Assembly (NCBI RefSeq): GCF_900107095.1
Contig: NZ_FNOR01000010.1
Coordinates: 1-64,000 of the forward strand
Origin: Collimonas sp. OK242
Lineage (GTDB): Bacteria; Pseudomonadota; Gammaproteobacteria; Burkholderiales; Burkholderiaceae_D
Length of the DNA stretch: 64,000 bases
Direction of reading: 5' to 3'
This document shows positions 1-64,000 of this stretch, piece after piece. Position 1 is the first letter of the stretch. Each line of letters begins with the position of its first letter. Under the pieces are notes generated by a model, which made no database searches, was not told where the DNA came from, and saw nothing but the letters and a program-made list of their open reading frames with translations. The position numbers were made by a program, and so were the translations under genes.

Positions 1-158
1 GGGATGCCGGTCAGGCGGTCGCCGTTCTTGTCAGCATGATTGACGGTGCTGATGGTGGCATCGATCAGGCCATATACGGTGACATTGGATTGTGCGGATG
101 CTGTATTGATACAGCCCATTGTCCCCAGAACAGCTAACGCTAATAGCGATTTTTTCAT
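1..158 (-). CDS. Gram-negative porin, N-terminal part only (cut by window edge)
   Basis: Only the first 52 codons lie in the window; the gene runs off the left edge. The ATG at 158 follows AGGAGAT (163-169). The protein opens with MKKSLLALAVLGTMG, a short basic signal peptide, with probable cleavage after NTASA, followed at once by SNVTVYGLIDATI. A YGxID block directly after the cleavage site is the hallmark of the first beta-strand of Burkholderia-type general porins (Porin_4, trimeric outer-membrane diffusion channels). Specificity cannot be judged from this fragment. A 20-bp dyad lies 34 bases upstream of the start. Confidence 0.85.
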   Translation of the reverse strand, partial: MKKSLLALAVLGTMGCINTASAQSNVTVYGLIDATISTVNHADKNGDRLTGI

Positions 159-191
159 TTTTATCTCCTGGCACTTATATGTTGAATTCAT

Positions 192-211
192 CGGTCAATC
201 TCGATTGACCG
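192..211. promoter_or_regulatory. 20-bp inverted repeat upstream of the porin
   Basis: Two perfect 9-bp arms, CGGTCAATC and GATTGACCG, are separated by TC. The element lies 34-53 bases upstream of the porin ATG, where an operator or a leader hairpin would sit. Nothing in the sequence tells which protein, if any, binds it. Confidence 0.5.
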
Positions 212-687
212 TCAAAAGATAATAATCCCAAGTTTGCGAACCGCCGTCGGCATATATGCATTTGTTGCTTTTTTGGTACAGTTGAAGAGTTTGAATTTTC
301 GTCCTGAAAATGAGGTGCGCACTTTGTTTGTTGTCGTAGGAATTCGCGACAACATAGGAAATGACTGTTGACGTATCCAAAATTCGCCTGAAGCCGCATG
401 AAATCACCATTGCTGTGAGTTTTTGCACTGCGTTTCGGCACATAAGCTTCGACATCGCGAAGGACGCACGCAGACGGAAAAATCCCTGCTGGCCCTGTCA
501 ACTTATAGAGGTGCACAATCGTTCCTGCCTTGACACGCATTTGCATTAATCGTCAGACCCAGGTCCAAAATTCTGTCGGCAGCCGGACCTTGCATATGCT
601 TGCCGTCTCCGGCAAGGAGCGGTACGGCATCACTCAGGTAGTTCTCGATACTTGATGGCGTATTGAAGATGCGATCACATTCACCCA
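212..687. other. Non-coding stretch between porin and lyase
   Basis: This is divergent intergenic DNA, more AT-rich than its flanks. Short open frames on both strands match no family I recognise and have no convincing ribosome-binding sites. It should hold the promoters of the porin and of the lyase gene. No other structure was seen. Confidence 0.5.
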
Positions 688-703
688 CACGGAGTTGGAA
701 AAA

Positions 704-1888
704 TTGACTTTCACATTCAAAAGCATCAGTAGTTTTATCGGCGTGGCGATAGTGATCACGCTTGGTACTGCTTCCGCAAGAGCAGATTCCTTTGCGCATC
801 CTGGCGCCTTGCATACCCAGGCTGATCTTGAGCGGATGAAAACCAAAGTTGCGCAAAGCGCACAGCCTTGGCTTGATGGATGGAATGTTCTTATCAAGAA
901 TCCTCATGCATCGCTAAACTGGACGCCGCATCCTGTTGATGTCGTTTACCGAGGCAAAGACGGTGCCGGTCATCCAGAGAATTACCGTGCGCTATTTAAC
1001 GATGCTGCGGCAGCCTATGCGCTTGCTTTGCGCTGGAAGATCAGCGGCGACGATGCCTATGCCGACAAGGCTGCTTCCATCCTGGACGCTTGGTCGGCAA
1101 CGCTGACCGGGATAAGCGGGAGCTCAGACAAATTCCTGGCGTCTGGAATATATGGTTATCAGCTGGCCAATGCGGCAGAAATCCTGCGCACATACAAGAA
1201 ATGGCCCGAGGATAATTTCAATCGTTTCAAAACGACGATGCTGAACGTTTTTTATTCGATGAACCATGATTTCCTGGTGAGGCATAACGGCGCAAAAATA
1301 GACCACTATTGGGCCAACTGGGATCTCGCCAACATGGACTCCATGATTGCCATCGGCATACTCACTGACCGCAGAGACATATATAACGAGGCGATCGAAT
1401 ACTTCAAGCATGGCGGAGGCAATGGCGCCATCAATCACCTGGTATGGAAAATATATCCGGATGGGCTAGGGCAGACGCAGGAGAGCGGGCGTGACCAGGG
1501 CCACAATACGCTGAACGTTTCCTTGCTGGGTGCGTTTTGCCAGATGGCGTGGAATCAGCACGACGACCTTTTCGGTTATGAAGACAGCCGCGTCCTGAAA
1601 GGTATTGAATACATTGCCAAATACAATCTAGGCGAGGACGTTCTTTACACACCGTATCGCAACAGCGACGTGACCCAGGAAGTCATTTCCAGTGCTGGTC
1701 GTGGTGATAGTCGTCCGGTCTGGGAATTGTTCTACAACCACTATGTGGTTCTCAAGGGGCAAGATGCGCCGTTTACAAAGGCGTTCGCGGAGAAAGTGCG
1801 CCCTGAAGGCGGCGGTGGCAATTACGGACCAAACAGCGGCGGCTTCGATCAGCTCGGTTACGGCACTCTGACTTATACGTTGAGATGA
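704..1888 (+). CDS. Secreted alginate-lyase-superfamily protein
   Basis: Predicted periplasmic or secreted polysaccharide lyase (Alginate_lyase-type, PL5-like) that would cleave uronic-acid polymers by beta-elimination. The roughly 394-residue protein has a hydrophobic N-terminus ending in TASARA (signal peptide), then a body with the family-like blocks NWDLANMDSMIAIG and GLGQTQESGRDQGHNT, whose Asn, Arg and His residues are the probable active-site positions. No ATG fits. I chose the TTG at 704 because CACGGAG (688-694) sits nine bases before it; another in-frame TTG at 695 abuts that site. No other polysaccharide genes adjoin it, so the substrate is unknown. Its position between a porin and decayed mobile DNA suggests an accessory gene. 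Confidence 0.75.
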   Translation: MTFTFKSISSFIGVAIVITLGTASARADSFAHPGALHTQADLERMKTKVAQSAQPWLDGWNVLIKNPHASLNWTPHPVDVVYRGKDGAGHPENYRALFNDAAAAYALALRWKISGDDAYADKAASILDAWSATLTGISGSSDKFLASGIYGYQLANAAEILRTYKKWPEDNFNRFKTTMLNVFYSMNHDFLVRHNGAKIDHYWANWDLANMDSMIAIGILTDRRDIYNEAIEYFKHGGGNGAINHLVWKIYPDGLGQTQESGRDQGHNTLNVSLLGAFCQMAWNQHDDLFGYEDSRVLKGIEYIAKYNLGEDVLYTPYRNSDVTQEVISSAGRGDSRPVWELFYNHYVVLKGQDAPFTKAFAEKVRPEGGGGNYGPNSGGFDQLGYGTLTYTLR

Positions 1889-2063
1889 GTCGGAATACGC
1901 TCCGCAAAAATTATAATATCCACGTAATCATTGGAATTTAAGCCGCAATTCTGATGATGCTTGCGGAGCGGAAATCGGCTGCAAAGCCACGTCACAAATA
2001 GAAAACTAGAGAATCTTGGGGAGCAGGTCAAACCATCTTCAGGTCAAATGCGAGTAACGCCGT

Positions 2064-2103
2064 CCACCAACATTTTTAAATCAAAAGCTTAAAAATATGG
2101 TGG
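2064..2103. other. AT-rich imperfect hairpin after the lyase gene
   Basis: CCACCA followed by an AT-rich arm pairs with a matching arm ending TGGTGG, with small bulges. It lies about 175 bases past the lyase stop, too far for a typical terminator. It could be a relic of a mobile-element end. The rest of 1889-2160 shows nothing else I can name. Confidence 0.3.
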
Positions 2104-2162
2104 TGTCATGAGCTACAACGATCACCGAACTGGAATAGATTGCTCCGGCATTGCGATACACT

Positions 2163-2309
2163 CCGGAATCAATCGTCATCAATGACGCCGACTATGAGAA
2201 GTTCTCAGAGGATCATAAATATTCGAGTGCAAAGCTTCTCACATATTTCATCGAACGCCCTCTTATTTTCATCGGATATCGCTCAGTTGTATATCGTGAG
2301 GTACCGTGA
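2163..2309 (+). pseudogene. Fragment of a SIR2-like (SIR2_2 type) protein
   Basis: One frame reads PESIVINDADYEKFSEDHKY and goes on SSAKLLTYFIERPLIFIGYR before diverging and stopping. This matches the core of SIR2-like proteins of defence systems, where a PES(I/L)V, DYxxF, AAKLLTxFxExPxxFxGYS string follows the NAD-binding fold. Only about 40 recognisable residues remain. Upstream (about 2130-2162) similarity seems to continue in another frame, which implies a frameshift. There is no start codon or ribosome-binding site. SIR2 domains in anti-phage proteins deplete NAD+; this copy cannot work. It lies just outside tRNA-Ser, a common island insertion point. Confidence 0.55.
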
Positions 2310-2370
2310 TTCCGTTGACCTACCACCGTCCACACGATGCCAATACCGTTCAATCCGAGCCAAACATAGA

Positions 2371-2391
2371 TGGCATACCGAATGGCATACC
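2371..2391. repeat. Tandem TGGCATACC repeat near tRNA-Ser
   Basis: TGGCATACC occurs at 2371-2379 and 2383-2391, a period of 12 bases, on the 3' side of tRNA-Ser. Short direct repeats near a tRNA 3' end are often integrase arm-type sites, so this may be a remnant attachment region. That reading is an inference. Confidence 0.35.
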
Positions 2392-2402
2392 AGAACATCC
2401 AG

Positions 2403-2434
2403 AAAAACAAAAACCCCTTAAACATCAAGGGGTT
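2403..2434 (-). terminator. Rho-independent terminator of tRNA-Ser
   Basis: The arms at 2412-2419 and 2427-2434 (AACCCCTT/AAGGGGTT) form a hairpin with a 7-base loop. Read on the minus strand it is followed by a T-rich tract (complement of 2403-2413). It lies 13 bases beyond the tRNA 3' end. Confidence 0.8.
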
Positions 2435-2443
2435 AGTGAATAT

Positions 2444-2536
<93 letters not shown>

Positions 2537-2683
2537 GGTTTCGGTCGACTTGCTGTGTTTAATGCAGCAAAGCGCAAGATTATAGCAGACTCTTTTTGAC
2601 TATGGAATGTCTTTTTATTTTTACCATTCCAGAGTAAACACCTGCCCTTCCCTCCCGCCAAATATTCCCGTCAAATCAAATAC

Positions 2684-4057
<1,374 letters not shown>

Positions 4058-4120
4058 TCAGCGACGGCAATTATCACAAAAGAAACAATGTGGGAATTGA
4101 TGCGGCATTCACCGGCGATT

Positions 4121-5749
4121 TTACTTGCCCAGATCGACTTTGCTGAAGTCATGCAAGGCGAACGCCGACATCTTGAAACCGATCACCTGCTTACGTATCG
4201 GCGTGTGCGTCAGCGAGTGCGCAAGCGGTATCCATGGCGCTTCTTCATGCACTATCAGCTGCGCCTGTTCGTACAGCTTGCCGCGCTCGGCCTGGTTCCT
4301 GCTGAGCTTGGCTTTCTGGACCAGGGCCTCGAAACCTGTATTGCACCAGCGCGCCGTATTGCCGCCGCTGCGCACGGCTTCGCAGCCCAGCAAAGTTGCA
4401 AAGAAATTATCGGGATCGCCGTTGTCGCCTGACCAGCCGAACATCATCGCTTGCTGCACCCCTTGCTTGCTGCGTTTCAGGTACTCGGTCCATTCGTAGG
4501 TGGCGAGAGTGGCCTTGACGCCGATCTTTGCCCAGTCGGCCTGGATCAGTTCGGCCATGCGCTTGCCGTCCGGATTGTAGGGGCGCGTCACCGGCAGGTA
4601 CCAGAGTTCGACTGCTACGCCGTTGGGATAGCCGGCCTTGGCCAGCAAGGCCTTGGCCTTGACCGGATCATAGCCATAGTCCTGGATCTTGTCGTTGTAG
4701 CCCCAGAGCGTAGGCGGAATCGGATTCCTGGCGATCTGGCCGGCGCCTTGATACACCGTCCTGAGTATCGTCTGCTTGTCGGTGGCCAGGTTCAGGGCCT
4801 GGCGCAGCAGTTTGTTGTCGAATGGCTTTTTCTCTACATTGAAGGAGATATAACCGACGTTCAAACCTTCCTTGGTCAACAGGGTGATCGCCGGATCGGC
4901 TTTCATCAATTCGATATCGGCCGGCTTGGGAAACGCCATCACCTGGCATTCGTTGGCCTTGAGCTTGGCGTACCGCACCGAGGCGTCCGGCGTGATGGCA
5001 AAGATCAGGTTGTCCAGTTTCGGCCGGCCATCCCAATAGGCATCGAAAGCCTTGTAGCGGATCACCGCGTCTTTTTGGTAGGACACCAACTGGAACGGAC
5101 CGGTGCCGACAGGTTCGCGGTCGATCACATCGGGCGTGCCTGCCGCTTTCATCTTGTCGGCATATTCGACGGAAAGGATAGAGGCGAAGTCCATGCCCAG
5201 GTTGGCGATGAACGGTGCTTCCGGATGCTTCAGCTTGAAGAGCACGGTGTAGGCATCGACTTTGCTGATCTTGTCGACGATCTTGTCCATGCCCATGTCG
5301 AGGAAGTAACTGAAGCTGGCGCCGGTAGCCAGCTGATGGAACGGATGGCTGGCGTCCGCCATGCGATTGAATGAAAACAGCACGTCGTCGGCATTGAAAT
5401 CGCGGCTTGGCTTGAACCTTGCGCTGCTGTGGAACTTGACGCCTTTGCGCAGCTTGAAGGTATAGCTCAGGCCGTCGTCGGACACCGTCCACGACTCCGC
5501 CAGGGCCGGGATGATCTTGGTGGTGCCCAATTCGAAGGCGACCAGGCGGTTGTACAAAGGCACCGAGGAAGCATCGAAGGTAGTGCCGGTGGTAAACAGC
5601 TGCGGGTTGAAACCCTCCGGACTGCCTTCCGAGCAAAACACCAGGGTCTTGGCCGCAAATGCCATACTGGCGGCGCCGCACAGCAGCGCGGCCATGCCGA
5701 TTGCGGCGGCCAGTTTCAGTTTCGAGCCCTGCTGCTTTCCCTTTACCAT
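4121..5749 (-). CDS. dppA: Dipeptide ABC transporter binding protein, second copy (DppA-like)
   Basis: Periplasmic peptide-binding protein (SBP_bac_5), 542 residues, with a signal peptide ending ASMAFA before AKTLVFCSEGSPEGFNPQ, the start of mature DppA-type proteins. It is the last gene of the dpp operon. Its ribosome-binding site (AGGAA) lies just past the dppF stop, 11 bases from its start at 5749. By eye it is very similar over its whole length to the first-gene protein at 9900-11504, with differences scattered in and around the ligand pocket, for example VRSGGN against VKGGGN. It is probably a duplicate that widens or shifts peptide specificity. The last residues are KVDLGK, against KVDLAK in the other copy. 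Confidence 0.92.
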   Translation of the reverse strand: MVKGKQQGSKLKLAAAIGMAALLCGAASMAFAAKTLVFCSEGSPEGFNPQLFTTGTTFDASSVPLYNRLVAFELGTTKIIPALAESWTVSDDGLSYTFKLRKGVKFHSSARFKPSRDFNADDVLFSFNRMADASHPFHQLATGASFSYFLDMGMDKIVDKISKVDAYTVLFKLKHPEAPFIANLGMDFASILSVEYADKMKAAGTPDVIDREPVGTGPFQLVSYQKDAVIRYKAFDAYWDGRPKLDNLIFAITPDASVRYAKLKANECQVMAFPKPADIELMKADPAITLLTKEGLNVGYISFNVEKKPFDNKLLRQALNLATDKQTILRTVYQGAGQIARNPIPPTLWGYNDKIQDYGYDPVKAKALLAKAGYPNGVAVELWYLPVTRPYNPDGKRMAELIQADWAKIGVKATLATYEWTEYLKRSKQGVQQAMMFGWSGDNGDPDNFFATLLGCEAVRSGGNTARWCNTGFEALVQKAKLSRNQAERGKLYEQAQLIVHEEAPWIPLAHSLTHTPIRKQVIGFKMSAFALHDFSKVDLGK

Positions 5750-5760
5750 GCCATTTCCTG

Positions 5761-6765
5761 TCACTGAATTTCTTCCACCCGGTGGCAAGCTACCAGGCTA
5801 CCGTCAAATTCGCGCAAGGCCGGCACTTCCTGCCGGCAGCGCTCGATTGCATAAGGGCAGCGATTATTAAAACTGCAGCCCGGCGGCGGCGCCAGCGGCG
5901 ACGGCAGCTCTCCCGGCAACATCATCTTTTGCTGGCGCTGGGCCGGATCGATGCGCGGGGTGCTGGCCAGCAGCGCCTTGGTATAGGGATGCAGCGGCCG
6001 GCTGAATACTTGCTGCTTGCTGCCGTGCTCCACCGTTTTACCGAGATACATCACCAGCACGTCGTCGGCGATATGCTCGACTACCGACAGGTTATGCGAA
6101 ATAAACAGATAGGCGACACCGCTGGCTTGCTGCAAATCCATCAGCAGATTCAGCACCTGGGCCTGGATCGATACGTCAAGAGCGGAAACCGGCTCATCGG
6201 CGACGATCACCTTGGGGTCCAGCATCAGGGCGCGCGCTATCGCCACGCGTTGGCGCTGGCCGCCGGAGAACATGTGCGGGTAACGGCTGTAATGTTCCGG
6301 CCGCAAGCCGACCTTGGCCATCATCGCTTGCGCCTTGTCGGCGCGTTCCTTGCTGCCGAGCTGGGTATTGACGATCAGCGGCTCTTCCAGCATCTGCCCG
6401 ACTTTCTTGCGCGGATTCAAGCTGGCGTAGGGGTTTTGAAACACCATCTGCACCAGCGGCCGCACCCGTTTCAGGGTAGCGTGATCGGCGTCGGCAATAT
6501 TGGCGCCGTCCATCCACAACTCGCCGCCGGTAGGCGGTTCGATCATCGTGATCTGGCGCGCCAGGGTGGATTTGCCGCAGCCGGACTCGCCCACCACTGC
6601 CAGCGTTTTACCTGGCTGCAAGACGAACGAGATGCCGTCCAGTGCGCGTGCAGTGGCCTTTGGCTTAAACAGGCCTTGCGATACGCTGTAATGCTTGACC
6701 AGGTTTTTTGCTTCGAGCAAAACGACCGGCTTGGCGATTTCGCTCATGTTCGAATTCATCATCAT
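5761..6765 (-). CDS. dppF: Dipeptide ABC transporter ATPase DppF
   Basis: Cytoplasmic ATPase of 334 residues powering peptide import, paired with DppD. It shows Walker [10 protein letters not shown], signature [15 protein letters not shown], Walker [13 protein letters not shown], and the C-terminal oligopeptide-transporter region with [10 protein letters not shown] and a Cys pattern typical of DppF/OppF. The start at 6765 overlaps the dppD stop by four bases (ATGA), which points to translational coupling; a later ATG (MSEIAK) is possible. The downstream dppA copy begins 11 bases after the stop. Confidence 0.95.
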
Positions 6766-7811
6766 ACGATCCCGCTGCGTAATATTGCTTCCTGCATAGG
6801 TTCAGGTGTTTTTCTGGATATCTCCGACCAGCCCTTAGTCGGCCGACCGTCCCGGTCTAGCGGGAAATGGCAGCGCACCTGTTCTTGCGCCTCTCCCAGC
6901 AACTCCGGCCGCACCTGCCCGCAACGGTCTTGCGCATACGCACAGCGCGGGCTGAGCAAGCAGCCAGTGGGGCGATCGTACTGGCCCGGCACCACGCCAG
7001 GGATGGTTTGCAAACGTGCACGGCCGATATTGTGCTCCGGCAGCGCCGCCAACAGCGCCTGGGTGTAGGGATGTTTGGGAGCGTTGAAAATATCCGGCAC
7101 GCGGCCGGTCTCCACCACCTGCCCTGCGTACATCACCACCACCCGCTGCGCGGTCTGGGCGACGACGCTCAGATCGTGGGTAATCAGCATCAAGGCCATG
7201 CCGCGGTCGCGCTGCAGTTGCAGCAGCAACTCCAGCATTTGCGCCTGCACCGTGACGTCCAGCGCCGTGGTCGGCTCGTCCGCAATCAGCAAACGCGGAT
7301 TGCAGGCGATCGCGATGGCGACCATGACGCGCTGGCTCATGCCGCCGGAAAGCTGATGCGGATAAGCATCCAGGCGCCGTTCCGGATCCGGAATGTCGAC
7401 CTGCTTGAGCAGCGCCAGCGCTTTGGCGCGTAATTCTTTCTTGGAGCCGCCCTGATGCACGCGCAGGGTTTCAATCAATTGATAGGCGACCGTAAAAGAC
7501 GGATTGAGGCTGGTCATCGGATCCTGGAAGATCATGGCGATGTCTTTGCCAAGCATGCTGCGCCGTTCTTTTTCAGGCATTTTCAGCAGGTCGCGGCCGT
7601 CAAACGCCATGCGTTCGCCTTTGACGCGGCCCGGGTAATCGATCAGTCCCATCAACGCCAGCGAAGTGACGCTCTTGCCGGAGCCGGATTCGCCGACGAT
7701 GCCGACCACTTCGCCAGCTTCGATACTCAGGTCCAGGCCATCGACTGCGGTAAAGGGCGATGCTGCCGAGCCGAACTCGACCCGCAGCTGCTTAATTTCT
7801 AGGAGTGCCAT
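6762..7811 (-). CDS. dppD: Dipeptide ABC transporter ATPase DppD
   Basis: ATPase of 349 residues, partner of DppF. It has Walker [10 protein letters not shown], signature [16 protein letters not shown], Walker [13 protein letters not shown], and the C-terminal oligo_HPY region with [14 protein letters not shown]. The ATG at 7811 follows AGGAG by a few bases. It starts 13 bases after the dppC stop and overlaps dppF by four bases, so the whole set should be one transcript. The C-terminal tail is about 20 residues longer than the core family domain. Confidence 0.95.
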
Positions 7812-7824
7812 GTTGAATCTCGCC

Positions 7825-8757
7825 TTATCGTTTCAGTTTGGGGTCGAGCGCATCGCGCAAGCCGTCGCCCATCAGGTTGAACGCCAGGACCGAGATCAGA
7901 ATCGCCAGGCCGGGGAACGCCACCACCCACCAGGCGCTCTGGATGAATTCCATGGCGCTGGCCAGCATCGAGCCCCACTCTGGTGTAGGCGGTTGCGCGC
8001 CCATGCCGAGAAAGCCAAGTGCCGCAGCATCCAGGATGGCGGAAGAGAAACCGAGCGTGGCTTGTACGATCAAGGGCGCCAGGCAGTTTGGCAGCACGCA
8101 ATTGAACATGATGCGCAAGGTGCCGGCGCCGGCGATGCGCGAGGCGCTGACGTAATCGCGCGACATCTCGCCGATGACCGCGGCGCGCGTCTGCCGCGCA
8201 TAGTGCGGCAGCATCACGACGGCAATCGCGTACATCGCATTCATCAGGCCAGGCCCCAGGATGGCAACCACGGCGATGGCCAGCAACAAGCTCGGCAATG
8301 CCAGCATGATGTCCATCAAACGCATGATGGCGATTTCAACCATGCCACGGAAATAGCCGGCCAGCAGGCCGAGCAACACGCCGGTGGTTAGCGATAGCGA
8401 GATGGAAACCAGGCCGATCAGCAGCGACAGGCGAACCCCATGGATCAGGCGTGACAGCATATCGCGCCCGACCGGATCCGTGCCGAGCAGGAACTGGCTG
8501 CTGCCGCCTGCCTGCCATACCGGCGGCACCAGGGTCGATTGGCGGAACTGTTCGATCGGCGAATGCGGTGCGATGACGTCGGCAAACAAGGCTGCCAACA
8601 CCATCGCGATGATGACGGCGAGGCCGATGACGGCGCCGCGGTTCTGGCTGAAATAGCCCCAGAATTCGCGCAGCGGATGCGGCGGCGCGTTGACGGCCGC
8701 CTTCGGCGAAGAGTTAGTTTGCGGCGCACTAACGGGCGGTACATTGACGTTGTTCAT
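7825..8757 (-). CDS. dppC: Dipeptide ABC transporter permease DppC
   Basis: Inner-membrane permease of 310 residues with about six membrane segments. It begins with a Pro/Ala-rich cytoplasmic stretch followed by [20 protein letters not shown], the usual OppC N-terminal domain. The EAA-type loop reads [20 protein letters not shown], contacting the ATPases. The family ending [31 protein letters not shown] is recognisable in outline. I start at the ATG at 8757, which overlaps the dppB stop by four bases (ATGA). The frame extends far upstream into dppB, but that part is a reading shadow. Confidence 0.95.
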
Positions 8758-9764
8758 GAGCGATGGCGAATACGTGGATTGATCACGCCGTACAGCAAGT
8801 CGACGGCCAGATTGACGAGAATGATGATGGTCGCCGACATCAGGATACCGCCCTGCACCACCGGATAGTCGCGCCGCTGAATCGCCGCCACCAGCCATTT
8901 GCCGATGCCGGGCCAGGAAAAGATGGTTTCGGTCAGGATCGCGCCGGCCAGCAAGGTGCCGACTTGCAGGCCGACCACCGTAACTACGGGAATCAAGGCA
9001 TTGCGCAGAGCGTGCACACCCACCACCCGCCACGGCGAGAGGCCTTTGGCGCGTGCGGTGCGTACATAATCTTCACGCAAGACTTCCAGCATGGCGGAGC
9101 GCGTCATGCGCGCAATCACCGCCAGCGGAATGGTGCCGAGCGCGATAGTAGGAAGAATCAGGTGCGACAGCGCAGATTTAAAAGCGCCGCTATCGTCCGA
9201 CAACAAGCTGTCGATCAGCATGAAGCCGGTAACCGGCGGCACGTCAAACAGGATCTCGATGCGGCCCGAGACCGGGGTCCAGCCCAAGGTCACGGAAAAC
9301 AGCAGGATCAGCAACAGCGCCCACCAGAAGACCGGCATTGAATAACCGGTCAGGGATGCGCCCATCACCGAATAATCGAATACGGTATTGCGCTTCAAGG
9401 CGGCCAGTATGCCGGCCGGCATACCGATGGCCAGGGCAAACAGTATCGCGCAAAAAGACAGCTCCAGCGTCGCCGGGAACAATGTCTTGAATTCACTCAG
9501 CACGGAGGTATGCGTCATGATCGACATACCCAGGTCGCCCTTGAACACGTTACCGAGATAGTTAAAGTACTGCATGTAAATCGGCTGATCGAGACCAAGC
9601 TCGTGCGCCATTTGCGCGTAACGGGCCGGGTCCATGCCGCGCTCGCCGGTCATGGCTTCGACGGCGTTGCCGGGGATAAGGTGTATCAATAAAAACACCA
9701 GCAGCGTGATGCCGAGAAAGGTCGGAATGACCAAACCGACACGGCGCAGGAGAAATCCAAACAT
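8754..9764 (-). CDS. dppB: Dipeptide ABC transporter permease DppB
   Basis: Inner-membrane permease of 336 residues. MFGFLLRRVGLVIPTFLGIT is the usual DppB start, at the ATG at 9764 preceded by AGGTAA. The EAA loop reads LREDYVRTARAKGLSPWRVV, and the C-terminus has the membrane helix ILVNLAVDLLYGVINPRIR. An 11-codon upstream extension exists but lacks a ribosome-binding site. It is separated from the upstream binding-protein gene by 135 bases that contain a strong hairpin, a usual way to make more binding protein than permease. Confidence 0.95.
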   Translation of the reverse strand: MFGFLLRRVGLVIPTFLGITLLVFLLIHLIPGNAVEAMTGERGMDPARYAQMAHELGLDQPIYMQYFNYLGNVFKGDLGMSIMTHTSVLSEFKTLFPATLELSFCAILFALAIGMPAGILAALKRNTVFDYSVMGASLTGYSMPVFWWALLLILLFSVTLGWTPVSGRIEILFDVPPVTGFMLIDSLLSDDSGAFKSALSHLILPTIALGTIPLAVIARMTRSAMLEVLREDYVRTARAKGLSPWRVVGVHALRNALIPVVTVVGLQVGTLLAGAILTETIFSWPGIGKWLVAAIQRRDYPVVQGGILMSATIIILVNLAVDLLYGVINPRIRHRS

Positions 9765-9839
9765 TGGCGTTACCTGTTCGATGAAAAATGACAGCAATCG
9801 CGTTGTTGCCGATTGTTGTCGTTTGCTAACGTTAAATTT

Positions 9840-9871
9840 AAGCCGCTCCTACGCCATGGTGGGAGCGGCTT
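9840..9871 (-). promoter_or_regulatory. Intercistronic hairpin between dppA and dppB
   Basis: Perfect 10-bp arms AAGCCGCTCC and GGAGCGGCTT enclose a 12-base loop. No clear T-run follows on the minus strand (only TTAAATTT), so it is more likely an mRNA-stabilising or attenuating stem-loop than a full terminator. It would leave dppA mRNA in excess over the permease genes. Confidence 0.6.
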
Positions 9872-9899
9872 CATATCGGAACAAAAACCAGGCCGTGGC

Positions 9900-11504
9900 T
9901 TACTTGGCCAGATCAACCTTCTCAAAGTGATGATGGGCAAACACGGCCATCTTGAAGCCGATCACTTCCTTGCGTACCGGCGTAAAACGGACCGAATGGG
10001 CCAGGTCTATCCATGGCGCTTCTTCATGCAAGATCACCTGCGCCTGCTCATACAGCTTGGCGCGCTCATCCTGCTTCGGCGTCAGCTTGGCCTTTTGGAT
10101 CAGCGCTTCGTAATCCTTGTTGCACCAGCGCGCGGTATTGCCGCCGCCCTTTACACCTTCACAACCCAGCAACGGCGCGAAGAAATTATCCGGATCGCCA
10201 TTGTCGCCGGACCAGCCGAACATCATCGAGTGCTGATCGCCCTGCTTGCTGCGCTTCAGGTATTCAGTCCATTCGTAGGTGGTGAGCTTGGTCTTGACGC
10301 CGATTTTTGCCCAGTCAGCCTGGATCAGCTCGGCCATGCGCTTGCCATCCGGATTGTATGGACGGGTGACCGGCAGGTACCACATTTCGACTTCAACGCC
10401 GTTCGGATAGCCGGCTTTAGCCAGCAATTCCTTGGCCTTGACCGGATCGTAGGTGTAATCCTTGATCTTGTCGTTGTAGCCCCAGAGGGTTGGCGGGATC
10501 GGATTTTTTGCTGCGAGCCCCGCGCCTTGATAGACGGTCTTGAGGATGGTTTGCTTGTCCACCGCCATGTTCAGCGCCTGGCGCACCAGCTTGTTATCGA
10601 ACGGCTTTTTCTCGACATTGAACGAGATGTAACCGATGTTCAAACCTTCCTTGGTCATCATCTTGATGGATGGATCCGCTTTCATCAATTCGATGTCAGC
10701 CGGTTTCGGGAACGCCATTACCTGGCATTCATTCGCCTTGAGCTTGGCATAACGCACCGAAGCATCGGGGGTGATGGCGTAGATCAGGCTATCCAGCTTT
10801 GGCCGGCCGCCCCAATAAGCATCGAAGGCCTTGTAGCGGATCACGGCGTCCTTTTGGTAAGACACGAACTGGAACGGCCCGGTGCCGACAGGTTCGCGGT
10901 CGATCACTTCAGGGGTGCCCGCCTTCTTCATGTTGTCGGCATATTCGGCCGACAGGATAGAGGCGAAATCCATGCCCAGGTTAGCGATGAACGGCGCTTC
11001 CGGATGTTTCAGCTTGAAGACCACGGTGCTGTCATCGACTTTTTCCACCTTGTCGATGATCTTGTCCATGCCCATGTCCAGGTAGTAACCGAAGCTCTGG
11101 CCGGCGGCAAGCTTGTGATACGGATGATTGGCGTCGCCCATGCGGTTGAACGAGAACAGCACGTCGTCGGCGTTGAAATCGCGGGTCGGCTTGAACTTGG
11201 CGCTGCTATGGAACTTGACGCCTTTACGCAGCTTGAAAGTGTAAGTCAGGCCGTCATCGGACACAGTCCACGATTCGGCCAGGCCTGGAATCGGCTTGGT
11301 GGTGCCCAGTTCGAATTCGACCAGGCGGTTGTACATCGGCACCGACGATGCATCGAAAGTGGTGCCGGTAGTGTACAGCTGCGGATTAAAGCCTTCCGGG
11401 CTGCCTTCCGAACAGAATACCAGCGTCTTGGCCGCTGCCGCATAACCGGCAGTGGCGCACAGGACGGCGAGCAAGGCAGCCTTGGCAATCAATTTTCTTT
11501 TCAT
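9900..11504 (-). CDS. dppA: Dipeptide ABC transporter binding protein, first copy (DppA)
   Basis: Periplasmic binding protein of about 534 residues, first gene of the operon. The signal peptide ends GYAAAA, and the mature protein starts KTLVFCSEGSPEGFNPQ, very like E. coli DppA (SBP_bac_5), which binds dipeptides. Other DppA-like blocks are MDFASILSAEYAD, IDREPVGTGPFQF and GDNGDPDNFFAPLLGCEG. I use the ATG at 11504; a GTG one codon upstream is also possible, with AAGAGA close by. A near-copy ends the same operon at 4121-5749. The gene lies 110 bases downstream of pepP, so the operon may have its own promoter or read through from pepP. Confidence 0.95.
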   Translation of the reverse strand: MKRKLIAKAALLAVLCATAGYAAAAKTLVFCSEGSPEGFNPQLYTTGTTFDASSVPMYNRLVEFELGTTKPIPGLAESWTVSDDGLTYTFKLRKGVKFHSSAKFKPTRDFNADDVLFSFNRMGDANHPYHKLAAGQSFGYYLDMGMDKIIDKVEKVDDSTVVFKLKHPEAPFIANLGMDFASILSAEYADNMKKAGTPEVIDREPVGTGPFQFVSYQKDAVIRYKAFDAYWGGRPKLDSLIYAITPDASVRYAKLKANECQVMAFPKPADIELMKADPSIKMMTKEGLNIGYISFNVEKKPFDNKLVRQALNMAVDKQTILKTVYQGAGLAAKNPIPPTLWGYNDKIKDYTYDPVKAKELLAKAGYPNGVEVEMWYLPVTRPYNPDGKRMAELIQADWAKIGVKTKLTTYEWTEYLKRSKQGDQHSMMFGWSGDNGDPDNFFAPLLGCEGVKGGGNTARWCNKDYEALIQKAKLTPKQDERAKLYEQAQVILHEEAPWIDLAHSVRFTPVRKEVIGFKMAVFAHHHFEKVDLAK

Positions 11505-11614
11505 CACGGGTCTCTTTCTTAAGGTTATGGTGAAGGTGGTGTGTTTAACAACATTTCACATCGAGAACACAAGTTGCAATGTACAACGCATTTCACTAAG
11601 GTTTCAAACCTTCT

Positions 11615-13003
11615 TTAAGCCGCCATCAAGGCTTCAATTTCGGCACAGGTTTTAGGAATCGCCGGACCCAATACGCGCGCTCCGGAACTGGTCACCAGCA
11701 CATCATCTTCAATCCGGATGCCGCCAAAATCCATGTGCTCGACAAACTTCTCATAGTTGATCAGACTATTGTGGCGCGCCTCTGCCCGCCAGCGCTGAAT
11801 CAAGGCCGGAATAAAATACATGCCCGGCTCGACCGTCACCACCATGCCTGCGCGCAAAGGCTTGGCCAGGCGCAGATTGCGCAGGCCAAACAGTTCGCTG
11901 CGGCTGACGCTGGCGTCGTAACCGACACGGGTTTCACCCAAGCCTTCCATATCATGCACGTCCAGCCCCATCTGGTGGCCGAGACCGTGCGGGAAACAGA
12001 TGGCGTAGGCGCCTGATTCAACCACCTGCTCCGGACTGCCGTTAAAAAATCCCAGTTTGGCCATGGCTGCAACCATATGGCCGGCGGCCAGCTTGTGCAC
12101 TTCGAGATAGGAAATACCCGGCCGCATGGCGTCAATGGCCAGCTGCTGCGCGGCCAGCACGATTTCATACAAGCTGCGCTGGCGTTCGCTGAAACGGCCG
12201 CCAACCGGAAACGTGCGCGTGATATCGCTGGCATAACCCAAGGCGCTGGAAGCACCGGAATCGTTCACCACCAGATCGCCCGCCTGCAAAAGATTCTTGT
12301 GATCGCGGTTGTGCAAGATCTCGCCGCTGCGCGAAAAAATCATCGGATAGGCGTTTTGCAAATCATGGCTGCGCATGATGCCCTCCATGGCCGCCACCAC
12401 CTGGTATTCATAGGTGTGGGCCTTGGCCTGCTGCATGGCGGCGACATGCATGTCGCGCGTGACGCTCAGCGCGTTTTCTATTTCTGCGATTTCTTCGTCG
12501 CCCTTGATTTCACGCAGCGCGATCACGGCAGCCATCAGGCTTTCGGAGGCACCGGCCTTGCATTGCTGCGGGGTGCAGTCCAGCAGGCTGGCCAGCTCCA
12601 GTACGGTTTCGCCGCGATAAGGCGGCAGGTAATGGATCGTGCGTCCTTGGCGGCGCGCCTGCGCCAGCAGCTCAGCCAATTGTTGATATGGCTGCACGGT
12701 TGCAATGCCGGCCGACTCGGCGCGCTGCGCAAAACCGGTTTGCGGCCCGACCCAGATCACGTCGTCCAGGCCTGGATCGTCGCCGAACAGGATCTCGCTA
12801 TCGGCGTCGATATCGATCAGCGCCGCCAGATCCGGCTGGTTCAAGCCGAAAAAATAGGAAAACGATGAGTCCTGGCGAAACCAGTAATGGTTATGCAGGT
12901 AGTTCATGGAGACGTCGGTATTCCCCGGCAACAGCAGCAAGCCGGAGGAAAATCTCTGCTTCAGCTGGCGCCGGCGCTGCGCGTAGAGCGCTGGCTCAAA
13001 CAT
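11615..13003 (-). CDS. pepP: Xaa-Pro aminopeptidase (aminopeptidase P)
   Basis: Cytoplasmic M24 metallopeptidase that removes an N-terminal residue before proline. It has 462 residues: an AMP_N domain (MFEPALYAQRRRQLKQRF onward, with the loop NYLHNHYWFRQDSSF), then the pita-bread catalytic domain. Its two-metal ligands are visible as Asp in VVNDSGASSALGY, Asp in SDITRTFPVGG, His in FPHGLGHQMGLDVHD, Glu in VVTVEPGMYF and Glu in GGIRIEDDVLV. The ATG at 13003 follows GAGG. It lies just upstream of the dipeptide transporter, which fits peptide use, and 179 bases downstream of the cupin regulator on the same strand. Confidence 0.95.
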   Translation of the reverse strand: MFEPALYAQRRRQLKQRFSSGLLLLPGNTDVSMNYLHNHYWFRQDSSFSYFFGLNQPDLAALIDIDADSEILFGDDPGLDDVIWVGPQTGFAQRAESAGIATVQPYQQLAELLAQARRQGRTIHYLPPYRGETVLELASLLDCTPQQCKAGASESLMAAVIALREIKGDEEIAEIENALSVTRDMHVAAMQQAKAHTYEYQVVAAMEGIMRSHDLQNAYPMIFSRSGEILHNRDHKNLLQAGDLVVNDSGASSALGYASDITRTFPVGGRFSERQRSLYEIVLAAQQLAIDAMRPGISYLEVHKLAAGHMVAAMAKLGFFNGSPEQVVESGAYAICFPHGLGHQMGLDVHDMEGLGETRVGYDASVSRSELFGLRNLRLAKPLRAGMVVTVEPGMYFIPALIQRWRAEARHNSLINYEKFVEHMDFGGIRIEDDVLVTSSGARVLGPAIPKTCAEIEALMAA

Positions 13004-13182
13004 GGTAACCTCGATCGCAACCCCGCGCCCGGCCAGCGCCGAATGCGGCAACTTTAAATATGTCTTGATACATCGCTACTCCATTTCGCTGTCGCTACCG
13101 ACATCATTGTTCAGTCTCACACAAAGCGCCGGCAATCATGGCCTTTTGCAAGTGCAAAAATCATGCCACAAGCAGCCCGCGC

Positions 13183-13806
13183 TCAAGAAAATTCGGTCCC
13201 GCGCGATAATAATTGCTCCCGTTCCTGCTCCTGGGATGCCGGCGATTGCGGTCCGTCGAACAGCGCCACGGTGCCGACCCAGATCACCTCGGCCACCTGA
13301 TTCTCATGCGGCAGGGATTCAATACTGTGAGGAATATTCGCGTCGAAATGCAAGCTGTCGCCGACATTCAGCACATAACTGTCTTTACCTACCGTGTAGC
13401 CGACTTGCCCGCTGAGCACGAAGATCATTTCATCGCCTTCGTGCGACACCATTTCCGATTTGTAGCCGGATGGCATGGTGAATTTCACCGAATGCACCTG
13501 GCTGCCGGGAAATACCGTCGATAAGCGCTCATATTTAACGCGTCCGCTGGCGACCGAATACGGCTGCCGCTGGCTGTGATAGGTATCCGGCCGCAATTGC
13601 ACGGGTTGTTTGATCAGGTCGCCAATCGCCACGCCCAGCGCTTTGGCGATCACCACCAAGGACGTGATCGAGGGACTGGTCTGGCCGCGCTCAAGCTGCG
13701 AGATGAATCCCGCGGTCAATCCGGTTTCGGTCGCGACTTGCACCAGCGTCTTCTTGATGGCATGGCGCCGCGCGCGGATCGATTTCCCCAGCTGTGGCAT
13801 TTCCAT
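13183..13806 (-). CDS. XRE-family regulator with C-terminal cupin domain
   Basis: Transcription factor of 207 residues. Residues 7-62 or so form an HTH_3 domain (LVQVATETGLTAGFISQLERG). The C-terminal half is a Cupin_2 sensor domain with HEGDEMIFVLSGQVGYTVG and LNVGDSLHFDANIPHSI, holding the His/Glu positions for a ligand or metal. This architecture (PuuR/SutR-like) commonly controls amino-acid or polyamine uptake and catabolism. The start at 13806 has GGAGA eight bases before it. It is divergent from the ABC/dehydrogenase/racemase cluster at 14164-18606, its most likely target; pepP downstream on the same strand is the alternative. Confidence 0.9.
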   Translation of the reverse strand: MEMPQLGKSIRARRHAIKKTLVQVATETGLTAGFISQLERGQTSPSITSLVVIAKALGVAIGDLIKQPVQLRPDTYHSQRQPYSVASGRVKYERLSTVFPGSQVHSVKFTMPSGYKSEMVSHEGDEMIFVLSGQVGYTVGKDSYVLNVGDSLHFDANIPHSIESLPHENQVAEVIWVGTVALFDGPQSPASQEQEREQLLSRGTEFS

Positions 13807-14163
13807 TGTTTCTGTCTCCGGCCCGTATCTGGTATTTTTTTATTACTTCCAAATCGATCAAGGCGATCCTGGCCGCGTTAATTCAAGAGTAATTTTTTTG
13901 ATATTTGACATTACCACTGCGGTTAGCACTGCGGCTTCGCTAGTCAGGCGTCGGAAATTATAGTCACACTAAAATTTGAGTCAAGGATATTTTTCAGATT
14001 AGCTTAGCTGGCCTGAATCAAGGACGGGCCTCAATCTTGCTTGGAAATGCGGGCTGGCAAATGCATTTTCGGGTGACTTTAGGTCTCAAACCGAGTATTT
14101 TCGATACGTCCATGATGCATTTTTCTTACTTTTCCTGACCAACCCTCATTCAAGAAGACACAC
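13807..14163. promoter_or_regulatory. Divergent control region with TGARTCAAGGA repeats
   Basis: This 357-base gap separates the cupin regulator from the amino-acid cluster. TGAGTCAAGGA (13977-13987) and TGAATCAAGGA (14014-14024) are near-identical direct repeats, and a further GATCAAGG lies close to the regulator start (about 13856). CACTGCGG also occurs twice near 13915-13935. These are candidate regulator sites; no confident promoter could be read. Confidence 0.4.
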
Positions 14164-15000
14164 ATGCCTATCAATCGTCGGAATTTCATCGCTCAAACCA
14201 TTGCTATCGGCTCATTGGTCGCAGTCGGCCCTGTATTTTCCCAAGAACCTGAGTCAACCGCTGCCCGCATTAAACGCACGGGCAAGCTACGTTTGGGGGC
14301 AATCAACGGCGCCTCGCCGTATTTCACAAAGGACCTGGCGACCGGCGAGTGGCGCGGCTTCATGGTCGACCTGGGGCGCGATCTTGCCAAATATCTCAAA
14401 GCCGAGGTTGAGTGGGTTGAAACAACCTGGGGCAATGCGGTACTGGACGTGCAGACCAACAAAATCGATTGCCAGCTTGGCATGGCACCCTCTCCTGCGC
14501 GGCGCGAAGTGGTTGATTTTTCCGGTCCGATTTTCCAGAACTACAATACGGTAGTCGCCAGAAAGGGATTCAATTTTGAACGGTGGGAACAGCTCAACAC
14601 GCCTAGCGTCAAGGTGGCGGTGGATGTCGGCTCGAGCCACGATCAGCTGGTGACCCGGATATTGCCGAAGGCGACCATATTGCGATTTGAAACCTCCGCC
14701 GCCGCCACCATGGCGCTGCAATCAGGCCGCGTCGATTGCCAGGTGCTGGTGATTCTGCTGTCGACCGCATTGCTTACCAAGCTGCCGAACATCGGCCATA
14801 TCGTCTACCCGTCTCCCGACGAAACCAACCCGACCAATGTCGGGATTCGCAAACAGACCGACCAGACCTTCATCCAGTCCGTGAATGCCTGGCTGGACCA
14901 AGCCAGGGCCTCGGGAAAAGTGAAAAGCACCATCCTCTCCAATATGCAAGCCCTGGTCGGCGTGCCGCCAACCGCATTTCCACCCCAGGTTCACTTTTAA
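14164..15000 (+). CDS. Amino-acid ABC transporter binding protein, Tat-type signal
   Basis: Periplasmic polar-amino-acid binding protein (SBP_bac_3), 278 residues. The N-terminus MPINRRNFIAQTIAIGSLVA has a twin-arginine motif (RRNFIA), so export may be by Tat rather than Sec. The mature part starts IKRTGKLRLGAINGASPYF and has the family block GFMVDLGRDLAKYL and the ligand-site string VDFSGPIFQNYNTVVARKG. It is the first gene of a tight plus-strand set with a permease, an ATPase, an FAD dehydrogenase and a racemase-like gene. Ligand unknown; the neighbours favour a D-amino or racemisable amino acid. Confidence 0.88.
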   Translation: MPINRRNFIAQTIAIGSLVAVGPVFSQEPESTAARIKRTGKLRLGAINGASPYFTKDLATGEWRGFMVDLGRDLAKYLKAEVEWVETTWGNAVLDVQTNKIDCQLGMAPSPARREVVDFSGPIFQNYNTVVARKGFNFERWEQLNTPSVKVAVDVGSSHDQLVTRILPKATILRFETSAAATMALQSGRVDCQVLVILLSTALLTKLPNIGHIVYPSPDETNPTNVGIRKQTDQTFIQSVNAWLDQARASGKVKSTILSNMQALVGVPPTAFPPQVHF

Positions 15001-15014
15001 GTTGTGAGGCAGGC

Positions 15015-15683
15015 ATGTATCAGTGGGATTTCCATACGCTTTGGCAGTACAGGAACATCATTTTCACAGGCTTTGGCTACACCGTCGGCTACACCATCAT
15101 CGTCGTCATACTGGGGCTGCTGGTCGGCCTGATTGCCGGCCTCTGCCGGCTTTCGCCGAAGGCATACATAGCCGGACCATTCCGGGCTTACGTCGAACTG
15201 TTCAGATGTACGCCGGTGCTGGTGCAGCTGATCTGGTTTTACTACGCCCTGCCGATATTGACCGGCATCGAACTGACGCCAGGCATGGCGGCAGTGCTGT
15301 CATTGACCTTATATGGCGGCGCCTTCTATTCCGAAATCATCCGCGGCGGCGTGATTTCCATCGACCCCGGGCAAACCGAAGCCGGCATGGCATTAGGCAT
15401 GACGCATTTCCAGCTGATGCGACGCGTAGTGCTGCCTCAGGCATTCAAACGGATGACGCCGCCGCTGGTCAGCCAATCCATCATGCAGCTGAAAAACACC
15501 TCGCTGCTATCGGTTCTGGCGGTGCCGGACCTGCTCTATCAAGGGCAAATCATCGCCCACGATACCTATCGGCCGCTGGAAATCTATTCGCTGATTGCGA
15601 TTCTGTATTTTGCGATTTTGCTGCCTGCAACGATTTTGGCAAAGCGGCTCGAAGTAAAAATGTCTGATGGCCGGGGAAGCTAG
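15015..15683 (+). CDS. Amino-acid ABC transporter permease (HisM/GlnP family)
   Basis: Inner-membrane permease of 222 residues with about five membrane segments. It shows the HEQRO-family block YVELFRCTPVLVQLIWFYYAL and the EAA loop EAGMALGMTHFQLMRRVVLP. The ATG at 15015 has GAGGCAGG just upstream, and the gene starts 14 bases after the binding-protein stop. Only one permease gene is present, so it probably works as a homodimer with the ATPase that follows two bases later. Confidence 0.93.
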   Translation: MYQWDFHTLWQYRNIIFTGFGYTVGYTIIVVILGLLVGLIAGLCRLSPKAYIAGPFRAYVELFRCTPVLVQLIWFYYALPILTGIELTPGMAAVLSLTLYGGAFYSEIIRGGVISIDPGQTEAGMALGMTHFQLMRRVVLPQAFKRMTPPLVSQSIMQLKNTSLLSVLAVPDLLYQGQIIAHDTYRPLEIYSLIAILYFAILLPATILAKRLEVKMSDGRGS

Positions 15684-15685
15684 CA

Positions 15686-16468
15686 ATGGGTAGCGCAATG
15701 AAGTGTGAAATGATTTCAATCCACAATCTCAAGAAATGTTTTGGCGACAACGTCGTACTAAAAGATATTTCCCTGCAGGTCGGCAAAGGCTCTGTGGTAG
15801 CGATGATCGGGCCGTCAGGCTCCGGCAAGTCGACTTTGCTACGCTGCATCAACCTGCTGACGATACCGGACGCCGGCATCGTCAATGTCGGCGGCCAGTC
15901 GATCACGTTCGACGGCAAAAACACGACATTGCCGAAAGCCCGGGATTTGGCGAAATTCCGTTCCAAGACTGGCATGGTTTTTCAGCACTTCAATCTTTTC
16001 CCGCATATGACCGTCCGGCAGAACGTCATGGAAGGCATGGTCACGGTGCTGAAAACGCCTAAGCACGAGGCCCGGATTGCCGCCGACGCCCTGCTGCAAC
16101 GGGTAGGATTGAGCGATCGCGCAGACGCCTATCCCAGCATGCTGTCGGGCGGGCAGAAGCAGCGCGTCGCCATCGCCAGGGCGCTGGCCATGAAGCCTGA
16201 TGTGATGCTGTTCGACGAGGCCACTTCTGCACTGGATCCTGAACTGGTGGGCGAAGTGCTGAACGTCATACGCTCGCTGGCATCGGACGGCATGACCATG
16301 ATCCTGGTCACCCATGAAATAGCGTTTGCAAGAGAGGTCGCCGATCAGGTGATTTTCATGCGGGACGGCGTCGTGGTCGAATCCGGGCCGCCGGCCCTCG
16401 TCATCGACAACCCGGAGAAAGAAGCTACGCGCAGCTTCCTGTCACGCTTCAAGAATAGCGGGCAGTAG
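15686..16468 (+). CDS. Amino-acid ABC transporter ATPase (GlnQ/HisP family)
   Basis: ATPase of 260 residues with Walker A GPSGSGKST, Q-loop MVFQHFNLFPHMTV, signature [15 protein letters not shown] and Walker B VMLFDEATSALDPE, all standard for polar amino-acid importers. It starts two bases after the permease stop, with GGGGAAG upstream. It completes a three-part importer, and the catabolic genes follow without a visible terminator. Confidence 0.95.
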   Translation: MGSAMKCEMISIHNLKKCFGDNVVLKDISLQVGKGSVVAMIGPSGSGKSTLLRCINLLTIPDAGIVNVGGQSITFDGKNTTLPKARDLAKFRSKTGMVFQHFNLFPHMTVRQNVMEGMVTVLKTPKHEARIAADALLQRVGLSDRADAYPSMLSGGQKQRVAIARALAMKPDVMLFDEATSALDPELVGEVLNVIRSLASDGMTMILVTHEIAFAREVADQVIFMRDGVVVESGPPALVIDNPEKEATRSFLSRFKNSGQ

Positions 16469-16520
16469 CTTGCTACGAATAAGCGGCACGCGACACATCT
16501 TCAAAAAAAAGGGAAACAGC

Positions 16521-17807
16521 TTGAATTCAAATGCCAGCCAGCCCGCGGCCTTGCGCGTGGTAGTCATTGGTGCAGGGATTGTCGGCGCCGCCTGCGCCAT
16601 CGAGTTGCTGCGCGACGGCCACCATGTCACGCTGATTGACGCGGGCGAACCCGGCGGGACGCAGGCCGCCAGCTACGGTAACGCGGCATGGCTCAGTCCG
16701 GCTTCGGTGGTGCCGGTTTCGATGCCAGGCTTGTGGAAAAAAATACCCGGCTATCTGTTCGATAAAAACAGTCCGCTGACAATCCGCTGGAGCGCACTGC
16801 CATCGCTATTGCCGTGGCTGGTCAGGTTCATCTGGGCAGGAGCCAGCGTGGCCCGCGTCGAAGCCACCGCAAGCGCGCTGTCTGCCCTGCTCCGCGACGC
16901 GCCTGCACGGCATCGCGCATTGGCCAAAGAAGCCGGCGTAGCGGAACTGATTGTGAGCAGCGGGCTGCTTTACGCCTATCCTGACCGTGCCGCTTTCGAG
17001 GCGGAGGCGCTAGCCTGGCGCTTGCGGCGCGACAATGGCGTCAGCTGGAAGGAAATGGATGCGCAGGCAATCCGCGCACTGGTCCCCGAGCTTGACCGCA
17101 GATATCAATTCGCGATTCTGGTGGAGCAAGGCGCTCACTGCGCTGACCCGGGAGCCTATGTTGCAGCGCTGGTGCGCCATGCGCTAGCGCAAGGCGCTAC
17201 CCTGCAGCGCGCCAAGGCTTCGGGGTTTGACCTGCAAAACGGCCGCTTGCGGGCCGTCGTTACCGACATCGGCGAACTCGTCTGCGACCGCGCTGTCATC
17301 GCCGCGGGCATCCACTCGAAAATCCTGGCCAGATCGGCAGGCGACAAGATCGTCATGGAGAGCGAACGCGGATATCATGTCGTCATCGAAAATCCAACGA
17401 TCAAACTGGCTGTGCCGGTCATGCCGGCCGACGCCAAGACCGGCAACACATCGACATTAGCGGGCCTGCGCATTGCCGGACAGGTGGAACTGACCAGTAT
17501 GCAGGCCGCACCAGACTGGACGCGGGCTGAAACCCTGTTGCGTCACGCTGTCGCGACCTATCCAGCGCTTGCAGCATCAATCAAGACCGCCGTGATCCAG
17601 CGCTGGATGGGCCATCGGCCGTCAACCACCGATGGCCGGCCAGTGCTGGGGCCGGCGTCCGGCTGCCAGGACGTGATCCACGCTTTTGGGCATGGCCATA
17701 TCGGCCTGGCGTCGGGACCGGTTTCCGGCCGGCTGGTAGCTGATCTCATCTGCGGCCGGCCCACTGTCATCGATCCGGCGCCTTATACGGTAAAACGCTT
17801 CTTGTGA
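16521..17807 (+). CDS. FAD-dependent amino-acid dehydrogenase (DadA-like)
   Basis: DAO-family flavoprotein of about 428 residues, likely a membrane-associated D-amino-acid dehydrogenase passing electrons to quinone. The N-terminal dinucleotide site is VVVIGAGIVGAACAIELLRD, and the second family block is SYGNAAWLSPASVVPVSMPG, as in DadA. The C-terminal FAD-site string reads GHRPSTTDGRPVLGPA, then HAFGHGHIGLASGP. I choose the TTG at 16521 (MNSNASQPAALR) because AGGGAAA lies just before it; a TTG at 16470 is also in frame but overlaps the end of the ATPase gene region. The context suggests it oxidises the amino acid imported by the transporter. Confidence 0.88.
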   Translation: MNSNASQPAALRVVVIGAGIVGAACAIELLRDGHHVTLIDAGEPGGTQAASYGNAAWLSPASVVPVSMPGLWKKIPGYLFDKNSPLTIRWSALPSLLPWLVRFIWAGASVARVEATASALSALLRDAPARHRALAKEAGVAELIVSSGLLYAYPDRAAFEAEALAWRLRRDNGVSWKEMDAQAIRALVPELDRRYQFAILVEQGAHCADPGAYVAALVRHALAQGATLQRAKASGFDLQNGRLRAVVTDIGELVCDRAVIAAGIHSKILARSAGDKIVMESERGYHVVIENPTIKLAVPVMPADAKTGNTSTLAGLRIAGQVELTSMQAAPDWTRAETLLRHAVATYPALAASIKTAVIQRWMGHRPSTTDGRPVLGPASGCQDVIHAFGHGHIGLASGPVSGRLVADLICGRPTVIDPAPYTVKRFL

Positions 17808-17850
17808 CTTCAGGTCCGGGCTTAAACTTACGTCAAATTCAGGAGCAAAC

Positions 17851-18606
17851 ATGATCATTCGCGGCGGACGCGCCATATATGGAGAGAGTGTCGGCATTCT
17901 GGTGCTGGACACGAAATTCCCGAGAATTCCCGGTGATATCGGCAATGCCACCACGTTTGATTTTCCGGTGCGCTATAAGGTCGTGTCCGGCGCAATGCCG
18001 GAGCAGATCGTTGCGGCGCCCGACCGGGCGCGCGCGCTGCTGCCGGCATTTATCGAAGCTGCGAAAGAACTGGAAAACGATGGCGTGCGCGCCATCACCA
18101 CTACCTGCGGCTTCCTTACCGTAGTCCAGGATGAAATTGCCGAGGCGGTGAACGTGCCCGTGATGACATCGAGTCTGTTCCTGGTCCCGCTGCTGCGGCG
18201 CATGCTCGGGCCCAAGCGCACGATCGGCATAGTCACCGCCGATGCGCACAGCCTGTCCGCCGGCCATTTGCGCGCTGCGGGTATCGATCCCGGCTGGCGG
18301 CTATTGGTAAGAGGCATGGAATCGTGCGCGTCTTTCAAAACCATCCTGGGCACAACGGACACCGCCGCCAATCCCGGCTATTCCCTGGACGTCGAGCAAA
18401 CCAGGCGGGAAGTTGCGGACGTATGCCAGGCAATGCTGGCCGAAGCACCTGATTTGGGCGCATTCCTGTTCGAATGCACCAATTTGCAACCCTACGCGCC
18501 GGCAGTGCAAGCCGCCACCGGGCTGCCCATCTTCGGCATCTATCACGTCGTCAACCTGCTTCACTCAGCCGCGGTAGCGCCCGGCTTTTCACACGGCTAC
18601 CTGTGA
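17851..18606 (+). CDS. Aspartate/glutamate racemase-family protein
   Basis: Protein of 251 residues with the Asp/Glu/hydantoin racemase layout. The two catalytic-type cysteines lie in AITTTCGFLTVVQDEIA and in FLFECTNLQPYAPAVQ, at the expected halves of the fold. Such enzymes invert amino acids without a cofactor by a two-Cys mechanism. It starts 43 bases after the dehydrogenase stop, with AGGAG upstream, and ends the cluster. Together with the dehydrogenase it suggests a route for interconverting and oxidising an imported amino acid. The substrate is not readable from sequence. Confidence 0.82.
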   Translation: MIIRGGRAIYGESVGILVLDTKFPRIPGDIGNATTFDFPVRYKVVSGAMPEQIVAAPDRARALLPAFIEAAKELENDGVRAITTTCGFLTVVQDEIAEAVNVPVMTSSLFLVPLLRRMLGPKRTIGIVTADAHSLSAGHLRAAGIDPGWRLLVRGMESCASFKTILGTTDTAANPGYSLDVEQTRREVADVCQAMLAEAPDLGAFLFECTNLQPYAPAVQAATGLPIFGIYHVVNLLHSAAVAPGFSHGYL

Positions 18607-18621
18607 CATCGCATCAGGCGA

Positions 18622-19929
18622 TCACTTGCCGCTGTTGGCGTCGTCGTCGAGACTTCGCAAGAATTGCATTTTCTCGGCAATCTTGGATTCCACTCCGCGC
18701 GGCACCGGCTGATACCAGCCGGGATCGCCGATGCCATCGGGCAGATAGGTTTCGCCAGCCGCATAGGCGTGCGGCTCGTTATGCGCATAGCGATACTCGT
18801 GGCCGTAGCCGAGCTCCTTCATCAGCTTGGTCGGCGCATTTCTCAGGTGCACCGGCACCTCTCTCGACTTGTCATTCCGGACAAACGCCATGGCTTGATT
18901 GAAGGCGTTGTAACCGGCATTGCTTTTCGCTGCAATGGCCAGATAAATCACCGCCTGCCCTAACGCCAGCTCACCTTCGGGCGAACCTAGCCGCTCGTAG
19001 GTCGCAGCGGCATCGGTCGCAATCTGCATCGCGCGCGGATCGGCCAGGCCGATATCTTCCCAGGCCATGCGGATAATCCGGCGCGACAGGTATTTGGGAT
19101 CGGCGCCGCCGTCCAGCATGCGGCACAACCAGTACAGCGCGCCATCGGGGCTGGAGCCGCGCACCGATTTGTGCAAGGCCGAGATCTGATCGTAAAAATT
19201 ATCGCCGCCCTTGTCGAAGCGGCGCGCATTCAAAGTCAGCGCATTTTGCAGGAACTCGGCGGTAATTTGCGTCACACCCGACGCCTTGATGGCGCTGCCG
19301 CTCTGCTCCAGCAAATTGAGCAATCGACGCGCATCGCCGTCGGCATAGCCGATCAGGGTATCGACGGCGGCATCGTCAAACTGAAGGTGCGACAACATCC
19401 GTTCCTGCGCGCGCGCCAGCAACTGCTTCAACTCATCTTCGCTCAGCGCCTGCAACACATACACTTGCGCCCGCGACAGCAAAGCGGAGTTGACTTCAAA
19501 CGAAGGATTTTCGGTGGTGGCGCCAATGAAAGTCACCAGACCCGATTCTGCATAAGGCAACAAGGCATCTTGCTGCGATTTGTTGAAACGATGAATTTCA
19601 TCGACGAACAAGATCGTATGTTTACCCTGCGCCAGGTATTGCTGCGCCTGTTCCATCGCCGCCCGGATATCCTTGACGCCCGAAAACACTGCCGACAACG
19701 GGATGAATTCGCAGTCGAAGGCATTCGCAGTCAAACGCGCCAGCGTGGTCTTGCCAACGCCCGGCGGCCCCCACAAGATCATGGAGTGCGGCTTGCCCGA
19801 TTCAAACGCCAGCCGCAACGGCTTGCCTGCACCCAGCAAATGGCTCTGCCCGATCACCTCGTCCAGAGTCGCCGGACGCAGGGCTTCAGCCAATGGTGGA
19901 GTGGGTTCTACTTTGAAGAGATCGGACAT
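18622..19929 (-). CDS. rarA: Replication-associated recombination protein A
   Basis: AAA+ ATPase of 435 residues (RarA/MgsA), which acts at stalled replication forks and is related to clamp loaders. It has Walker A GPPGVGKTTLARL, Walker B ILFVDEIHRFNKSQQDALL, sensor 1 FIGATTENPSFEVNSALLSR and the C-terminal MgsA domain (YWLCRMLDGGADPKYLSRR). It converges with the racemase gene, stop to stop with a 15-base gap. rarA next to lolA and ftsK is the usual Burkholderiales order. Confidence 0.97.
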   Translation of the reverse strand: MSDLFKVEPTPPLAEALRPATLDEVIGQSHLLGAGKPLRLAFESGKPHSMILWGPPGVGKTTLARLTANAFDCEFIPLSAVFSGVKDIRAAMEQAQQYLAQGKHTILFVDEIHRFNKSQQDALLPYAESGLVTFIGATTENPSFEVNSALLSRAQVYVLQALSEDELKQLLARAQERMLSHLQFDDAAVDTLIGYADGDARRLLNLLEQSGSAIKASGVTQITAEFLQNALTLNARRFDKGGDNFYDQISALHKSVRGSSPDGALYWLCRMLDGGADPKYLSRRIIRMAWEDIGLADPRAMQIATDAAATYERLGSPEGELALGQAVIYLAIAAKSNAGYNAFNQAMAFVRNDKSREVPVHLRNAPTKLMKELGYGHEYRYAHNEPHAYAAGETYLPDGIGDPGWYQPVPRGVESKIAEKMQFLRSLDDDANSGK

Positions 19930-20111
19930 AGGGATGATTCGGTGAAAAATGTTCTTTGTTTGAAAAATGAAAAGCGATAAAACATCTTATCGGCAACGCA
20001 ATAAACCCGTTCGCGGCGGTTATCGACGGACTTCAGCGGATCTCGGCGCAAAGATGGCGATCATGAGAGAATCGCTGTCGATTTTGCCCAGAAACCACTC
20101 TCCGCCAAACC

Positions 20112-20444
20112 ATGCCCTTTGTCGTCACCGATTCCTGCATCCGTTGCAAATACACCGACTGCGTCGATGTCTGCCCTATGGACTGCTTTCGACAAGGGCC
20201 GAATTTCCTGGTGATCGTTGCGGACAACTGCATTGACTGCTCGATGTGCGTGCCGGAATGTCCGGTCGGCGCGATCTATAACGAAAGCGACCTGCCCGAC
20301 GAGCAACGCCATTTCATCGAAATCAACGCCCGCCTGGCAGCTCATCCCGACTGGAAACCGATCACCCGCTCGCAGGCGCCGTTGCCCGACCATGAAACCT
20401 GGCGCGAAGTCGCCAACAAGCTGGAATTCCTGAAGCTGGCGTAG
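20112..20444 (+). CDS. fdxA: 7Fe ferredoxin FdxA
   Basis: Small cytoplasmic electron carrier of 110 residues. The N-terminal clusters are bound by CIRCKYTDCVDVCPMDC and CIDCSMCVPECP, the pattern of FdxA-type seven-iron ferredoxins ([3Fe-4S] plus [4Fe-4S]). The C-terminal 50 residues are the usual FdxA extension. It lies between rarA and lolA but on the opposite strand. A strong hairpin overlaps its stop codon. Confidence 0.95.
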   Translation: MPFVVTDSCIRCKYTDCVDVCPMDCFRQGPNFLVIVADNCIDCSMCVPECPVGAIYNESDLPDEQRHFIEINARLAAHPDWKPITRSQAPLPDHETWREVANKLEFLKLA

Positions 20445-20468
20445 GGCGGGCACTCGTGCCCACCCTAC
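20441..20468. repeat. REP-like hairpin overlapping the fdxA stop
   Basis: GTAGGG-C-GGGCAC and GTGCCC-A-CCCTAC form a long, nearly perfect GC-rich hairpin with a 2-base loop. It covers the TAG of fdxA and ends nine bases before the lolA stop, between convergent genes. There is no T-run, so it resembles a REP/bidirectional-terminator element rather than a classical terminator. Confidence 0.6.
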
Positions 20469-20477
20469 TCGATTCAA

Positions 20478-21173
20478 TTACTGATTCAAAACGTCCGCAC
20501 CCTTGGGCACGACGAACTTGAACTGCCCGGCCGACAGCGGCGGATTCTTGACGAAATTCTTGAATGTCAGTAACGATACCTGGCCAAATGAATCGCGCAA
20601 TTCCATCGCCTGCGGCAATCCGTCCTTCAAGCCGATGCCGATATGATCGAAAGTGGTGTCCTTGGCCTTGGGCGTCGCTTCCAGCCACTCCATGCCATCC
20701 TTGGACTGGCCTTCTTTCAGCACAAAATTTTTCTCCAGGTCGTTGCTGCCGAATAAAATCGCTGCCGGCGACGAACCTAACGCATTGCCCAGGCTCTTGG
20801 TGGTGACCTGGTTCAGATCCTTGTCATAGATATACAGCTTGTCGCCGTCGGCTTGCAAGATCTGTTCGTACGGCTTCTGATAAGTCCAGATGAACTTGCC
20901 CGGCCGCGCGAAGATAAAAATGCCGCTGGAAGTACTGGTGACCTTCGGCGCCTTGCCGGCGTCGATTTTCACCAGTTGCTGCGAGAACTCGCCTTTGGCC
21001 GATTGCGTGCTGCTGACGAAGGACTTGAACTGTTCCAGCGCGCTGGCGCCGGCCAGCGACGGCAGCATGGCCATGGTCAAAGACAGGCCGACTATCAAAC
21101 GCCCCGATTTGAATCTCGCAAACATATTGCTTTTGTTGCCGCCGATGATGCCGGCGGTAATTTTCTTTTGCAT
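20478..21173 (-). CDS. lolA: Outer-membrane lipoprotein carrier protein LolA
   Basis: Periplasmic chaperone that takes lipoproteins from LolCDE to LolB. It has about 231 residues, with mature-type blocks [40 protein letters not shown] and [15 protein letters not shown]. The signal peptide ends LAGASA. The start at 21173 uses a GGAG that overlaps the last codons of ftsK; a second start at 21125 (MFARFKSG) would give a more ordinary signal peptide and remains possible. It is four bases downstream of ftsK, so both are co-transcribed. Confidence 0.95.
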
Positions 21174-21177
21174 GTCT

Positions 21178-23517
21178 TTACTCCGTATTGCTATTACCAG
21201 CCGGCACCAGGATTTCCCGGTTGCCGTTGGATTGCATGGTTGAAACCAGCCCGCTTGTTTCCATTTGCTCCAGCAAGCGCGCCGCACGGTTGTAGCCGAT
21301 GCGCAGATGACGCTGCACCAGCGAAATCGAGGCGCGCCGGTTCTTCAGCACCACCGCCACTGCCTGGTCATACAGCTCGTCGCCTTCGGTGCCGCCGGCA
21401 GCTGCACCGCCGACCGCGCCGTCGCCGCCATCTTCCAGCACGCCGCCTTCGAGTATCCCTTCGATGTAATTCGGTTCGCCTTGCTCCTTCAGGTAATCAA
21501 CTACCCGATGCACTTCCTCATCCGAGACAAACGCGCCATGCACCCGGATCGGCAAGCCGGTGCCCGGCGGCATGTACAGCATGTCGCCCATGCCGAGCAA
21601 CGCTTCCGCTCCCATCTGGTCGAGAATGGTGCGCGAATCGATCTTGCTGCTGACCTGGAACGCGATCCGGGTCGGCACATTGGCCTTGATCAGGCCGGTG
21701 ATCACGTCTACAGATGGGCGCTGCGTCGCGAGAATCAAGTGGATGCCGGCAGCGCGCGCTTTTTGGGCGATGCGCGCGATCAGTTCTTCCACCTTCTTGC
21801 CGACTACCATCATCAGGTCGGCCAGCTCGTCGATGATGACCACGATGGTCGGCAATTTTTCCAGCGGTTCCGGCGCGTCCGGCGTCAGGCTGAACGGATT
21901 CGGGATTTTTTCTTCACGCTTGTCGGCGTCGCTGATCTTCTGGTTGTAACCGGTCAGGTTACGCACGCCCATTTTCGACATCAGCTTGTAGCGGCGCTCC
22001 ATTTCGTTGACCGCCCAGTTCAGTGCATGGCCGGCCTGGCGCATGTCGGTCACCACCGGCGCCAGCAGATGCGGAATGCCCTCATAGATCGACAGCTCCA
22101 GCATTTTCGGATCGATCAGGATCAGGCGCACCTGGTTCGGATCTGATTTGTAGAGCAGGGACAGGATGGTGGCGTTGATGCCCACCGATTTACCCGAACC
22201 GGTAGTACCGGCCACCAGCAAGTGCGGCATCTTGGCCAGGTCCGCCACTACCGGATGGCCGGCGATATCCTTGCCGAGCGCGATGGTGAGGCTGGAGACG
22301 CCGTCGTTATATACCTTGGAACCGAGAATCTCGGTCAGGCGCACAATTTGACGTTTAGGGTTAGGCAACTCCAGGCCCATGAACATTTTGCCGGGAATCA
22401 CTTCGACCACGCGGATCGAGGTCAGCGACAAGGAACGCGCCAGGTCGCGCGCCAGGCCGACAATCTGGCTGCCCTTGACGCCGGTGGCGGGTTCGATTTC
22501 GTAGCGGGTAATCACCGGCCCCGGATAGGCGGCCACCACCTTGACCTGCACCCCGAAATCGGAAAGTTTTTTCTCGATCAGGCGGCTGGTGAATTCCAGC
22601 GTTTCGACACTGACGGTCTGCTGTGCCGGCGGCGCTTCATCCAGCAGCGACAGCGGCGGCAGATTGGTGTCCGGCAGATCCGTGAACAAGGCGCTTTGCT
22701 TTTCTTTCTCGACCCTTTCCGATTTTGGCACCGCAACGATTTGCGGCTCTATCCTGATCGGCGGCGCCACCACGATCTTGGCGCGTTCCTGGACCACCAC
22801 CTCTTCACGCTTGACGGCAGCGACCTGACCCGCTTTGCGGTCTTCGCGCGCCACATAGAAGTCCCTCAGCCACAGCACGCCGTTTTCAATGCCGGCGCCG
22901 ATGCGCTCGGCCACTGTCAGCCAGGAAACATGGAAAAACAGGCTGATGCCCAGCGCAATCAGCAATAGCAAGAACAAAGTGGAGCCGGTAAAGCCCAGTG
23001 CGGTTTGCGCGCCGCTGCCGATCAATTGACCCAGGACGCCGCCTGGCGCGCGCGGCAGCTGCATGTGCAGCGTCGCCATGCGGGTGTATTCGATGCCCAT
23101 GCTGCCGATCAGGATCAAGACGAAGCCGGCGCCGCGGATCAAGCCTTCCTGATGATGTTCCGGCTCGGCTGCCTTATCCACCAGGAAACGCTGCGAAATG
23201 CGCTTGTAGCCTTGCCACAAGGTGCGCAACAGCAGCGCGCACCACCACCATGCGGAAGCGCCGAACACGAACAACATGAGATCGGACAGCCAGGCGCCGA
23301 TCCGGCCGCCCCAATTGTGCAGATGCGGCACCACATTGGCGTGCGACCAGCCGGGGTCGGATTTCGAGTAACTGGCGAAAATGATAATCAGATAGGCCGT
23401 AATGACTGCATAGGCGATCCAGCGCGCTTCATACAACAGCCGCACCAGACGGCTCGGCAGCGGCTGCGCTTCCTGCGGCTTGGTATTGCGGGTATAGGCT
23501 TGGCTTGTTCTAGTCAT
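21178..23517 (-). CDS. ftsK: DNA translocase FtsK
   Basis: Septal DNA pump for chromosome segregation and dimer resolution, 779 residues. The N-terminus has four membrane segments (first near residues 32-50, others to about 200), then a fairly short Pro/charged linker, then the motor with Walker [14 protein letters not shown] and Walker [18 protein letters not shown]. The C-terminal gamma winged helix ([20 protein letters not shown]) reads KOPS sites and contacts XerD. At 779 residues it is the short-linker form common in betaproteobacteria. Confidence 0.97.
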
Positions 23518-23705
23518 AAATCCGGTGAGTGTTGCTACGTTGTTATTTCTCGGTGCTTACTGAATGCTTACTGAATGGTCACTGATTGCTGCTTAGCATG
23601 TAATCGCAAGTTGAAATTATGCACCCAATACCTATATATATAACCAGTGTTTGATGTTTCCATTTGCAACATAGGCGAAACAGCCGGCTAGTCGGGCATG
23701 GAATT

Positions 23706-23735
23706 TTGATGCACCGCACACGTGTAGACTATAAT
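23706..23735 (+). promoter_or_regulatory. Probable sigma-70 promoter of trxB
   Basis: TTGATG (23706-23711) and a perfect TATAAT (23730-23735) are separated by 18 bases, on the plus strand and about 120 bases before the trxB start. The rest of the 343-base gap between ftsK and trxB (23518-23860) is AT-rich, with short ACTGA-type repeats near 23560-23590 and no gene. Confidence 0.55.
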
Positions 23736-23812
23736 CTTACCGAGTTTTTGCACCCGATTTGATGATCTTGACAATATTTATCCGCTTATTTGTCTGCGGC
23801 TCGCGGCCATAA

Positions 23813-24817
<1,005 letters not shown>

Positions 24818-24825
24818 AGCGTTAC

Positions 24826-24923
24826 ACTGTTAATCGGGATCAGGGTTTTTCATTGTTTCGATTCTGATCATGCGATTCTGATCCCGCGCTTCTAATCCCG
24901 CGCTTCTAATCCCGATTAACAGT
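24826..24923. repeat. 15-bp inverted repeats enclosing 14-bp tandem repeats
   Basis: ACTGTTAATCGGGAT (24826-24840) is the exact reverse complement of 24909-24923. Between and into the second arm run four 14-bp units at 24860-24915: GATTCTGATCATGC, GATTCTGATCCCGC, GCTTCTAATCCCGC, GCTTCTAATCCCGA. The element fills the gap between trxB and the Smr gene and may fold as a terminator-like or phase-variable structure. Confidence 0.7.
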
Positions 24924-24950
24924 CCTGCAAAACTCGTAGAACCACACATC

Positions 24951-25601
24951 ATGGCCGGCCCGATCAAGGACTTCAACGCCCTCAAGTCAATGCGCAAGGA
25001 ACTCAAGGCGCAGGACGAAGCACGCCAGGCCGCTGCGGCCGAACGCCAGCGCCGCGAACAGGAAGCACTGCGCGACGCCGATATCTTTCGCAGCAGCATC
25101 GGCAACGTCAAGCCATTGACCGTACCGCCCAAATTCACTCCCAGCGTGCCGCGCCCGCTACCGATCGCGCGCCAGCACTTGGCGGACGAACAAGCTGCGC
25201 TGCAAGAATCGCTGTCAGACGACTTCACCATCGAAACCCTGTTGCACAGCGACGAATCGCTCAGCTTTGCCCGCAACGGCATCGGTCCCGACGTCATGCG
25301 CAAGCTGCGGCGCGGCCACTGGACCATCCAGCAACAGCTCGACCTGCACGGCTTGCGGCGCGACGAAGCACGCGAAGCCCTGGCCGAATTCCTGCGCCTG
25401 GCTGCCAAGCGCGGCTGGCGCTGCGTCCGCATCATCCATGGCAAGGGACTCGGCTCGGTCAACAAGGAACCGGTGCTGAAATCCAAAGTCCGCAACTGGC
25501 TGGTACAGAAGGAAGAAGTACTGGCCTTCTGCCAGGCCACCGCCGCCGAAGGCGGTTCCGGCGCCTTGCTGGTGCTGCTCAGGGGCCAGGCCGCCTCATG
25601 A
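24951..25601 (+). CDS. Smr/MutS2-type domain protein
   Basis: Protein of 216 residues. The N-terminal third is charged and helical (MAGPIKDFNALKSMRKELKA). The C-terminal Smr domain (about residues 125-210) shows LDLHGLRRDEAREALAEF, the HGKG loop in VRIIHGKGLGS and the ending SGALLVLLRG. Stand-alone Smr proteins (YdaL/SmrA-like) are DNA or RNA endonucleases; the LDLH and HGxG residues are the catalytic core. No clear ribosome-binding site is seen before 24951. Confidence 0.92.
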   Translation: MAGPIKDFNALKSMRKELKAQDEARQAAAAERQRREQEALRDADIFRSSIGNVKPLTVPPKFTPSVPRPLPIARQHLADEQAALQESLSDDFTIETLLHSDESLSFARNGIGPDVMRKLRRGHWTIQQQLDLHGLRRDEAREALAEFLRLAAKRGWRCVRIIHGKGLGSVNKEPVLKSKVRNWLVQKEEVLAFCQATAAEGGSGALLVLLRGQAAS

Positions 25602-25621
25602 CAACCCTCTGCCTCCTCCCG

Positions 25622-26779
25622 CTAAAACAAACCCAGCTGACCTGACAGCCGGTCTTTTTCCGGCGGCGCATACGGCCGCCGGAAGCGGCTCGCATCCAGC
25701 GTCGCAAACGACCCGCGCTGCGCCATGCCGAATCTGATCAAGGCTTTTTCAAAACGCTGCCGCAACAGATCCGCCCACACGCCCTCGCCGCGCATGCGAG
25801 TGGCAAAATCGGCGTCGTAATCGGCGCCGCCGCGCATCTCGCGGATGCGATTCATCACCCGTTTGGCGCGCTCGGGAAAATGCGCGTTGAGCCAGTTCTG
25901 GAACAAGGGATTCACCTCCCACGGCAAGCGCAATACGATGTAACTGGCGCGCACCGCACCCGCTTCGGCCGCCGCCTCTATCACGCGTTCCAGATCGGGC
26001 TCGGTGATAAACGGGATCATTGGCGCGATGCTGACGCTGACCGGGATGCCCGCCTCGGCCAGCGTGCGGATGGTGCGCAAGCGCCGCGCCGGCGCGGCGG
26101 CGCGCGGCTCCAGGGTGCGGGCGACGGCAGGATCAAGCGTGGTGATGGTGACTGCCGCCACCGCCTGCCGTTTGGCCGCCATGCTGGCCAATAGATCGAT
26201 ATCGCGCTCTATCAGCGATGATTTGGTAATCAAGGCGAGCGGATGTTCGCAATCGTGCAGCACTTGCAAGATGCGCCTGGTCAGTTTCAATTCACGCTCG
26301 CAAGGCTGATAGGCGTCGGTGTTGATGCCAAGCGCAATCGATTCCGGGACATAAGAAGGCTTGGCCAGCTCCCGCAGCAATACTTCAGGCGCATTGACCT
26401 TGGCAAAAATCCGGCTCTCGAAATCCAGCCCGGGCGACAAACCCAGGTAGCTATGCGAAGGCCGGGCGAAACAGTAAATGCAGCCGTGCTCACATCCGCG
26501 ATAGGGGTTCAAGGACACATTGAACGGCAAATCCGGCGAAGCATTACGGCTCAGGATGGTCTTTGCCTGCTCTTCCGTGACAATAGTCCGCAGCGCTGCC
26601 GGCTCAAGCTGGCCGTCCTCGGCAGCCCAGCCATCGTCAAAATCCTCGCGCTGCGCAACTTCGTAGCGGCCCTGCATATTGTTGGTCGCGCCACGGCCCT
26701 TGGGCGGCACCTTATGCGCTACGCCAGACGCCTGAAAATGGATCACCTGGGATGGAGGCTGCTTTTGATAATCTGACAT
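25622..26779 (-). CDS. PA0069-family radical SAM protein (SplB-like)
   Basis: Radical SAM protein of 385 residues. The [4Fe-4S] motif is CxxxCxxC in YRGCEHGCIYCFARPSHSY, preceded by the family string FNVSLNPYRG. The family is related to spore photoproduct lyase (SplB) but its reaction is not established. The start at 26779 has no good ribosome-binding site, and a perfect LexA box begins only 12 bases upstream, so the transcript would be almost leaderless; an ATG 34 codons later is an alternative. The LexA box suggests induction by DNA damage. It converges with the Smr gene. Confidence 0.9.
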   Translation of the reverse strand: MSDYQKQPPSQVIHFQASGVAHKVPPKGRGATNNMQGRYEVAQREDFDDGWAAEDGQLEPAALRTIVTEEQAKTILSRNASPDLPFNVSLNPYRGCEHGCIYCFARPSHSYLGLSPGLDFESRIFAKVNAPEVLLRELAKPSYVPESIALGINTDAYQPCERELKLTRRILQVLHDCEHPLALITKSSLIERDIDLLASMAAKRQAVAAVTITTLDPAVARTLEPRAAAPARRLRTIRTLAEAGIPVSVSIAPMIPFITEPDLERVIEAAAEAGAVRASYIVLRLPWEVNPLFQNWLNAHFPERAKRVMNRIREMRGGADYDADFATRMRGEGVWADLLRQRFEKALIRFGMAQRGSFATLDASRFRRPYAPPEKDRLSGQLGLF

Positions 26780-26791
26780 CGCAATACCATT

Positions 26792-26811
26792 TACTGTATA
26801 TATATACAGTA
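26792..26811 (-). promoter_or_regulatory. LexA (SOS) box, perfect consensus
   Basis: TACTGTATATATATACAGTA is the textbook 20-bp SOS box (CTGT-N8-ACAG with TA repeats) and is fully palindromic. On the minus strand TTGCAG (26822-26817) and TATACA (26800-26795), 16 bases apart, give a plausible promoter under the box. It lies 12 bases upstream of the radical SAM start. Confidence 0.85.
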
Positions 26812-26912
26812 TATTACTGCAAATCCTGCCGTTTGCAACAGTAGACTATCAACTCCTTTTGGGTCCATGAAATAGGCAAGCGGATCTGCTGGGATGTGTG
26901 ATGCGAGCTGTG

Positions 26913-26935
26913 TATAATGATAATCAAATTATCAT
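26913..26935 (+). promoter_or_regulatory. -10 element overlapped by a Fur-like dyad
   Basis: TATAAT (26913-26918) is followed by ATGATAAT-CAA-ATTATCAT (26917-26935), a perfect dyad with 8-bp arms. The TGATAAT/ATTATCA halves are those of the Fur 7-1-7 box, but the centre is three bases instead of one. It would repress the promoter of the YkgJ and spermidine-synthase-like genes. No good -35 hexamer is seen. The regulator is inferred. Confidence 0.55.
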
Positions 26936-26980
26936 AAATGCGATGCATGAAATTCTGTAAATACGAATGGCGAGTAGCTA

Positions 26981-27343
26981 ATGGACAAACTGGACAAAAA
27001 CATCCAGACAATCAAATTTTTCAGGGAACGCATCCCGACATTCACCTGCGTTCCGGGGTGTCACGATTGCTGCGGCCCTGTGTTGGCGTCCACCGTTGAA
27101 ATGGCGAGACTGCCGCGCAAGAGCGAACCAGAGCAGGATGCCGCGCTTGCCGCATTAAGCTGCCCGCATCTGGGCGCCGCTGGCTGCCAGGTATATGAGG
27201 AGCGCCCGTTGATTTGCCGGCTGTTCGGCACCACGCCCAGGCTGGCCTGCCCGAACGGCAAGCGGCCCGAGGTCATGGTCGCCCCCGCTATTGAAGAACG
27301 GGTCTACCGCTATTTCGAGCAAGCACGCCATGTACTGGTTTGA
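26981..27343 (+). CDS. YkgJ-family Cys-cluster protein
   Basis: Small cytoplasmic protein of 120 residues. Eight cysteines form the family pattern: FTCVPGCHDCCGPV near residue 22, then SCPHLGAAGCQVYEERPLIC with RLFG after it, and a last Cys near 86. The family is predicted to bind zinc or iron, but its role is not known. It is the first gene behind a Fur-like dyad. Its stop overlaps a possible TTG start of the next frame, but the better start of that gene is 38 bases later. Likely an operon with the two genes that follow. Confidence 0.85.
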   Translation: MDKLDKNIQTIKFFRERIPTFTCVPGCHDCCGPVLASTVEMARLPRKSEPEQDAALAALSCPHLGAAGCQVYEERPLICRLFGTTPRLACPNGKRPEVMVAPAIEERVYRYFEQARHVLV

Positions 27344-27381
27344 CATCCCTGTTTTTACCCGATGACGTTGAAGATACGACC

Positions 27382-28194
27382 ATGCTTTTAGAAAACATCC
27401 GCGAACTTTCAGCGTTTTCCGGCGACGGCAGACCTTACATCTATAAAAACGCCCATTCTGTCTCCCTGCAGTTCGACAATACCGCGGTACAGAGCGAGAT
27501 GTACGTGACAGCGCCCGACGCACTCCTGCTGGGCTACACGGTGACGATGATGGGTTTCCTGCTATTCAAGCAAAGCCCCGAGACGATTGCCATGATCGGG
27601 CTGGGCGGCGGCTCTCTGGTTAAATATTGTTATCGCAACCTGCCCCAGGCATCGATCGTGGTCGCTGAGAACAACCCTGAAGTAATCGCATTAAAGGATC
27701 ATTTCCACATTCCTGAAGATGGCCGCCGATTGCAGATTCGCTGCCAGGACGGGCGCGACCTGGTACGGCATGCCGACGGCGATTACGAGATCCTGCTGGT
27801 GGATGGATTCGACCACACGGGACAACCGCCGCAGTTATGCAGCCAGGCCTTTTACGATGATTGCTATCAGGCGCTGGCGCCGGACGGCATCATGGTCGTC
27901 AATTTGCTGGGCAGCAGAGCAGACATGACGCACTACCTCGACCGCATCCACCGCAGCTTTGACGGCGCAGTGGTCGCAGTCGACGCCCTGGAATCCAACA
28001 ACATGATTGTATTCGCATGCAAAGGGCGACTGCTGGACATATCGGATCAGGCCGTCATGAGCAGGCTGAAAGATCTGGAGCCGCGCCATGCGCTGATGCT
28101 ACGCATGACCGCACAAAACATATTACGGCAGCGCAGAAATGATAAATTGATCGCGGCGCTGCACCTCTCCGCTGAACAGCTGCGCGCGGGATAG
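27382..28194 (+). CDS. Spermidine-synthase-like protein, first paralog
   Basis: Protein of 270 residues with the Rossmann methyltransferase-like fold of spermidine synthases. The nucleotide-site glycine motif is MIGLGGGSLVKYCYRNLP, the ribose-binding acid follows in VVAENNPEVIAL, and the catalytic-region Asp is in ILLVDGFDHTG. The N-terminal QSEM and MMGFLLF strings are shared with the next gene. The ATG at 27382 is chosen because it gives the same N-terminal length as the paralog; a TTG at 27340 overlapping the ykgJ-type stop is the alternative. No speD or other polyamine gene is nearby, so true aminopropyl transfer is uncertain. Confidence 0.8.
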   Translation: MLLENIRELSAFSGDGRPYIYKNAHSVSLQFDNTAVQSEMYVTAPDALLLGYTVTMMGFLLFKQSPETIAMIGLGGGSLVKYCYRNLPQASIVVAENNPEVIALKDHFHIPEDGRRLQIRCQDGRDLVRHADGDYEILLVDGFDHTGQPPQLCSQAFYDDCYQALAPDGIMVVNLLGSRADMTHYLDRIHRSFDGAVVAVDALESNNMIVFACKGRLLDISDQAVMSRLKDLEPRHALMLRMTAQNILRQRRNDKLIAALHLSAEQLRAG

Positions 28195-28212
28195 GGATAC
28201 GCTTAACACTAC

Positions 28213-28977
28213 ATGAACAATCCCAATCCCTTTGAATTGCTGCTCCATCAAAGTGGAGGAAAGCCCTTTGTGTTCGACAACGACGACATGCGCACGCTGC
28301 ATTTCGACGAAAAATATATACAAAGCGCAATGTCGATTTCTGCGCCTGACAAGCTGTTGCTGAGTTATACGCGGGCCATGATGGGTTTCCTGTTATTTCA
28401 GGCAGCGCCAAAACACATCTTGATGGTCGGCTTAGGCGGCGGATCGCTGCTCAAGTATTGTTACCGACATTTACCGTCAACCCGCATCACCGTGCTGGAG
28501 CTGCACGCCGAAGTCATTGCGCTGCGCAACGAATTCATGATTCCTGCCGATGACCAGCGCCTGCAAATCATCCACGCAGACGCCGCGGCATACATGCAAG
28601 CCCAGCAGGAAAATATCGCTGATGTCATCATGCTGGATGGTTTTTCCGCCGATGGCGCCGCACCTGAATTAAGTACCAGCGATTTCTATGCCGCCTGCCT
28701 GCGCAGCCTCATTCCGCAAGGCGTCCTGGTATCCAATTTATGGGATCATCCAGCTTCCCTGGTTGCCGCTCTTGCCCAGGCAACGATGGATACGGATTGG
28801 CGTATATGGTGGTGCAGGACCGATGACAGCCACAACTACGTCGCCTTTTTCGTCAAAGGAAATGATCCAGCCATATTTCGGCCGGTGGTGCTCAGTCGAG
28901 CCCGGAAATTGGATCAGCGCTTCGATCTAAAGCTATCTGAGCTGGTACCTTCATTCCAGCTCGCCAATCAATTTTGA
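28213..28977 (+). CDS. Spermidine-synthase-like protein, second paralog
   Basis: Protein of 254 residues, clearly paralogous to the one 18 bases upstream. Both have QSxM, PDxLLLxYT, MMGFLLF and GLGGGSLxKYCYRxLP. Here the acid after strand 2 is in VLELHAEVIALRNEF, and the catalytic-region string is VIMLDGFSADG, so the second Asp of canonical DxxD is a Ser. The C-terminal 60 residues differ most. The pair probably forms a heteromer or acts in successive steps. The ribosome-binding site is weak, so coupling to the upstream gene is likely. Confidence 0.8.
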   Translation: MNNPNPFELLLHQSGGKPFVFDNDDMRTLHFDEKYIQSAMSISAPDKLLLSYTRAMMGFLLFQAAPKHILMVGLGGGSLLKYCYRHLPSTRITVLELHAEVIALRNEFMIPADDQRLQIIHADAAAYMQAQQENIADVIMLDGFSADGAAPELSTSDFYAACLRSLIPQGVLVSNLWDHPASLVAALAQATMDTDWRIWWCRTDDSHNYVAFFVKGNDPAIFRPVVLSRARKLDQRFDLKLSELVPSFQLANQF

Positions 28978-29037
28978 CGAAAAACATAATCAATCCCCTG
29001 ATCTAGAGCCTGTTAACATTCAATTTGGGAGATGCGT

Positions 29038-29829
29038 TCAAAACGCCCATACCGCCGGACGTTTGCCCAGAAAGGCATCGATCCCCTCGCCCGCATCGTG
29101 TTCCATCGTGTTGCGCGCCATGACGTCGCTGGCGTAATCGTAGGCATCGCTCACGGTCATCTGCTGCTGCCGGTAGAACATCGATTTTCCGTGACGCACC
29201 GCGACCGGGCTTTTTGCCATGATTTCAGCCACTTTGCCTGCTATCGCTGCGTCGAGCTGGTCTTCTGCAACCGCGTCATTGATCAAGCCCCAGTCCTTGG
29301 CGGTTGCAGCGTCGATGAAACGTCCCGTGATCAACATGTCGAAGGCGCGCTTCGATGAAATATTGCGGGACAAGGCGACCGCCGGGGTTGCGCAAAACAA
29401 GCCGACGTTGATGCCCGAGACGGCAAACCGCGCGCTGTCTGAGGCGATCGCCAAATCGCAGCTGGCAACCAGTTGGCAGCCTGCGGCGGTGGCGATGCCA
29501 TGCACCCGTGCAATCACCGGCACAGGCAGCGCCTGGATACTCTGCATTAAGCGGCTACAGCGGATAAACAAGGCTTTGTAATAGGCGAGATCCGGATGAC
29601 TACGCATTTCGCGCAAATCGTGGCCCGCGCAGAACGCCTTGCCGGCGCCAGCCAGGACCACGCAACGAATGCCGGGATCGCCGGCAATCACGTCCAGTTC
29701 ATGCTGCAAGGCATCCAGCAGCACCTCGGACAAGGCATTGAACTGCAGGGGCCGGTTCATGCGCAGTGTCACGGCACCGTTGCAATTTTCTTTCTGCAGC
29801 AAGATTTCAGTCGCATTGCCTTGATCCAT
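29038..29829 (-). CDS. Enoyl-CoA hydratase/isomerase family protein
   Basis: Crotonase-family enzyme of 263 residues. Oxyanion-hole segments are VVLAGAGKAFCAGHDLREM and HGIATAAGCQLVASCDLA. The sequence from SARFAVSGINVGLFCATPAV resembles the ECHDC3/short-chain enoyl-CoA hydratase branch, in which the usual catalytic Glu positions vary, so the reaction (hydration against isomerisation) is uncertain. It is a single gene, facing the spermidine-synthase-like genes tail to tail. Confidence 0.9.
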   Translation of the reverse strand: MDQGNATEILLQKENCNGAVTLRMNRPLQFNALSEVLLDALQHELDVIAGDPGIRCVVLAGAGKAFCAGHDLREMRSHPDLAYYKALFIRCSRLMQSIQALPVPVIARVHGIATAAGCQLVASCDLAIASDSARFAVSGINVGLFCATPAVALSRNISSKRAFDMLITGRFIDAATAKDWGLINDAVAEDQLDAAIAGKVAEIMAKSPVAVRHGKSMFYRQQQMTVSDAYDYASDVMARNTMEHDAGEGIDAFLGKRPAVWAF

Positions 29830-29959
29830 TGAGATGCTCCCGAGCCAACGGCCAGATTCAGTGGTTTATACCCTTTTTATACCCTGATGCATTTTACGCC
29901 CTTGATCGACACTTCTACCCGCCGGTCAAGTCTTCCGCAATCCGGACGTAGGGTTTGGC

Positions 29960-30079
29960 ATGACGCCAGCCAGCGTCACGGATTTCATTGCCGGCATGGA
30001 CCAGCTCTACTTCGCCACATTGTGCCCTCGGCTCACCTCACCTGCTTTGTGGGCTGCCGCACAGATAAGGCAGTTCTGA
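29960..30079 (+). pseudogene. Possible PPOX-like N-terminal fragment (39 codons)
   Basis: A short open frame contains VTDFIAGMDQLYFATLC, which resembles the FIxxxxxFYLATxx start of pyridoxamine-5'-phosphate-oxidase-like (flavin-binding split barrel) proteins. It then loses similarity and stops. There is no ribosome-binding site. The rest of the 350-base gap (29830-30179) shows nothing else besides the strong SD before the antiporter. Confidence 0.25.
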
Positions 30080-30179
30080 CTCTCCATACTGATAGCTCTT
30101 CTATCGCCTGCAAGCGCAGAAGCCGTCTCCGCATCGGCTTGTAAGTGTTTTATCCTCATTCGCGGGAGGAGGTATTGCC

Positions 30180-31538
30180 ATCGACCAATCAATCATTTGG
30201 TATCTGATCGTCGGCACCCTGCTGCTGTCGATGAGTTTGATGGCCTCGCTACTGGATCGCCTGCCGTTCAGCCCGGCGATGTTCTACCTGCCTGTCGGCT
30301 ATGTTCTGGGGCCAGCAGTGAGCGGCTTGATCAATATCTCACTCGTCCAGCATGCCGAATTGCTGACGACGCTGGCCAAGATGGCATTGCTGCTATCGCT
30401 GTTCACGGTTGGCCTGAAGCTGCGCCTGCCGTTTCGCGATAGCATCTGGCGCCTGCCGCTGCGGCTGGGTGTGCTGGCGATGCTTGTCACGATCCCGCTG
30501 GTGGCGCTGGTAGGCATGTTCATGTTCAACTTGCCCTTGGGCGCAGCAATCCTGCTGGGCGGCATCCTGGCGCCGACCGATCCGGTCTTGGCATCCGATG
30601 TACAGATAAAAGACGTCGGCGACCGCGATCGTATCCGCTACAGCCTGACCGGTGAAGGCGGCTTGAACGATGGCACCGCCTTTCCCTTTGTCATGCTCGG
30701 CTTGTCCTTGCTCAGCGTGCCGTCGGCAGCCGCCTATATCAATACTAATGCGATGCTGCATGTGGCCTGGGGCATTGCGGCCGGACTGGTCGGCGGCTGG
30801 TTCACGGGATGGCTGATCGGGCGCCTGGTGGTCGGTTTGCGGCGGCGTTTTCGGCTGGCGCTGGGCATGGAAGAATTCCTCGGTATCGGCTTGATCGCGC
30901 TGGCCTACGGCGTGACAGAGGCGATCCACGGTATTGGTTTTCTGGCGGTGTTTGCGGCTGGCCTGGCGATGCGCCGCATCGAGTCGACCAATAGCGGCCT
31001 GCAAGAGGTGGATCCAGATCAGCAGCAGACCTTGGTGCATATCGCTCCTGCGAGTCAAAAAGAAGAAGTTGCAACCCATCCGGCGAAAGCGTCGGCATAT
31101 ATGACAGAAACGGTACTCGGTTTTAATCAGCAGCTGGAACAGTTTGCCGAATTCGTGATGGTGACCCTGACCGGCATCCTGTTATCGCATATCGGATTTT
31201 CCACGCCAGGAGCATTGCTTGCGTTATTGCTGTTTTTTGTCATTCGGCCACTCTCGGTTGCGCTCGCATTGATAGGCGCCAGAGTCTCGCCTCTGCAGCG
31301 GCGCCTGATGGCGTGGTTTGGCATCAAGGGCATCGGTTCCCTGTATTACCTGGTGTTTGCGTTGCAATACCCATGGCTGGCGCCCGCCGGCTACCGATCG
31401 TCAGCGTTGGCGCCGCACATCAGTTCTATGGTGCTGACGGTGGTGGCGATGTCGATCGTGATGCATGGCATTTCCTCGACACCGCTGATGGATATGTATC
31501 AACGCCGCCGGCGGCGCCAAAGCAATCGCTCAGCTTGA
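30180..31538 (+). CDS. CPA1-family cation/proton antiporter, non-canonical start
   Basis: Inner-membrane Na+(K+)/H+ exchanger of about 452 residues with some twelve membrane helices. Family blocks are LGGILAPTDPVLASDVQ and SLTGEGGLNDGTAFPF, holding the ion-binding Asp residues. The first ATG (30231) would cut into the first helix. Upstream, GGGAGGAGG (30164-30172) is followed after seven bases by ATC, reading (M)DQSIIWYLIVGTLLLSMSL, a proper first helix. There is no ATG, GTG or TTG between the last stop (30093) and 30231, so initiation at ATC (30180) or ATT (30174) is the best explanation. The C-terminus is basic. Confidence 0.85.
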   Translation: MDQSIIWYLIVGTLLLSMSLMASLLDRLPFSPAMFYLPVGYVLGPAVSGLINISLVQHAELLTTLAKMALLLSLFTVGLKLRLPFRDSIWRLPLRLGVLAMLVTIPLVALVGMFMFNLPLGAAILLGGILAPTDPVLASDVQIKDVGDRDRIRYSLTGEGGLNDGTAFPFVMLGLSLLSVPSAAAYINTNAMLHVAWGIAAGLVGGWFTGWLIGRLVVGLRRRFRLALGMEEFLGIGLIALAYGVTEAIHGIGFLAVFAAGLAMRRIESTNSGLQEVDPDQQQTLVHIAPASQKEEVATHPAKASAYMTETVLGFNQQLEQFAEFVMVTLTGILLSHIGFSTPGALLALLLFFVIRPLSVALALIGARVSPLQRRLMAWFGIKGIGSLYYLVFALQYPWLAPAGYRSSALAPHISSMVLTVVAMSIVMHGISSTPLMDMYQRRRRRQSNRSA

Positions 31539-31772
31539 AACCGTCGATACCGGTGTCCCACGCTTCCAATAAGAAAAACGTCCGAGAGCATGCGGAAAAT
31601 GCGTTACTGTTTTTTTTACAGGCAACGATGCGGATAAACTGAAGATACCGGGAAAGCCGGTCGGGTGAGCCTGGCGCCGCGGTCAGTCATCCATTACATC
31701 GAAGGACCGCGGCCAAGATAGAGAATGACGGGAGGGAAAAACAGTAACGATCAGTGCGCTACAAAAATTGCA

Positions 31773-32180
<408 letters not shown>

Positions 32181-32310
32181 TTAAAGCTCAACCTGTAAGG
32201 GTATAGGAAAAACTCGGTTTGTCTATAACCGTAAAACAATATCTGCGACTAAATCTACAGCAACCCGCTACAACAAGCCGCTTTCTCCCCATTTTTGGGC
32301 AGAGAAACGA

Positions 32311-34365
32311 TCAGTCGGGAATATTCGCCAGGTCGTTCAGCCACACAGTCGCTTCCGCATCGCTGGGCGCACGCCAATCGCCGCGCGGCGATAACGATCC
32401 GCCGCTGCCGACTTTAGGCGCGTTCGGCACGCAGGAACGCTTGAACTGGCTGGTCCTGAAAAAGCGGTCGAGGAAAATTGCCAGGTTGCGCTTGATCGCC
32501 GCCAGATCGTACTGGTTCCGCACTATCTGCGCGTCATGAGGCCAGCTGCCTTTGGTCTTGTCTTGCCAGGCTGAAAACGCCAGGAAAGCAACTTTCGACG
32601 GCGCGAAGCCATAGCGCAGGATGTAATACAGGTTAAAGTCCTGCAACTCATACGGGCCGATGACGTTTTCCGTGATCTGCTCAGGCTTGCCGCTGGCCTT
32701 GCCTGGCACCAGCTCCGGGCTGATTTCGGTACTCAGCACGTTCAGCAGCACATCGGAACCCTGGCCGCCGATGGCGCCGGTCTCGGCCACCCAGCGCACC
32801 AGATGGCTGATCAAGGTCTTCGGCACGCTGGCGTTGACGTTGTAATGCGACATGTGATCGCCGACGCCGTAAGTGCACCAGCCCAAGGCCAGCTCGCTCA
32901 GGTCGCCGGTGCCGATGACAATCGCGTGATTGAAATTCGCCAGCCGGAACAGATGATTGGTGCGCTCGCCGGCCTGGACGTTTTCGAAAGTGATGTCGAA
33001 CTGGTCCTGGCCCGCAGCATAAGGATGGCCCAGATCTTTCAACATTTGCAGGCAGCTGGGGCGGATGTCGATTTCCGCCGCCGTGCAGCCAACCAGCTGC
33101 ATCAGCTGCCTCGCCTGCAGCAGGGTGCGGTCGCTGGTGGCAAAACCGGGCATGGTGTAAGCCAGGATATTCGAACGCGGCAGATTCAAACGGTCCATCG
33201 CTTTGGCGCAGACCAGCAACGCATGGGTCGAATCCAGGCCGCCCGAAACGCCGATCACCACCTTCGATATCTTGCTGGCCGACAGCCGCTGCACCAGCGC
33301 TTGCACCTGGATGTTGTAGACCTCGGTGCAACGTTCGTCGCGGCGCTTGGTATCGGCCGGGACATAGGGGAAACGCTCGACCGTGCGCGCCAGCGGCAAC
33401 GCCTTGTCCAACGGCAGCGCCAGTTCGAAGCGCAGCACCTCGAATTTGGCCACTTCCCCGGCGTGGCGCCGGACCGACTGCCCGAAAGTAGTCTGGCGCA
33501 TCCGTTCGCGCGCCAGCCGCTCGAGGTCGACATCGGCAAAAATGACATGCGAATGATCCAGGAAGCGCTCGGATTCTGCCAGCAGTTCGCCGTTTTCATA
33601 AATCAGGCCGTGGCCGTCCCAGGCCAGGTCGGTCGACGACTCGCCCTTGCCGGCCGAGGTATACAAATACGCCGACAGGCAGCGCGCGGATTGCTGCGCC
33701 ACCAGTTGATGGCGATAGCCGGCTTTCCCTACCACCACATTCGAGGCGGAAAGATTGACCAGGACGCTGGCGCCGGCCAGCGCCGCAAACGACGATGGCG
33801 GAATCGGCACCCACACATCTTCGCAAATCTCGACATGGAATCTCAGGAGCGGCAGGTTGCTCACCTCGAACAGCAAGCCGCTACCGAACGGAATGCTGGC
33901 GCCCAACAATTGAAACTGGCGAGTTGCGGTATTTTCAGCGGGGCTGAATTGGCGCATCTCATAAAACTCGCCGTAGTTTGGCAAATAACTCTTGGGCACG
34001 ATGCCCTGGATCCGGCCGCCGGCAATCACCACCGCGCAATTGAACAGTTGATGCTCGACGCGTAAAGGCAGGCCGACGATCATGGCCAGCGACAGCGTGG
34101 CCGAAGCCTCCACTATTGTGGCCAAAGCGGCTTCGCAGGCATCCAGCAAAGCACGTTGGTGAAACAGGTCGTCGCAAGTGTAGGCGGACAAACCCAGCTC
34201 CGGAAACGCCACCAGCACAGCGCCCTGCTGCTCCGCCTGCCTGGCCAGCGCGATAGTCTCGGCGGCGTTAAAAGCGGGGTCGGCTATCCGGCAATTCGGG
34301 ATGGCGACTGCGACGCGCGCAAAATCATGGGAGTAAAGGTTCAGAAACTTATTTGTTGTCATCAT
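32311..34365 (-). CDS. nadE: Glutamine-dependent NAD+ synthetase
   Basis: Two-domain enzyme of 684 residues for the last step of NAD+ synthesis. The N-terminal nitrilase-type glutaminase has the triad Glu in [17 protein letters not shown], Lys in [16 protein letters not shown] and Cys in [11 protein letters not shown]. The C-terminal synthetase has the PP-loop [20 protein letters not shown] precedes two adjacent ATG codons (34365 and 34362); either may start. Ammonia is channelled between domains in this long form of the enzyme. glnB lies downstream. Confidence 0.97.
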
Positions 34366-34496
34366 TCTTCCTGCGCTCTGCTTGATATGCTAATTATCGC
34401 ATGCTAATGCCTTGCCCCTGAGAGCGGGCGGCAGAGCGTCGGCGACGATGCTAAACTGCACTCTTTCGCCACCCACATTCACGGCTCGCCAAGTCC

Positions 34497-35681
34497 TTGA
34501 TTAACAAGACTACAACCCAGACCACAACCAAGACTACCACGCGCATCATCTCGTCCCTGAGCGAGGTCGGCCAGGCAGCATGGGACGAATTGCTCGGTTT
34601 GCAAGCCGACGCCAATCCTTTCCTCTCCTTCGCCTTTCTGCATGCCTTGCACGAAAGCGGCAGCGCCTCGGAAAAATCAGGCTGGCAAGCGCAATACCTG
34701 ACCCTGTGGGATGAAGCTGACGGTCGGCCGCGGCTGATTGCCGCCCTGCCCCTGTATGTCAAATTTCACTCGTATGGCGAATACGTGTTCGACTGGGCCT
34801 GGGCCGATGCCTATGAACGCAACGGCCTGGCATATTATCCAAAACTGCTGTCGGCGATTCCATTCACGCCGGTAACCGGCGGCCGCCTGCTGGCGCGCGA
34901 TCAACCGGCGCGGGCAGCGCTGATCGATGTATTGAAGTCGTTGCGGAAAGATACGCAGACCTCCTCCACCCACATCCTGTACCCGCCCGCCGCGCAAGCC
35001 GAGGCCCTGCAACAAGCCGGTTTCCTGCTGCGCAGCGGCGTGCAATTCCATTGGCTGAACCCGGGTTATCGCGATTTCACTGAATTTCTCGATACGCTGG
35101 AGCGCAAGAAGCGCAAGAATATCCTGGCCGAGCGGCGCAAGGTAGCCGATGCCGGGGTGCGCTTGCGCCGGGTACGCGGGCAAGACGCCACCGAAGCGGA
35201 CTGGATATTTTTCAACCGCTGCTATGCGCAAACCTATGCGACGCACCGCTCCACGCCCTACCTGAACCTGGATTTCTTCCTCAGGATAGGGGCCAGCATG
35301 CCGCACAACATCCTGCTGATCGTTGCCGAACGCGACGGCCGGCCAATTGCATCGTCGCTGCTGATCTATACCGATCAAACTTTATACGGCCGCTACTGGG
35401 GCGCGCTGGAGTTCGTCCCTTGCCTGCACTTTGAAACCGCTTATTACCAGCCTCTGGAATTCTGCATCGAACAGAAAATCGCCTGCTTTGAAGGCGGCGC
35501 CCAAGGCGAACACAAAATGGCGCGCGGCTTTTTACCGCAAAAAACCTGGTCGGCGCATTGGCTGGCGCACCCGGCCTTCGCCGATGCGGTAGCCAATTTC
35601 CTGGAACGCGAGGCTGACGGCATCGATAGCTATATGGATGAGTTGAATGATCGCAATCCGTTTCGATCGGCGCCGTTTTAG
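34497..35681 (+). CDS. FemAB-like GNAT-fold acyltransferase (PF04339 type)
   Basis: Protein of about 394 residues of the peptidoglycan-biosynthesis/recognition (FemAB_like, formerly DUF482) family. Typical strings are NPFLSFAFLHALHESGSAS, YGEYVFDWAWADAYER, LERKKRKNILAERRKV and FEGGAQGEHKMARGF. Members are thought to transfer an amino-acyl group from a tRNA or CoA donor, but their substrate is unproven. No ATG is available before the domain; the TTG at 34497 is taken, which gives a Thr-rich low-complexity start (TTTQTTTKTTTR). The true start is uncertain. It is followed 27 bases later by eamA. Confidence 0.82.
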   Translation: MINKTTTQTTTKTTTRIISSLSEVGQAAWDELLGLQADANPFLSFAFLHALHESGSASEKSGWQAQYLTLWDEADGRPRLIAALPLYVKFHSYGEYVFDWAWADAYERNGLAYYPKLLSAIPFTPVTGGRLLARDQPARAALIDVLKSLRKDTQTSSTHILYPPAAQAEALQQAGFLLRSGVQFHWLNPGYRDFTEFLDTLERKKRKNILAERRKVADAGVRLRRVRGQDATEADWIFFNRCYAQTYATHRSTPYLNLDFFLRIGASMPHNILLIVAERDGRPIASSLLIYTDQTLYGRYWGALEFVPCLHFETAYYQPLEFCIEQKIACFEGGAQGEHKMARGFLPQKTWSAHWLAHPAFADAVANFLEREADGIDSYMDELNDRNPFRSAPF

Positions 35682-35708
35682 CGGTCCGACCACACACAAA
35701 GAACAGCC

Positions 35709-36593
35709 ATGCAACCCACCCACATCTTGCTAGCCTTGTTGACCGTCACGATCTGGGGGCTGAATTTTGTCGTGATCAAGATCGGCCTGGCAGGCTTGCC
35801 GCCGCTGCTGTTTTCGGCGCTGCGCTTCGTGTTCGCCGCACTGCCGCTGGTGTTTTTCATCAAGCGGCCGGCGATTCCCTGGCGTTCCCTGATCGGGTTC
35901 GGCCTGTTCCAGTTCGCGCTGCAGTTTTCCTTGCTGTTCTCGGGCATGCAGCTGGGCATCGGCGCCGGCCTGGCTTCGCTGGTGATCCAGCTGCAAGCGT
36001 TTTTCACGATCGGCCTGGCGGTGCTGCTGCTGGGCGAACGCCCGCTGCTGACGCAATTGCTCGGAGCGCTGGTGGCGCTGGCCGGGATTGTGCTGGTCGC
36101 CACCCATCTGGAAGCGAAAGCCACCGTGATCGGCTTCCTGCTGGTCATTGGCGCCGGCCTCAGCTGGGCCAGCGCCAATATCGTCACCAAGAGAATCGGC
36201 AAAGTCAATCCGCTGGCGCTGATGGCGTGGGGTGCGCTGATTGCATCGCCGCCTTTGCTGCTGGCCTCAGCCGTGCTCGAAGGCCCTGCCGCCTGGCACA
36301 ACGCCTTTACGCATTTTGGCTGGGTCTCGGTGGCCGCGGTGTTTTATCAATCCTATCCCAACACCATCGTCGGCTACGGCATCTGGACCATCCTGATGCG
36401 CAAATACCCGGCCGCCACGGTGGCGCCGTTTTCGCTGCTGGTGCCGCTGGTGGGCATGCTGAGCGCAGCCGTCATGCTGGATGAAGCGCTGCAATGGTGG
36501 AAAATCGTTGCCGGCTTGCTGGTGCTTGGCGGTCTTGCCTTGAATTTGTTTGGCGGTCGACTGATGCTGCTAGTGAAAACGAGCAGACAATAA
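35709..36593 (+). CDS. eamA: EamA-type cysteine/O-acetylserine exporter
   Basis: DMT-superfamily exporter of 294 residues with ten membrane helices in two EamA repeats. The N-terminus WGLNFVVIKIGLAGLPPLL and the string GLASLVIQLQAFFTI are close to E. coli EamA (YdeD), which exports cysteine-pathway metabolites. A bidirectional terminator follows 11 bases after its stop. Confidence 0.85.
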   Translation: MQPTHILLALLTVTIWGLNFVVIKIGLAGLPPLLFSALRFVFAALPLVFFIKRPAIPWRSLIGFGLFQFALQFSLLFSGMQLGIGAGLASLVIQLQAFFTIGLAVLLLGERPLLTQLLGALVALAGIVLVATHLEAKATVIGFLLVIGAGLSWASANIVTKRIGKVNPLALMAWGALIASPPLLLASAVLEGPAAWHNAFTHFGWVSVAAVFYQSYPNTIVGYGIWTILMRKYPAATVAPFSLLVPLVGMLSAAVMLDEALQWWKIVAGLLVLGGLALNLFGGRLMLLVKTSRQ

Positions 36594-36604
36594 AAAACCG
36601 CAAA

Positions 36605-36630
36605 AAAAAGCGCACCGAAGTGCGCTTTTT
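36605..36630. terminator. Bidirectional rho-independent terminator
   Basis: AAAAAGCGCAC and GTGCGCTTTTT enclose a CGAA tetraloop. The A-run and T-run allow termination in both directions, serving the convergent eamA and ppa genes. Confidence 0.92.
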
Positions 36631-36654
36631 GACAAACCCGTGCAACCGTACTAA

Positions 36655-37194
36655 TTACGCTGCGATGGATTTCTTGTATGCCTCGACACCAGCCAGGATT
36701 TCCTTGCGCGCTTCATCGGGACCGAACCAGCCGTCGATCTTGACCCATTTGCCCTTTTCCAGATCCTTGTAGTGCTCGAAGAAATGCTGGATCTGCTTCA
36801 AGCGCAGTTCATTCATGTCTTCCGGCTTTTGCCAGTGGGTGTAGATGCTCAGCACCTTGTCTACCGGCACCGCCAGCAGCTTGGCGTCCTGGCCGGCTTC
36901 ATCCGACATCTTCAACACGCCGACCGGGCGGCAGCGCACAACCACGCCTGGGAACAGCGGGAACGGGGTGATCACCAACACGTCGACCGGATCGCCGTCT
37001 TCCGACAGGGTTTGCGGGATATAGCCGTAGTTGCAAGGGTAATGCATTGCAGTACCCATGAAGCGGTCAACAAAAATCGCGCCGGATTCCTTGTCGACTT
37101 CGTACTTGATCGGATCGGCATTCATCGGGATTTCGATGATGACGTTGAAATCGTTTGGCAAATCGCGCCCGGCCGATACTTGATTCAGACTCAT
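36655..37194 (-). CDS. ppa: Inorganic pyrophosphatase
   Basis: Soluble family I pyrophosphatase of 179 residues that hydrolyses PPi in the cytoplasm. The signature [13 protein letters not shown] with its metal-binding aspartates is present, as are [11 protein letters not shown] and the C-terminal [20 protein letters not shown]. Length is normal. It shares a bidirectional terminator with eamA, and its promoter region is divergent from the GbsR gene. Confidence 0.97.
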
Positions 37195-37288
37195 GGTGTG
37201 CTCTCGTCAATAATTGAAAAATTTGCTGCGAAATCCTCTTAGCCCGAAATTATAACGGTTCAACGTCCTATCGTGCGATGCAACATCG

Positions 37289-37306
37289 ACTTAGTTGCAG
37301 CTAAGT
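37289..37306. promoter_or_regulatory. 18-bp near-palindrome between ppa and gbsR-type gene
   Basis: ACTTAG-TTGCAG-CTAAGT has perfect 6-bp arms and a near-symmetric core. It lies 95 bases upstream of ppa and 127 bases upstream of the regulator. It could be a second operator, but it is unlike the regulator's own palindrome. Confidence 0.35.
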
Positions 37307-37378
37307 TGTCACTTCCTTACAGCTTCGTTGCTGCACCACCATCAATCCACCCAAATAAATGACCATAAAGCAACAATC

Positions 37379-37423
37379 TTGCAAATATTCCTGTTTTGAC
37401 TTATATTTCAGTAATTACTGAAA
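37379..37423 (+). promoter_or_regulatory. Promoter and palindromic operator of the GbsR-type gene
   Basis: TTGCAA (37379-37384) and TATATT (37402-37407) are 17 bases apart. The perfect 18-bp palindrome TTTCAGTAATTACTGAAA (37406-37423) covers the end of the -10 and the predicted transcription start, ten bases before the regulator start codon. This is the layout of autorepression. Confidence 0.7.
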
Positions 37424-37432
37424 ATTCAAAAC

Positions 37433-38089
37433 ATGATGTCAACTACTCCAGCCGCCAATACCCCAGGCGCAAGCAATCCGCTTATCCCTCTTACACCGCT
37501 AACCCAGCGCTTCATCTCGCATTTCGGCGAGATGGGCAGCCGCTGGGGCATCAATCGCACGGTCGGCCAGATCTATGCCCTGCTGTATGTGCTTGGCCAG
37601 CCCTTGAACGCTGACCAGATTGCGGATTACCTGACTTTTTCGCGCTCGAACGTCAGCATGGGCTTGAAAGAATTGCAATCCTGGCGCCTGGTCAAGCTAT
37701 TGCACCAGCCGGGCGACCGCCGTGAATACTTCGAGCCGCCCAAGGATATCTGGGATATTTTCAAGACCTTGCTTGAGGAGCGCCGCCGGCGTGAGATAGA
37801 GCCGACTTTGTCGATGCTGCGCGACGCCTTGCTGGAGAGTCCCGCCAACGACATTGATAAACAGGCACAACAGCGGATGCGCGAGATGTACAATCTGATC
37901 GAATTATCCAGTTCCTGGTTCGACGATGTGCAACGCTTGTCTCCGGAAACCCTGGCGTCGCTGATGAAGATGGGATCCAAGGTCAAGAAATTGCTGGACG
38001 TGCGCGACAAGTTCCGCGGCACATCAAGCAGCAGCAAAACCCATGGCGATCACCCTGACGTGCAACTGACAGTCCAGTTAAAGGATTAG
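37433..38089 (+). CDS. GbsR/MarR-family regulator of the cyd operon
   Basis: Transcription factor of 218 residues. The winged helix-turn-helix spans LGQPLNADQIADYLTFSRSN and VSMGLKELQSWRLVK, with a wing at GDRREYFEPPKD, as in GbsR-type MarR proteins. C-terminal helices (about 110-180) form the dimer. It begins at 37433, directly behind a perfect palindrome that covers its own promoter. It is four bases upstream of cydP, so it should be co-transcribed with the cytochrome bd genes and probably controls them. Confidence 0.9.
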   Translation: MMSTTPAANTPGASNPLIPLTPLTQRFISHFGEMGSRWGINRTVGQIYALLYVLGQPLNADQIADYLTFSRSNVSMGLKELQSWRLVKLLHQPGDRREYFEPPKDIWDIFKTLLEERRRREIEPTLSMLRDALLESPANDIDKQAQQRMREMYNLIELSSSWFDDVQRLSPETLASLMKMGSKVKKLLDVRDKFRGTSSSSKTHGDHPDVQLTVQLKD

Positions 38090-38093
38090 ACGC

Positions 38094-38324
38094 ATGCAGT
38101 CTTTCTATCCAAAAAAAAGATTCACGCGCTTGCCGCTTGCAGCCGAGATCACGCTGATCCTGATCGTCAAGATCGCCCTGCTGGCATTGCTGTGGAAAGC
38201 CTTCTTCTCTGAGCCGCAAACCAAGAAAATGCGCATGCCGACCGAACAGGTCGAGCAGCATTTCCTGAGCCAGCCACCTGCCGCACTCCCTTCTCACCTT
38301 TCACCTACGGAGACCCGCCAATGA
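38094..38324 (+). CDS. cydP: Putative small cytochrome oxidase subunit CydP
   Basis: Protein of 76 residues with one membrane helix (LAAEITLILIVKIALLALLW, about residues 15-34) and a C-terminal tail. Position just before cydA and the LxxEIxLxLxVKxxLL pattern identify the CydP family, seen upstream of cydAB in betaproteobacteria. Its function is not established. Its stop overlaps the cydA start by four bases (ATGA). Confidence 0.82.
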   Translation: MQSFYPKKRFTRLPLAAEITLILIVKIALLALLWKAFFSEPQTKKMRMPTEQVEQHFLSQPPAALPSHLSPTETRQ

Positions 38325-39928
38325 TACCCATTGATGAAGTCGTCGCCTTATCTCGCCTGCAGTTCGCAGCGACTGCGATGTTCCATTTCCTGTTCGTACC
38401 GCTCACGCTGGGGCTGGCATGGATCCTGGTCATCATGGAGTCGGTCTATGTGATGACCGGCAGCCCGATCTACAAAGACATGACCCGCTTCTGGGGCAAA
38501 TTGTTCGGGATTAACTTCGCGATGGGGATCGCCACCGGCATCACGCTGGAATTCCAGTTCGGCACCAACTGGTCTTATTACTCGCACTACGTCGGTGATA
38601 TCTTCGGCACGCCGCTGGCGATCGAGGGGATGATGGCCTTCTTCCTCGAATCGACTTTCGTCGGCCTGTTCTTCTTCGGCTGGGATCGCTTGTCGCGGGT
38701 CCAGCATTTGCTGATCACTTTCCTGGTGGCGCTGGGCTCCAGCCTGTCGGCGCTGTGGATCCTGATCGCCAACGGCTGGATGAACAATCCGGTCGGCGCC
38801 GAATTCAATTATGAAACCATGCGCATGGAGCTGACCAGCATCGTCGACGTCATCTTCAATCCGGTAGCCCAGGTCAAATTCGTCCACACGCTGTCGGCCG
38901 GCTACGTCGCCTCCTCGCTGTTCGTGCTCGGCATCTCCGCCTACTATCTGTTGAAAGGGCGCGACACCGCGTTTGCCCTGCGTTCGTTTGCGATCGCCGC
39001 CGGCTTCGGCCTGGCGTCGACCTTGTCAGTGATCGTCCTCGGCGACGAATCCGGTTATACCGCCGGCGAAGTCAACAAAGTCAAGCTGGCGGCGATGGAA
39101 GCCGAATGGCATACCGAAGCGGCGCCGGCCGGCATCACCGTGTTCGGCTGGCCGAACGAGAAAGAGCAGCGCACCGATTACGCCTTCAAGATCCCCTACG
39201 TGCTGGGCTTGATCGGCACCCGTTCGGCGGACAAGCAGATCACCGGCATCCACGATCTGAAACAAGAGCATGAAGTGCGCATCCGCAACGGCATGCTGGC
39301 ATACGCCGCCCTGACCCGTCTCAAAGACGGCGACAAATCGCCGGCAGCGGTCGCCGATTTCGACCAGCTGAAACGCGATCTCGGCTACGGACTGCTGTTG
39401 AAGAAATACACGCCGAAGGTGGTCGACGCCACACAAGAACAAATTGCGATGGCGGTCAATGACACCTTCCCGAAAATCGCGCCGATGTTCTGGTCATTCC
39501 GGCTGATGGTCGGGCTGGGGCTCCTGTTCCTGTTCATATTCTCTTGCTCGTTCTATTTCCTGATCCGCAAGCAATTGGCGAAACAGCGCTGGCTGCTGCG
39601 CCTGGCGGTGTACAGCATTCCGCTGCCGTGGGTAGCGATCGAACTGGGCTGGCTGCTGGCCGAATACGGCCGCCAGCCATGGACCATCTCGGGCGTGTTG
39701 CCGACCCATTTGTCGGCATCGACCTTGCAGCCAGGCAGCTTGTATTTCAGCCTGGCCGGCTTCCTCGGCTTCTACACCTTCCTGTTCGTCATTGAAATGA
39801 TATTGATGGTGAAGTACGCCAGACGCGGCCCGAGCAGCCTGCATACCGGCAAGTATCACTGGGAGCAGCCGGATCAGCCAAGCGCCGGCACCGGTCACGT
39901 CAGCCACGACAGCACAGCCAAGGCATAA
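38321..39928 (+). CDS. cydA: Cytochrome bd ubiquinol oxidase subunit I
   Basis: Catalytic inner-membrane subunit of 535 residues carrying haems b558, b595 and d, which oxidises ubiquinol and reduces O2 without proton pumping. The N-terminal [20 protein letters not shown] holds the His ligand, and [13 protein letters not shown] is the conserved motif near the quinol site. Length agrees with the long Q-loop class, as in E. coli bd-I. It overlaps cydP by four bases and precedes cydB by seven bases. Confidence 0.97.
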
Positions 39929-39935
39929 GGGGAAC

Positions 39936-41081
39936 ATGATGATCTTTGACTACGAAACATTGAAAATAATCTGGTGGGGCTTTGTCGGCGTACTGCTGAT
40001 CGGCTTCGCGCTGACCGACGGCTTCGATTTCGGCGTCGGCATGCTGCTGCCGTTCATCGGCAAGACCGACGGCGAGCGCCGCGTCATCATCAATTCGATA
40101 GGCAGCACCTGGGAAGGCAATCAAACCTGGTTCATCACTGCCGGCGGCGCCATTTTCGCCGCCTGGCCGCTAGTGTATGGCGCTGCGTTTTCGGGCTTTT
40201 ATGTGGCGCTGATGCTGCTGCTGTTCTCGCTATTCTTCCGCCCGGTAGGCTTCGATTACCGCAGCAAGGTGGCAGCCCCCCGCTGGCGCAATGCCTGGGA
40301 CTGGGGCCTGTTCGCCGGCGGTTTCGTGCCGCCGCTGATTTTCGGCGTGGCGTTCGGCAACCTGTTCCTCGGCGTGCCTTTCCATTATGACGACACCATG
40401 CGGGTTGAATATACCGGTAACTTCTTTCAGCTGTTGAATCCTTTCGGGCTGCTGGCCGGTTTGCTCAGCGTCGCCATGCTGCTGATGCATGGCGCCGCTT
40501 ACCTGCAAGTCAAGACCGATGCGCTGATCGCGCAACGCGCCCGCAGCGTGGCCAAGGTTGCAGGCCTGGCGACGATACTGCTGTTCGTGGCTGGCGGCTT
40601 CTGGGTAGCGCTCGGGATCCACGGTTATCGCATCACCGGCATGCCGGACCCGAACAGCGCCTTCATGCCTATCGTCAAAACCGTCACCACTGTCAACGGC
40701 GCCTGGTTCGACAACTATGCGCGCTGGCCCGCCATTTGGGCCTTGCCGATCATTGCCGTCGCCGGCGCCTTGCTGTGCGTAGTATTCAGCGCCGCCAACA
40801 AGGCAATGGCGGCATTCCTGTCCAGCGGCCTCAGCGTGACCGGCATCATTCTGACGGCGGGCGCCTCTTTGTTCCCGTTCATCATGCCCTCCTCGCTCGC
40901 CCCCAACAGCAGCCTCACAATCTGGGATGCGGTATCGAGCCACAAGACGCTGGGCATCATGTTCTGGGTAGTGCTCATCATGCTGCCGATCATCATGCTG
41001 TACACCGGCTGGGTGTACCGAGTCATGCGCGGCAAGGTCACCTTGCAGCATATTGAAGACAACGAGCACACTGCTTACTAA
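39936..41081 (+). CDS. cydB: Cytochrome bd ubiquinol oxidase subunit II
   Basis: Inner-membrane partner of CydA, 381 residues with eight or nine helices. Family strings are [40 protein letters not shown] and [28 protein letters not shown] precedes two adjacent ATG codons (39936 and 39939). cydX follows 29 bases later. Confidence 0.97.
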
Positions 41082-41110
41082 TCGACGCATACGCAGAACA
41101 GGAGAGACTT

Positions 41111-41281
41111 ATGTGGTATTTCGCATGGATATTGGGAGTCGGCCTGGCGCTGGCTTTCGGCATCATCAACGTCATGTGGCTGGAAGCCAACTATGCTTTC
41201 GGCAGCCGCGATGAAGAAACCACCCGCGAGCGGTTTGAAAGTGCCGCGGCCGAGCATGAAGCCCGGGCACGCAAGAAATGA
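41111..41281 (+). CDS. cydX: Cytochrome bd small subunit CydX
   Basis: A 56-residue membrane protein, MWYFAWILGVGLALAFGIIN followed by VMWLEANYAF and a charged tail. The MWYFAWILG start and single helix are diagnostic of CydX/YbgT, which is needed for stable active bd-I oxidase. AGGAGAG lies eight bases before the ATG. Its stop overlaps the next gene by four bases (ATGA). Confidence 0.95.
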   Translation: MWYFAWILGVGLALAFGIINVMWLEANYAFGSRDEETTRERFESAAAEHEARARKK

Positions 41282-41781
41282 ACGGCGCAGCGGTTGCGGT
41301 GATACCGAGCGTCGGCTGCCGCTCGTTATTGCCTGGCCATGATTTTGTCGATGCTTACCAGGTCCGGGCTGACATCGCCGGCCTGGACGCCCGGCAGGCT
41401 GCCGACGCCATCATCAAGAATCCACCGCGCTGGATTAAACAATTGATGGCGACCCGCAACCGGCTGGTCAGGCTGTTTCAATTGAAAACCGTTGAAATGG
41501 GTGTCGATGATCCGCTTGCCTCGCAGCGTACGGTTGGCGGCTTTCCTGTCGTCGCGCATTCAGCGCAGGAAGTGGTGCTGGGATTCGACGATAAGCATCT
41601 GGATTTCAGGATCAGCGTCACGGTTGCGCCAGGCAAGGGCTCCGGCACCCAGGTGACCGTCGCTACGGTGGTCAAGACCAACAATCTGTTGGGAAGAGTC
41701 TACCTGGCGGCGGTCATGCCTTTTCACCGGGCGATAGTCCGTCACTTGCTGGAAAACGCCAGCTTCGGCCCGGCCGTTTAG
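41278..41781 (+). CDS. DUF2867-domain protein, last gene of the cyd operon
   Basis: Protein of 167 residues without membrane segments. The string PPRWIKQLMATRNRLVRLFQ and the end LLGRVYLAAVMPFHRAIVRH match DUF2867, a family with no assigned reaction. Its four-base overlap with cydX implies translational coupling, so a role linked to cytochrome bd or its regulation is possible but unproven. Its stop overlaps the stop of the convergent gene by four bases or fewer. Confidence 0.82.
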   Translation: MNGAAVAVIPSVGCRSLLPGHDFVDAYQVRADIAGLDARQAADAIIKNPPRWIKQLMATRNRLVRLFQLKTVEMGVDDPLASQRTVGGFPVVAHSAQEVVLGFDDKHLDFRISVTVAPGKGSGTQVTVATVVKTNNLLGRVYLAAVMPFHRAIVRHLLENASFGPAV

Positions 41782-42041
41782 GCGCTTTGCGCTTCGCCTT
41801 CTGCCGCAACCACGGCTTCGACTCCAGCCACGGCCGTTACCTCCTCCGCACTGCCACCTTCGGCGTCGCCGGCGCTGATGGCGATGGCCACCTGCTCCAG
41901 CTTGGTAACCGCCACATTCAGCGAGTCATTGATCTGCGCCTGGGTGTGCTCGGGCATGGTTTCCGCTATTTGCGCCACAGCCCCTGCCAAATCGATTACT
42001 GCCAGCGTCAGATTGGCAATCAGGTCGCGCACATCGGTCAT
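41778..42041 (-). CDS. Small Ala-rich acidic protein of unknown function
   Basis: An 87-residue acidic protein, MTDVRDLIANLTLAVIDLAG then helical segments with AQIAETMPEHTQAQINDSLN and an Ala/Glu/Val-rich tail. It has no membrane helix long enough and no Cys. The coding pattern, the plausible start and the neat convergent fit with the DUF2867 gene support it as real, but I recognise no family. No strong ribosome-binding site is seen. Confidence 0.6.
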   Translation of the reverse strand: MTDVRDLIANLTLAVIDLAGAVAQIAETMPEHTQAQINDSLNVAVTKLEQVAIAISAGDAEGGSAEEVTAVAGVEAVVAAEGEAQSA

Positions 42042-42143
42042 CTTTCATCATCCAGTATCATACGGGGACGGCATTATTACATTACGGGCCGAATGCAAAA
42101 CCGCCTGACAATAAAAAAACTCACTACTGCTGGAATTTGAATC

Positions 42144-43298
42144 TTGAACCATCGCAAAACACAAACATCGTTGGCCTTATTTTGCAAAGTCGTCGACAAC
42201 TATGGCGACATCGGAATCTGCTGGCGTCTGGCCCGTCAACTGGAACAGGAACATGGCGTTGCCGTGACCTTGTGGGTCGACGATTTGCGTAGTTTTCAAC
42301 GAATGTGCCCGGAAGTCGCGGTTGACTGCGACGTACAACGGATCGGTAGCGTGACGGTACGCCATTGGCGCGATCAAGACGGCGTATTCACGGCCGACGA
42401 CGTGGCCGACATCGTGATTGAATTTTTTGCTTGCGACATCCCGCCTGCTTATATTGCGGCGATGGCGGAGCGCACACCGCATCCGGTGTGGCTGAACCTG
42501 GAAGGCCTCAGCGCGGAAGAATGGGTGGAAGGTTGCCATGCGCTGCCGTCGCCGCAAGCGCGATCTTTGACAAAATATTTCTTCTTTCCCGGCTTCACCG
42601 GAAAAACCGGCGGCCTGCTGCGTGAATCAGGGTTGGCGCAACAGCGTCAGGCATTTCAACAAGATGCAGCTGCGATGGCAGCTTTTCTCAGCCGATTCGG
42701 CGTCACGCCGGCAGAGATGGCAGCGCTGAAGGTCTCCTTGTTTTGCTATCCGCAAGCGCCGGTTGCGGCGCTATTTGATACCTGGCAAAGCAGCGATAAA
42801 GCGATTACCTGCCTGGTGCCGGAAGGCGTTGCCGTCGATGCGGTCGAAAAATTCCTTGGGCGAACCGCACAAGCCGGAACCAGCGCCAGCCGCGGCGCAT
42901 TGACCGTGCGGGTGCTGCCTTTTATTCCCCAGCCTGACTACGACAAGCTATTGTGGGCTTGCGACCTCAATTTTGTACGAGGAGAAGATTCCTTCGTGCG
43001 CGCGCAATGGGCCGGCAAACCGTTTATCTGGCACATCTATCCGCAAGACGAAGACTTGCATCACGTCAAATTGAATGCATTCTTGCAACGCTATACGGCC
43101 ACAACGGAGAACCTGAGCGAATTCTCTTTGAGCTGGAATGAAGCCACGAAAAAAGCGGTGAATTGGCGCTCGCTATGGGCTTTATTTGAAGCCGACATGC
43201 CAAAAATTGCCATCATGGCCACAGATTGGCAGCATCAAATGCTGGCAAACGGTGACTTGACCTCCAATTTGCTGAAGTTTGCCGAAACAGTTCGGTAA
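42144..43298 (+). CDS. earP: EF-P arginine rhamnosyltransferase EarP
   Basis: Cytoplasmic glycosyltransferase of 384 residues that rhamnosylates Arg32 of elongation factor P using dTDP-rhamnose. The N-terminus LALFCKVVDNYGDIGICWRL is diagnostic, followed by the family strings PVWLNLEGLSAEEWVEGCHA, YFFFPGFTGKTGGLLRE and the nucleotide-sugar site FVRGEDSFVRAQWAGKPFIW. The start is a TTG at 42144. efp follows 139 bases downstream and has Arg32, as expected. Confidence 0.96.
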   Translation: MNHRKTQTSLALFCKVVDNYGDIGICWRLARQLEQEHGVAVTLWVDDLRSFQRMCPEVAVDCDVQRIGSVTVRHWRDQDGVFTADDVADIVIEFFACDIPPAYIAAMAERTPHPVWLNLEGLSAEEWVEGCHALPSPQARSLTKYFFFPGFTGKTGGLLRESGLAQQRQAFQQDAAAMAAFLSRFGVTPAEMAALKVSLFCYPQAPVAALFDTWQSSDKAITCLVPEGVAVDAVEKFLGRTAQAGTSASRGALTVRVLPFIPQPDYDKLLWACDLNFVRGEDSFVRAQWAGKPFIWHIYPQDEDLHHVKLNAFLQRYTATTENLSEFSLSWNEATKKAVNWRSLWALFEADMPKIAIMATDWQHQMLANGDLTSNLLKFAETVR

Positions 43299-43437
43299 GC
43301 GATATTCAAAAATGGGTTAAAATATACGGCTAATTTTTGATGCATTTAAAAATTCAATCATACGTGGGCTTGCGGCGCTTTTTGCCAGTGGGCTACAGAT
43401 GATTTTTATGTAACCTACTTTTTTACCTATATTCGCT

Positions 43438-44007
43438 ATGAAACCAGCAAAAGAAATTCGTGTCGGCAATATCATCATGGTTGACAGTAAGCCTATGATC
43501 GTTTTGCGCTCTGATGTCAACGGTTCGAGCCGCACGGGCTTCACCTACAAATGGAAGATGAAGAATCTTCTGACCAACAGCCCACAGGAAAACGTTTTCC
43601 GTGGCGATGACAAGTTTGACGTGGTTGTGCTCGACAAGAAGCCTGTTACCTATTCGTATTTCGCCGATCCCTTGTTTGTGTTCATGGATGCAGACTACGA
43701 ACAGTATGAAATCGAAGAAGAAAACCTGGGTGATGCATTGCACTACCTGAAAGACGGCATGGAATGCGAAGCCGTGTTTTACGACGGCAAGGCAATTTCG
43801 GTCGAACTGCCAACCACTATCGTGCGCCAGGTCGTCTACTCGGAGCCGGCGGTTAAAGGCAACACTTCGGGCAACGTCTTGAAAGAAGCCAAGATTGAAA
43901 ATGCGATTGAAGCAAATCAGCACATCGTCATGGTGCCATTGTTCGTCAGCTCGGACGACTTGATCGAAATCGACACGCGCACCAACGAGTTCAAGAAGCG
44001 CGGTTAA
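43438..44007 (+). CDS. efp: Elongation factor P with Arg32
   Basis: Translation factor of 189 residues that relieves ribosome stalling at polyproline. Three beta domains (KOW-like and two OB folds) are present. The tip loop of domain I reads [17 protein letters not shown], with Arg at residue 32, the rhamnosylation site used by EarP rather than the Lys used by EpmA. A terminator follows 28 bases after the stop. Confidence 0.97.
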
Positions 44008-44035
44008 TACCGGGGGTACTTACCCTTCCGCTTGC

Positions 44036-44070
44036 AAAAAACGCTGCCGATTATCCGCAGCGTTTTTTTT
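44036..44070 (+). terminator. Rho-independent terminator of efp
   Basis: ACGCTGC and GCAGCGT form the stem with a 9-base loop, extended by an A-run before and eight T after. It could also serve the convergent marR gene. Confidence 0.9.
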
Positions 44071-44110
44071 CGCCTGTCGCATGACAGGCGGCTGCATCAA
44101 TATTCAAATA

Positions 44111-44602
44111 TCAAGATTCAAATTTGACCAGCAGCAGACGCAACAATCCCGCCAGTTGCTCCCGATCCGCAGCTGCCAATTCAGCCAGCAAGCGATGTTC
44201 ATTGGCGACATGCGTCGCTACCGCCTTCTCGATCAACTCCAGGCCGTTTGGCGTCAGGCTGATCAACACGCTGCGCCTGTCATCCGGATTGTGCCCGCGC
44301 TCGACCAGGCCGGCGCGCTCGAGGTGATCGATGCGATTGGTCATGGTGCCGGAAGTAATCATCAGCGATTGCAGCAAGGCGTTGGGCGACAGCCGATACG
44401 GCTGGCCGGCACGGCGCAAAGCGGCCAGCACGTCAAATGACCAGTTGGTAAGACCGAACTGATCCAGTCCCTCATTCACCCCGCGCTCCAGATAATGGGC
44501 CAGCCGGCCGATACGGCCGATTATGCCCATGGGCGAGCTGTCCAGATCCGGCCGCTCGCGCTGCCATTGCTCAAGAATTTTATCGACTTTATCCATTGCC
44601 AT
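44111..44602 (-). CDS. MarR-family regulator
   Basis: Transcription factor of 163 residues. The winged helix has YRLSPNALLQSLMITSGTMT and the wing DPxxRR-like NPDDRRSVLISLT; N- and C-terminal helices form the dimer. It is divergent from a DMT exporter gene. Two dyads with TCTTGA/TCAAGA-type halves flank the exporter's promoter and are its likely operators. Upstream of its start codon are six 12-bp tandem repeats that also encode a short repetitive peptide frame whose stop overlaps the marR start region. Confidence 0.92.
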   Translation of the reverse strand: MAMDKVDKILEQWQRERPDLDSSPMGIIGRIGRLAHYLERGVNEGLDQFGLTNWSFDVLAALRRAGQPYRLSPNALLQSLMITSGTMTNRIDHLERAGLVERGHNPDDRRSVLISLTPNGLELIEKAVATHVANEHRLLAELAAADREQLAGLLRLLLVKFES

Positions 44603-44611
44603 TCAAATAAT

Positions 44612-44683
44612 CCATTTTTGAAACCATTTTTGAAAACGCTTCCGAAACTGCCTCGGAAACCGCTTTTGAAAGCGCTTTTGAAA
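44612..44683 (-). repeat. Six 12-bp tandem repeats upstream of marR
   Basis: The units on the plus strand are CCATTTTTGAAA twice, ACGCTTCCGAAA, CTGCCTCGGAAA, CCGCTTTTGAAA and GCGCTTTTGAAA, without gaps. Read on the minus strand they keep one frame open (LSKA-LSKA-VSEA-VSEA-FSKM-VSKM), ending DYLNGNG and a TAA that overlaps an early marR ATG. The frame has ATG codons only in its last two repeats. Confidence 0.75.
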
Positions 44684-44706
44684 GATTAATAAGATCAAAG
44701 TCGATA

Positions 44707-44759
44707 TCTTGACATCAAGAGAAGTTGATGTAAAATGTATTTATCTTGATATAAAGATA
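44707..44759 (+). promoter_or_regulatory. Promoter flanked by two MarR-type operators
   Basis: TTGACA (44709-44714) and TAAAAT (44731-44736), 16 bases apart, form a strong promoter for the exporter. TCTTGA-CA-TCAAGA (44707-44720) covers the -35, and TATCTT-N6-AAGATA (44742-44759) lies just past the transcription start. This is a usual arrangement for repression by MarR. Confidence 0.75.
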
Positions 44760-44780
44760 GTCCATATAAAGAATAATTAC

Positions 44781-45707
44781 ATGAAGAAAATAAATTCCAC
44801 CCTAAATGACACTTTGCTCACCGCGATCGCTCCCGCGATCTGGGGTAGCACTTATCTGGTCACCACCCAGTTGCTGCCTGCCGGCCATCCGCTGATGCTG
44901 GCAATGCTGCGCGCGCTACCGGTCGGCTTGCTGCTTCTGTTGTGGCTACGAAAACTGCCAAGCGGAATCTGGTGGCTGCGCGTGTTTGTACTCGGCGCCT
45001 TGAACTTCACCGTGTTCTGGTCGTTGCTGTTTGTTTCCGCCTATCGCTTGCCGGGCGGCGTTGCGGCGACAGTCGGTGCGATCCAGCCGTTGATGGTGCT
45101 GATGTTTTCCTGGCTGCTGTTCAGTCAGGCGCCACGCCGCCTGGCCCTGATCGCGGGCGCGGCAGGTATCGCCGGGGTAGCTCTGCTGGTGCTTACTCCT
45201 TCCGCCGAACTGGATGCCATCGGTATCGGCGCCGGCCTGTTGGGCGCAGTGTCCATGGCAATCGGCACCGCACTCAGCAAGCGCTGGGCCGCACCGGTAG
45301 CGCCGCTGACGTTCACTGCCTGGCAATTGACTGCCGGCGGTTTGCTGTTGCTAGCTCTGGCGCTGTGGCTGGAACCGCCGCTGCCCGCGCTCAGTACGCA
45401 GAATATCGTCGGTTTCGTCTATCTGGGCCTGATCGGCGCCGGCTTGACCTATTGGCTCTGGTTCCGCGGCCTGCAAAAACTGCAGCCGGCGGCAGCCGCT
45501 TCACTCGGCTTGCTGAGTCCGGTGACCGCCACTTTACTCGGCTGGCTGATACTCGACCAACAGCTGTCGCCGCTGCAAATATTCGGCGCAGCGATCATCC
45601 TTGTCAGCGTCTGGCTTGGCCAATGGTCAGCGCGCCCTGCTGCCGAAAAAAAACAGCCAGCGGTGCAAACCGTTGGCTGCCGCAATCCTGGCCAGGCAGG
45701 TTGCTAG
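44781..45707 (+). CDS. DMT-superfamily (EamA) exporter
   Basis: Inner-membrane transporter of 308 residues with ten helices in two EamA repeats. The N-terminal WGSTYLVTTQLLPAGHPLML and GLTYWLWFRGLQKLQPAAAA strings are typical of DMT exporters. The ATG at 44781 is chosen over an upstream frame that would cross the operators. It is controlled by a promoter with two MarR-type dyads. Its last 20 codons overlap a minus-strand terminator, which gives an odd C-terminus (KKQPAVQTVGCRNPGQAGC). The substrate is unknown. Confidence 0.88.
   Translation: MKKINSTLNDTLLTAIAPAIWGSTYLVTTQLLPAGHPLMLAMLRALPVGLLLLLWLRKLPSGIWWLRVFVLGALNFTVFWSLLFVSAYRLPGGVAATVGAIQPLMVLMFSWLLFSQAPRRLALIAGAAGIAGVALLVLTPSAELDAIGIGAGLLGAVSMAIGTALSKRWAAPVAPLTFTAWQLTAGGLLLLALALWLEPPLPALSTQNIVGFVYLGLIGAGLTYWLWFRGLQKLQPAAAASLGLLSPVTATLLGWLILDQQLSPLQIFGAAIILVSVWLGQWSARPAAEKKQPAVQTVGCRNPGQAGC
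45646..45679 (-). terminator. Terminator of the MFS gene, inside the DMT exporter gene
   Basis: On the minus strand CAGCCA-A-CGGT and ACCG-C-TGGCTG form a stem followed by eight T. It lies 47 bases beyond the MFS stop and within the last codons of the convergent exporter gene. Confidence 0.85.
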
Positions 45708-45725
45708 CCTGGCCGTCGCCTGTAA

Positions 45726-46985
45726 TTATTGACTTAATATCTCGCCCAGCTTCTTGTGATTGAAGCCGAAACTGGAAATCACCGCCAGACCGGCCAGCGC
45801 CAGGGCGCCGCCCAGCCACAAGGTGGACGAGAGGCCGAGCGAATCGACCACCACGCCGCCGGTGGATGAGCCCACGGCGATCGCTACCTGCACAATGCTG
45901 ACGAACAGAGCGGAACCGGCTTCCGGCAGATCCGGCGAAGACAGTTGCAGCCAGATGCTAAGGCATAAGGGAATAGCGCCGAATGCCACGCCCCACGCTA
46001 ATATCATCACCACTACCCCGGCTTGGGACGCGTGCAACGACGGCAGCGCCAGCAAGGACACCATCAGTATCGCCACCACGGCAAACAAGGAAAGCTGCAA
46101 ATTGCGGCTGACGGTGGTCGAGATCACAAAATTCGACACGAAGCCGACAAAGCCGAAGCCCAGCAATACCGAAGTAATCGCAGGCAAGCTGAATCCTGCG
46201 CTTTGCACCAGGAACGGCGTGACATAGGTGTAGGCTGAAAAGTGAGCGCCAAACACCAGCGCCACCATCAGCAAACTTTTACGGGTATTGGCGCGGCTCA
46301 GCAAAGCGCGCAGATCGCTCAGGCGTATCGCCGCTTTCGACGGCAGCGAGGGCAACAGCAGTGCTTGCGCAGCCAGCGCCACGGCAGCCAGCACGCCGGT
46401 GGCGACAAACGACGCGCGCCAGGAAGCCAAGGTGCTGATGAAGGTGCCGAGCGGTACGCCTATCACCGTGGCGAAGGTAACCCCGGTCAGTATCATCGCG
46501 GTCGCCTTGGCCGCGTGCTGCTCTTGCACCAGCCGCGCTGAAGTTGCCAGCGCCAGCGTCCAGAAACCGCCAAGGGCCGCGCCCAGCAGCGCCCGCCCCA
46601 ACAGCATCGTGCCGAAGCCGGGAGCCATCGCCGACACAAGGTTGGAAGCCAACAGCAAGACCGACAAAGCCAGCAAGATCAAACGGCGGTTGATGCGCCC
46701 CGCTCCCAGCATCAGGGCAGGAGCGGAGATCGCTGCGATGACCCCGGGCGTGGTCACCATCAAGCCAGCCGTGCCGGGCGAGACGCCAAGGTCGCGGGCG
46801 ATTTGCGGCAGCAGGCCGACCGGCAGGAATTCAGTCGTCACAAAAGCAAAAGCGCCTATCGCCACCGCCACCACCGACAACCAGGATCGCAACGGCGATG
46901 GCGCGCTGCTGGCACGGATGCGCGGATCGGGCAGGTCGAGCAGACTGTCGTTTTGCGCGCTGATCGCCGCTAGATTTTTTTCCAT
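45726..46985 (-). CDS. MFS efflux transporter (DHA1, NepI/AraJ-like)
   Basis: Drug:H+-antiporter-type exporter of 419 residues with twelve helices. After a 35-residue cytoplasmic start it shows GAFAFVTTEFLPVGLLPQIA, typical of the sugar-efflux/purine-efflux branch, and the motif A-like GAGRINRRLILL. A 31-bp dyad overlaps its promoter region, and the Rrf2 gene upstream ends in its own terminator, so the two are transcribed separately. Substrate unknown. Confidence 0.9.
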   Translation of the reverse strand: MEKNLAAISAQNDSLLDLPDPRIRASSAPSPLRSWLSVVAVAIGAFAFVTTEFLPVGLLPQIARDLGVSPGTAGLMVTTPGVIAAISAPALMLGAGRINRRLILLALSVLLLASNLVSAMAPGFGTMLLGRALLGAALGGFWTLALATSARLVQEQHAAKATAMILTGVTFATVIGVPLGTFISTLASWRASFVATGVLAAVALAAQALLLPSLPSKAAIRLSDLRALLSRANTRKSLLMVALVFGAHFSAYTYVTPFLVQSAGFSLPAITSVLLGFGFVGFVSNFVISTTVSRNLQLSLFAVVAILMVSLLALPSLHASQAGVVVMILAWGVAFGAIPLCLSIWLQLSSPDLPEAGSALFVSIVQVAIAVGSSTGGVVVDSLGLSSTLWLGGALALAGLAVISSFGFNHKKLGEILSQ

Positions 46986-47013
46986 GTGAAACTCCTGTGT
47001 TGTCTGGCCTCGA

Positions 47014-47044
47014 TTAAACTGTATTATTTATAACTACAGTTTAA
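47014..47044 (-). promoter_or_regulatory. Dyad operator upstream of the MFS gene
   Basis: Perfect 10-bp arms TTAAACTGTA and TACAGTTTAA are separated by 11 bases. It lies 29-59 bases before the MFS start; on the minus strand TATAAA falls inside it. A dimeric regulator would block or position polymerase here. The Rrf2 protein encoded upstream is one candidate. Confidence 0.6.
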
Positions 47045-47074
47045 AATATAAAAACGGGATCAAAGTCGATCCCG
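47043..47074 (-). terminator. Rho-independent terminator of the Rrf2 gene
   Basis: CGGGATC and GATCCCG enclose a 6-base loop, followed on the minus strand by a T-rich tract (GTTTTTATATTTT). It lies 52 bases past the Rrf2 stop and ends next to the MFS operator. Confidence 0.85.
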
Positions 47075-47125
47075 CCATCGAATTAACTATCTTTAATATT
47101 TATACAGTTAATTATAAAAAAAACA

Positions 47126-47584
47126 CTACATCCCGGCCTGAGCCTTACCTTTAGCTTTAGTTTTGTCGGCGATCTTGTTGACCAGCTCGCACAATTTTCT
47201 GCCCTTCAAAATCTCCAGCAAGGCGCCCTCCACTTCCGACACTACCGGCTCAAGCACCCTATCCATGCCGCAGCTAACCGGACAGCAAAGGTCTTTCGAG
47301 CGCGTATTGTGCTTCAGCACCGGCCCCTCCTCCACTGCCAGATAGATCTCGGCCAGGTTGATTGCCGAGGCCGGCCGCGCCAGCTGCACGCCGCCACCCT
47401 TGCCTTCCTTGGTCACTACCAGGCCGGCCTTGCTCAACTTGCGCAACAGCTCTCGCACAAAAACCGGATTAGTATTGACGCTGGCAGCAATGGCGGTGGA
47501 GGGGAAATACACTTCCCCTCCCCTGGTAGCGTATTCAACGCTGACTAAAATATGTGCCGCCACGGCAAATCGACTGGACTTCAT
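47126..47584 (-). CDS. Rrf2-family transcriptional regulator
   Basis: Regulator of 152 residues. The winged helix is at FPSTAIAASVNTNPVFVREL and the wing at GKGGGVQLARPASAINL, typical of Rrf2 proteins. Cysteines in KDLCCPVSCGMDRV (CC-x3-C) and a later Cys near 135 could hold an Fe-S cluster or sense thiol stress, but the spacing differs from IscR and NsrR. The C-terminal tail is Lys-rich. It is a single gene, with the MFS transporter downstream behind a terminator. Confidence 0.92.
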   Translation of the reverse strand: MKSSRFAVAAHILVSVEYATRGGEVYFPSTAIAASVNTNPVFVRELLRKLSKAGLVVTKEGKGGGVQLARPASAINLAEIYLAVEEGPVLKHNTRSKDLCCPVSCGMDRVLEPVVSEVEGALLEILKGRKLCELVNKIADKTKAKGKAQAGM

Positions 47585-47706
47585 ACTGTCACTATATTCA
47601 ATACAGATAATTCGGTCAACTAATTTTCCTGCATAAGCTTATGTAGATAGAGTCGGCCGGCAGATGTCACAATGAACGCATATTCCGCAATTCCTATGGA
47701 GATTCA

Positions 47707-47994
47707 ATGCCTAAATACCTGGACCGGGCGGCCATCGTCAAGCTGGAGGATTTGCCGAATATCGGCAAGGCGGGAGCCGCCGATTTACGCTGCATCGGCA
47801 TTCAGCAGCCTGAACAGTTGATTGGTAAATCGCCATTGCAGATGTACCAAGCGCTTTGCGCCAAGACCGGCGCCAGGCATGACCCATGCGTGATCGATGT
47901 TTTCATGTCGGTGGTGCGTTACATGGAAGGCGCCGAGCCGCTGCCATGGTGGTCGTACACGGCCGAGCGGAAACGCCTGCTCAAGTCCGGATAA
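47707..47994 (+). CDS. Helix-hairpin-helix protein (Cdd1/pathogenicity-locus type)
   Basis: A 95-residue protein with one helix-hairpin-helix (LEDLPNIGKAGAADLRCIGI), then GARHDPCVIDVFMSVVRYME and PLPWWSYTAERKRLL. This is the Cdd1/DUF4332-like family, sometimes named mitomycin-resistance or pathogenicity-locus protein; the role is unknown, and nucleic-acid binding is inferred from the HhH. TATGGAGATTC precedes the ATG. Confidence 0.88.
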   Translation: MPKYLDRAAIVKLEDLPNIGKAGAADLRCIGIQQPEQLIGKSPLQMYQALCAKTGARHDPCVIDVFMSVVRYMEGAEPLPWWSYTAERKRLLKSG

Positions 47995-48345
47995 CTAAGG
48001 CCCCATCTTGCCACCGCATTCGGACAAGGTGTTTCCTCAGATGTCGTCGATGACAAATGACAAGTGGCGCCAGCGCCACAGCGGTGATGCCCGGCAGCGC
48101 GCCTCAATCAAAATAAAAAGCACAAACCTGTGCCGAAACGGCAATTGGCGCCGCCATGCTATTCCTATACTTCCTCAAACTTTCAAAAATTATTGACCGG
48201 ATCCGGCGTGAAACATGCTGCGGGCGTGACCCGCAGATCAGTTACCGCCTCCGATCCAGTCAGTGTTGAAAATCAAAATAGCGCCTCATCGTGCATTTTT
48301 TGCATCCGATGAGAAGCGCAATAACAATAATTCCGGAGCCATCGC
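47995..48345. other. Non-coding stretch with several hairpins
   Basis: GTGGCGC/GCGCCAC (48064-48079) and CTGCGGG/CCCGCAG (48218-48236) form hairpins, and an imperfect TCATCG/CGATGA stem enclosing TGCA repeats lies at 48285-48311. None has a T-run. Open frames here match no family. The promoter of the MHS transporter should be in this gap. Confidence 0.5.
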
Positions 48346-49668
48346 ATGTCATCACAACTACGAACGTCGACTATCGGCAGCTTGCCGATCAGCAAACCGC
48401 ATAATCCCTGGAAAGAAATTTGTGCGGCCAGCATCGGCAACGCGCTCGAATTTTACGATTTGCTGATCTACGGCTATTTCGCGATTGTGATCGGCAAGCT
48501 GTTCTTCCCGGCAGCCGATGAAACCACTTCTTTGTTGCTGAGCGTCGGCACCTTCGGGATTTCATTCGTCATGCGTCCGCTCGGAGCCATCGTTCTAGGC
48601 TCGTATGCCGACCGCGCCGGACGCAAAGCATCGCTGACGGCGTCCATCTTCATCATGATGATCGGCACGGCAATGATTGTGTTTGCCCCGACCTATGCGC
48701 AAATCGGCATTGCGTCGCCGCTGATCGTGATCGTGGCGCGTATGCTGCAAGGCTTTTCCACCGGCGGCGAATTCGGCGCAGCAACCGCATTCATGGTCGA
48801 ACATGCCGATTCCAAACGCAGGGGCTTCTTCGCCAGCTGGCAATTGTCGACTCAGGGACTGGCAACGGTGCTGGCGGCCGGAGTCAGTGCGCTTCTCAGC
48901 TATACGCTGGCAGATAGTCAATTGAATGACTGGGGCTGGCGGCTCGCATTCGGCATCGGTTTGCTGATCGGACCGGTAGGCCTGTATATACGCAGCCAGA
49001 TCGACGAGACGCCTGAATTCAAGAAAGTTGCTGCCGCCAGGCCGGAGCAATCGCCGTTGAAAGTAGTGCTGGTACGTGACCGCATCAATCTGCTGCTAGG
49101 TATTGGGGTGGTCTCGGGCGCCACCGCATTCAACTACGTTCACAAATTGTACATGCCGACTTACGCACTGAAACAACTGCATATTCCTGCGACCTCTTCA
49201 TTTCTGAGTGCGATGGTGACCGGTCTGGTCCTGATGATCAGCGCGCCGGTGTTTGGTGCGCTGTCGGATCGCTACGGGCGTTTCCGCGTCCTGTCGATTG
49301 CGATGCTGACGATAGCATGTACTTCCTATCCCCTGTTCCTGCTATTGACGACCTGGCCGACAGTCGGCACCTTGATGCTGGTCCAGGGCCTGGTAGGCCT
49401 GCTGATCGCGGCATGCCTCGGACCGATACCTGCAATGCTGTCGGATATCTTTCCGACCAGCACCCGCGGCACCGGACTCGCCCTCAGCTATAACTTTTCG
49501 GTCACCTTATTTGGCGGCTTTGCGCCGTTGATCGTCACCTGGATGATCGCTTTCAGCGGGAGCAAGCTGGCGCCCAGTTTTTATGTGATGGCAACGGCTT
49601 TGATCAGCATTGTGGCGGTGCTGGCGCTCGGTCGCCGGATGGCGCAGAGCAAGCGCGGGCCGGTCTGA
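48346..49668 (+). CDS. MHS-family MFS transporter (metabolite:H+ symporter)
   Basis: Inner-membrane symporter of 440 residues with twelve helices. NPWKEICAASIGNALEFYDL is the MHS signature, followed by the motif GSYADRAGRKASLTASIFIM and QGFSTGGEFGAATAFMVEHA. Relatives carry citrate, tricarballylate, proline/betaine or aromatic acids. It is followed by a decayed succinylglutamate-desuccinylase/aspartoacylase gene that was probably its partner, which would suggest an N-acyl amino acid or carboxylate as substrate. Confidence 0.9.
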   Translation: MSSQLRTSTIGSLPISKPHNPWKEICAASIGNALEFYDLLIYGYFAIVIGKLFFPAADETTSLLLSVGTFGISFVMRPLGAIVLGSYADRAGRKASLTASIFIMMIGTAMIVFAPTYAQIGIASPLIVIVARMLQGFSTGGEFGAATAFMVEHADSKRRGFFASWQLSTQGLATVLAAGVSALLSYTLADSQLNDWGWRLAFGIGLLIGPVGLYIRSQIDETPEFKKVAAARPEQSPLKVVLVRDRINLLLGIGVVSGATAFNYVHKLYMPTYALKQLHIPATSSFLSAMVTGLVLMISAPVFGALSDRYGRFRVLSIAMLTIACTSYPLFLLLTTWPTVGTLMLVQGLVGLLIAACLGPIPAMLSDIFPTSTRGTGLALSYNFSVTLFGGFAPLIVTWMIAFSGSKLAPSFYVMATALISIVAVLALGRRMAQSKRGPV

Positions 49669-49731
49669 AACCTGGCGCATCGCCTTTCAGCTCAATAGAT
49701 CTATTTGGCTTTTCGAACAGGAGTAACGTTA

Positions 49732-50450
49732 ATGAAAACCTTGGAACAGATTCGTGCAAAGTTGCAGGAATATCCGATCGAGGTGATTTTTCCCGATATC
49801 GCGGAATGGCAAACCGGTAATACCGGCGTCGATTACATCCATACTTTCGACAGCGGCGTGGCCGGCCCGCATGCCATGATCCTGGCGCTAACCCACGGCA
49901 ACGAAGTCAGCGGCGCCATCGCCGTGGACAGGTTCCTGCGATCGGGCTTGCGTCCGCTTAAAGGCCGCCTCACATCGGCGTGCCGGAGCACGTGATGGTC
50001 GACGCCGGCCATGCCAACGGCAAGCGGCTGCGCGGCTATGGCGCCTTCGGCGATCCGGCCAGTCCGAAGAATGCCCTGCTGATCGAGACCGGGCAGCATT
50101 TTTCAGTTCGCAGCAGGGACGTAGCCCTGGATGCCGCAGCTCGCTTCCTGAACAAGACCGGCGTCGTCGCTGCGACAGATTTAACGGATTTCATGCAGCA
50201 TGCCAAACCTGCGGCGCAGAAGGTTCTCCAGGTGACGCAAGCGGTGCTGGCAGACACGATGGTTCTCGAATTCGCGCAGGATTTCCGGGGACTGGAATTG
50301 ATTGAGCACGCCGGCGCCGTCATCGCGCATGATGGCGACAGGGAGCTTGTCACGCCTTATGACGATTGCGTGATCGTCATGCCGTCGCTACGTCATCTCG
50401 GTCCTGGCGTCACCGTGATGCGTTTGGCTCGCGTACTTGACAGCTGGTAA
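49732..50450 (+). pseudogene. Succinylglutamate desuccinylase/aspartoacylase family, internal deletion
   Basis: The N-terminal part (MKTLEQIRAKLQEYPIEVIF) starts at 49732 behind AGGAG and keeps the first zinc motif LTHGNEVSG. After GLRPLKGRLT (about 49970) the frame changes, and the C-terminal part resumes as GVPEHVMVDAGHANGKRLRG and runs to 50450. Full-length relatives carry about 100 more residues between these blocks, including the LDLHSM segment with the second zinc His. Both flanking halves are otherwise well kept, so this looks like a recent deletion of about 300 bases that also shifted the frame. The product cannot bind zinc properly. Confidence 0.85.
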
Positions 50451-50526
50451 TGAAAACGCTGCGCCTTGCCGCGATGATCGTGCACGGCAAGGGCGTAGCG
50501 CCCGCTCAAAACTCAGTTCATTGCGC

Positions 50527-51420
50527 TCATTCGGCCTTCGCCAGCATATTGAAAATGCTGGAAAAATCCAGCCCGCCGGCGCCGCTCTTGCTGTGGATGT
50601 CGTACAGGTTGCGCGCCAGTGCGCCCAGCGGCACGCTGCTGCCGGTGGAGAGGGAGTTTTCCACCGCCAGTCCCAGGTCCTTGAGCATCAGATCGACGCC
50701 GAAACCGCCACTGTAGCCCTTGGATGCCGGCGCATTCTCCATCACGCCGGGACAAGGGTTATACACCTCCAGCGCCCAGTTGCGGCCTGAACTTTTCGCC
50801 ATGATTTCCGACAGCACCTTAGGGTCCATGCCGTTCGCCATGCCCAGCCTGATCGCTTCGGACGTGCCTATCATCAGAATCCCCAGCAGCATGTTATTGC
50901 ATACCTTGACGGTTTGACCGCTGCCGTTGTCGCCGGCATGGAAAATCGCCTTGCCCATCTTTTCCAGATAAGGCTTGGCCAAAGCAAAACCTTGATCCGA
51001 GCCGCCGACCATGAAGGTCAGCGTGCCGGCGGCGGCGCCGGCAGTGCCACCCGAGACTGGCGCATCGAGCATGGTAAAACCTTTATCGCGCGCCGCAGCC
51101 GCCACCTTGCGGGCAGCGTCGGGAGCAATGGTCGAGCAATCGATCAACAGGGCATCCGGCGCAGCTTGCGCCAGGATGCCGCTGGCGCCGAGATAAGCCC
51201 CTTCGACGTGGCGGCTGGCCGGCAGCATCGTGATGATGACCTTGGCGGCGCCAAGTGCTGCCGCCAGATCCTTGCCAGTGCTGCCGCCGCCGGCGACGAA
51301 CTGCTCGACGCTGGCGGCCACCAGATCATGGCCGCTGACCTGGCAGCCGGCCTTCACCAGGTTCAGCGCCATCGGCAAACCCATGTGGCCGAGGCCGATA
51401 AAAACGATTTCGCTACTCAT
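50527..51420 (-). CDS. mmsB: 3-hydroxyisobutyrate dehydrogenase
   Basis: NAD-dependent enzyme of 297 residues in valine breakdown, oxidising 3-hydroxyisobutyrate to methylmalonate semialdehyde. NAD site IVFIGLGHMGLPMALNLVKA, substrate site LDAPVSGGTAGAAAGTLTFM and the catalytic Lys in GSGQTVKVCNNMLLG are all present. It lies 47 bases downstream of mmsA, which acts next in the pathway. Both are divergent from a LysR gene. Confidence 0.95.
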   Translation of the reverse strand: MSSEIVFIGLGHMGLPMALNLVKAGCQVSGHDLVAASVEQFVAGGGSTGKDLAAALGAAKVIITMLPASRHVEGAYLGASGILAQAAPDALLIDCSTIAPDAARKVAAAARDKGFTMLDAPVSGGTAGAAAGTLTFMVGGSDQGFALAKPYLEKMGKAIFHAGDNGSGQTVKVCNNMLLGILMIGTSEAIRLGMANGMDPKVLSEIMAKSSGRNWALEVYNPCPGVMENAPASKGYSGGFGVDLMLKDLGLAVENSLSTGSSVPLGALARNLYDIHSKSGAGGLDFSSIFNMLAKAE

Positions 51421-51467
51421 AAGAAAATCTCCTGAAGTTCATCTTTAACCCGATCTGCACTCCGGCA

Positions 51468-52976
51468 TCACTTCATGGAAATCGTCGTATTGATTTCGCC
51501 GCCGTCCGCATCCGGTGCAAACCAGCGCGCAGTCACGGTCTTGGTCTGGGTCCAGAACTGCACCGCCTGCTTGCCGTTAGGGCCAAGGTCGCCCAGCTTG
51601 GAGGCACGCGAACCGGTAAAGCTGAAATACGCCACCGGCACCGGAATCGGCACGTTGATGCCGACCTGGCCAACATCGATCTCGTTCTGGAACTTGCGTG
51701 CGGCCCAGCCGGATGAAGTGAAGATCGAAGTACCGTTACCGTTCGGATTGGCGTTAATGAAAGCAATCGCTTCGTCCAGCGTTTCCAGCTCGACTATGCA
51801 CATGGCCGGTCCGAAAATCTCTTGCGTATAGATATCCATCTTGGCGGTGACGCCGGCAAAAATGGTCGGGCCGACAAAATTGCCATCGGGATAACCGGCC
51901 ACCTGGCAGTTGCGGCCATCCAGCAGCAGCTGCGCGCCCTGCTCCACGCCGGTTCCAATCAGGCGCTCGGTACGTGCCTTGGCAGCCTTCGACACCATCG
52001 GCCCGAGGTCGGCCTTGCGATCACTGCCCGGGCCGATTTTCAGGCCGCGTGAACGCTCGACGATTTCCGGCAGCCAGGAACGCGCCTTGCCGACCAGCAG
52101 CACCATCGAGTTGGCCATGCAACGCTGCCCGGCCGCGCCAAACGCCGCTCCCAGCAAATTGTTGATCGCCTGATCCTTGTTAGCATCAGGCAGCACGATG
52201 CAATGGTTTTTCGCTCCCATCATGCATTGCGCACGCTTGCCAGCCTCGCTGGCGCGGCGGTAAATATGGGTGCCGACGCCGGTCGAACCAATGAAGGAAA
52301 TCGCCTTGATGTCTGGATGATCGCACAGCATGTTGGCGACATCGGGGCCGCCATGCACCACGTTCAGCACGCCCGGCGGCAAGCCGGCCTGCTGCGCCAG
52401 CTCTACCAGGAACAGCGAGGATGAAGGATCTTGCTCGGATGGTTTGAGGATAAAGGTATTGCCGCAGGCTACCGCCACCGGGAACATGAAGCACGGCAGC
52501 ATCACCGGGAAATTGAACGCCGTGATGCCGGCGCCGACGCCGAGCGGCTGGTTGATGGTGTAGACATCTACGCCGGTAGCGGCATTTTCCGCCAGCTCGC
52601 CCAGTTGCAGCGAAGTGATGGAGCAGGCGTGCTCGACCACTTCCAGGCCACGCATGACTTCGCCCTCGGCATCCGGCAAGGTCTTGCCGTGCTCACGGGT
52701 AATCAGCTCGGCCAGCGGCGCCATGTTTTCGCGCAACAGCTGCTGGAACTTGAGCATGATGCGCATGCGCTGCGCCAGCGAAGTGTTGCGCCAGCTGGCA
52801 AACGCTTGCTTGGCATTGGCCACCGCATGATCAACTTCTGCCTTGGTGGCGAACGGCACCCGCGCCACTACTTCCTGAGTTGCCGGATTGAGAACGTCGC
52901 GCCATTCGGTGCTGGTGGACTGGACAGTTTTGCCGCCAATGTACAGGGGAACGTTAGGGATGTTGGTGATGGGCAT
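51468..52976 (-). CDS. mmsA: Methylmalonate-semialdehyde dehydrogenase (CoA-acylating)
   Basis: Aldehyde dehydrogenase of 502 residues that makes propionyl-CoA from methylmalonate semialdehyde. The conserved [20 protein letters not shown] and the catalytic Cys in [19 protein letters not shown] are family-typical for MmsA. The start is the ATG at 52976 ([15 protein letters not shown]), preceded by AGGAAG. A ten-codon upstream extension is unlikely. It is the middle gene of the binding-protein/mmsA/mmsB set. Confidence 0.95.
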
Positions 52977-53070
52977 GATGACTTCCTTCAACAATGACAA
53001 TTGCAATTAAAAGATAAACGGTGTTCTTGCCGGTGCTATCTACAGCATAGAACACCCTGCTGGGTTTGCC

Positions 53071-54300
53071 TTACTTCACCAAAGGACAGGAAGCATCCAT
53101 CGGTTTGAAAGCCTGCTGCGCCGGAATCGTCGACAGCAGCTTCAGGTAATCCCATGGCGCTTTCGATTCGGCCGGCGTTTTAACCTGGTACAGATACATG
53201 TCATGGATCACGCGGCCATCCGGACGGATAGAGGCATTGCGCATGACGGCGTCATGGATAGGGATTTCACGCATTTTCTGGGTCACCACTTTCCAATCGT
53301 GCGATTTGGTGGCGGCCGCCGCTTTCAGGTAGTGATAGACGCTGGAATAGACGCCGGCATGCACCATGGTCGGCTTATTGCCTTTATAGAGCGTTTCGAA
53401 ACGCTTGGAAAAAGCGCGCGTATCGTTATCGTAATCCCAGTAGAAACCGTCGGTATAGATCAAGCCTTGCGCATCGTTCAGGCCGAGCGCATGCACATCC
53501 GACAAGAACACCAGCAGCGCAGCCAGACGCTGGTTCTTGCTGCCGATGCCGAACGAACGCGCCTGCTTGATCGCATTGACGGTATCCTGGCCGCCATTGG
53601 CCAGGCCGATTACCTGCGCCTTCGAACTCTGCGCCTGCAGCAGGAACGATGACAGATCGCTGGCGTTCAAGGGATGGCGAATCGATCCGACCACTGTGCC
53701 GCCCAGGCTTTTGACGACATCGCCGGCATCTTTCTCCAGCGACTGGCCGAAGGCGTAATCGACGGTAACGAAGTACCAGGATTTCTGCCCCATCTTGGTT
53801 AATGCGGCAGCGGCCCCGGCTGCTTGCGAGTAAGTATCGAACATCCAATGGAAGCCGCCAGGCGCGCATTCCGCATTGGTCAACACGGTAGTTGCGGGGC
53901 CGCTGTACATGGCGATGCCGCCCTTGTCGCGGATCAGGCGCTGCACCGCCAGCGACACTGAAGAATTGGTCAGGTCGGCGATGGCGTCGACCTTGTCGCG
54001 GTCTAGCCATTCGCGTGCCTTGGAGGCGCCGATGTCAGCCTTGTTCTGATGATCTGCAGTAAGCAATTCGATTTTCATGCCCTTGCATTCAGCCTTCATG
54101 CAATCCTCGATCGCCATCTTGGCCGCCACCACCGAGCCCGGCCCGCCCATCGCCGAATACGGCCCTGACATGTCGGTCAGGATACCGACCTTATATACAT
54201 CGCTATCCTGGGCCGAGGCGTGGCTTGCGGCCAGCAAACCCGTTAACGAAAAGATCACGGCCGAACATCGTGCAAGCAGCTGGTGGCGCTTTGTCAACAT
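53071..54300 (-). CDS. Branched-chain-type ABC binding protein (Peripla_BP_6), orphan
   Basis: Periplasmic binding protein of 409 residues, LivJ/LivK-type fold. The signal peptide ends SHASA, and the mature part starts QDSDVYKVGILTDMSGPYSA. No permease or ATPase gene is near, so it must share a transporter encoded elsewhere, or act as a sensor partner. AGGAG precedes the ATG at 54300. Lying 94 bases before mmsA, it suggests uptake of a compound degraded through methylmalonate semialdehyde. Confidence 0.9.
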   Translation of the reverse strand: MLTKRHQLLARCSAVIFSLTGLLAASHASAQDSDVYKVGILTDMSGPYSAMGGPGSVVAAKMAIEDCMKAECKGMKIELLTADHQNKADIGASKAREWLDRDKVDAIADLTNSSVSLAVQRLIRDKGGIAMYSGPATTVLTNAECAPGGFHWMFDTYSQAAGAAAALTKMGQKSWYFVTVDYAFGQSLEKDAGDVVKSLGGTVVGSIRHPLNASDLSSFLLQAQSSKAQVIGLANGGQDTVNAIKQARSFGIGSKNQRLAALLVFLSDVHALGLNDAQGLIYTDGFYWDYDNDTRAFSKRFETLYKGNKPTMVHAGVYSSVYHYLKAAAATKSHDWKVVTQKMREIPIHDAVMRNASIRPDGRVIHDMYLYQVKTPAESKAPWDYLKLLSTIPAQQAFKPMDASCPLVK

Positions 54301-54394
54301 CGTTGTCTCCTGTTTTGCCGGATGCGCATGCAATGCCCACCCTGCAATCGATTTTTATAAAATTTTCTGTAAGGACATTCTGCATGTGCATTAT

Positions 54395-54418
54395 TATTGA
54401 AACAATAGGAAATATTCC
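54395..54418. promoter_or_regulatory. LysR-type T-N11-A box and adjacent dyad
   Basis: TATTG-AAA-CAATA (54395-54407) is a perfect T-N11-A dyad, the usual LysR recognition form. GGAA-ATA-TTCC (54408-54418) adjoins it. Both lie in the 156-base gap between the divergent lysR and binding-protein genes, closer to lysR, where autoregulation and activation normally meet. Confidence 0.65.
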
Positions 54419-54456
54419 ACAATGGCTTTGCATTTATGCACAGCACGGAGAGATAG

Positions 54457-55416
54457 ATGAAATCGACAAACGCCATGCTGGACTGGGATAACCTGCGCGT
54501 CTTCCTGGAGCTGACGCGCAGCCAGGGGCTGGTCGAAGCGGCAAAAAAACTCGGCGTCGACCACTCGACCGTCTCGCGCCGCATGCGCCGCTTTGAAGAA
54601 CAAGTCGGCAGCCAGCTGTTCGAGCGCAACAATCAGGGCTACACGCTGACCGCCGAAGGCCACCGCCTGATCGAATATGCGGAACGGGTTGAGAGTACGG
54701 TGTATGCCGCCGCGGAAGAATTGAGCGGCCACAACCGCCTGCTGTCGGGACAAGTCCGGCTCGGCGCCACCGAAGGTTTCGGCACTTTTGTGCTGGCGCC
54801 GCATCTGGCGCATTTTTGCGCGCGGCATCCGCACATCACCGTCGACCTGCTGCCGGTGCCGCGCTTCGTCAACCTGTCCAAACGCGAGGCCGACATCGGC
54901 GTCACCATCGAACGTCCGCAAAGCGGCAATTACGTGGTCACCAAGCTGACCGATTACCTGCTGAAGCTGTACGCCACGCCATCTTACCTGGCAAATCACG
55001 CGCCGATCGAGACGGTGCAGGATTTGAGCAGCCATGCGTTCATCGGCTACGTTGACGATCTGGTGTTCAGCGAAGAGCTGCGCTACAAGGATAATGTCGC
55101 GCCGGCGGCATTCCGCGCCTTTCGCAGCACCAGCGTGATTGCCCAATACACTGCAGCCCGCAGCGGCCAGGGGCTGGCGATCCTGCCCTGCTTTCTGGCC
55201 CAGCAAAGCGAGGACCTGGTGCCGGTGCTGGACGGCCAGGTCGACATTCAACGTGCGTTCTGGCTGGTGGCTGCCACCGAAACCCGCAACGTGGCGCGGG
55301 TTGCCGCATTGTGGCGTTACCTGCGTGAAGTGATTGAACCTAACCGCGCTTTCCTGATGGGAGAGTCACGGCAAATGATCTACTCGGATACATCCGATAC
55401 AATTACCCACGCTTGA
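54457..55416 (+). CDS. LysR-family regulator of the mms operon
   Basis: Regulator of 319 residues. The HTH is NLRVFLELTRSQGLVEAAKK followed by LGVDHSTVSRRMRRFEEQVG, and the C-terminal effector domain starts near residue 95. It is divergent from the binding-protein/mmsA/mmsB operon, and a T-N11-A box lies between. GGAGAG precedes the start. The inducer is probably a valine or beta-amino-acid intermediate, which is inferred from the operon. Confidence 0.92.
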   Translation: MKSTNAMLDWDNLRVFLELTRSQGLVEAAKKLGVDHSTVSRRMRRFEEQVGSQLFERNNQGYTLTAEGHRLIEYAERVESTVYAAAEELSGHNRLLSGQVRLGATEGFGTFVLAPHLAHFCARHPHITVDLLPVPRFVNLSKREADIGVTIERPQSGNYVVTKLTDYLLKLYATPSYLANHAPIETVQDLSSHAFIGYVDDLVFSEELRYKDNVAPAAFRAFRSTSVIAQYTAARSGQGLAILPCFLAQQSEDLVPVLDGQVDIQRAFWLVAATETRNVARVAALWRYLREVIEPNRAFLMGESRQMIYSDTSDTITHA

Positions 55417-55459
55417 TTTCACCGCGACCAAACTCTCAAAACCGCCATCCCGACTCGCT

Positions 55460-56299
55460 ATGATACTGACCGGCCCGGAACTCGCTCAAACGCTAGAACA
55501 AGCCGAGGCGACGCATTTGAGCCGGCAAGTTGCCGCCTGCCGCCGGTTGCGCGGATACCAGCAATCCCGCGTCATCGCCATCTGCGGCGGCGTCGCTGCG
55601 GTGACAGATCCGGTGTTCGGACGCAAACTCAATCACGTCACCGGTCTGGGTATGGGAGCGGCGGTGAACGCCGATGAACTGGCGCAACTGGAAAGCATCT
55701 ATGCCGCGCAGGGATTGGAGACGCAAATCGATGTCTGCCCTCACACCGACGGCAGCACGCTTGCGGTCCTGAGCGAACGTGGATACTCCGTCAACGCTTT
55801 CAGCAACACTTACGTGCGCCAACTGAGGCCGATGGAGGCCTACGCTCAGGCACATGGCGAGAGCGGGATCGAAATAATCACCGACAGAGCTTTAGTCGAA
55901 GCCACGTTTGTCGGCAACTCGGTTGCCGGATTTTCCGTGCAAGCGGTCAATCGTCCTGCGGTTTTACTGGAAACACTGGCGCAGATAGCGCTGCAGCGTA
56001 GCGATACGTTTCTTTTTGCCGCAACCATAGATGGCAAGGTAGCCGCTACTGCCGGCATGAGCCTGATCGAGACAGCCTCGGGATTGCTTGCGCATTTGTA
56101 CATCGCCAGCACGCTGCCGGCGTATCGAGGGCGCGGGATTCAACTGGCGCTCCTGAGGGCCAGGCTGACGGCGGCCCGCGACGCCGGCTGCAGGCTCGCC
56201 GGCGTCACCGCCAGACCGGCCAACACCAGTGCGCGCAACACTGAACGCGCCGGCTTTAGCCTGGCTTACACCAAATCGACCTTTATCAAGACTCGTTGA
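55460..56299 (+). CDS. GNAT-family N-acetyltransferase
   Basis: Protein of 279 residues. The C-terminal half has the acetyl-CoA site AYRGRGIQLALLRARLTAAR and the ending NTSARNTERAGFSLAYTKST. The N-terminal half looks like a degenerate second GNAT-like domain. Substrate unknown. It overlaps the stop of the convergent DUF1439 gene by 14 bases. Confidence 0.88.
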   Translation: MILTGPELAQTLEQAEATHLSRQVAACRRLRGYQQSRVIAICGGVAAVTDPVFGRKLNHVTGLGMGAAVNADELAQLESIYAAQGLETQIDVCPHTDGSTLAVLSERGYSVNAFSNTYVRQLRPMEAYAQAHGESGIEIITDRALVEATFVGNSVAGFSVQAVNRPAVLLETLAQIALQRSDTFLFAATIDGKVAATAGMSLIETASGLLAHLYIASTLPAYRGRGIQLALLRARLTAARDAGCRLAGVTARPANTSARNTERAGFSLAYTKSTFIKTR

Positions 56300-56849
56300 T
56301 TTCTACCGCAATGCCCTCAGACTGCACCGTGATCGCACCTGGCTCAAAGGTTTTTCCGTTTAAGCGCAGCTCGTCGCTGGTAAACGTATAGATCGGATAA
56401 TCCTTCAATACCTGTTCCGCCACGGCGGCGCCGATCTGGCTCAGCTGCGGCTTGTATTGCGCCGGCACGCCGTTGAAATCGATACTATCGACCGTCGGGT
56501 TATCCAGCAGGATAGCGCGGGTCGCTTTGTCATATCTCAAACCGCTACTCAAAGTAATCGCGCCATTCAACGGCGCCGCCAGCAGCAGCGGACTAAGCAC
56601 GCTCACATTCACCCGCGTAAGCACACGGTTTTGCGCCGGATTGAGGGTCAGGCGCGGATTCTTCAGGCCGACATTGAACACCTCCGCATAGCGCAGCTGC
56701 TGCGGAAACTTGCTGTCGATAGCGGTCTGCAGTTGTTTTTGCGAAAACGTATATTCATTGGACCAGATGTTGTAACCAGCCCAGGCGGTAGTGGCAACAA
56801 GCAGCGCGCCCATGGCCAATAGGGACTTCATCAGTTTGCGTCGTTCCAT
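56286..56849 (-). CDS. DUF1439 (YceB-like) exported protein
   Basis: Exported protein of 187 residues. The signal peptide MERRKLMKSLLAMGALLVAT ends TAWAG without a lipobox Cys, so unlike E. coli YceB it is probably soluble in the periplasm. The body starts NIWSNEYTFSQKQLQTAIDS and has the beta-rich pattern RLTLNPAQNRVLTRVNVSVL of the family, a BPI/TULIP-like lipid-binding fold. The ATG at 56849 follows AGGAAA. The function is unproven. Confidence 0.85.
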   Translation of the reverse strand: MERRKLMKSLLAMGALLVATTAWAGYNIWSNEYTFSQKQLQTAIDSKFPQQLRYAEVFNVGLKNPRLTLNPAQNRVLTRVNVSVLSPLLLAAPLNGAITLSSGLRYDKATRAILLDNPTVDSIDFNGVPAQYKPQLSQIGAAVAEQVLKDYPIYTFTSDELRLNGKTFEPGAITVQSEGIAVEINES

Positions 56850-56916
56850 ATGCTTTATTTCCTGTCGCTTGCAGGCTGCGGCGATTACAGTTGCCCACAG
56901 ACCAACAGCTGTTGAA

Positions 56917-57140
56917 TTACTCAAGCTTGTAGTATAGATGGATATCTTCAGGTTCAAGCCGAACCAGTTCAGGACCAGGTTTATGCAACAACTTGCAGCC
57001 AAGCCGCAAGTAGAGGAATCCATAGTGTTACGCGAGTGCGTGGCGGATAGTTGGATTTCTTCTGCGCCCATTTCCCTGGCACGCTCTTGAATGGCCGGTT
57101 TCCACACTTTGGAAGACCGGACTCCCCAAGCGGACATTCA
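56917..57140 (-). pseudogene. Decayed GNAT acetyltransferase, C-terminal fragment
   Basis: One frame reads AIQERAREMGAEEIQLSATH, the end of a GNAT acetyl-CoA-binding region. After a frameshift a second frame gives FLYLRLGCKLLHKPGPELVR and LEPEDIHLYY and then stops at 56917, matching the usual C-terminus of a GNAT subgroup. No start codon or N-terminal half remains. It fills most of the 341-base gap between the DUF1439 and ArsR genes. Confidence 0.6.
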
Positions 57141-57190
57141 ACCATCTACTTCTCTCTTCAAGACATTAGCCTTTTGTACGGCAATGGCCG

Positions 57191-57496
57191 TCAAGAAGTT
57201 TGCTGTGCCAAGATCGCCGACAACAGGCCTGGAAAGCGACTTTCAATGTCCGCACGTCGCAGTGTGTTCATATGATTCGTGCCGCTGCTCTCCGTGAACA
57301 CCAAGCCAGCTTCACGCAACACCTTGAAATGATGAGAGACAGTGGACTTGGGACGTCCTCCGTCCAGCTCACCGCAGGTGGCAGCCTCAACGCGAGCAAG
57401 ATGCCGAACGATGTCGAGCCGAATAGAGTCGCTCAATGCGTACAGCACGCGTTCGAGGGAAAACTCACTAGCGGCAGGATGTTTGAATGGGCGCAT
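57191..57496 (-). CDS. ArsR-family regulator, divergent from xenA
   Basis: Helix-turn-helix protein of about 101 residues. FSLERVLYALSDSIRLDIVR leads into the recognition helix STVSHHFKVLREAGLV. It lacks the ELCVCDL metal site; a single Cys in EAATCGELDGG remains, so it probably senses an electrophile or organic ligand, not metals. I start at 57496 (MRPFKHPAASEF); an ATG at 57508 is possible. TTCG/CGAA half-sites fill the gap to xenA, its likely target. Confidence 0.88.
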   Translation of the reverse strand: MRPFKHPAASEFSLERVLYALSDSIRLDIVRHLARVEAATCGELDGGRPKSTVSHHFKVLREAGLVFTESSGTNHMNTLRRADIESRFPGLLSAILAQQTS

Positions 57497-57534
57497 GAGC
57501 AGCATCATACACTTTGGATTATAATTATTCCATT

Positions 57535-57559
57535 GTTCGTACATATTCGAACTAACGAA
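57535..57559. promoter_or_regulatory. Overlapping TTCG/CGAA dyads between arsR and xenA
   Basis: GTTCG-N8-CGAAC (57535-57552) and TTCGT-N14-ACGAA (57536-57559) overlap around the central TTCGAA. Located 30-54 bases before xenA and just upstream of the ArsR gene, they are probable ArsR operators. A palindromic ATTATAAT (57518-57525) nearby may supply -10 elements. Confidence 0.55.
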
Positions 57560-57588
57560 TAAATACTCCACTTTCGTAAAGGTCATCC

Positions 57589-58677
57589 ATGTCTGCCCTG
57601 TTTCAATCATTCAAGCTTAAAGGCGTTACCCTGCGCAATCGTATTGCTGTCCCGCCAATGTGCCAGTACATGGCGGTCGATGGACGAATCAATGACTGGC
57701 ATCAGTCGCACTACGTAAATATGGCGCGTGGCGGTGCCGGACTTGTCATCGTTGAAGCAACTGCCGTTGCTCCCGAAGGACGCATCACACCGGGTTGTAG
57801 CGGCATCTGGAACGATGATTTGGCACAAGCGTTTGTTCCTGTTGTGCAGGCCATCAAGGCAGCGGGCTCAGTACCTGGAATTCAAATTGCTCACGCGGGC
57901 AGAAAGGCGAGCGCCAACCGCCCTTGGGAAGGAGACGACCATATCGCTGAGAACGATGAGCGTGGCTGGCAGACGATTGCTCCCTCAGCAATTGCGTACG
58001 GAAAAGGCTTGCCCAAGCTCCCCCGTGCGATGACATTGGATGACATCGCACGCGTGCGTCAGAACTTTGTCGACGCAGCCAAGCGGGCGCGTGATGTCGG
58101 GTTTGAATGGCTGGAACTCCATTTCGCGCATGGCTATCTGGCACAGAGCTTCTTTTCCGCACATTCGAATCATCGTGGCGACATCTATGGCGGAAGCGTC
58201 GAGAACCGCGCCCGCTTCCTGCTCGAGACATTGAAGGCAGTACGTGAAGTGTGGCCGGAAAATCTGCCGCTAACTGTACGCTTTGGTGTTATTGAATACG
58301 ATGGACGCGACGAGGAAACACTGCTCGAGTCGATTGGCCTTGTGCGCGATTTCAAAGCTGCTGGCATGGACATGATTAGCGTCAGCATCGGTTTTACAAT
58401 TGCTGAAACCTCGATTCCGTGGGGGCCGGCTTTCTTGGGAGCGATTACTGAACGCGTTCGTCGCGAAGCGGACGTGCCTGTATCTTCAGCATGGGGCTTC
58501 GGCACACCGGAGATTGCCGAGCGCGTCGTCAAAGAGCAGCAACTCGACGTCGTCATGGTGGGAAGAAGCCATTTGGCCAATCCCCATTGGACCTATTCCG
58601 CTGCAAAGGAGCTGGGCGTTGAGCGTGCATCGTGGACGCTGCCGGCACCATACGCGCACTGGCTCGAACGTTATTAA
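57589..58677 (+). CDS. xenA: Old yellow enzyme family reductase, XenA-like
   Basis: FMN-dependent ene-reductase of 362 residues using NAD(P)H to reduce activated alkenes, quinones or nitro compounds. The whole chain reads like Pseudomonas XenA: LRNRIAVPPMCQYMAVDGRI, IQIAHAGRKASANRPWEGDD, ELHFAHGYLAQSFFSAHSNH and the ending WTLPAPYAHWLERY. The Cys in PPMCQYM and the His pair in the HFAHGYL region are active-site features of this thermophilic-like (YqjM/XenA) class. The divergent ArsR regulator suggests induction by an electrophile. Confidence 0.95.
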   Translation: MSALFQSFKLKGVTLRNRIAVPPMCQYMAVDGRINDWHQSHYVNMARGGAGLVIVEATAVAPEGRITPGCSGIWNDDLAQAFVPVVQAIKAAGSVPGIQIAHAGRKASANRPWEGDDHIAENDERGWQTIAPSAIAYGKGLPKLPRAMTLDDIARVRQNFVDAAKRARDVGFEWLELHFAHGYLAQSFFSAHSNHRGDIYGGSVENRARFLLETLKAVREVWPENLPLTVRFGVIEYDGRDEETLLESIGLVRDFKAAGMDMISVSIGFTIAETSIPWGPAFLGAITERVRREADVPVSSAWGFGTPEIAERVVKEQQLDVVMVGRSHLANPHWTYSAAKELGVERASWTLPAPYAHWLERY

Positions 58678-58681
58678 ATGA

Positions 58682-58707
58682 AAATGGCGAACCAGGGTTC
58701 GCCATTT
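58682..58707. terminator. Terminator-like hairpin after xenA
   Basis: AAATGGCGAACC and GGTTCGCCATTT form a nearly perfect inverted repeat four bases past the xenA stop, with A-rich and T-rich ends. It can end transcription from both sides, serving xenA and the convergent GST gene. Confidence 0.75.
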
Positions 58708-58746
58708 CCTTATCCACTGGTGGCGCATGATTTACTCGTCATACGT

Positions 58747-59379
58747 TCAAAGCGGAGGACGATTCAATCCAACCCATCGCTGCACGGAGGGTCTTTCCCA
58801 CTGACGCGCAGCGTAATCGATTAACTTGGCCGGTACCCGATCGCCATTCAGAATGAGGCGATTTAGCATTAACGCCAGATCCAAATCGGCGATGCACCAC
58901 GTCCCGCATAGATTTTCTGTGTCGCCAGAAAGCAAAGCCTCAGCCGCAGAAAACAACTTCTGGACCGCTGCATCGGCTGCAGGGCTGAGCACTGCTCCAG
59001 GCGATCGGTAGAATACGACCTCCGTCGAGCGCTCCTGCCTAATGGGCATCAGGTCACTGCGGAGCCAGGCTTGCACCTGGCGTGCCCTCGCTCGAAGATA
59101 TCTATCTTGCGGATATACCGGCGTTTCCGGAAAGGCATCGTCGAGATATTCAGTTATTGCCGACGACTCCGACAAAGTAAAGTCCCCATGCGTCAGCGTG
59201 GGCACGCGCTGCGTCAACGACTTGGCTGCATAGCTTGCCTCACGATTAGCATTACTCCCGAGATCCACGGTCGAAAGGTCAAACGGCAATCGCTTTTCGT
59301 CAAGAGCGACAAAAACCGACATGGCGTAGGGGCTGGCAAACTGAGCATCGGTATAGAGACGAAGACGGCTTTCCTGCAA
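58747..59379 (-). CDS. yfcF: Glutathione S-transferase, YfcF-like
   Basis: Protein of 210 residues. The thioredoxin-like domain has LRLYTDAQFASPYAMSVFVA and the glutathione-site strings RVPTLTHGDFTLSESSAITE; the C-terminal helical domain ends RQWERPSVQRWVGLNRPP. It resembles the YfcF branch of bacterial GSTs with peroxidase activity. It is convergent with xenA, which fits a detoxification neighbourhood. Confidence 0.88.
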   Translation of the reverse strand: MQESRLRLYTDAQFASPYAMSVFVALDEKRLPFDLSTVDLGSNANREASYAAKSLTQRVPTLTHGDFTLSESSAITEYLDDAFPETPVYPQDRYLRARARQVQAWLRSDLMPIRQERSTEVVFYRSPGAVLSPAADAAVQKLFSAAEALLSGDTENLCGTWCIADLDLALMLNRLILNGDRVPAKLIDYAARQWERPSVQRWVGLNRPPL

Positions 59380-59535
59380 GGTATTCTCCTCGGTGGTTGG
59401 GTTCGTGCGGAACCTTGATGATATTTGGCGAGCGACCGCTTTCGGCGGTCAATGCGGAGGACTGCTTCTGGCCGAGTTCCGTCGGCCGAACAGATACAGT
59501 CACCGCCCACTAGAGACTAATTATAGATAAGCCAT

Positions 59536-59906
59536 TCAGTAGCGTAGCTCGAATGGCAGAACCCGGCGAGCGTACTCATTTGAGAATGAAGGATGTTTTG
59601 AGTGGCAGCACCGTATTTCTGAGGTTGTCTTTAAATGAGGCGCGAACCGTCCACGTACCGGCAGGGAAGCGGCCGATGCACGATCCGGGCATGCCACCGT
59701 GCGTTGGGTCTTTCGCTGCACGACCATCGCCGGGGTAAAATCTGATTGCCATGCGTGACATCGCGAACACTTAAATCGACGAGATCGCAGCCGCGCAACT
59801 TGCTATCGATTGCGAGCTTGAACGTCGCCAGGTCCCGAATCTGCCGGCTGTTTCGAAGGTGAATTCGGATTGCCGGAATCAGCCATGCGCCTTCTTTCGA
59901 TGCCGT
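59536..59906 (-). pseudogene. Tyrosine integrase remnant, frameshifted
   Basis: On the minus strand 59906 to about 59750 reads KEGAWLIPAIRIHLRNSRQI and RDLATFKLAIDSKLRGCDLV, the N-terminal part of the catalytic region of a short tyrosine-recombinase family common in Burkholderiales. After a frameshift near 59730 the frame continues MVVQRKTQRTVACPDRASAA and, further degraded, SNEYARRV. The R-H-R-Y residues of the C-terminal half are absent. It sits in a roughly 700-base stretch (59380-60082) with no intact gene. It marks an old insertion beside the DUF1326 operon. Confidence 0.7.
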
Positions 59907-59985
59907 TGCTTAATGCCCCCCCTCTCGACATCAGGTTAAATGCCCCAACGACCTCGCACGACGATCCGCCTGGCCGTCATCGAAC

Positions 59986-60014
59986 TTGAATTGCCCCATC
60001 ACGCAGCCTAGAAT
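59986..60014 (+). promoter_or_regulatory. Probable promoter of the DUF1326 operon
   Basis: TTGAAT (59986-59991) and TAGAAT (60009-60014) are separated by 17 bases on the plus strand, about 70 bases before the DUF1326 start. Confidence 0.55.
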
Positions 60015-60082
60015 AATTTATCCCTTGCCGCTGCGAGCTGCGGTGACAAGCCCGTGTTCGTATAGCGGCAATGGAGGTTCGT

Positions 60083-60685
60083 ATGAGCTATCACCTGGAA
60101 GGTCGCCTGCTCGAGGTTTGCAATTGCAATGTCCTGTGCCCCTGCTGGATCGGCGAGGACCCTGACAACGGCACCTGCGACACTATCGTCGCGTGGCGCA
60201 TAGACAGGGGAACAGTCGACGGCGTCGATGTGGGCGGCAACACCATCGCCGCCGTGGCGCACGTACCCGGCAATATTCTGCTAGGCAACTGGACTGCGGC
60301 GATCTATGTCGACGACCAGGCCACCAAGGCGCAGGAAGAGGCACTGCTGAAGGTCTACACCGGCCAGGCCGGCGGGCCGGTCGCCGAACTCGCCAAGCTG
60401 ATCGGCGAGGTCGTGTCGGTAGAGCGGGCGCCGATACGTTTCACCGTGATTGCCGGTAAGGGCGAACTTCAGATCGGCAAGGATTACTATGCCGAACTTG
60501 AGCCCTATCTAGGTGCGACTGGCGGCCAGACCACCCTCTCCGACACCGTGTTCTCGACGGTGCCGGGAGCGCCGGTGTTTGTCGGCAAGGCTCCGACCTA
60601 TCGATCCAAGAACGCTGCCCTTGGTATCGATCTAAGCATCAAGAACCACAACGCCTTGCAGAGCACCTTCGTCTTCGACGCATGA
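60083..60685 (+). CDS. DUF1326-domain protein
   Basis: Cytoplasmic protein of 200 residues. It begins MSYHLEGRLLEVCNCNVLCP followed by CWIGEDPDNGTC, so five cysteines (CNCxxxCPC plus one) stand near the N-terminus, the family's defining and likely metal-binding feature. The rest is beta-rich. The ATG at 60083 follows GGAGG at 60073-60077; an ATG at 60071 overlaps that site. Its stop overlaps the DUF2182 start by four bases. The family has no assigned function; a metal or copper role is an inference from the Cys cluster and partner. Confidence 0.88.
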   Translation: MSYHLEGRLLEVCNCNVLCPCWIGEDPDNGTCDTIVAWRIDRGTVDGVDVGGNTIAAVAHVPGNILLGNWTAAIYVDDQATKAQEEALLKVYTGQAGGPVAELAKLIGEVVSVERAPIRFTVIAGKGELQIGKDYYAELEPYLGATGGQTTLSDTVFSTVPGAPVFVGKAPTYRSKNAALGIDLSIKNHNALQSTFVFDA

Positions 60686-61497
60686 GCGCTTCGGCTGGTT
60701 CGCTGCCGCCCAGTAACTCCCGCCGCCATCGCGTGTTCCTGCCGCTCCTGGCTGCATTGATTGCGCTCGCGTGGCTGTCGCTATGGGCATGGGGGCGCAG
60801 TCCGTACGGCCGCTATCTCGAACATGGCGACTGGACTGCATCAGGACCGGCGGCGTTTCTGTGCCGTATCGTTCCCGCCGGCGCAGTGGTCCTGCCCATG
60901 CTGCTATACGCCGCCGCGTGGATACTCATGACGGCGGCCATGATGCTGCCGACCACCTTGCCGTTGTTTAACACGTTCGACCGGCTGACGGCCCAGCGTC
61001 CGGACCATGGGCGTCTCCTGACGCTGCTCGGCCTGGGATACATGACGGTGTGGGGGGCATTCGGGCTCCTGGCGCACGCACTGCATGGCGCCATACTGTC
61101 GCTGCTTGCCAGTGTGCCCACCTTGGCTTGGCATGGCTGGATGATCGGCGCCGCGACAATTGCGTTGGCCGGCGCCTTTCAGTTCAGCAAGCTCAAGTAC
61201 CGATGCCTGGAAAAATGCCGTACGCCCTTGAGTTTCGTTATCCAACATTGGCGCGGGCAGGCGCAGGCGCGGCACGCGTTTGCGCTTGGCGTGCAGCACG
61301 GCCTGTTCTGTGTCGGATGCTGCTGGGCGCTGATGCTGTTGATGTTTGCGTTCGGCGCTGGCAGCCTTGGCTGGATGCTCGTGCTTGCGGCCGTGATGGC
61401 GATCGAAAAGAATGTGCGCTGGGGGCAGCGTATCAGCACGCCGCTCGGCCTCGCGCTGCTGTCCTGGGCTGTGGTCCTGGTGGCGATCCATGCATAA
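60682..61497 (+). CDS. DUF2182 predicted metal-binding membrane protein
   Basis: Membrane protein of 271 residues with about seven helices. Family blocks are ILMTAAMMLPTTLPLFNTFD, FQFSKLKYRCLEKCRTPL and GVQHGLFCVGCCWALMLLMF, with conserved Met, Cys and His residues in and near the membrane, which is why the family is called metal-binding. It overlaps DUF1326 by four bases and the next gene by eight. These two families often occur as a pair, so they probably act together; what they move or modify is unknown. Confidence 0.88.
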   Translation: MSASAGSLPPSNSRRHRVFLPLLAALIALAWLSLWAWGRSPYGRYLEHGDWTASGPAAFLCRIVPAGAVVLPMLLYAAAWILMTAAMMLPTTLPLFNTFDRLTAQRPDHGRLLTLLGLGYMTVWGAFGLLAHALHGAILSLLASVPTLAWHGWMIGAATIALAGAFQFSKLKYRCLEKCRTPLSFVIQHWRGQAQARHAFALGVQHGLFCVGCCWALMLLMFAFGAGSLGWMLVLAAVMAIEKNVRWGQRISTPLGLALLSWAVVLVAIHA

Positions 61498-62365
61498 GGA
61501 GCGCAACGGCCTGCCCGGCTTGCAGGCGATCTTCCTTACAGCGGCCGCGATGCTCGCCTTCGCGGCCAATTCTCTGTTATGCCGGCTAGCGCTGCAGCAA
61601 AGGGGCATCGATCCGGCCAGTTTCGCCAGCATCAGACTGGTTTCCGGAGCGATCACGCTCGCCGTCATCGTGCGCTTCAGGGCGGCACGGCTTGCGCCCG
61701 GCCGTGCCGACTGGCTCGCTGCGGCCATGCTGTTTGCTTATGTCGCGTTCTTCTCGTTCGCGTATCTAACCTTGCCCGCAGGCACTGGCGCATTGATACT
61801 GTTCGGTGCGGTTCAACTGACCATGTTCATCGCAGGCTTGCGCTCGGGCGAGATGTTCGGACCGATCGCATGGTTAGGTCTCGCACTGGCTGTCACGGGG
61901 CTGGTCTACCTTGTGTCGCCCGGTATCGCTGCGCCGCCGCCCATCGGTGCTGCGTTGATGGCGGCCGCAGGCCTGGCGTGGGGCGTGTACTCGCTGCGCG
62001 GCCGTGGCGTGCTCGACCCGCTGGCGGCCACCGCGGGCAACTTCGCGCGGGCGGCGCCATTGGCCCTCGTGTTGAGCTTGCTGTCCGTCGCCAATGCTTA
62101 CGCGGATGCGGCGGGGGTTGCACTGGCCATCGCCTCTGGCGCACTCACGTCCGGCATCGGGTACGTCATCTGGTATGCCGCGCTGAGCAAGCTTTCCGCC
62201 ATGCGCGCAGCCACGGTACAGTTGTCGGTGCCGCTCATCGCCGCATTTGGCGGCGTGGCGTTCCTATCGGAGGCGATCACACCGCGCCTGGCTGCTGCCT
62301 CCGTGGCGATCCTTGGCGGCATCGCGTTGGTGCTGAGCAGCAGGTCGCACAAGCCGCGCCCGTAG
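61490..62365 (+). CDS. DMT-superfamily (EamA) transporter
   Basis: Inner-membrane transporter of 291 residues with ten helices in two EamA repeats; MLAFAANSLLCRLALQQRGI opens the first, and GYVIWYAALSKLSAMRAATV is in the second. The ATG at 61490 overlaps the DUF2182 stop by eight bases, so the three genes form one coupled unit. The substrate is unknown. Confidence 0.88.
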   Translation: MHKERNGLPGLQAIFLTAAAMLAFAANSLLCRLALQQRGIDPASFASIRLVSGAITLAVIVRFRAARLAPGRADWLAAAMLFAYVAFFSFAYLTLPAGTGALILFGAVQLTMFIAGLRSGEMFGPIAWLGLALAVTGLVYLVSPGIAAPPPIGAALMAAAGLAWGVYSLRGRGVLDPLAATAGNFARAAPLALVLSLLSVANAYADAAGVALAIASGALTSGIGYVIWYAALSKLSAMRAATVQLSVPLIAAFGGVAFLSEAITPRLAAASVAILGGIALVLSSRSHKPRP

Positions 62366-62670
62366 CGTCTATCGTGGATCTGGCGCACCGTGCTCTCAGC
62401 GCAAAGAATATGGCTTGTGCACCTAAGAACCCCAATCGGGGAGCGCCTGGTTGTGGAAAGATCGCGCGTCGCTTAAAAGGCGGGGATTCAAGCGGCCGAT
62501 GCATACGGACCTGTGGCTGAGCAGATTCTGCAGGTCATTGCACCGTCGACGACGCCCGGGCGGTGGCTCTCAGCGCAGTATTTTCGTCCGTCAATTTACT
62601 GCTATAGTGCCATGTTGCCATCATCGACCTGCCCCCTCCCCCCTTCAATCGACAATTCCACGAGAGCCCC
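62366..62670. other. Non-coding stretch before the M20 gene
   Basis: A small CCCC-AATC-GGGG-type hairpin lies near 62430. The 12-mer GCTCTCAGCGCA occurs at 62392-62403 and 62567-62578. A TATAGT near 62613 may be the -10 of the M20 gene. No coding remnant was recognised. Confidence 0.45.
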
Positions 62671-63912
62671 ATGAAGAAAAAACACCTGATAATGCTGCTT
62701 GTCGCCTTGGGCTGCACCGCTTCCGCCGCTTCCTTTGCTCAGACCGCCCAGGCTGACCAGGCCCTGCTACAGGCCGCGCAAAAGCGCAAGGACGTCATGG
62801 TCAAGGACCTGGCTACGCTGGTCAACATCGATTCCGGCACCGACGACGCCAAGGGGCTGACGCAGGTCGAAACCGTGCTGGCCCAGCGCCTGAAGGAAGT
62901 CGGCGCCAGCGTCGAGATCGTCGCCGCGCCGCCGGCCGCAGGCAAGATGGTGATCGGCAAGTTGCAAGGCACAGGCACCAAGAACATCATGCTGATGATC
63001 CATTACGACACCGTGTTCGGCGTCGGCGAAGCTGCCAAGCGCCCGTTCAAGATCAGCGGCAACAAGGCCTTCGGTCCGGGCGTGGCCGATGCCAAGGGCG
63101 GTGCGCTGTTAATCGTCTATGCGCTGGATATCGCGCGCGAACGGGGCTTCAAGGATTACAAGACGCTCACCGTGCTGTTCAATCCGGACGAAGAAAAAAG
63201 CTCGCTCGGTTCGCGCGGCATGATCGGCAAACTATCTTCCGGCCAAGACTACGTGCTGGTGTTTGAACCGCCTGAAGCCGACGTGGTGACGGTGGCCACC
63301 AACGGCATCGCTTACGTCCATCTCGACGTCAAGGGCCGCGCATCGCACGCCGGCTCGGCGCCGGAAGCCGGCCGCAACGCCGCCGTCGAATTGTCCAACC
63401 AGATTATCCAGCTCAAGGACCTGGGCAGCACGGCCAAGGGCACGACCGTCAACTGGACCGTGATCCAGGCCGGCGACCGCGTCAATATCATTCCTGAAAA
63501 AGCCAGCGCCACGGCCGACATGCGCATGTCCGACGTCAGCGAGATCCAGCGCGTGCAGGCCGATGCCGACAAGATCATCCGGAACAAGCTGATCCCCGAA
63601 ACCGAGGTCAGCGTCAAGGTGGAAAACCGCCGTCCGCCGTTCAGCAAGAACGCCGACAGCGATCATCTGGCCGCCACCGCCGACAGCATCTACAAGGAAC
63701 TCGGCAAGTCGATCACACCGGTCTCCATGCGCTACGGCACCGACGCCGGCTTCGCCTACAATCCCAAGACCGGCAAACCGGTGGTGCTGGACGGCATGGG
63801 TATCGTCGGCGACCGCATCCACTCGTCGGACGAATGGGCCGATCTGGACAGCGTGGTGCCGCGCCTATACCTGACGGTGCGCATGATGGAAGCGATGGGC
63901 AAAGGGAAATAG
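62671..63912 (+). CDS. Secreted M20-family carboxypeptidase (glutamate carboxypeptidase type)
   Basis: Zinc peptidase of 413 residues with a signal peptide ending ASFAQ. The two-zinc site is visible: His in MLMIHYDTVFG, Asp in FGPGVADAKGGALL, the catalytic Glu pair in FNPDEEKSSLGS, Glu in VFEPPEADV and the last His in GDRIHSSDEWADL. A dimerisation domain lies between (about 205-320). It resembles carboxypeptidase G2, which removes C-terminal glutamate from folates and peptides. Signal and residues suggest a periplasmic role in nutrient scavenging. Confidence 0.94.
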   Translation: MKKKHLIMLLVALGCTASAASFAQTAQADQALLQAAQKRKDVMVKDLATLVNIDSGTDDAKGLTQVETVLAQRLKEVGASVEIVAAPPAAGKMVIGKLQGTGTKNIMLMIHYDTVFGVGEAAKRPFKISGNKAFGPGVADAKGGALLIVYALDIARERGFKDYKTLTVLFNPDEEKSSLGSRGMIGKLSSGQDYVLVFEPPEADVVTVATNGIAYVHLDVKGRASHAGSAPEAGRNAAVELSNQIIQLKDLGSTAKGTTVNWTVIQAGDRVNIIPEKASATADMRMSDVSEIQRVQADADKIIRNKLIPETEVSVKVENRRPPFSKNADSDHLAATADSIYKELGKSITPVSMRYGTDAGFAYNPKTGKPVVLDGMGIVGDRIHSSDEWADLDSVVPRLYLTVRMMEAMGKGK

Positions 63913-63948
63913 ACAGTCGGCAACCGGCCATTCGGAATCGATGATGCT

Positions 63949-63970
63949 GAAGCGTACCGAGTTACGCTTC
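63949..63970. other. Hairpin after the M20 gene
   Basis: GAAGCGTA and TACGCTTC form an 8-bp stem with a 6-base loop, 37 bases past the stop. No T-run follows, so its role as a terminator is doubtful. The last 30 bases of the window hold a further small CCGGCA/TGCCGG dyad. Confidence 0.4.
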
Positions 63971-64000
63971 CGTCCATCCGGCATGATGGGCTCGTGCCGG

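Follow-up and report, generated by a model that had tools for sequence, protein, structure and literature searches.

The window, that is, the whole analysed stretch of 64,000 nucleotides from Collimonas sp. OK242, carries three genes arranged head to tail on the forward strand and separated by gaps of 38 and 18 bases. The first gene (26981..27343) encodes a YkgJ/CxxCxxCC-family protein of 120 aa that passes PF03692 with 34.6 bits against a cut-off of 23 bits, and all eight of its cysteines are invariant in the 25 aligned close relatives found by similarity (25/25; the duplicated loci L201, L208, L209 and L213 were left out of this alignment). It is followed by two SpdSyn-like proteins, assigned by Pfam match and motifs, namely protein A (27382..28194, 270 aa) with the motifs GLGGGS and DGFD, and protein B (28213..28977, 254 aa) with GLGGGS and DGFS. 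The most likely start of A is the ATG at 27382, while a longer frame opens with TTG at 27340. Upstream of YkgJ lies the dyad ATGATAAT-CAA-ATTATCAT (26917..26935, without strand), with perfect 8-bp arms and a 3-base centre, which on the basis of its sequence and of comparative scans represents a putative operator of an RHH_9 protein. A TATAAT sequence (26913..26918, forward strand) is the probable -10 element, recognised from the sequence and missed by the promoter scan; it is not preceded by a good -35 element, and the sigma-70 scan reported no promoter at the TATAAT or the dyad and a single match elsewhere (28961-28990). No terminator was found in a scan of 26780-29060. The genes, the dyad with its arms and centre, and the difference between DGFD and DGFS are all present as given in the preliminary description, which had also stated that the dyad covers the -10 element: the two do overlap, by the last two bases of the TATAAT, but full cover is not seen.

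When the 4.98-Mb genome was searched for the dyad with at most two mismatches, three sites were obtained and the backwards control returned none. These are located in the promoter of YkgJ-A-B, in the promoter of a related gene A′ on contig C24, and in the promoter of a gene encoding a 66-aa ribbon-helix-helix protein of the RHH_9 family (PF19839, E 1e-22). With three mismatches, 19 places were found as opposed to four in the backwards control, and five of the 19 cluster on C24 in a 14-kb region, at A′, B′, two RHH_9 genes and a DUF1275 gene. A′ and B′ constitute a second pair (locus L036), with identities of 56% to A and 59% to B, respectively, and between the two genes lie a DUF167 gene and a small inverted-repeat element; the two RHH_9 genes of the genome are situated at C24:238314 and C24:241558.

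The association with RHH_9 extends across the order. A search of 399 genomes of the order for the exact motif ATGWTAATNNNATTAWCAT, with either A or T accepted as fourth base, gave 15 places, and the backwards control gave none. Eleven of the 15 precede an RHH_9 (PF19839) gene by at most 140 bp, one is the site in the window, and one (G368:C381) is positioned between genes for DUF1275 and YjdM, whereas two are unexplained, one inside a reading frame (G260) and one before a receptor-like gene (G397). A more distant form, ATGTTAAT-N3-ATTAACAT, likewise tracks RHH_9 genes. From 60 RHH_9 upstream regions a palindromic motif was built, for which two forms of the dyad, one of them that of the window, served as seeds. 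In a leave-one-out test that kept close relatives in the training set, 50 of the 60 regions scored at least 12, compared with 0.3% of block-shuffled sequences, and the other ten scored below 12. At 75 named loci outside the training set, 29 of 34 sites with a score of at least 16 fall within the 330 bp before module genes, where 2.5 would be expected by length. More permissively, 113 sites score at least 14 in 152 loci, ten of which precede no module gene; control matrices with permuted columns had a mean of 8.6 hits, but one reached 76. The duplicate loci L127, L200, L201, L208, L209, L213 and L236 were left out of the site scans, as well as of the tree and of the HyfG cysteine survey described below.

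The distribution among the genes is uneven. At the named loci a site is found upstream of RHH_9 (20/28), SulP (3/4), DUF1275 (6/14) and hyfB (6/16), but of none of the hyfC, hyfE, hyfF and hyfG genes (0/60) and of a single hyfI (1/14); for YjdM the counts are 0/8 at named loci and 5/14 at other loci. Since the upstream regions of first genes hold the site and those of inner hyf genes scarcely do, the site marks the first genes of units. It is rare before A (5/81 at named and 6/28 at other loci) and before YkgJ (1/11 and 6/14, respectively) at the named loci, so that the link between the site and YkgJ-A-B rests on Collimonas and on the gene neighbourhood.

Within Collimonas, the dyad is indeed conserved, being kept in six of the nine genomes that have YkgJ-(A)-B. 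The operator score ranges from 20.7 to 29.3 in all six Collimonas genomes with RHH_9 (6/6), and drops to 0.3, 11.4 and 4.2 in G005, G007 and G013, respectively, which have kept YkgJ-B and lost both A and RHH_9. From this we infer that the dyad at 26917-26935 is the operator of an RHH_9 repressor. The history of the locus can be read by comparison with the sister species Collimonas sp. OK307 (G002), in which the order is B-A-YkgJ (reverse strand), SulP (forward), RHH_9 (reverse) and a radical-SAM gene (forward). The interval between YkgJ and the radical-SAM gene contains neither SulP nor RHH_9 in the window, and a search of the window genome at E 1e-120, with three of the four candidates scored there, did not recover a SulP of the subfamily at the G002 locus. 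The 130 bases to the left of the dyad (26787..26916, forward strand) are homologous to the region upstream of RHH_9 in G002, with 114/130 identical positions (shuffled maximum 76), compared to 69/130 for the region upstream of YkgJ. By contrast, the right flank (26936..26980, forward strand) is homologous to the G002 YkgJ upstream region, with 49/64 identical positions counted over 26936-26999 (shuffled maximum 39) and 35/64 for the RHH_9 gene side. The junction thus lies inside the common 19-bp site and, as judged from these identities, the window promoter is a chimera of the RHH_9 and YkgJ promoters of the sister species. The simplest reading of such a chimera is that the SulP-RHH_9 block was probably deleted by recombination between the two operators.

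In the preliminary description the half-sites were taken to be of the Fur type, and the operon was proposed to be under metal control and to make a small metal ligand. Fur boxes consist of inverted heptamers in a 7-1-7 arrangement. The half-sites TGATAAT and ATTATCA do resemble Fur heptamers, YkgJ is a Cys-cluster protein, and one site without a module gene behind it (L204 4214) is located, as read by eye, ~430 bp from a TonB-dependent-receptor-like gene. However, the closer neighbour of that site is a ribosomal-protein-like gene, behind which a B gene follows, and the arms of the dyad are separated by three bases and not by the one base of Fur. Moreover, a 7-1-7 scan with at most two mismatches returned 14 places in the genome (four in the control), none of them in the window, the ATGTTAAT-N3-ATTAACAT form follows RHH_9 genes, and in Collimonas the loss of RHH_9 is accompanied by loss of the site. 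Based on the 8-3-8 spacing, the 7-1-7 scan and the phylogenetic pattern, the dyad is not regarded as a Fur box, and binding of Fur or a related metal sensor with synthesis of a metal ligand appears very improbable; for the ligand itself, the Cys cluster is the only positive evidence.

The genes that surround RHH_9 point to a recurrent set. RHH_9 was found in 54 of the 399 genomes, with 52 genes at E <1e-15, and 47 of these 52 have hyf, SulP or A/B-family genes at most 7.5 kb away. Counted by family, Hyf-like genes are near 27 of them, SulP near 19, YjdM near 14, the A/B family near 13 and YkgJ near four; five have no hyf, SulP or A/B gene nearby, one of these being close to a contig end. In 185 genomes from other orders of the class, excluding the own genome, all seven strong RHH_9 genes are adjacent to hyf (four) or SulP (three); four of the seven have a site just upstream, and for the other three no site reaches a score of 14. 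Seven weaker matches in the order and four in the other orders were left out of these tallies. Seen from the A family, YkgJ of this kind is present at 14 of 80 named loci, which are the best 80 of at least 593 confirmed matches (locus duplicates kept), three of the 14 being identical-looking Pseudogulbenkiania contigs; the co-occurrence of YkgJ and A that had been suggested thus recurs. RHH_9, SulP or hyf is present in the flanks of 32 of the 80, and absent from the flanks of 48, some of which lie on short contigs. Examples include the order hyfBCEFGI-A-YkgJ in Gallionellaceae (L214, L218), YkgJ-A-B divergent from SulP and then RHH_9 in Collimonas (L048-L050), and RHH_9-YkgJ-A-B (L046, L052).

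The large subunit of the Hyf-like complex (HyfG) aligns over most of its length to HycE, subunit 5 of formate hydrogenlyase (7z0s, E 2e-53). In group 4 [NiFe] hydrogenases two cysteine pairs bind the nickel. In the HyfG-like proteins the N-terminal pair is complete in 0/36, two having a single cysteine, and the C-terminal pair in none of the 35 that reach it, four having a single cysteine. As neither pair is complete, these complexes are not hydrogenases of a known kind. The SulP of the regulon contains PF00916 and STAS domains, and its closest solved relative is 6ki1 (E 2e-54), listed as a low-affinity sulfate transporter, which we take to be the bicarbonate transporter BicA. SulP has been treated as a bicarbonate transporter in excerpts of two studies (PMC6458275, PMC10880623), where hyf is not mentioned; the excerpts of the former contain no mention of ribbon-helix-helix proteins either. 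A connection with lxa, the low-oxygen-activated locus of Burkholderia cenocepacia, was considered and dropped, since the excerpts of the corresponding papers mention neither spermidine nor hydrogenase, and their two mentions of sulfate are unrelated (PMC3759415, PMC9104464, PMC6127331). Among the matches listed from open-licence PMC, there was no characterised member of RHH_9 (PF19839) and, with bioRxiv outside the scope, no description of a regulon of RHH_9, SulP, Hyf-like complex and A/B.

The tandem pair of A and B is real, but the two proteins fall into separate supported clades, both older than the genus, so that a recent tandem duplication does not account for it (rows L030 and L034 of the tree, labelled "generic", are wrong-frame translations with very long branches and were disregarded). 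Both proteins pass Spermine_synth PF01564, with 26.3 bits for A and 43.2 for B against a cut-off of 22.9, and both remain far below the NCBIfam equivalogs, with 209.9 and 205.9 bits for PRK04457 (cut-off 304 bits) and 37.7 and 51.1 bits for speE (cut-off 249.55 bits). According to excerpts of one study, spermidine synthases require the Asp/Glu of a GxG(D/E)G motif for binding of dcSAM (PMC10349129). Of 132 proteins collected (A, B and relatives), 128 contain a GxGxG motif and none of the 128 has this acidic residue; two of the other four are the wrong-frame rows. Among 49 A-type sequences the glycine loop and Asp141 do not vary, and Glu96 and Asp123 hardly do; named by motif, the invariant positions include the first Asp of VDGFD, one Tyr and one Gln, and the nearly invariant ones a Glu and an Asp. 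The second Asp of DGFD is replaced by Ser in B, by Ala in B′ and by Glu in A′. The best PDB match of the A profile is METTL13 (5wcj, E 8e-17), with the spermidine synthase 3o4f at a similar level (1e-16). No SpeD (PF02675) hit was obtained for three genomes, namely that of the window, G002 and G014.

The preliminary description envisaged aminopropyl chemistry and a polyamine-like product, and that A and B are true aminopropyltransferases under RHH_9 control would fit their Pfam assignment, the conserved VDGFD aspartate, Tyr, Gln, Glu and Asp, and the score of 3o4f, which equals that of METTL13. In addition, of the nine Collimonas genomes that carry YkgJ-(A)-B, six (G005-G009 and G013) have SpeD, so that dcSAM is available there. 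Against this stand the missing acidic residue, the distance from the equivalog cut-offs and the lack of a SpeD hit in the other three genomes, including that of the window, which together make polyamine synthesis by A and B unlikely. Alternatively, the replacement of the second DGFD aspartate in B, B′ and A′ and the position of A/B genes beside those of membrane complexes could suggest proteins that are catalytically dead or scaffold-like and would, as sensors of SAM or a nucleoside, tune either the transporter or the Hyf-like complex. This is improbable too, as the invariant glycine loop and Asp141 and the near-invariant Glu96 and Asp123 are what would be expected of enzymes. SAM-dependent methyl transfer is the likelier chemistry, given the missing acid, the absence of a SpeD hit, the METTL13 match and the conserved Asp141, Glu96 and Asp123. 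A and B are therefore probably not spermidine synthases and most likely represent SAM-dependent methyltransferases of the METTL13 C-domain type, the predicted target being an amine or a protein N-terminus, with YkgJ as an 8-Cys partner that probably binds metal. Of the preliminary description, then, the unit, the site and the YkgJ-A association stand, whereas its metal and polyamine interpretation gives way to the RHH_9-tracking sites, the missing residue and the lack of SpeD.

Taken together, we consider it probable that YkgJ-A-B belongs to the regulon of an RHH_9 repressor, that the SulP-RHH_9 block has been lost and control is now exerted in trans, and that A and B are METTL13-type methyltransferases and not aminopropyltransferases. 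RHH_9 dimers would occupy both 8-bp arms of the dyad, blocking RNA polymerase at the -10 element, and the presence of such sites in the promoters of RHH_9 genes suggests that the repressor would also regulate itself. In relatives the regulon, as predicted from the sites, would comprise RHH_9, SulP-STAS, the nickel-ligand-less Hyf-like complex of the proton-pump type, DUF1275, sometimes YjdM and, in Collimonas, also YkgJ-A-B. Loss of the block would have placed YkgJ-A-B behind the former RHH_9 promoter, leaving its control to the RHH_9 genes elsewhere in the genome, on C24. More speculatively, RHH_9 might sense an inorganic-carbon, pH or proton-motive signal and co-induce the BicA-like SulP, the nickel-less Hyf-like pump, and A and B as N-methyltransferases of protein or amine together with the 8-Cys metal protein. 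In that case A and B could modify one of the components of this membrane system, and the lineage of the window would have lost the transporter while keeping the modification genes under the old repressor; we regard this scenario as a tentative possibility.

These results provide a candidate repressor, operator and target set for RHH_9, DUF1275, YjdM, YkgJ and the nickel-ligand-less "hydrogenase-4" complexes, for which little beyond names has existed so far, and a common function of these families becomes testable through deletion of the repressor. They also caution that those proteins of the A/B family which are annotated as polyamine aminopropyltransferases do not have the residue for that reaction. 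Finally, the chimeric promoter clearly exemplifies the probable loss of a gene block through recombination of one operator copy with another.

CopG, Arc and MetJ are small ribbon-helix-helix repressors. Like these, RHH_9 is short, has paired short half-sites over a promoter and would be autoregulated, but it differs in its 8-3-8 operator and in a regulon that combines a transporter with a Hyf-like complex. The Fur box shares AT-rich, TGATAAT-like half-sites with the dyad, while the spacing and the phylogenetic association differ. SpeE (3o4f, TIGR00417) belongs to the same sequence family as A and B, has the catalytic-loop Asp in common with them and is the second-best structure match; unlike SpeE, A and B have no acidic residue for dcSAM, stay under the equivalog cut-offs and occur in a genome in which no SpeD was found. 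The C-terminal domain of METTL13, the N-terminal methyltransferase of eEF1A (5wcj), has a GLGGGSL loop in common with the A profile, and METTL13 has been described, in excerpts of one study, as a distant relation of spermidine synthase (PMC6109062). METTL13 is eukaryotic and has a protein substrate, whereas A and B are stand-alone bacterial proteins with ~55 further N-terminal residues. An analogous case, again according to excerpts, is the fungal NHMT AN4663, which differs from A and B in being membrane-anchored and in acting on the N-terminal His of LPMOs, and which was annotated as a spermidine synthase, yet is a methyltransferase, as can be recognised from the absence of D/E in GxG(D/E)G (PMC10349129).

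The A family, to which the first of the two spermidine-synthase-like paralogs of the window (A, 27382-28194; B, 28213-28977) belongs, also has members accompanied by hyf genes in Sphingobium, which has three copies, and in a deltaproteobacterial bin (loci L245 and L227); this suggests horizontal transfer of the A-family/hyf module. Sites resembling the operator, the inferred target of the ribbon-helix-helix repressor RHH_9, also occur near receptor-like genes. One genome carries an exact match ahead of a receptor-like gene (G397:C1:3664466), and the RHH_9 search of the 399 genomes of the order listed no match there. A strong operator-like site (score 25.1) at position 4214 of L204, from an Oxalobacteraceae bacterium, is flanked about 430 bp off by a gene resembling, by eye, a TonB-dependent receptor, and on the other side by a gene like that for ribosomal protein S11 and, after it, a B gene.

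In Paraburkholderia, Ralstonia, Burkholderia and Rubrivivax, inspection by eye shows small reading frames that resemble the phosphotransfer proteins HPr and enzyme I close to A or RHH_9 (L254 7752-7910; L266 7604-7954; L278 11238-11501; L225 5387-6539). SpeD, the supplier of dcSAM, was not found in the window's genome with PF02675; in several Collimonas genomes a single long open frame holds both a SpeD and a spermidine-synthase match (e.g. G006:C1:3759994-3760968), and is likely a SpeD-SpeE fusion.

The 23 bases at 29009-29031, 3' of B, exactly match the terminal inverted repeats of a small MITE-like element on contig C24 of the same genome, located between A', a member of the second paralog pair, and a DUF167 gene (L036, about 8927-9113). 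Immediately ahead of the PA0069-family radical-SAM gene (25622-26779, minus strand) lies the perfect palindrome TACTGTATATATATACAGTA (26792-26811), which differs at one position in the alignment with Collimonas sp. OK307; the palindrome resembles the E. coli LexA box, and the gene may be under SOS control.
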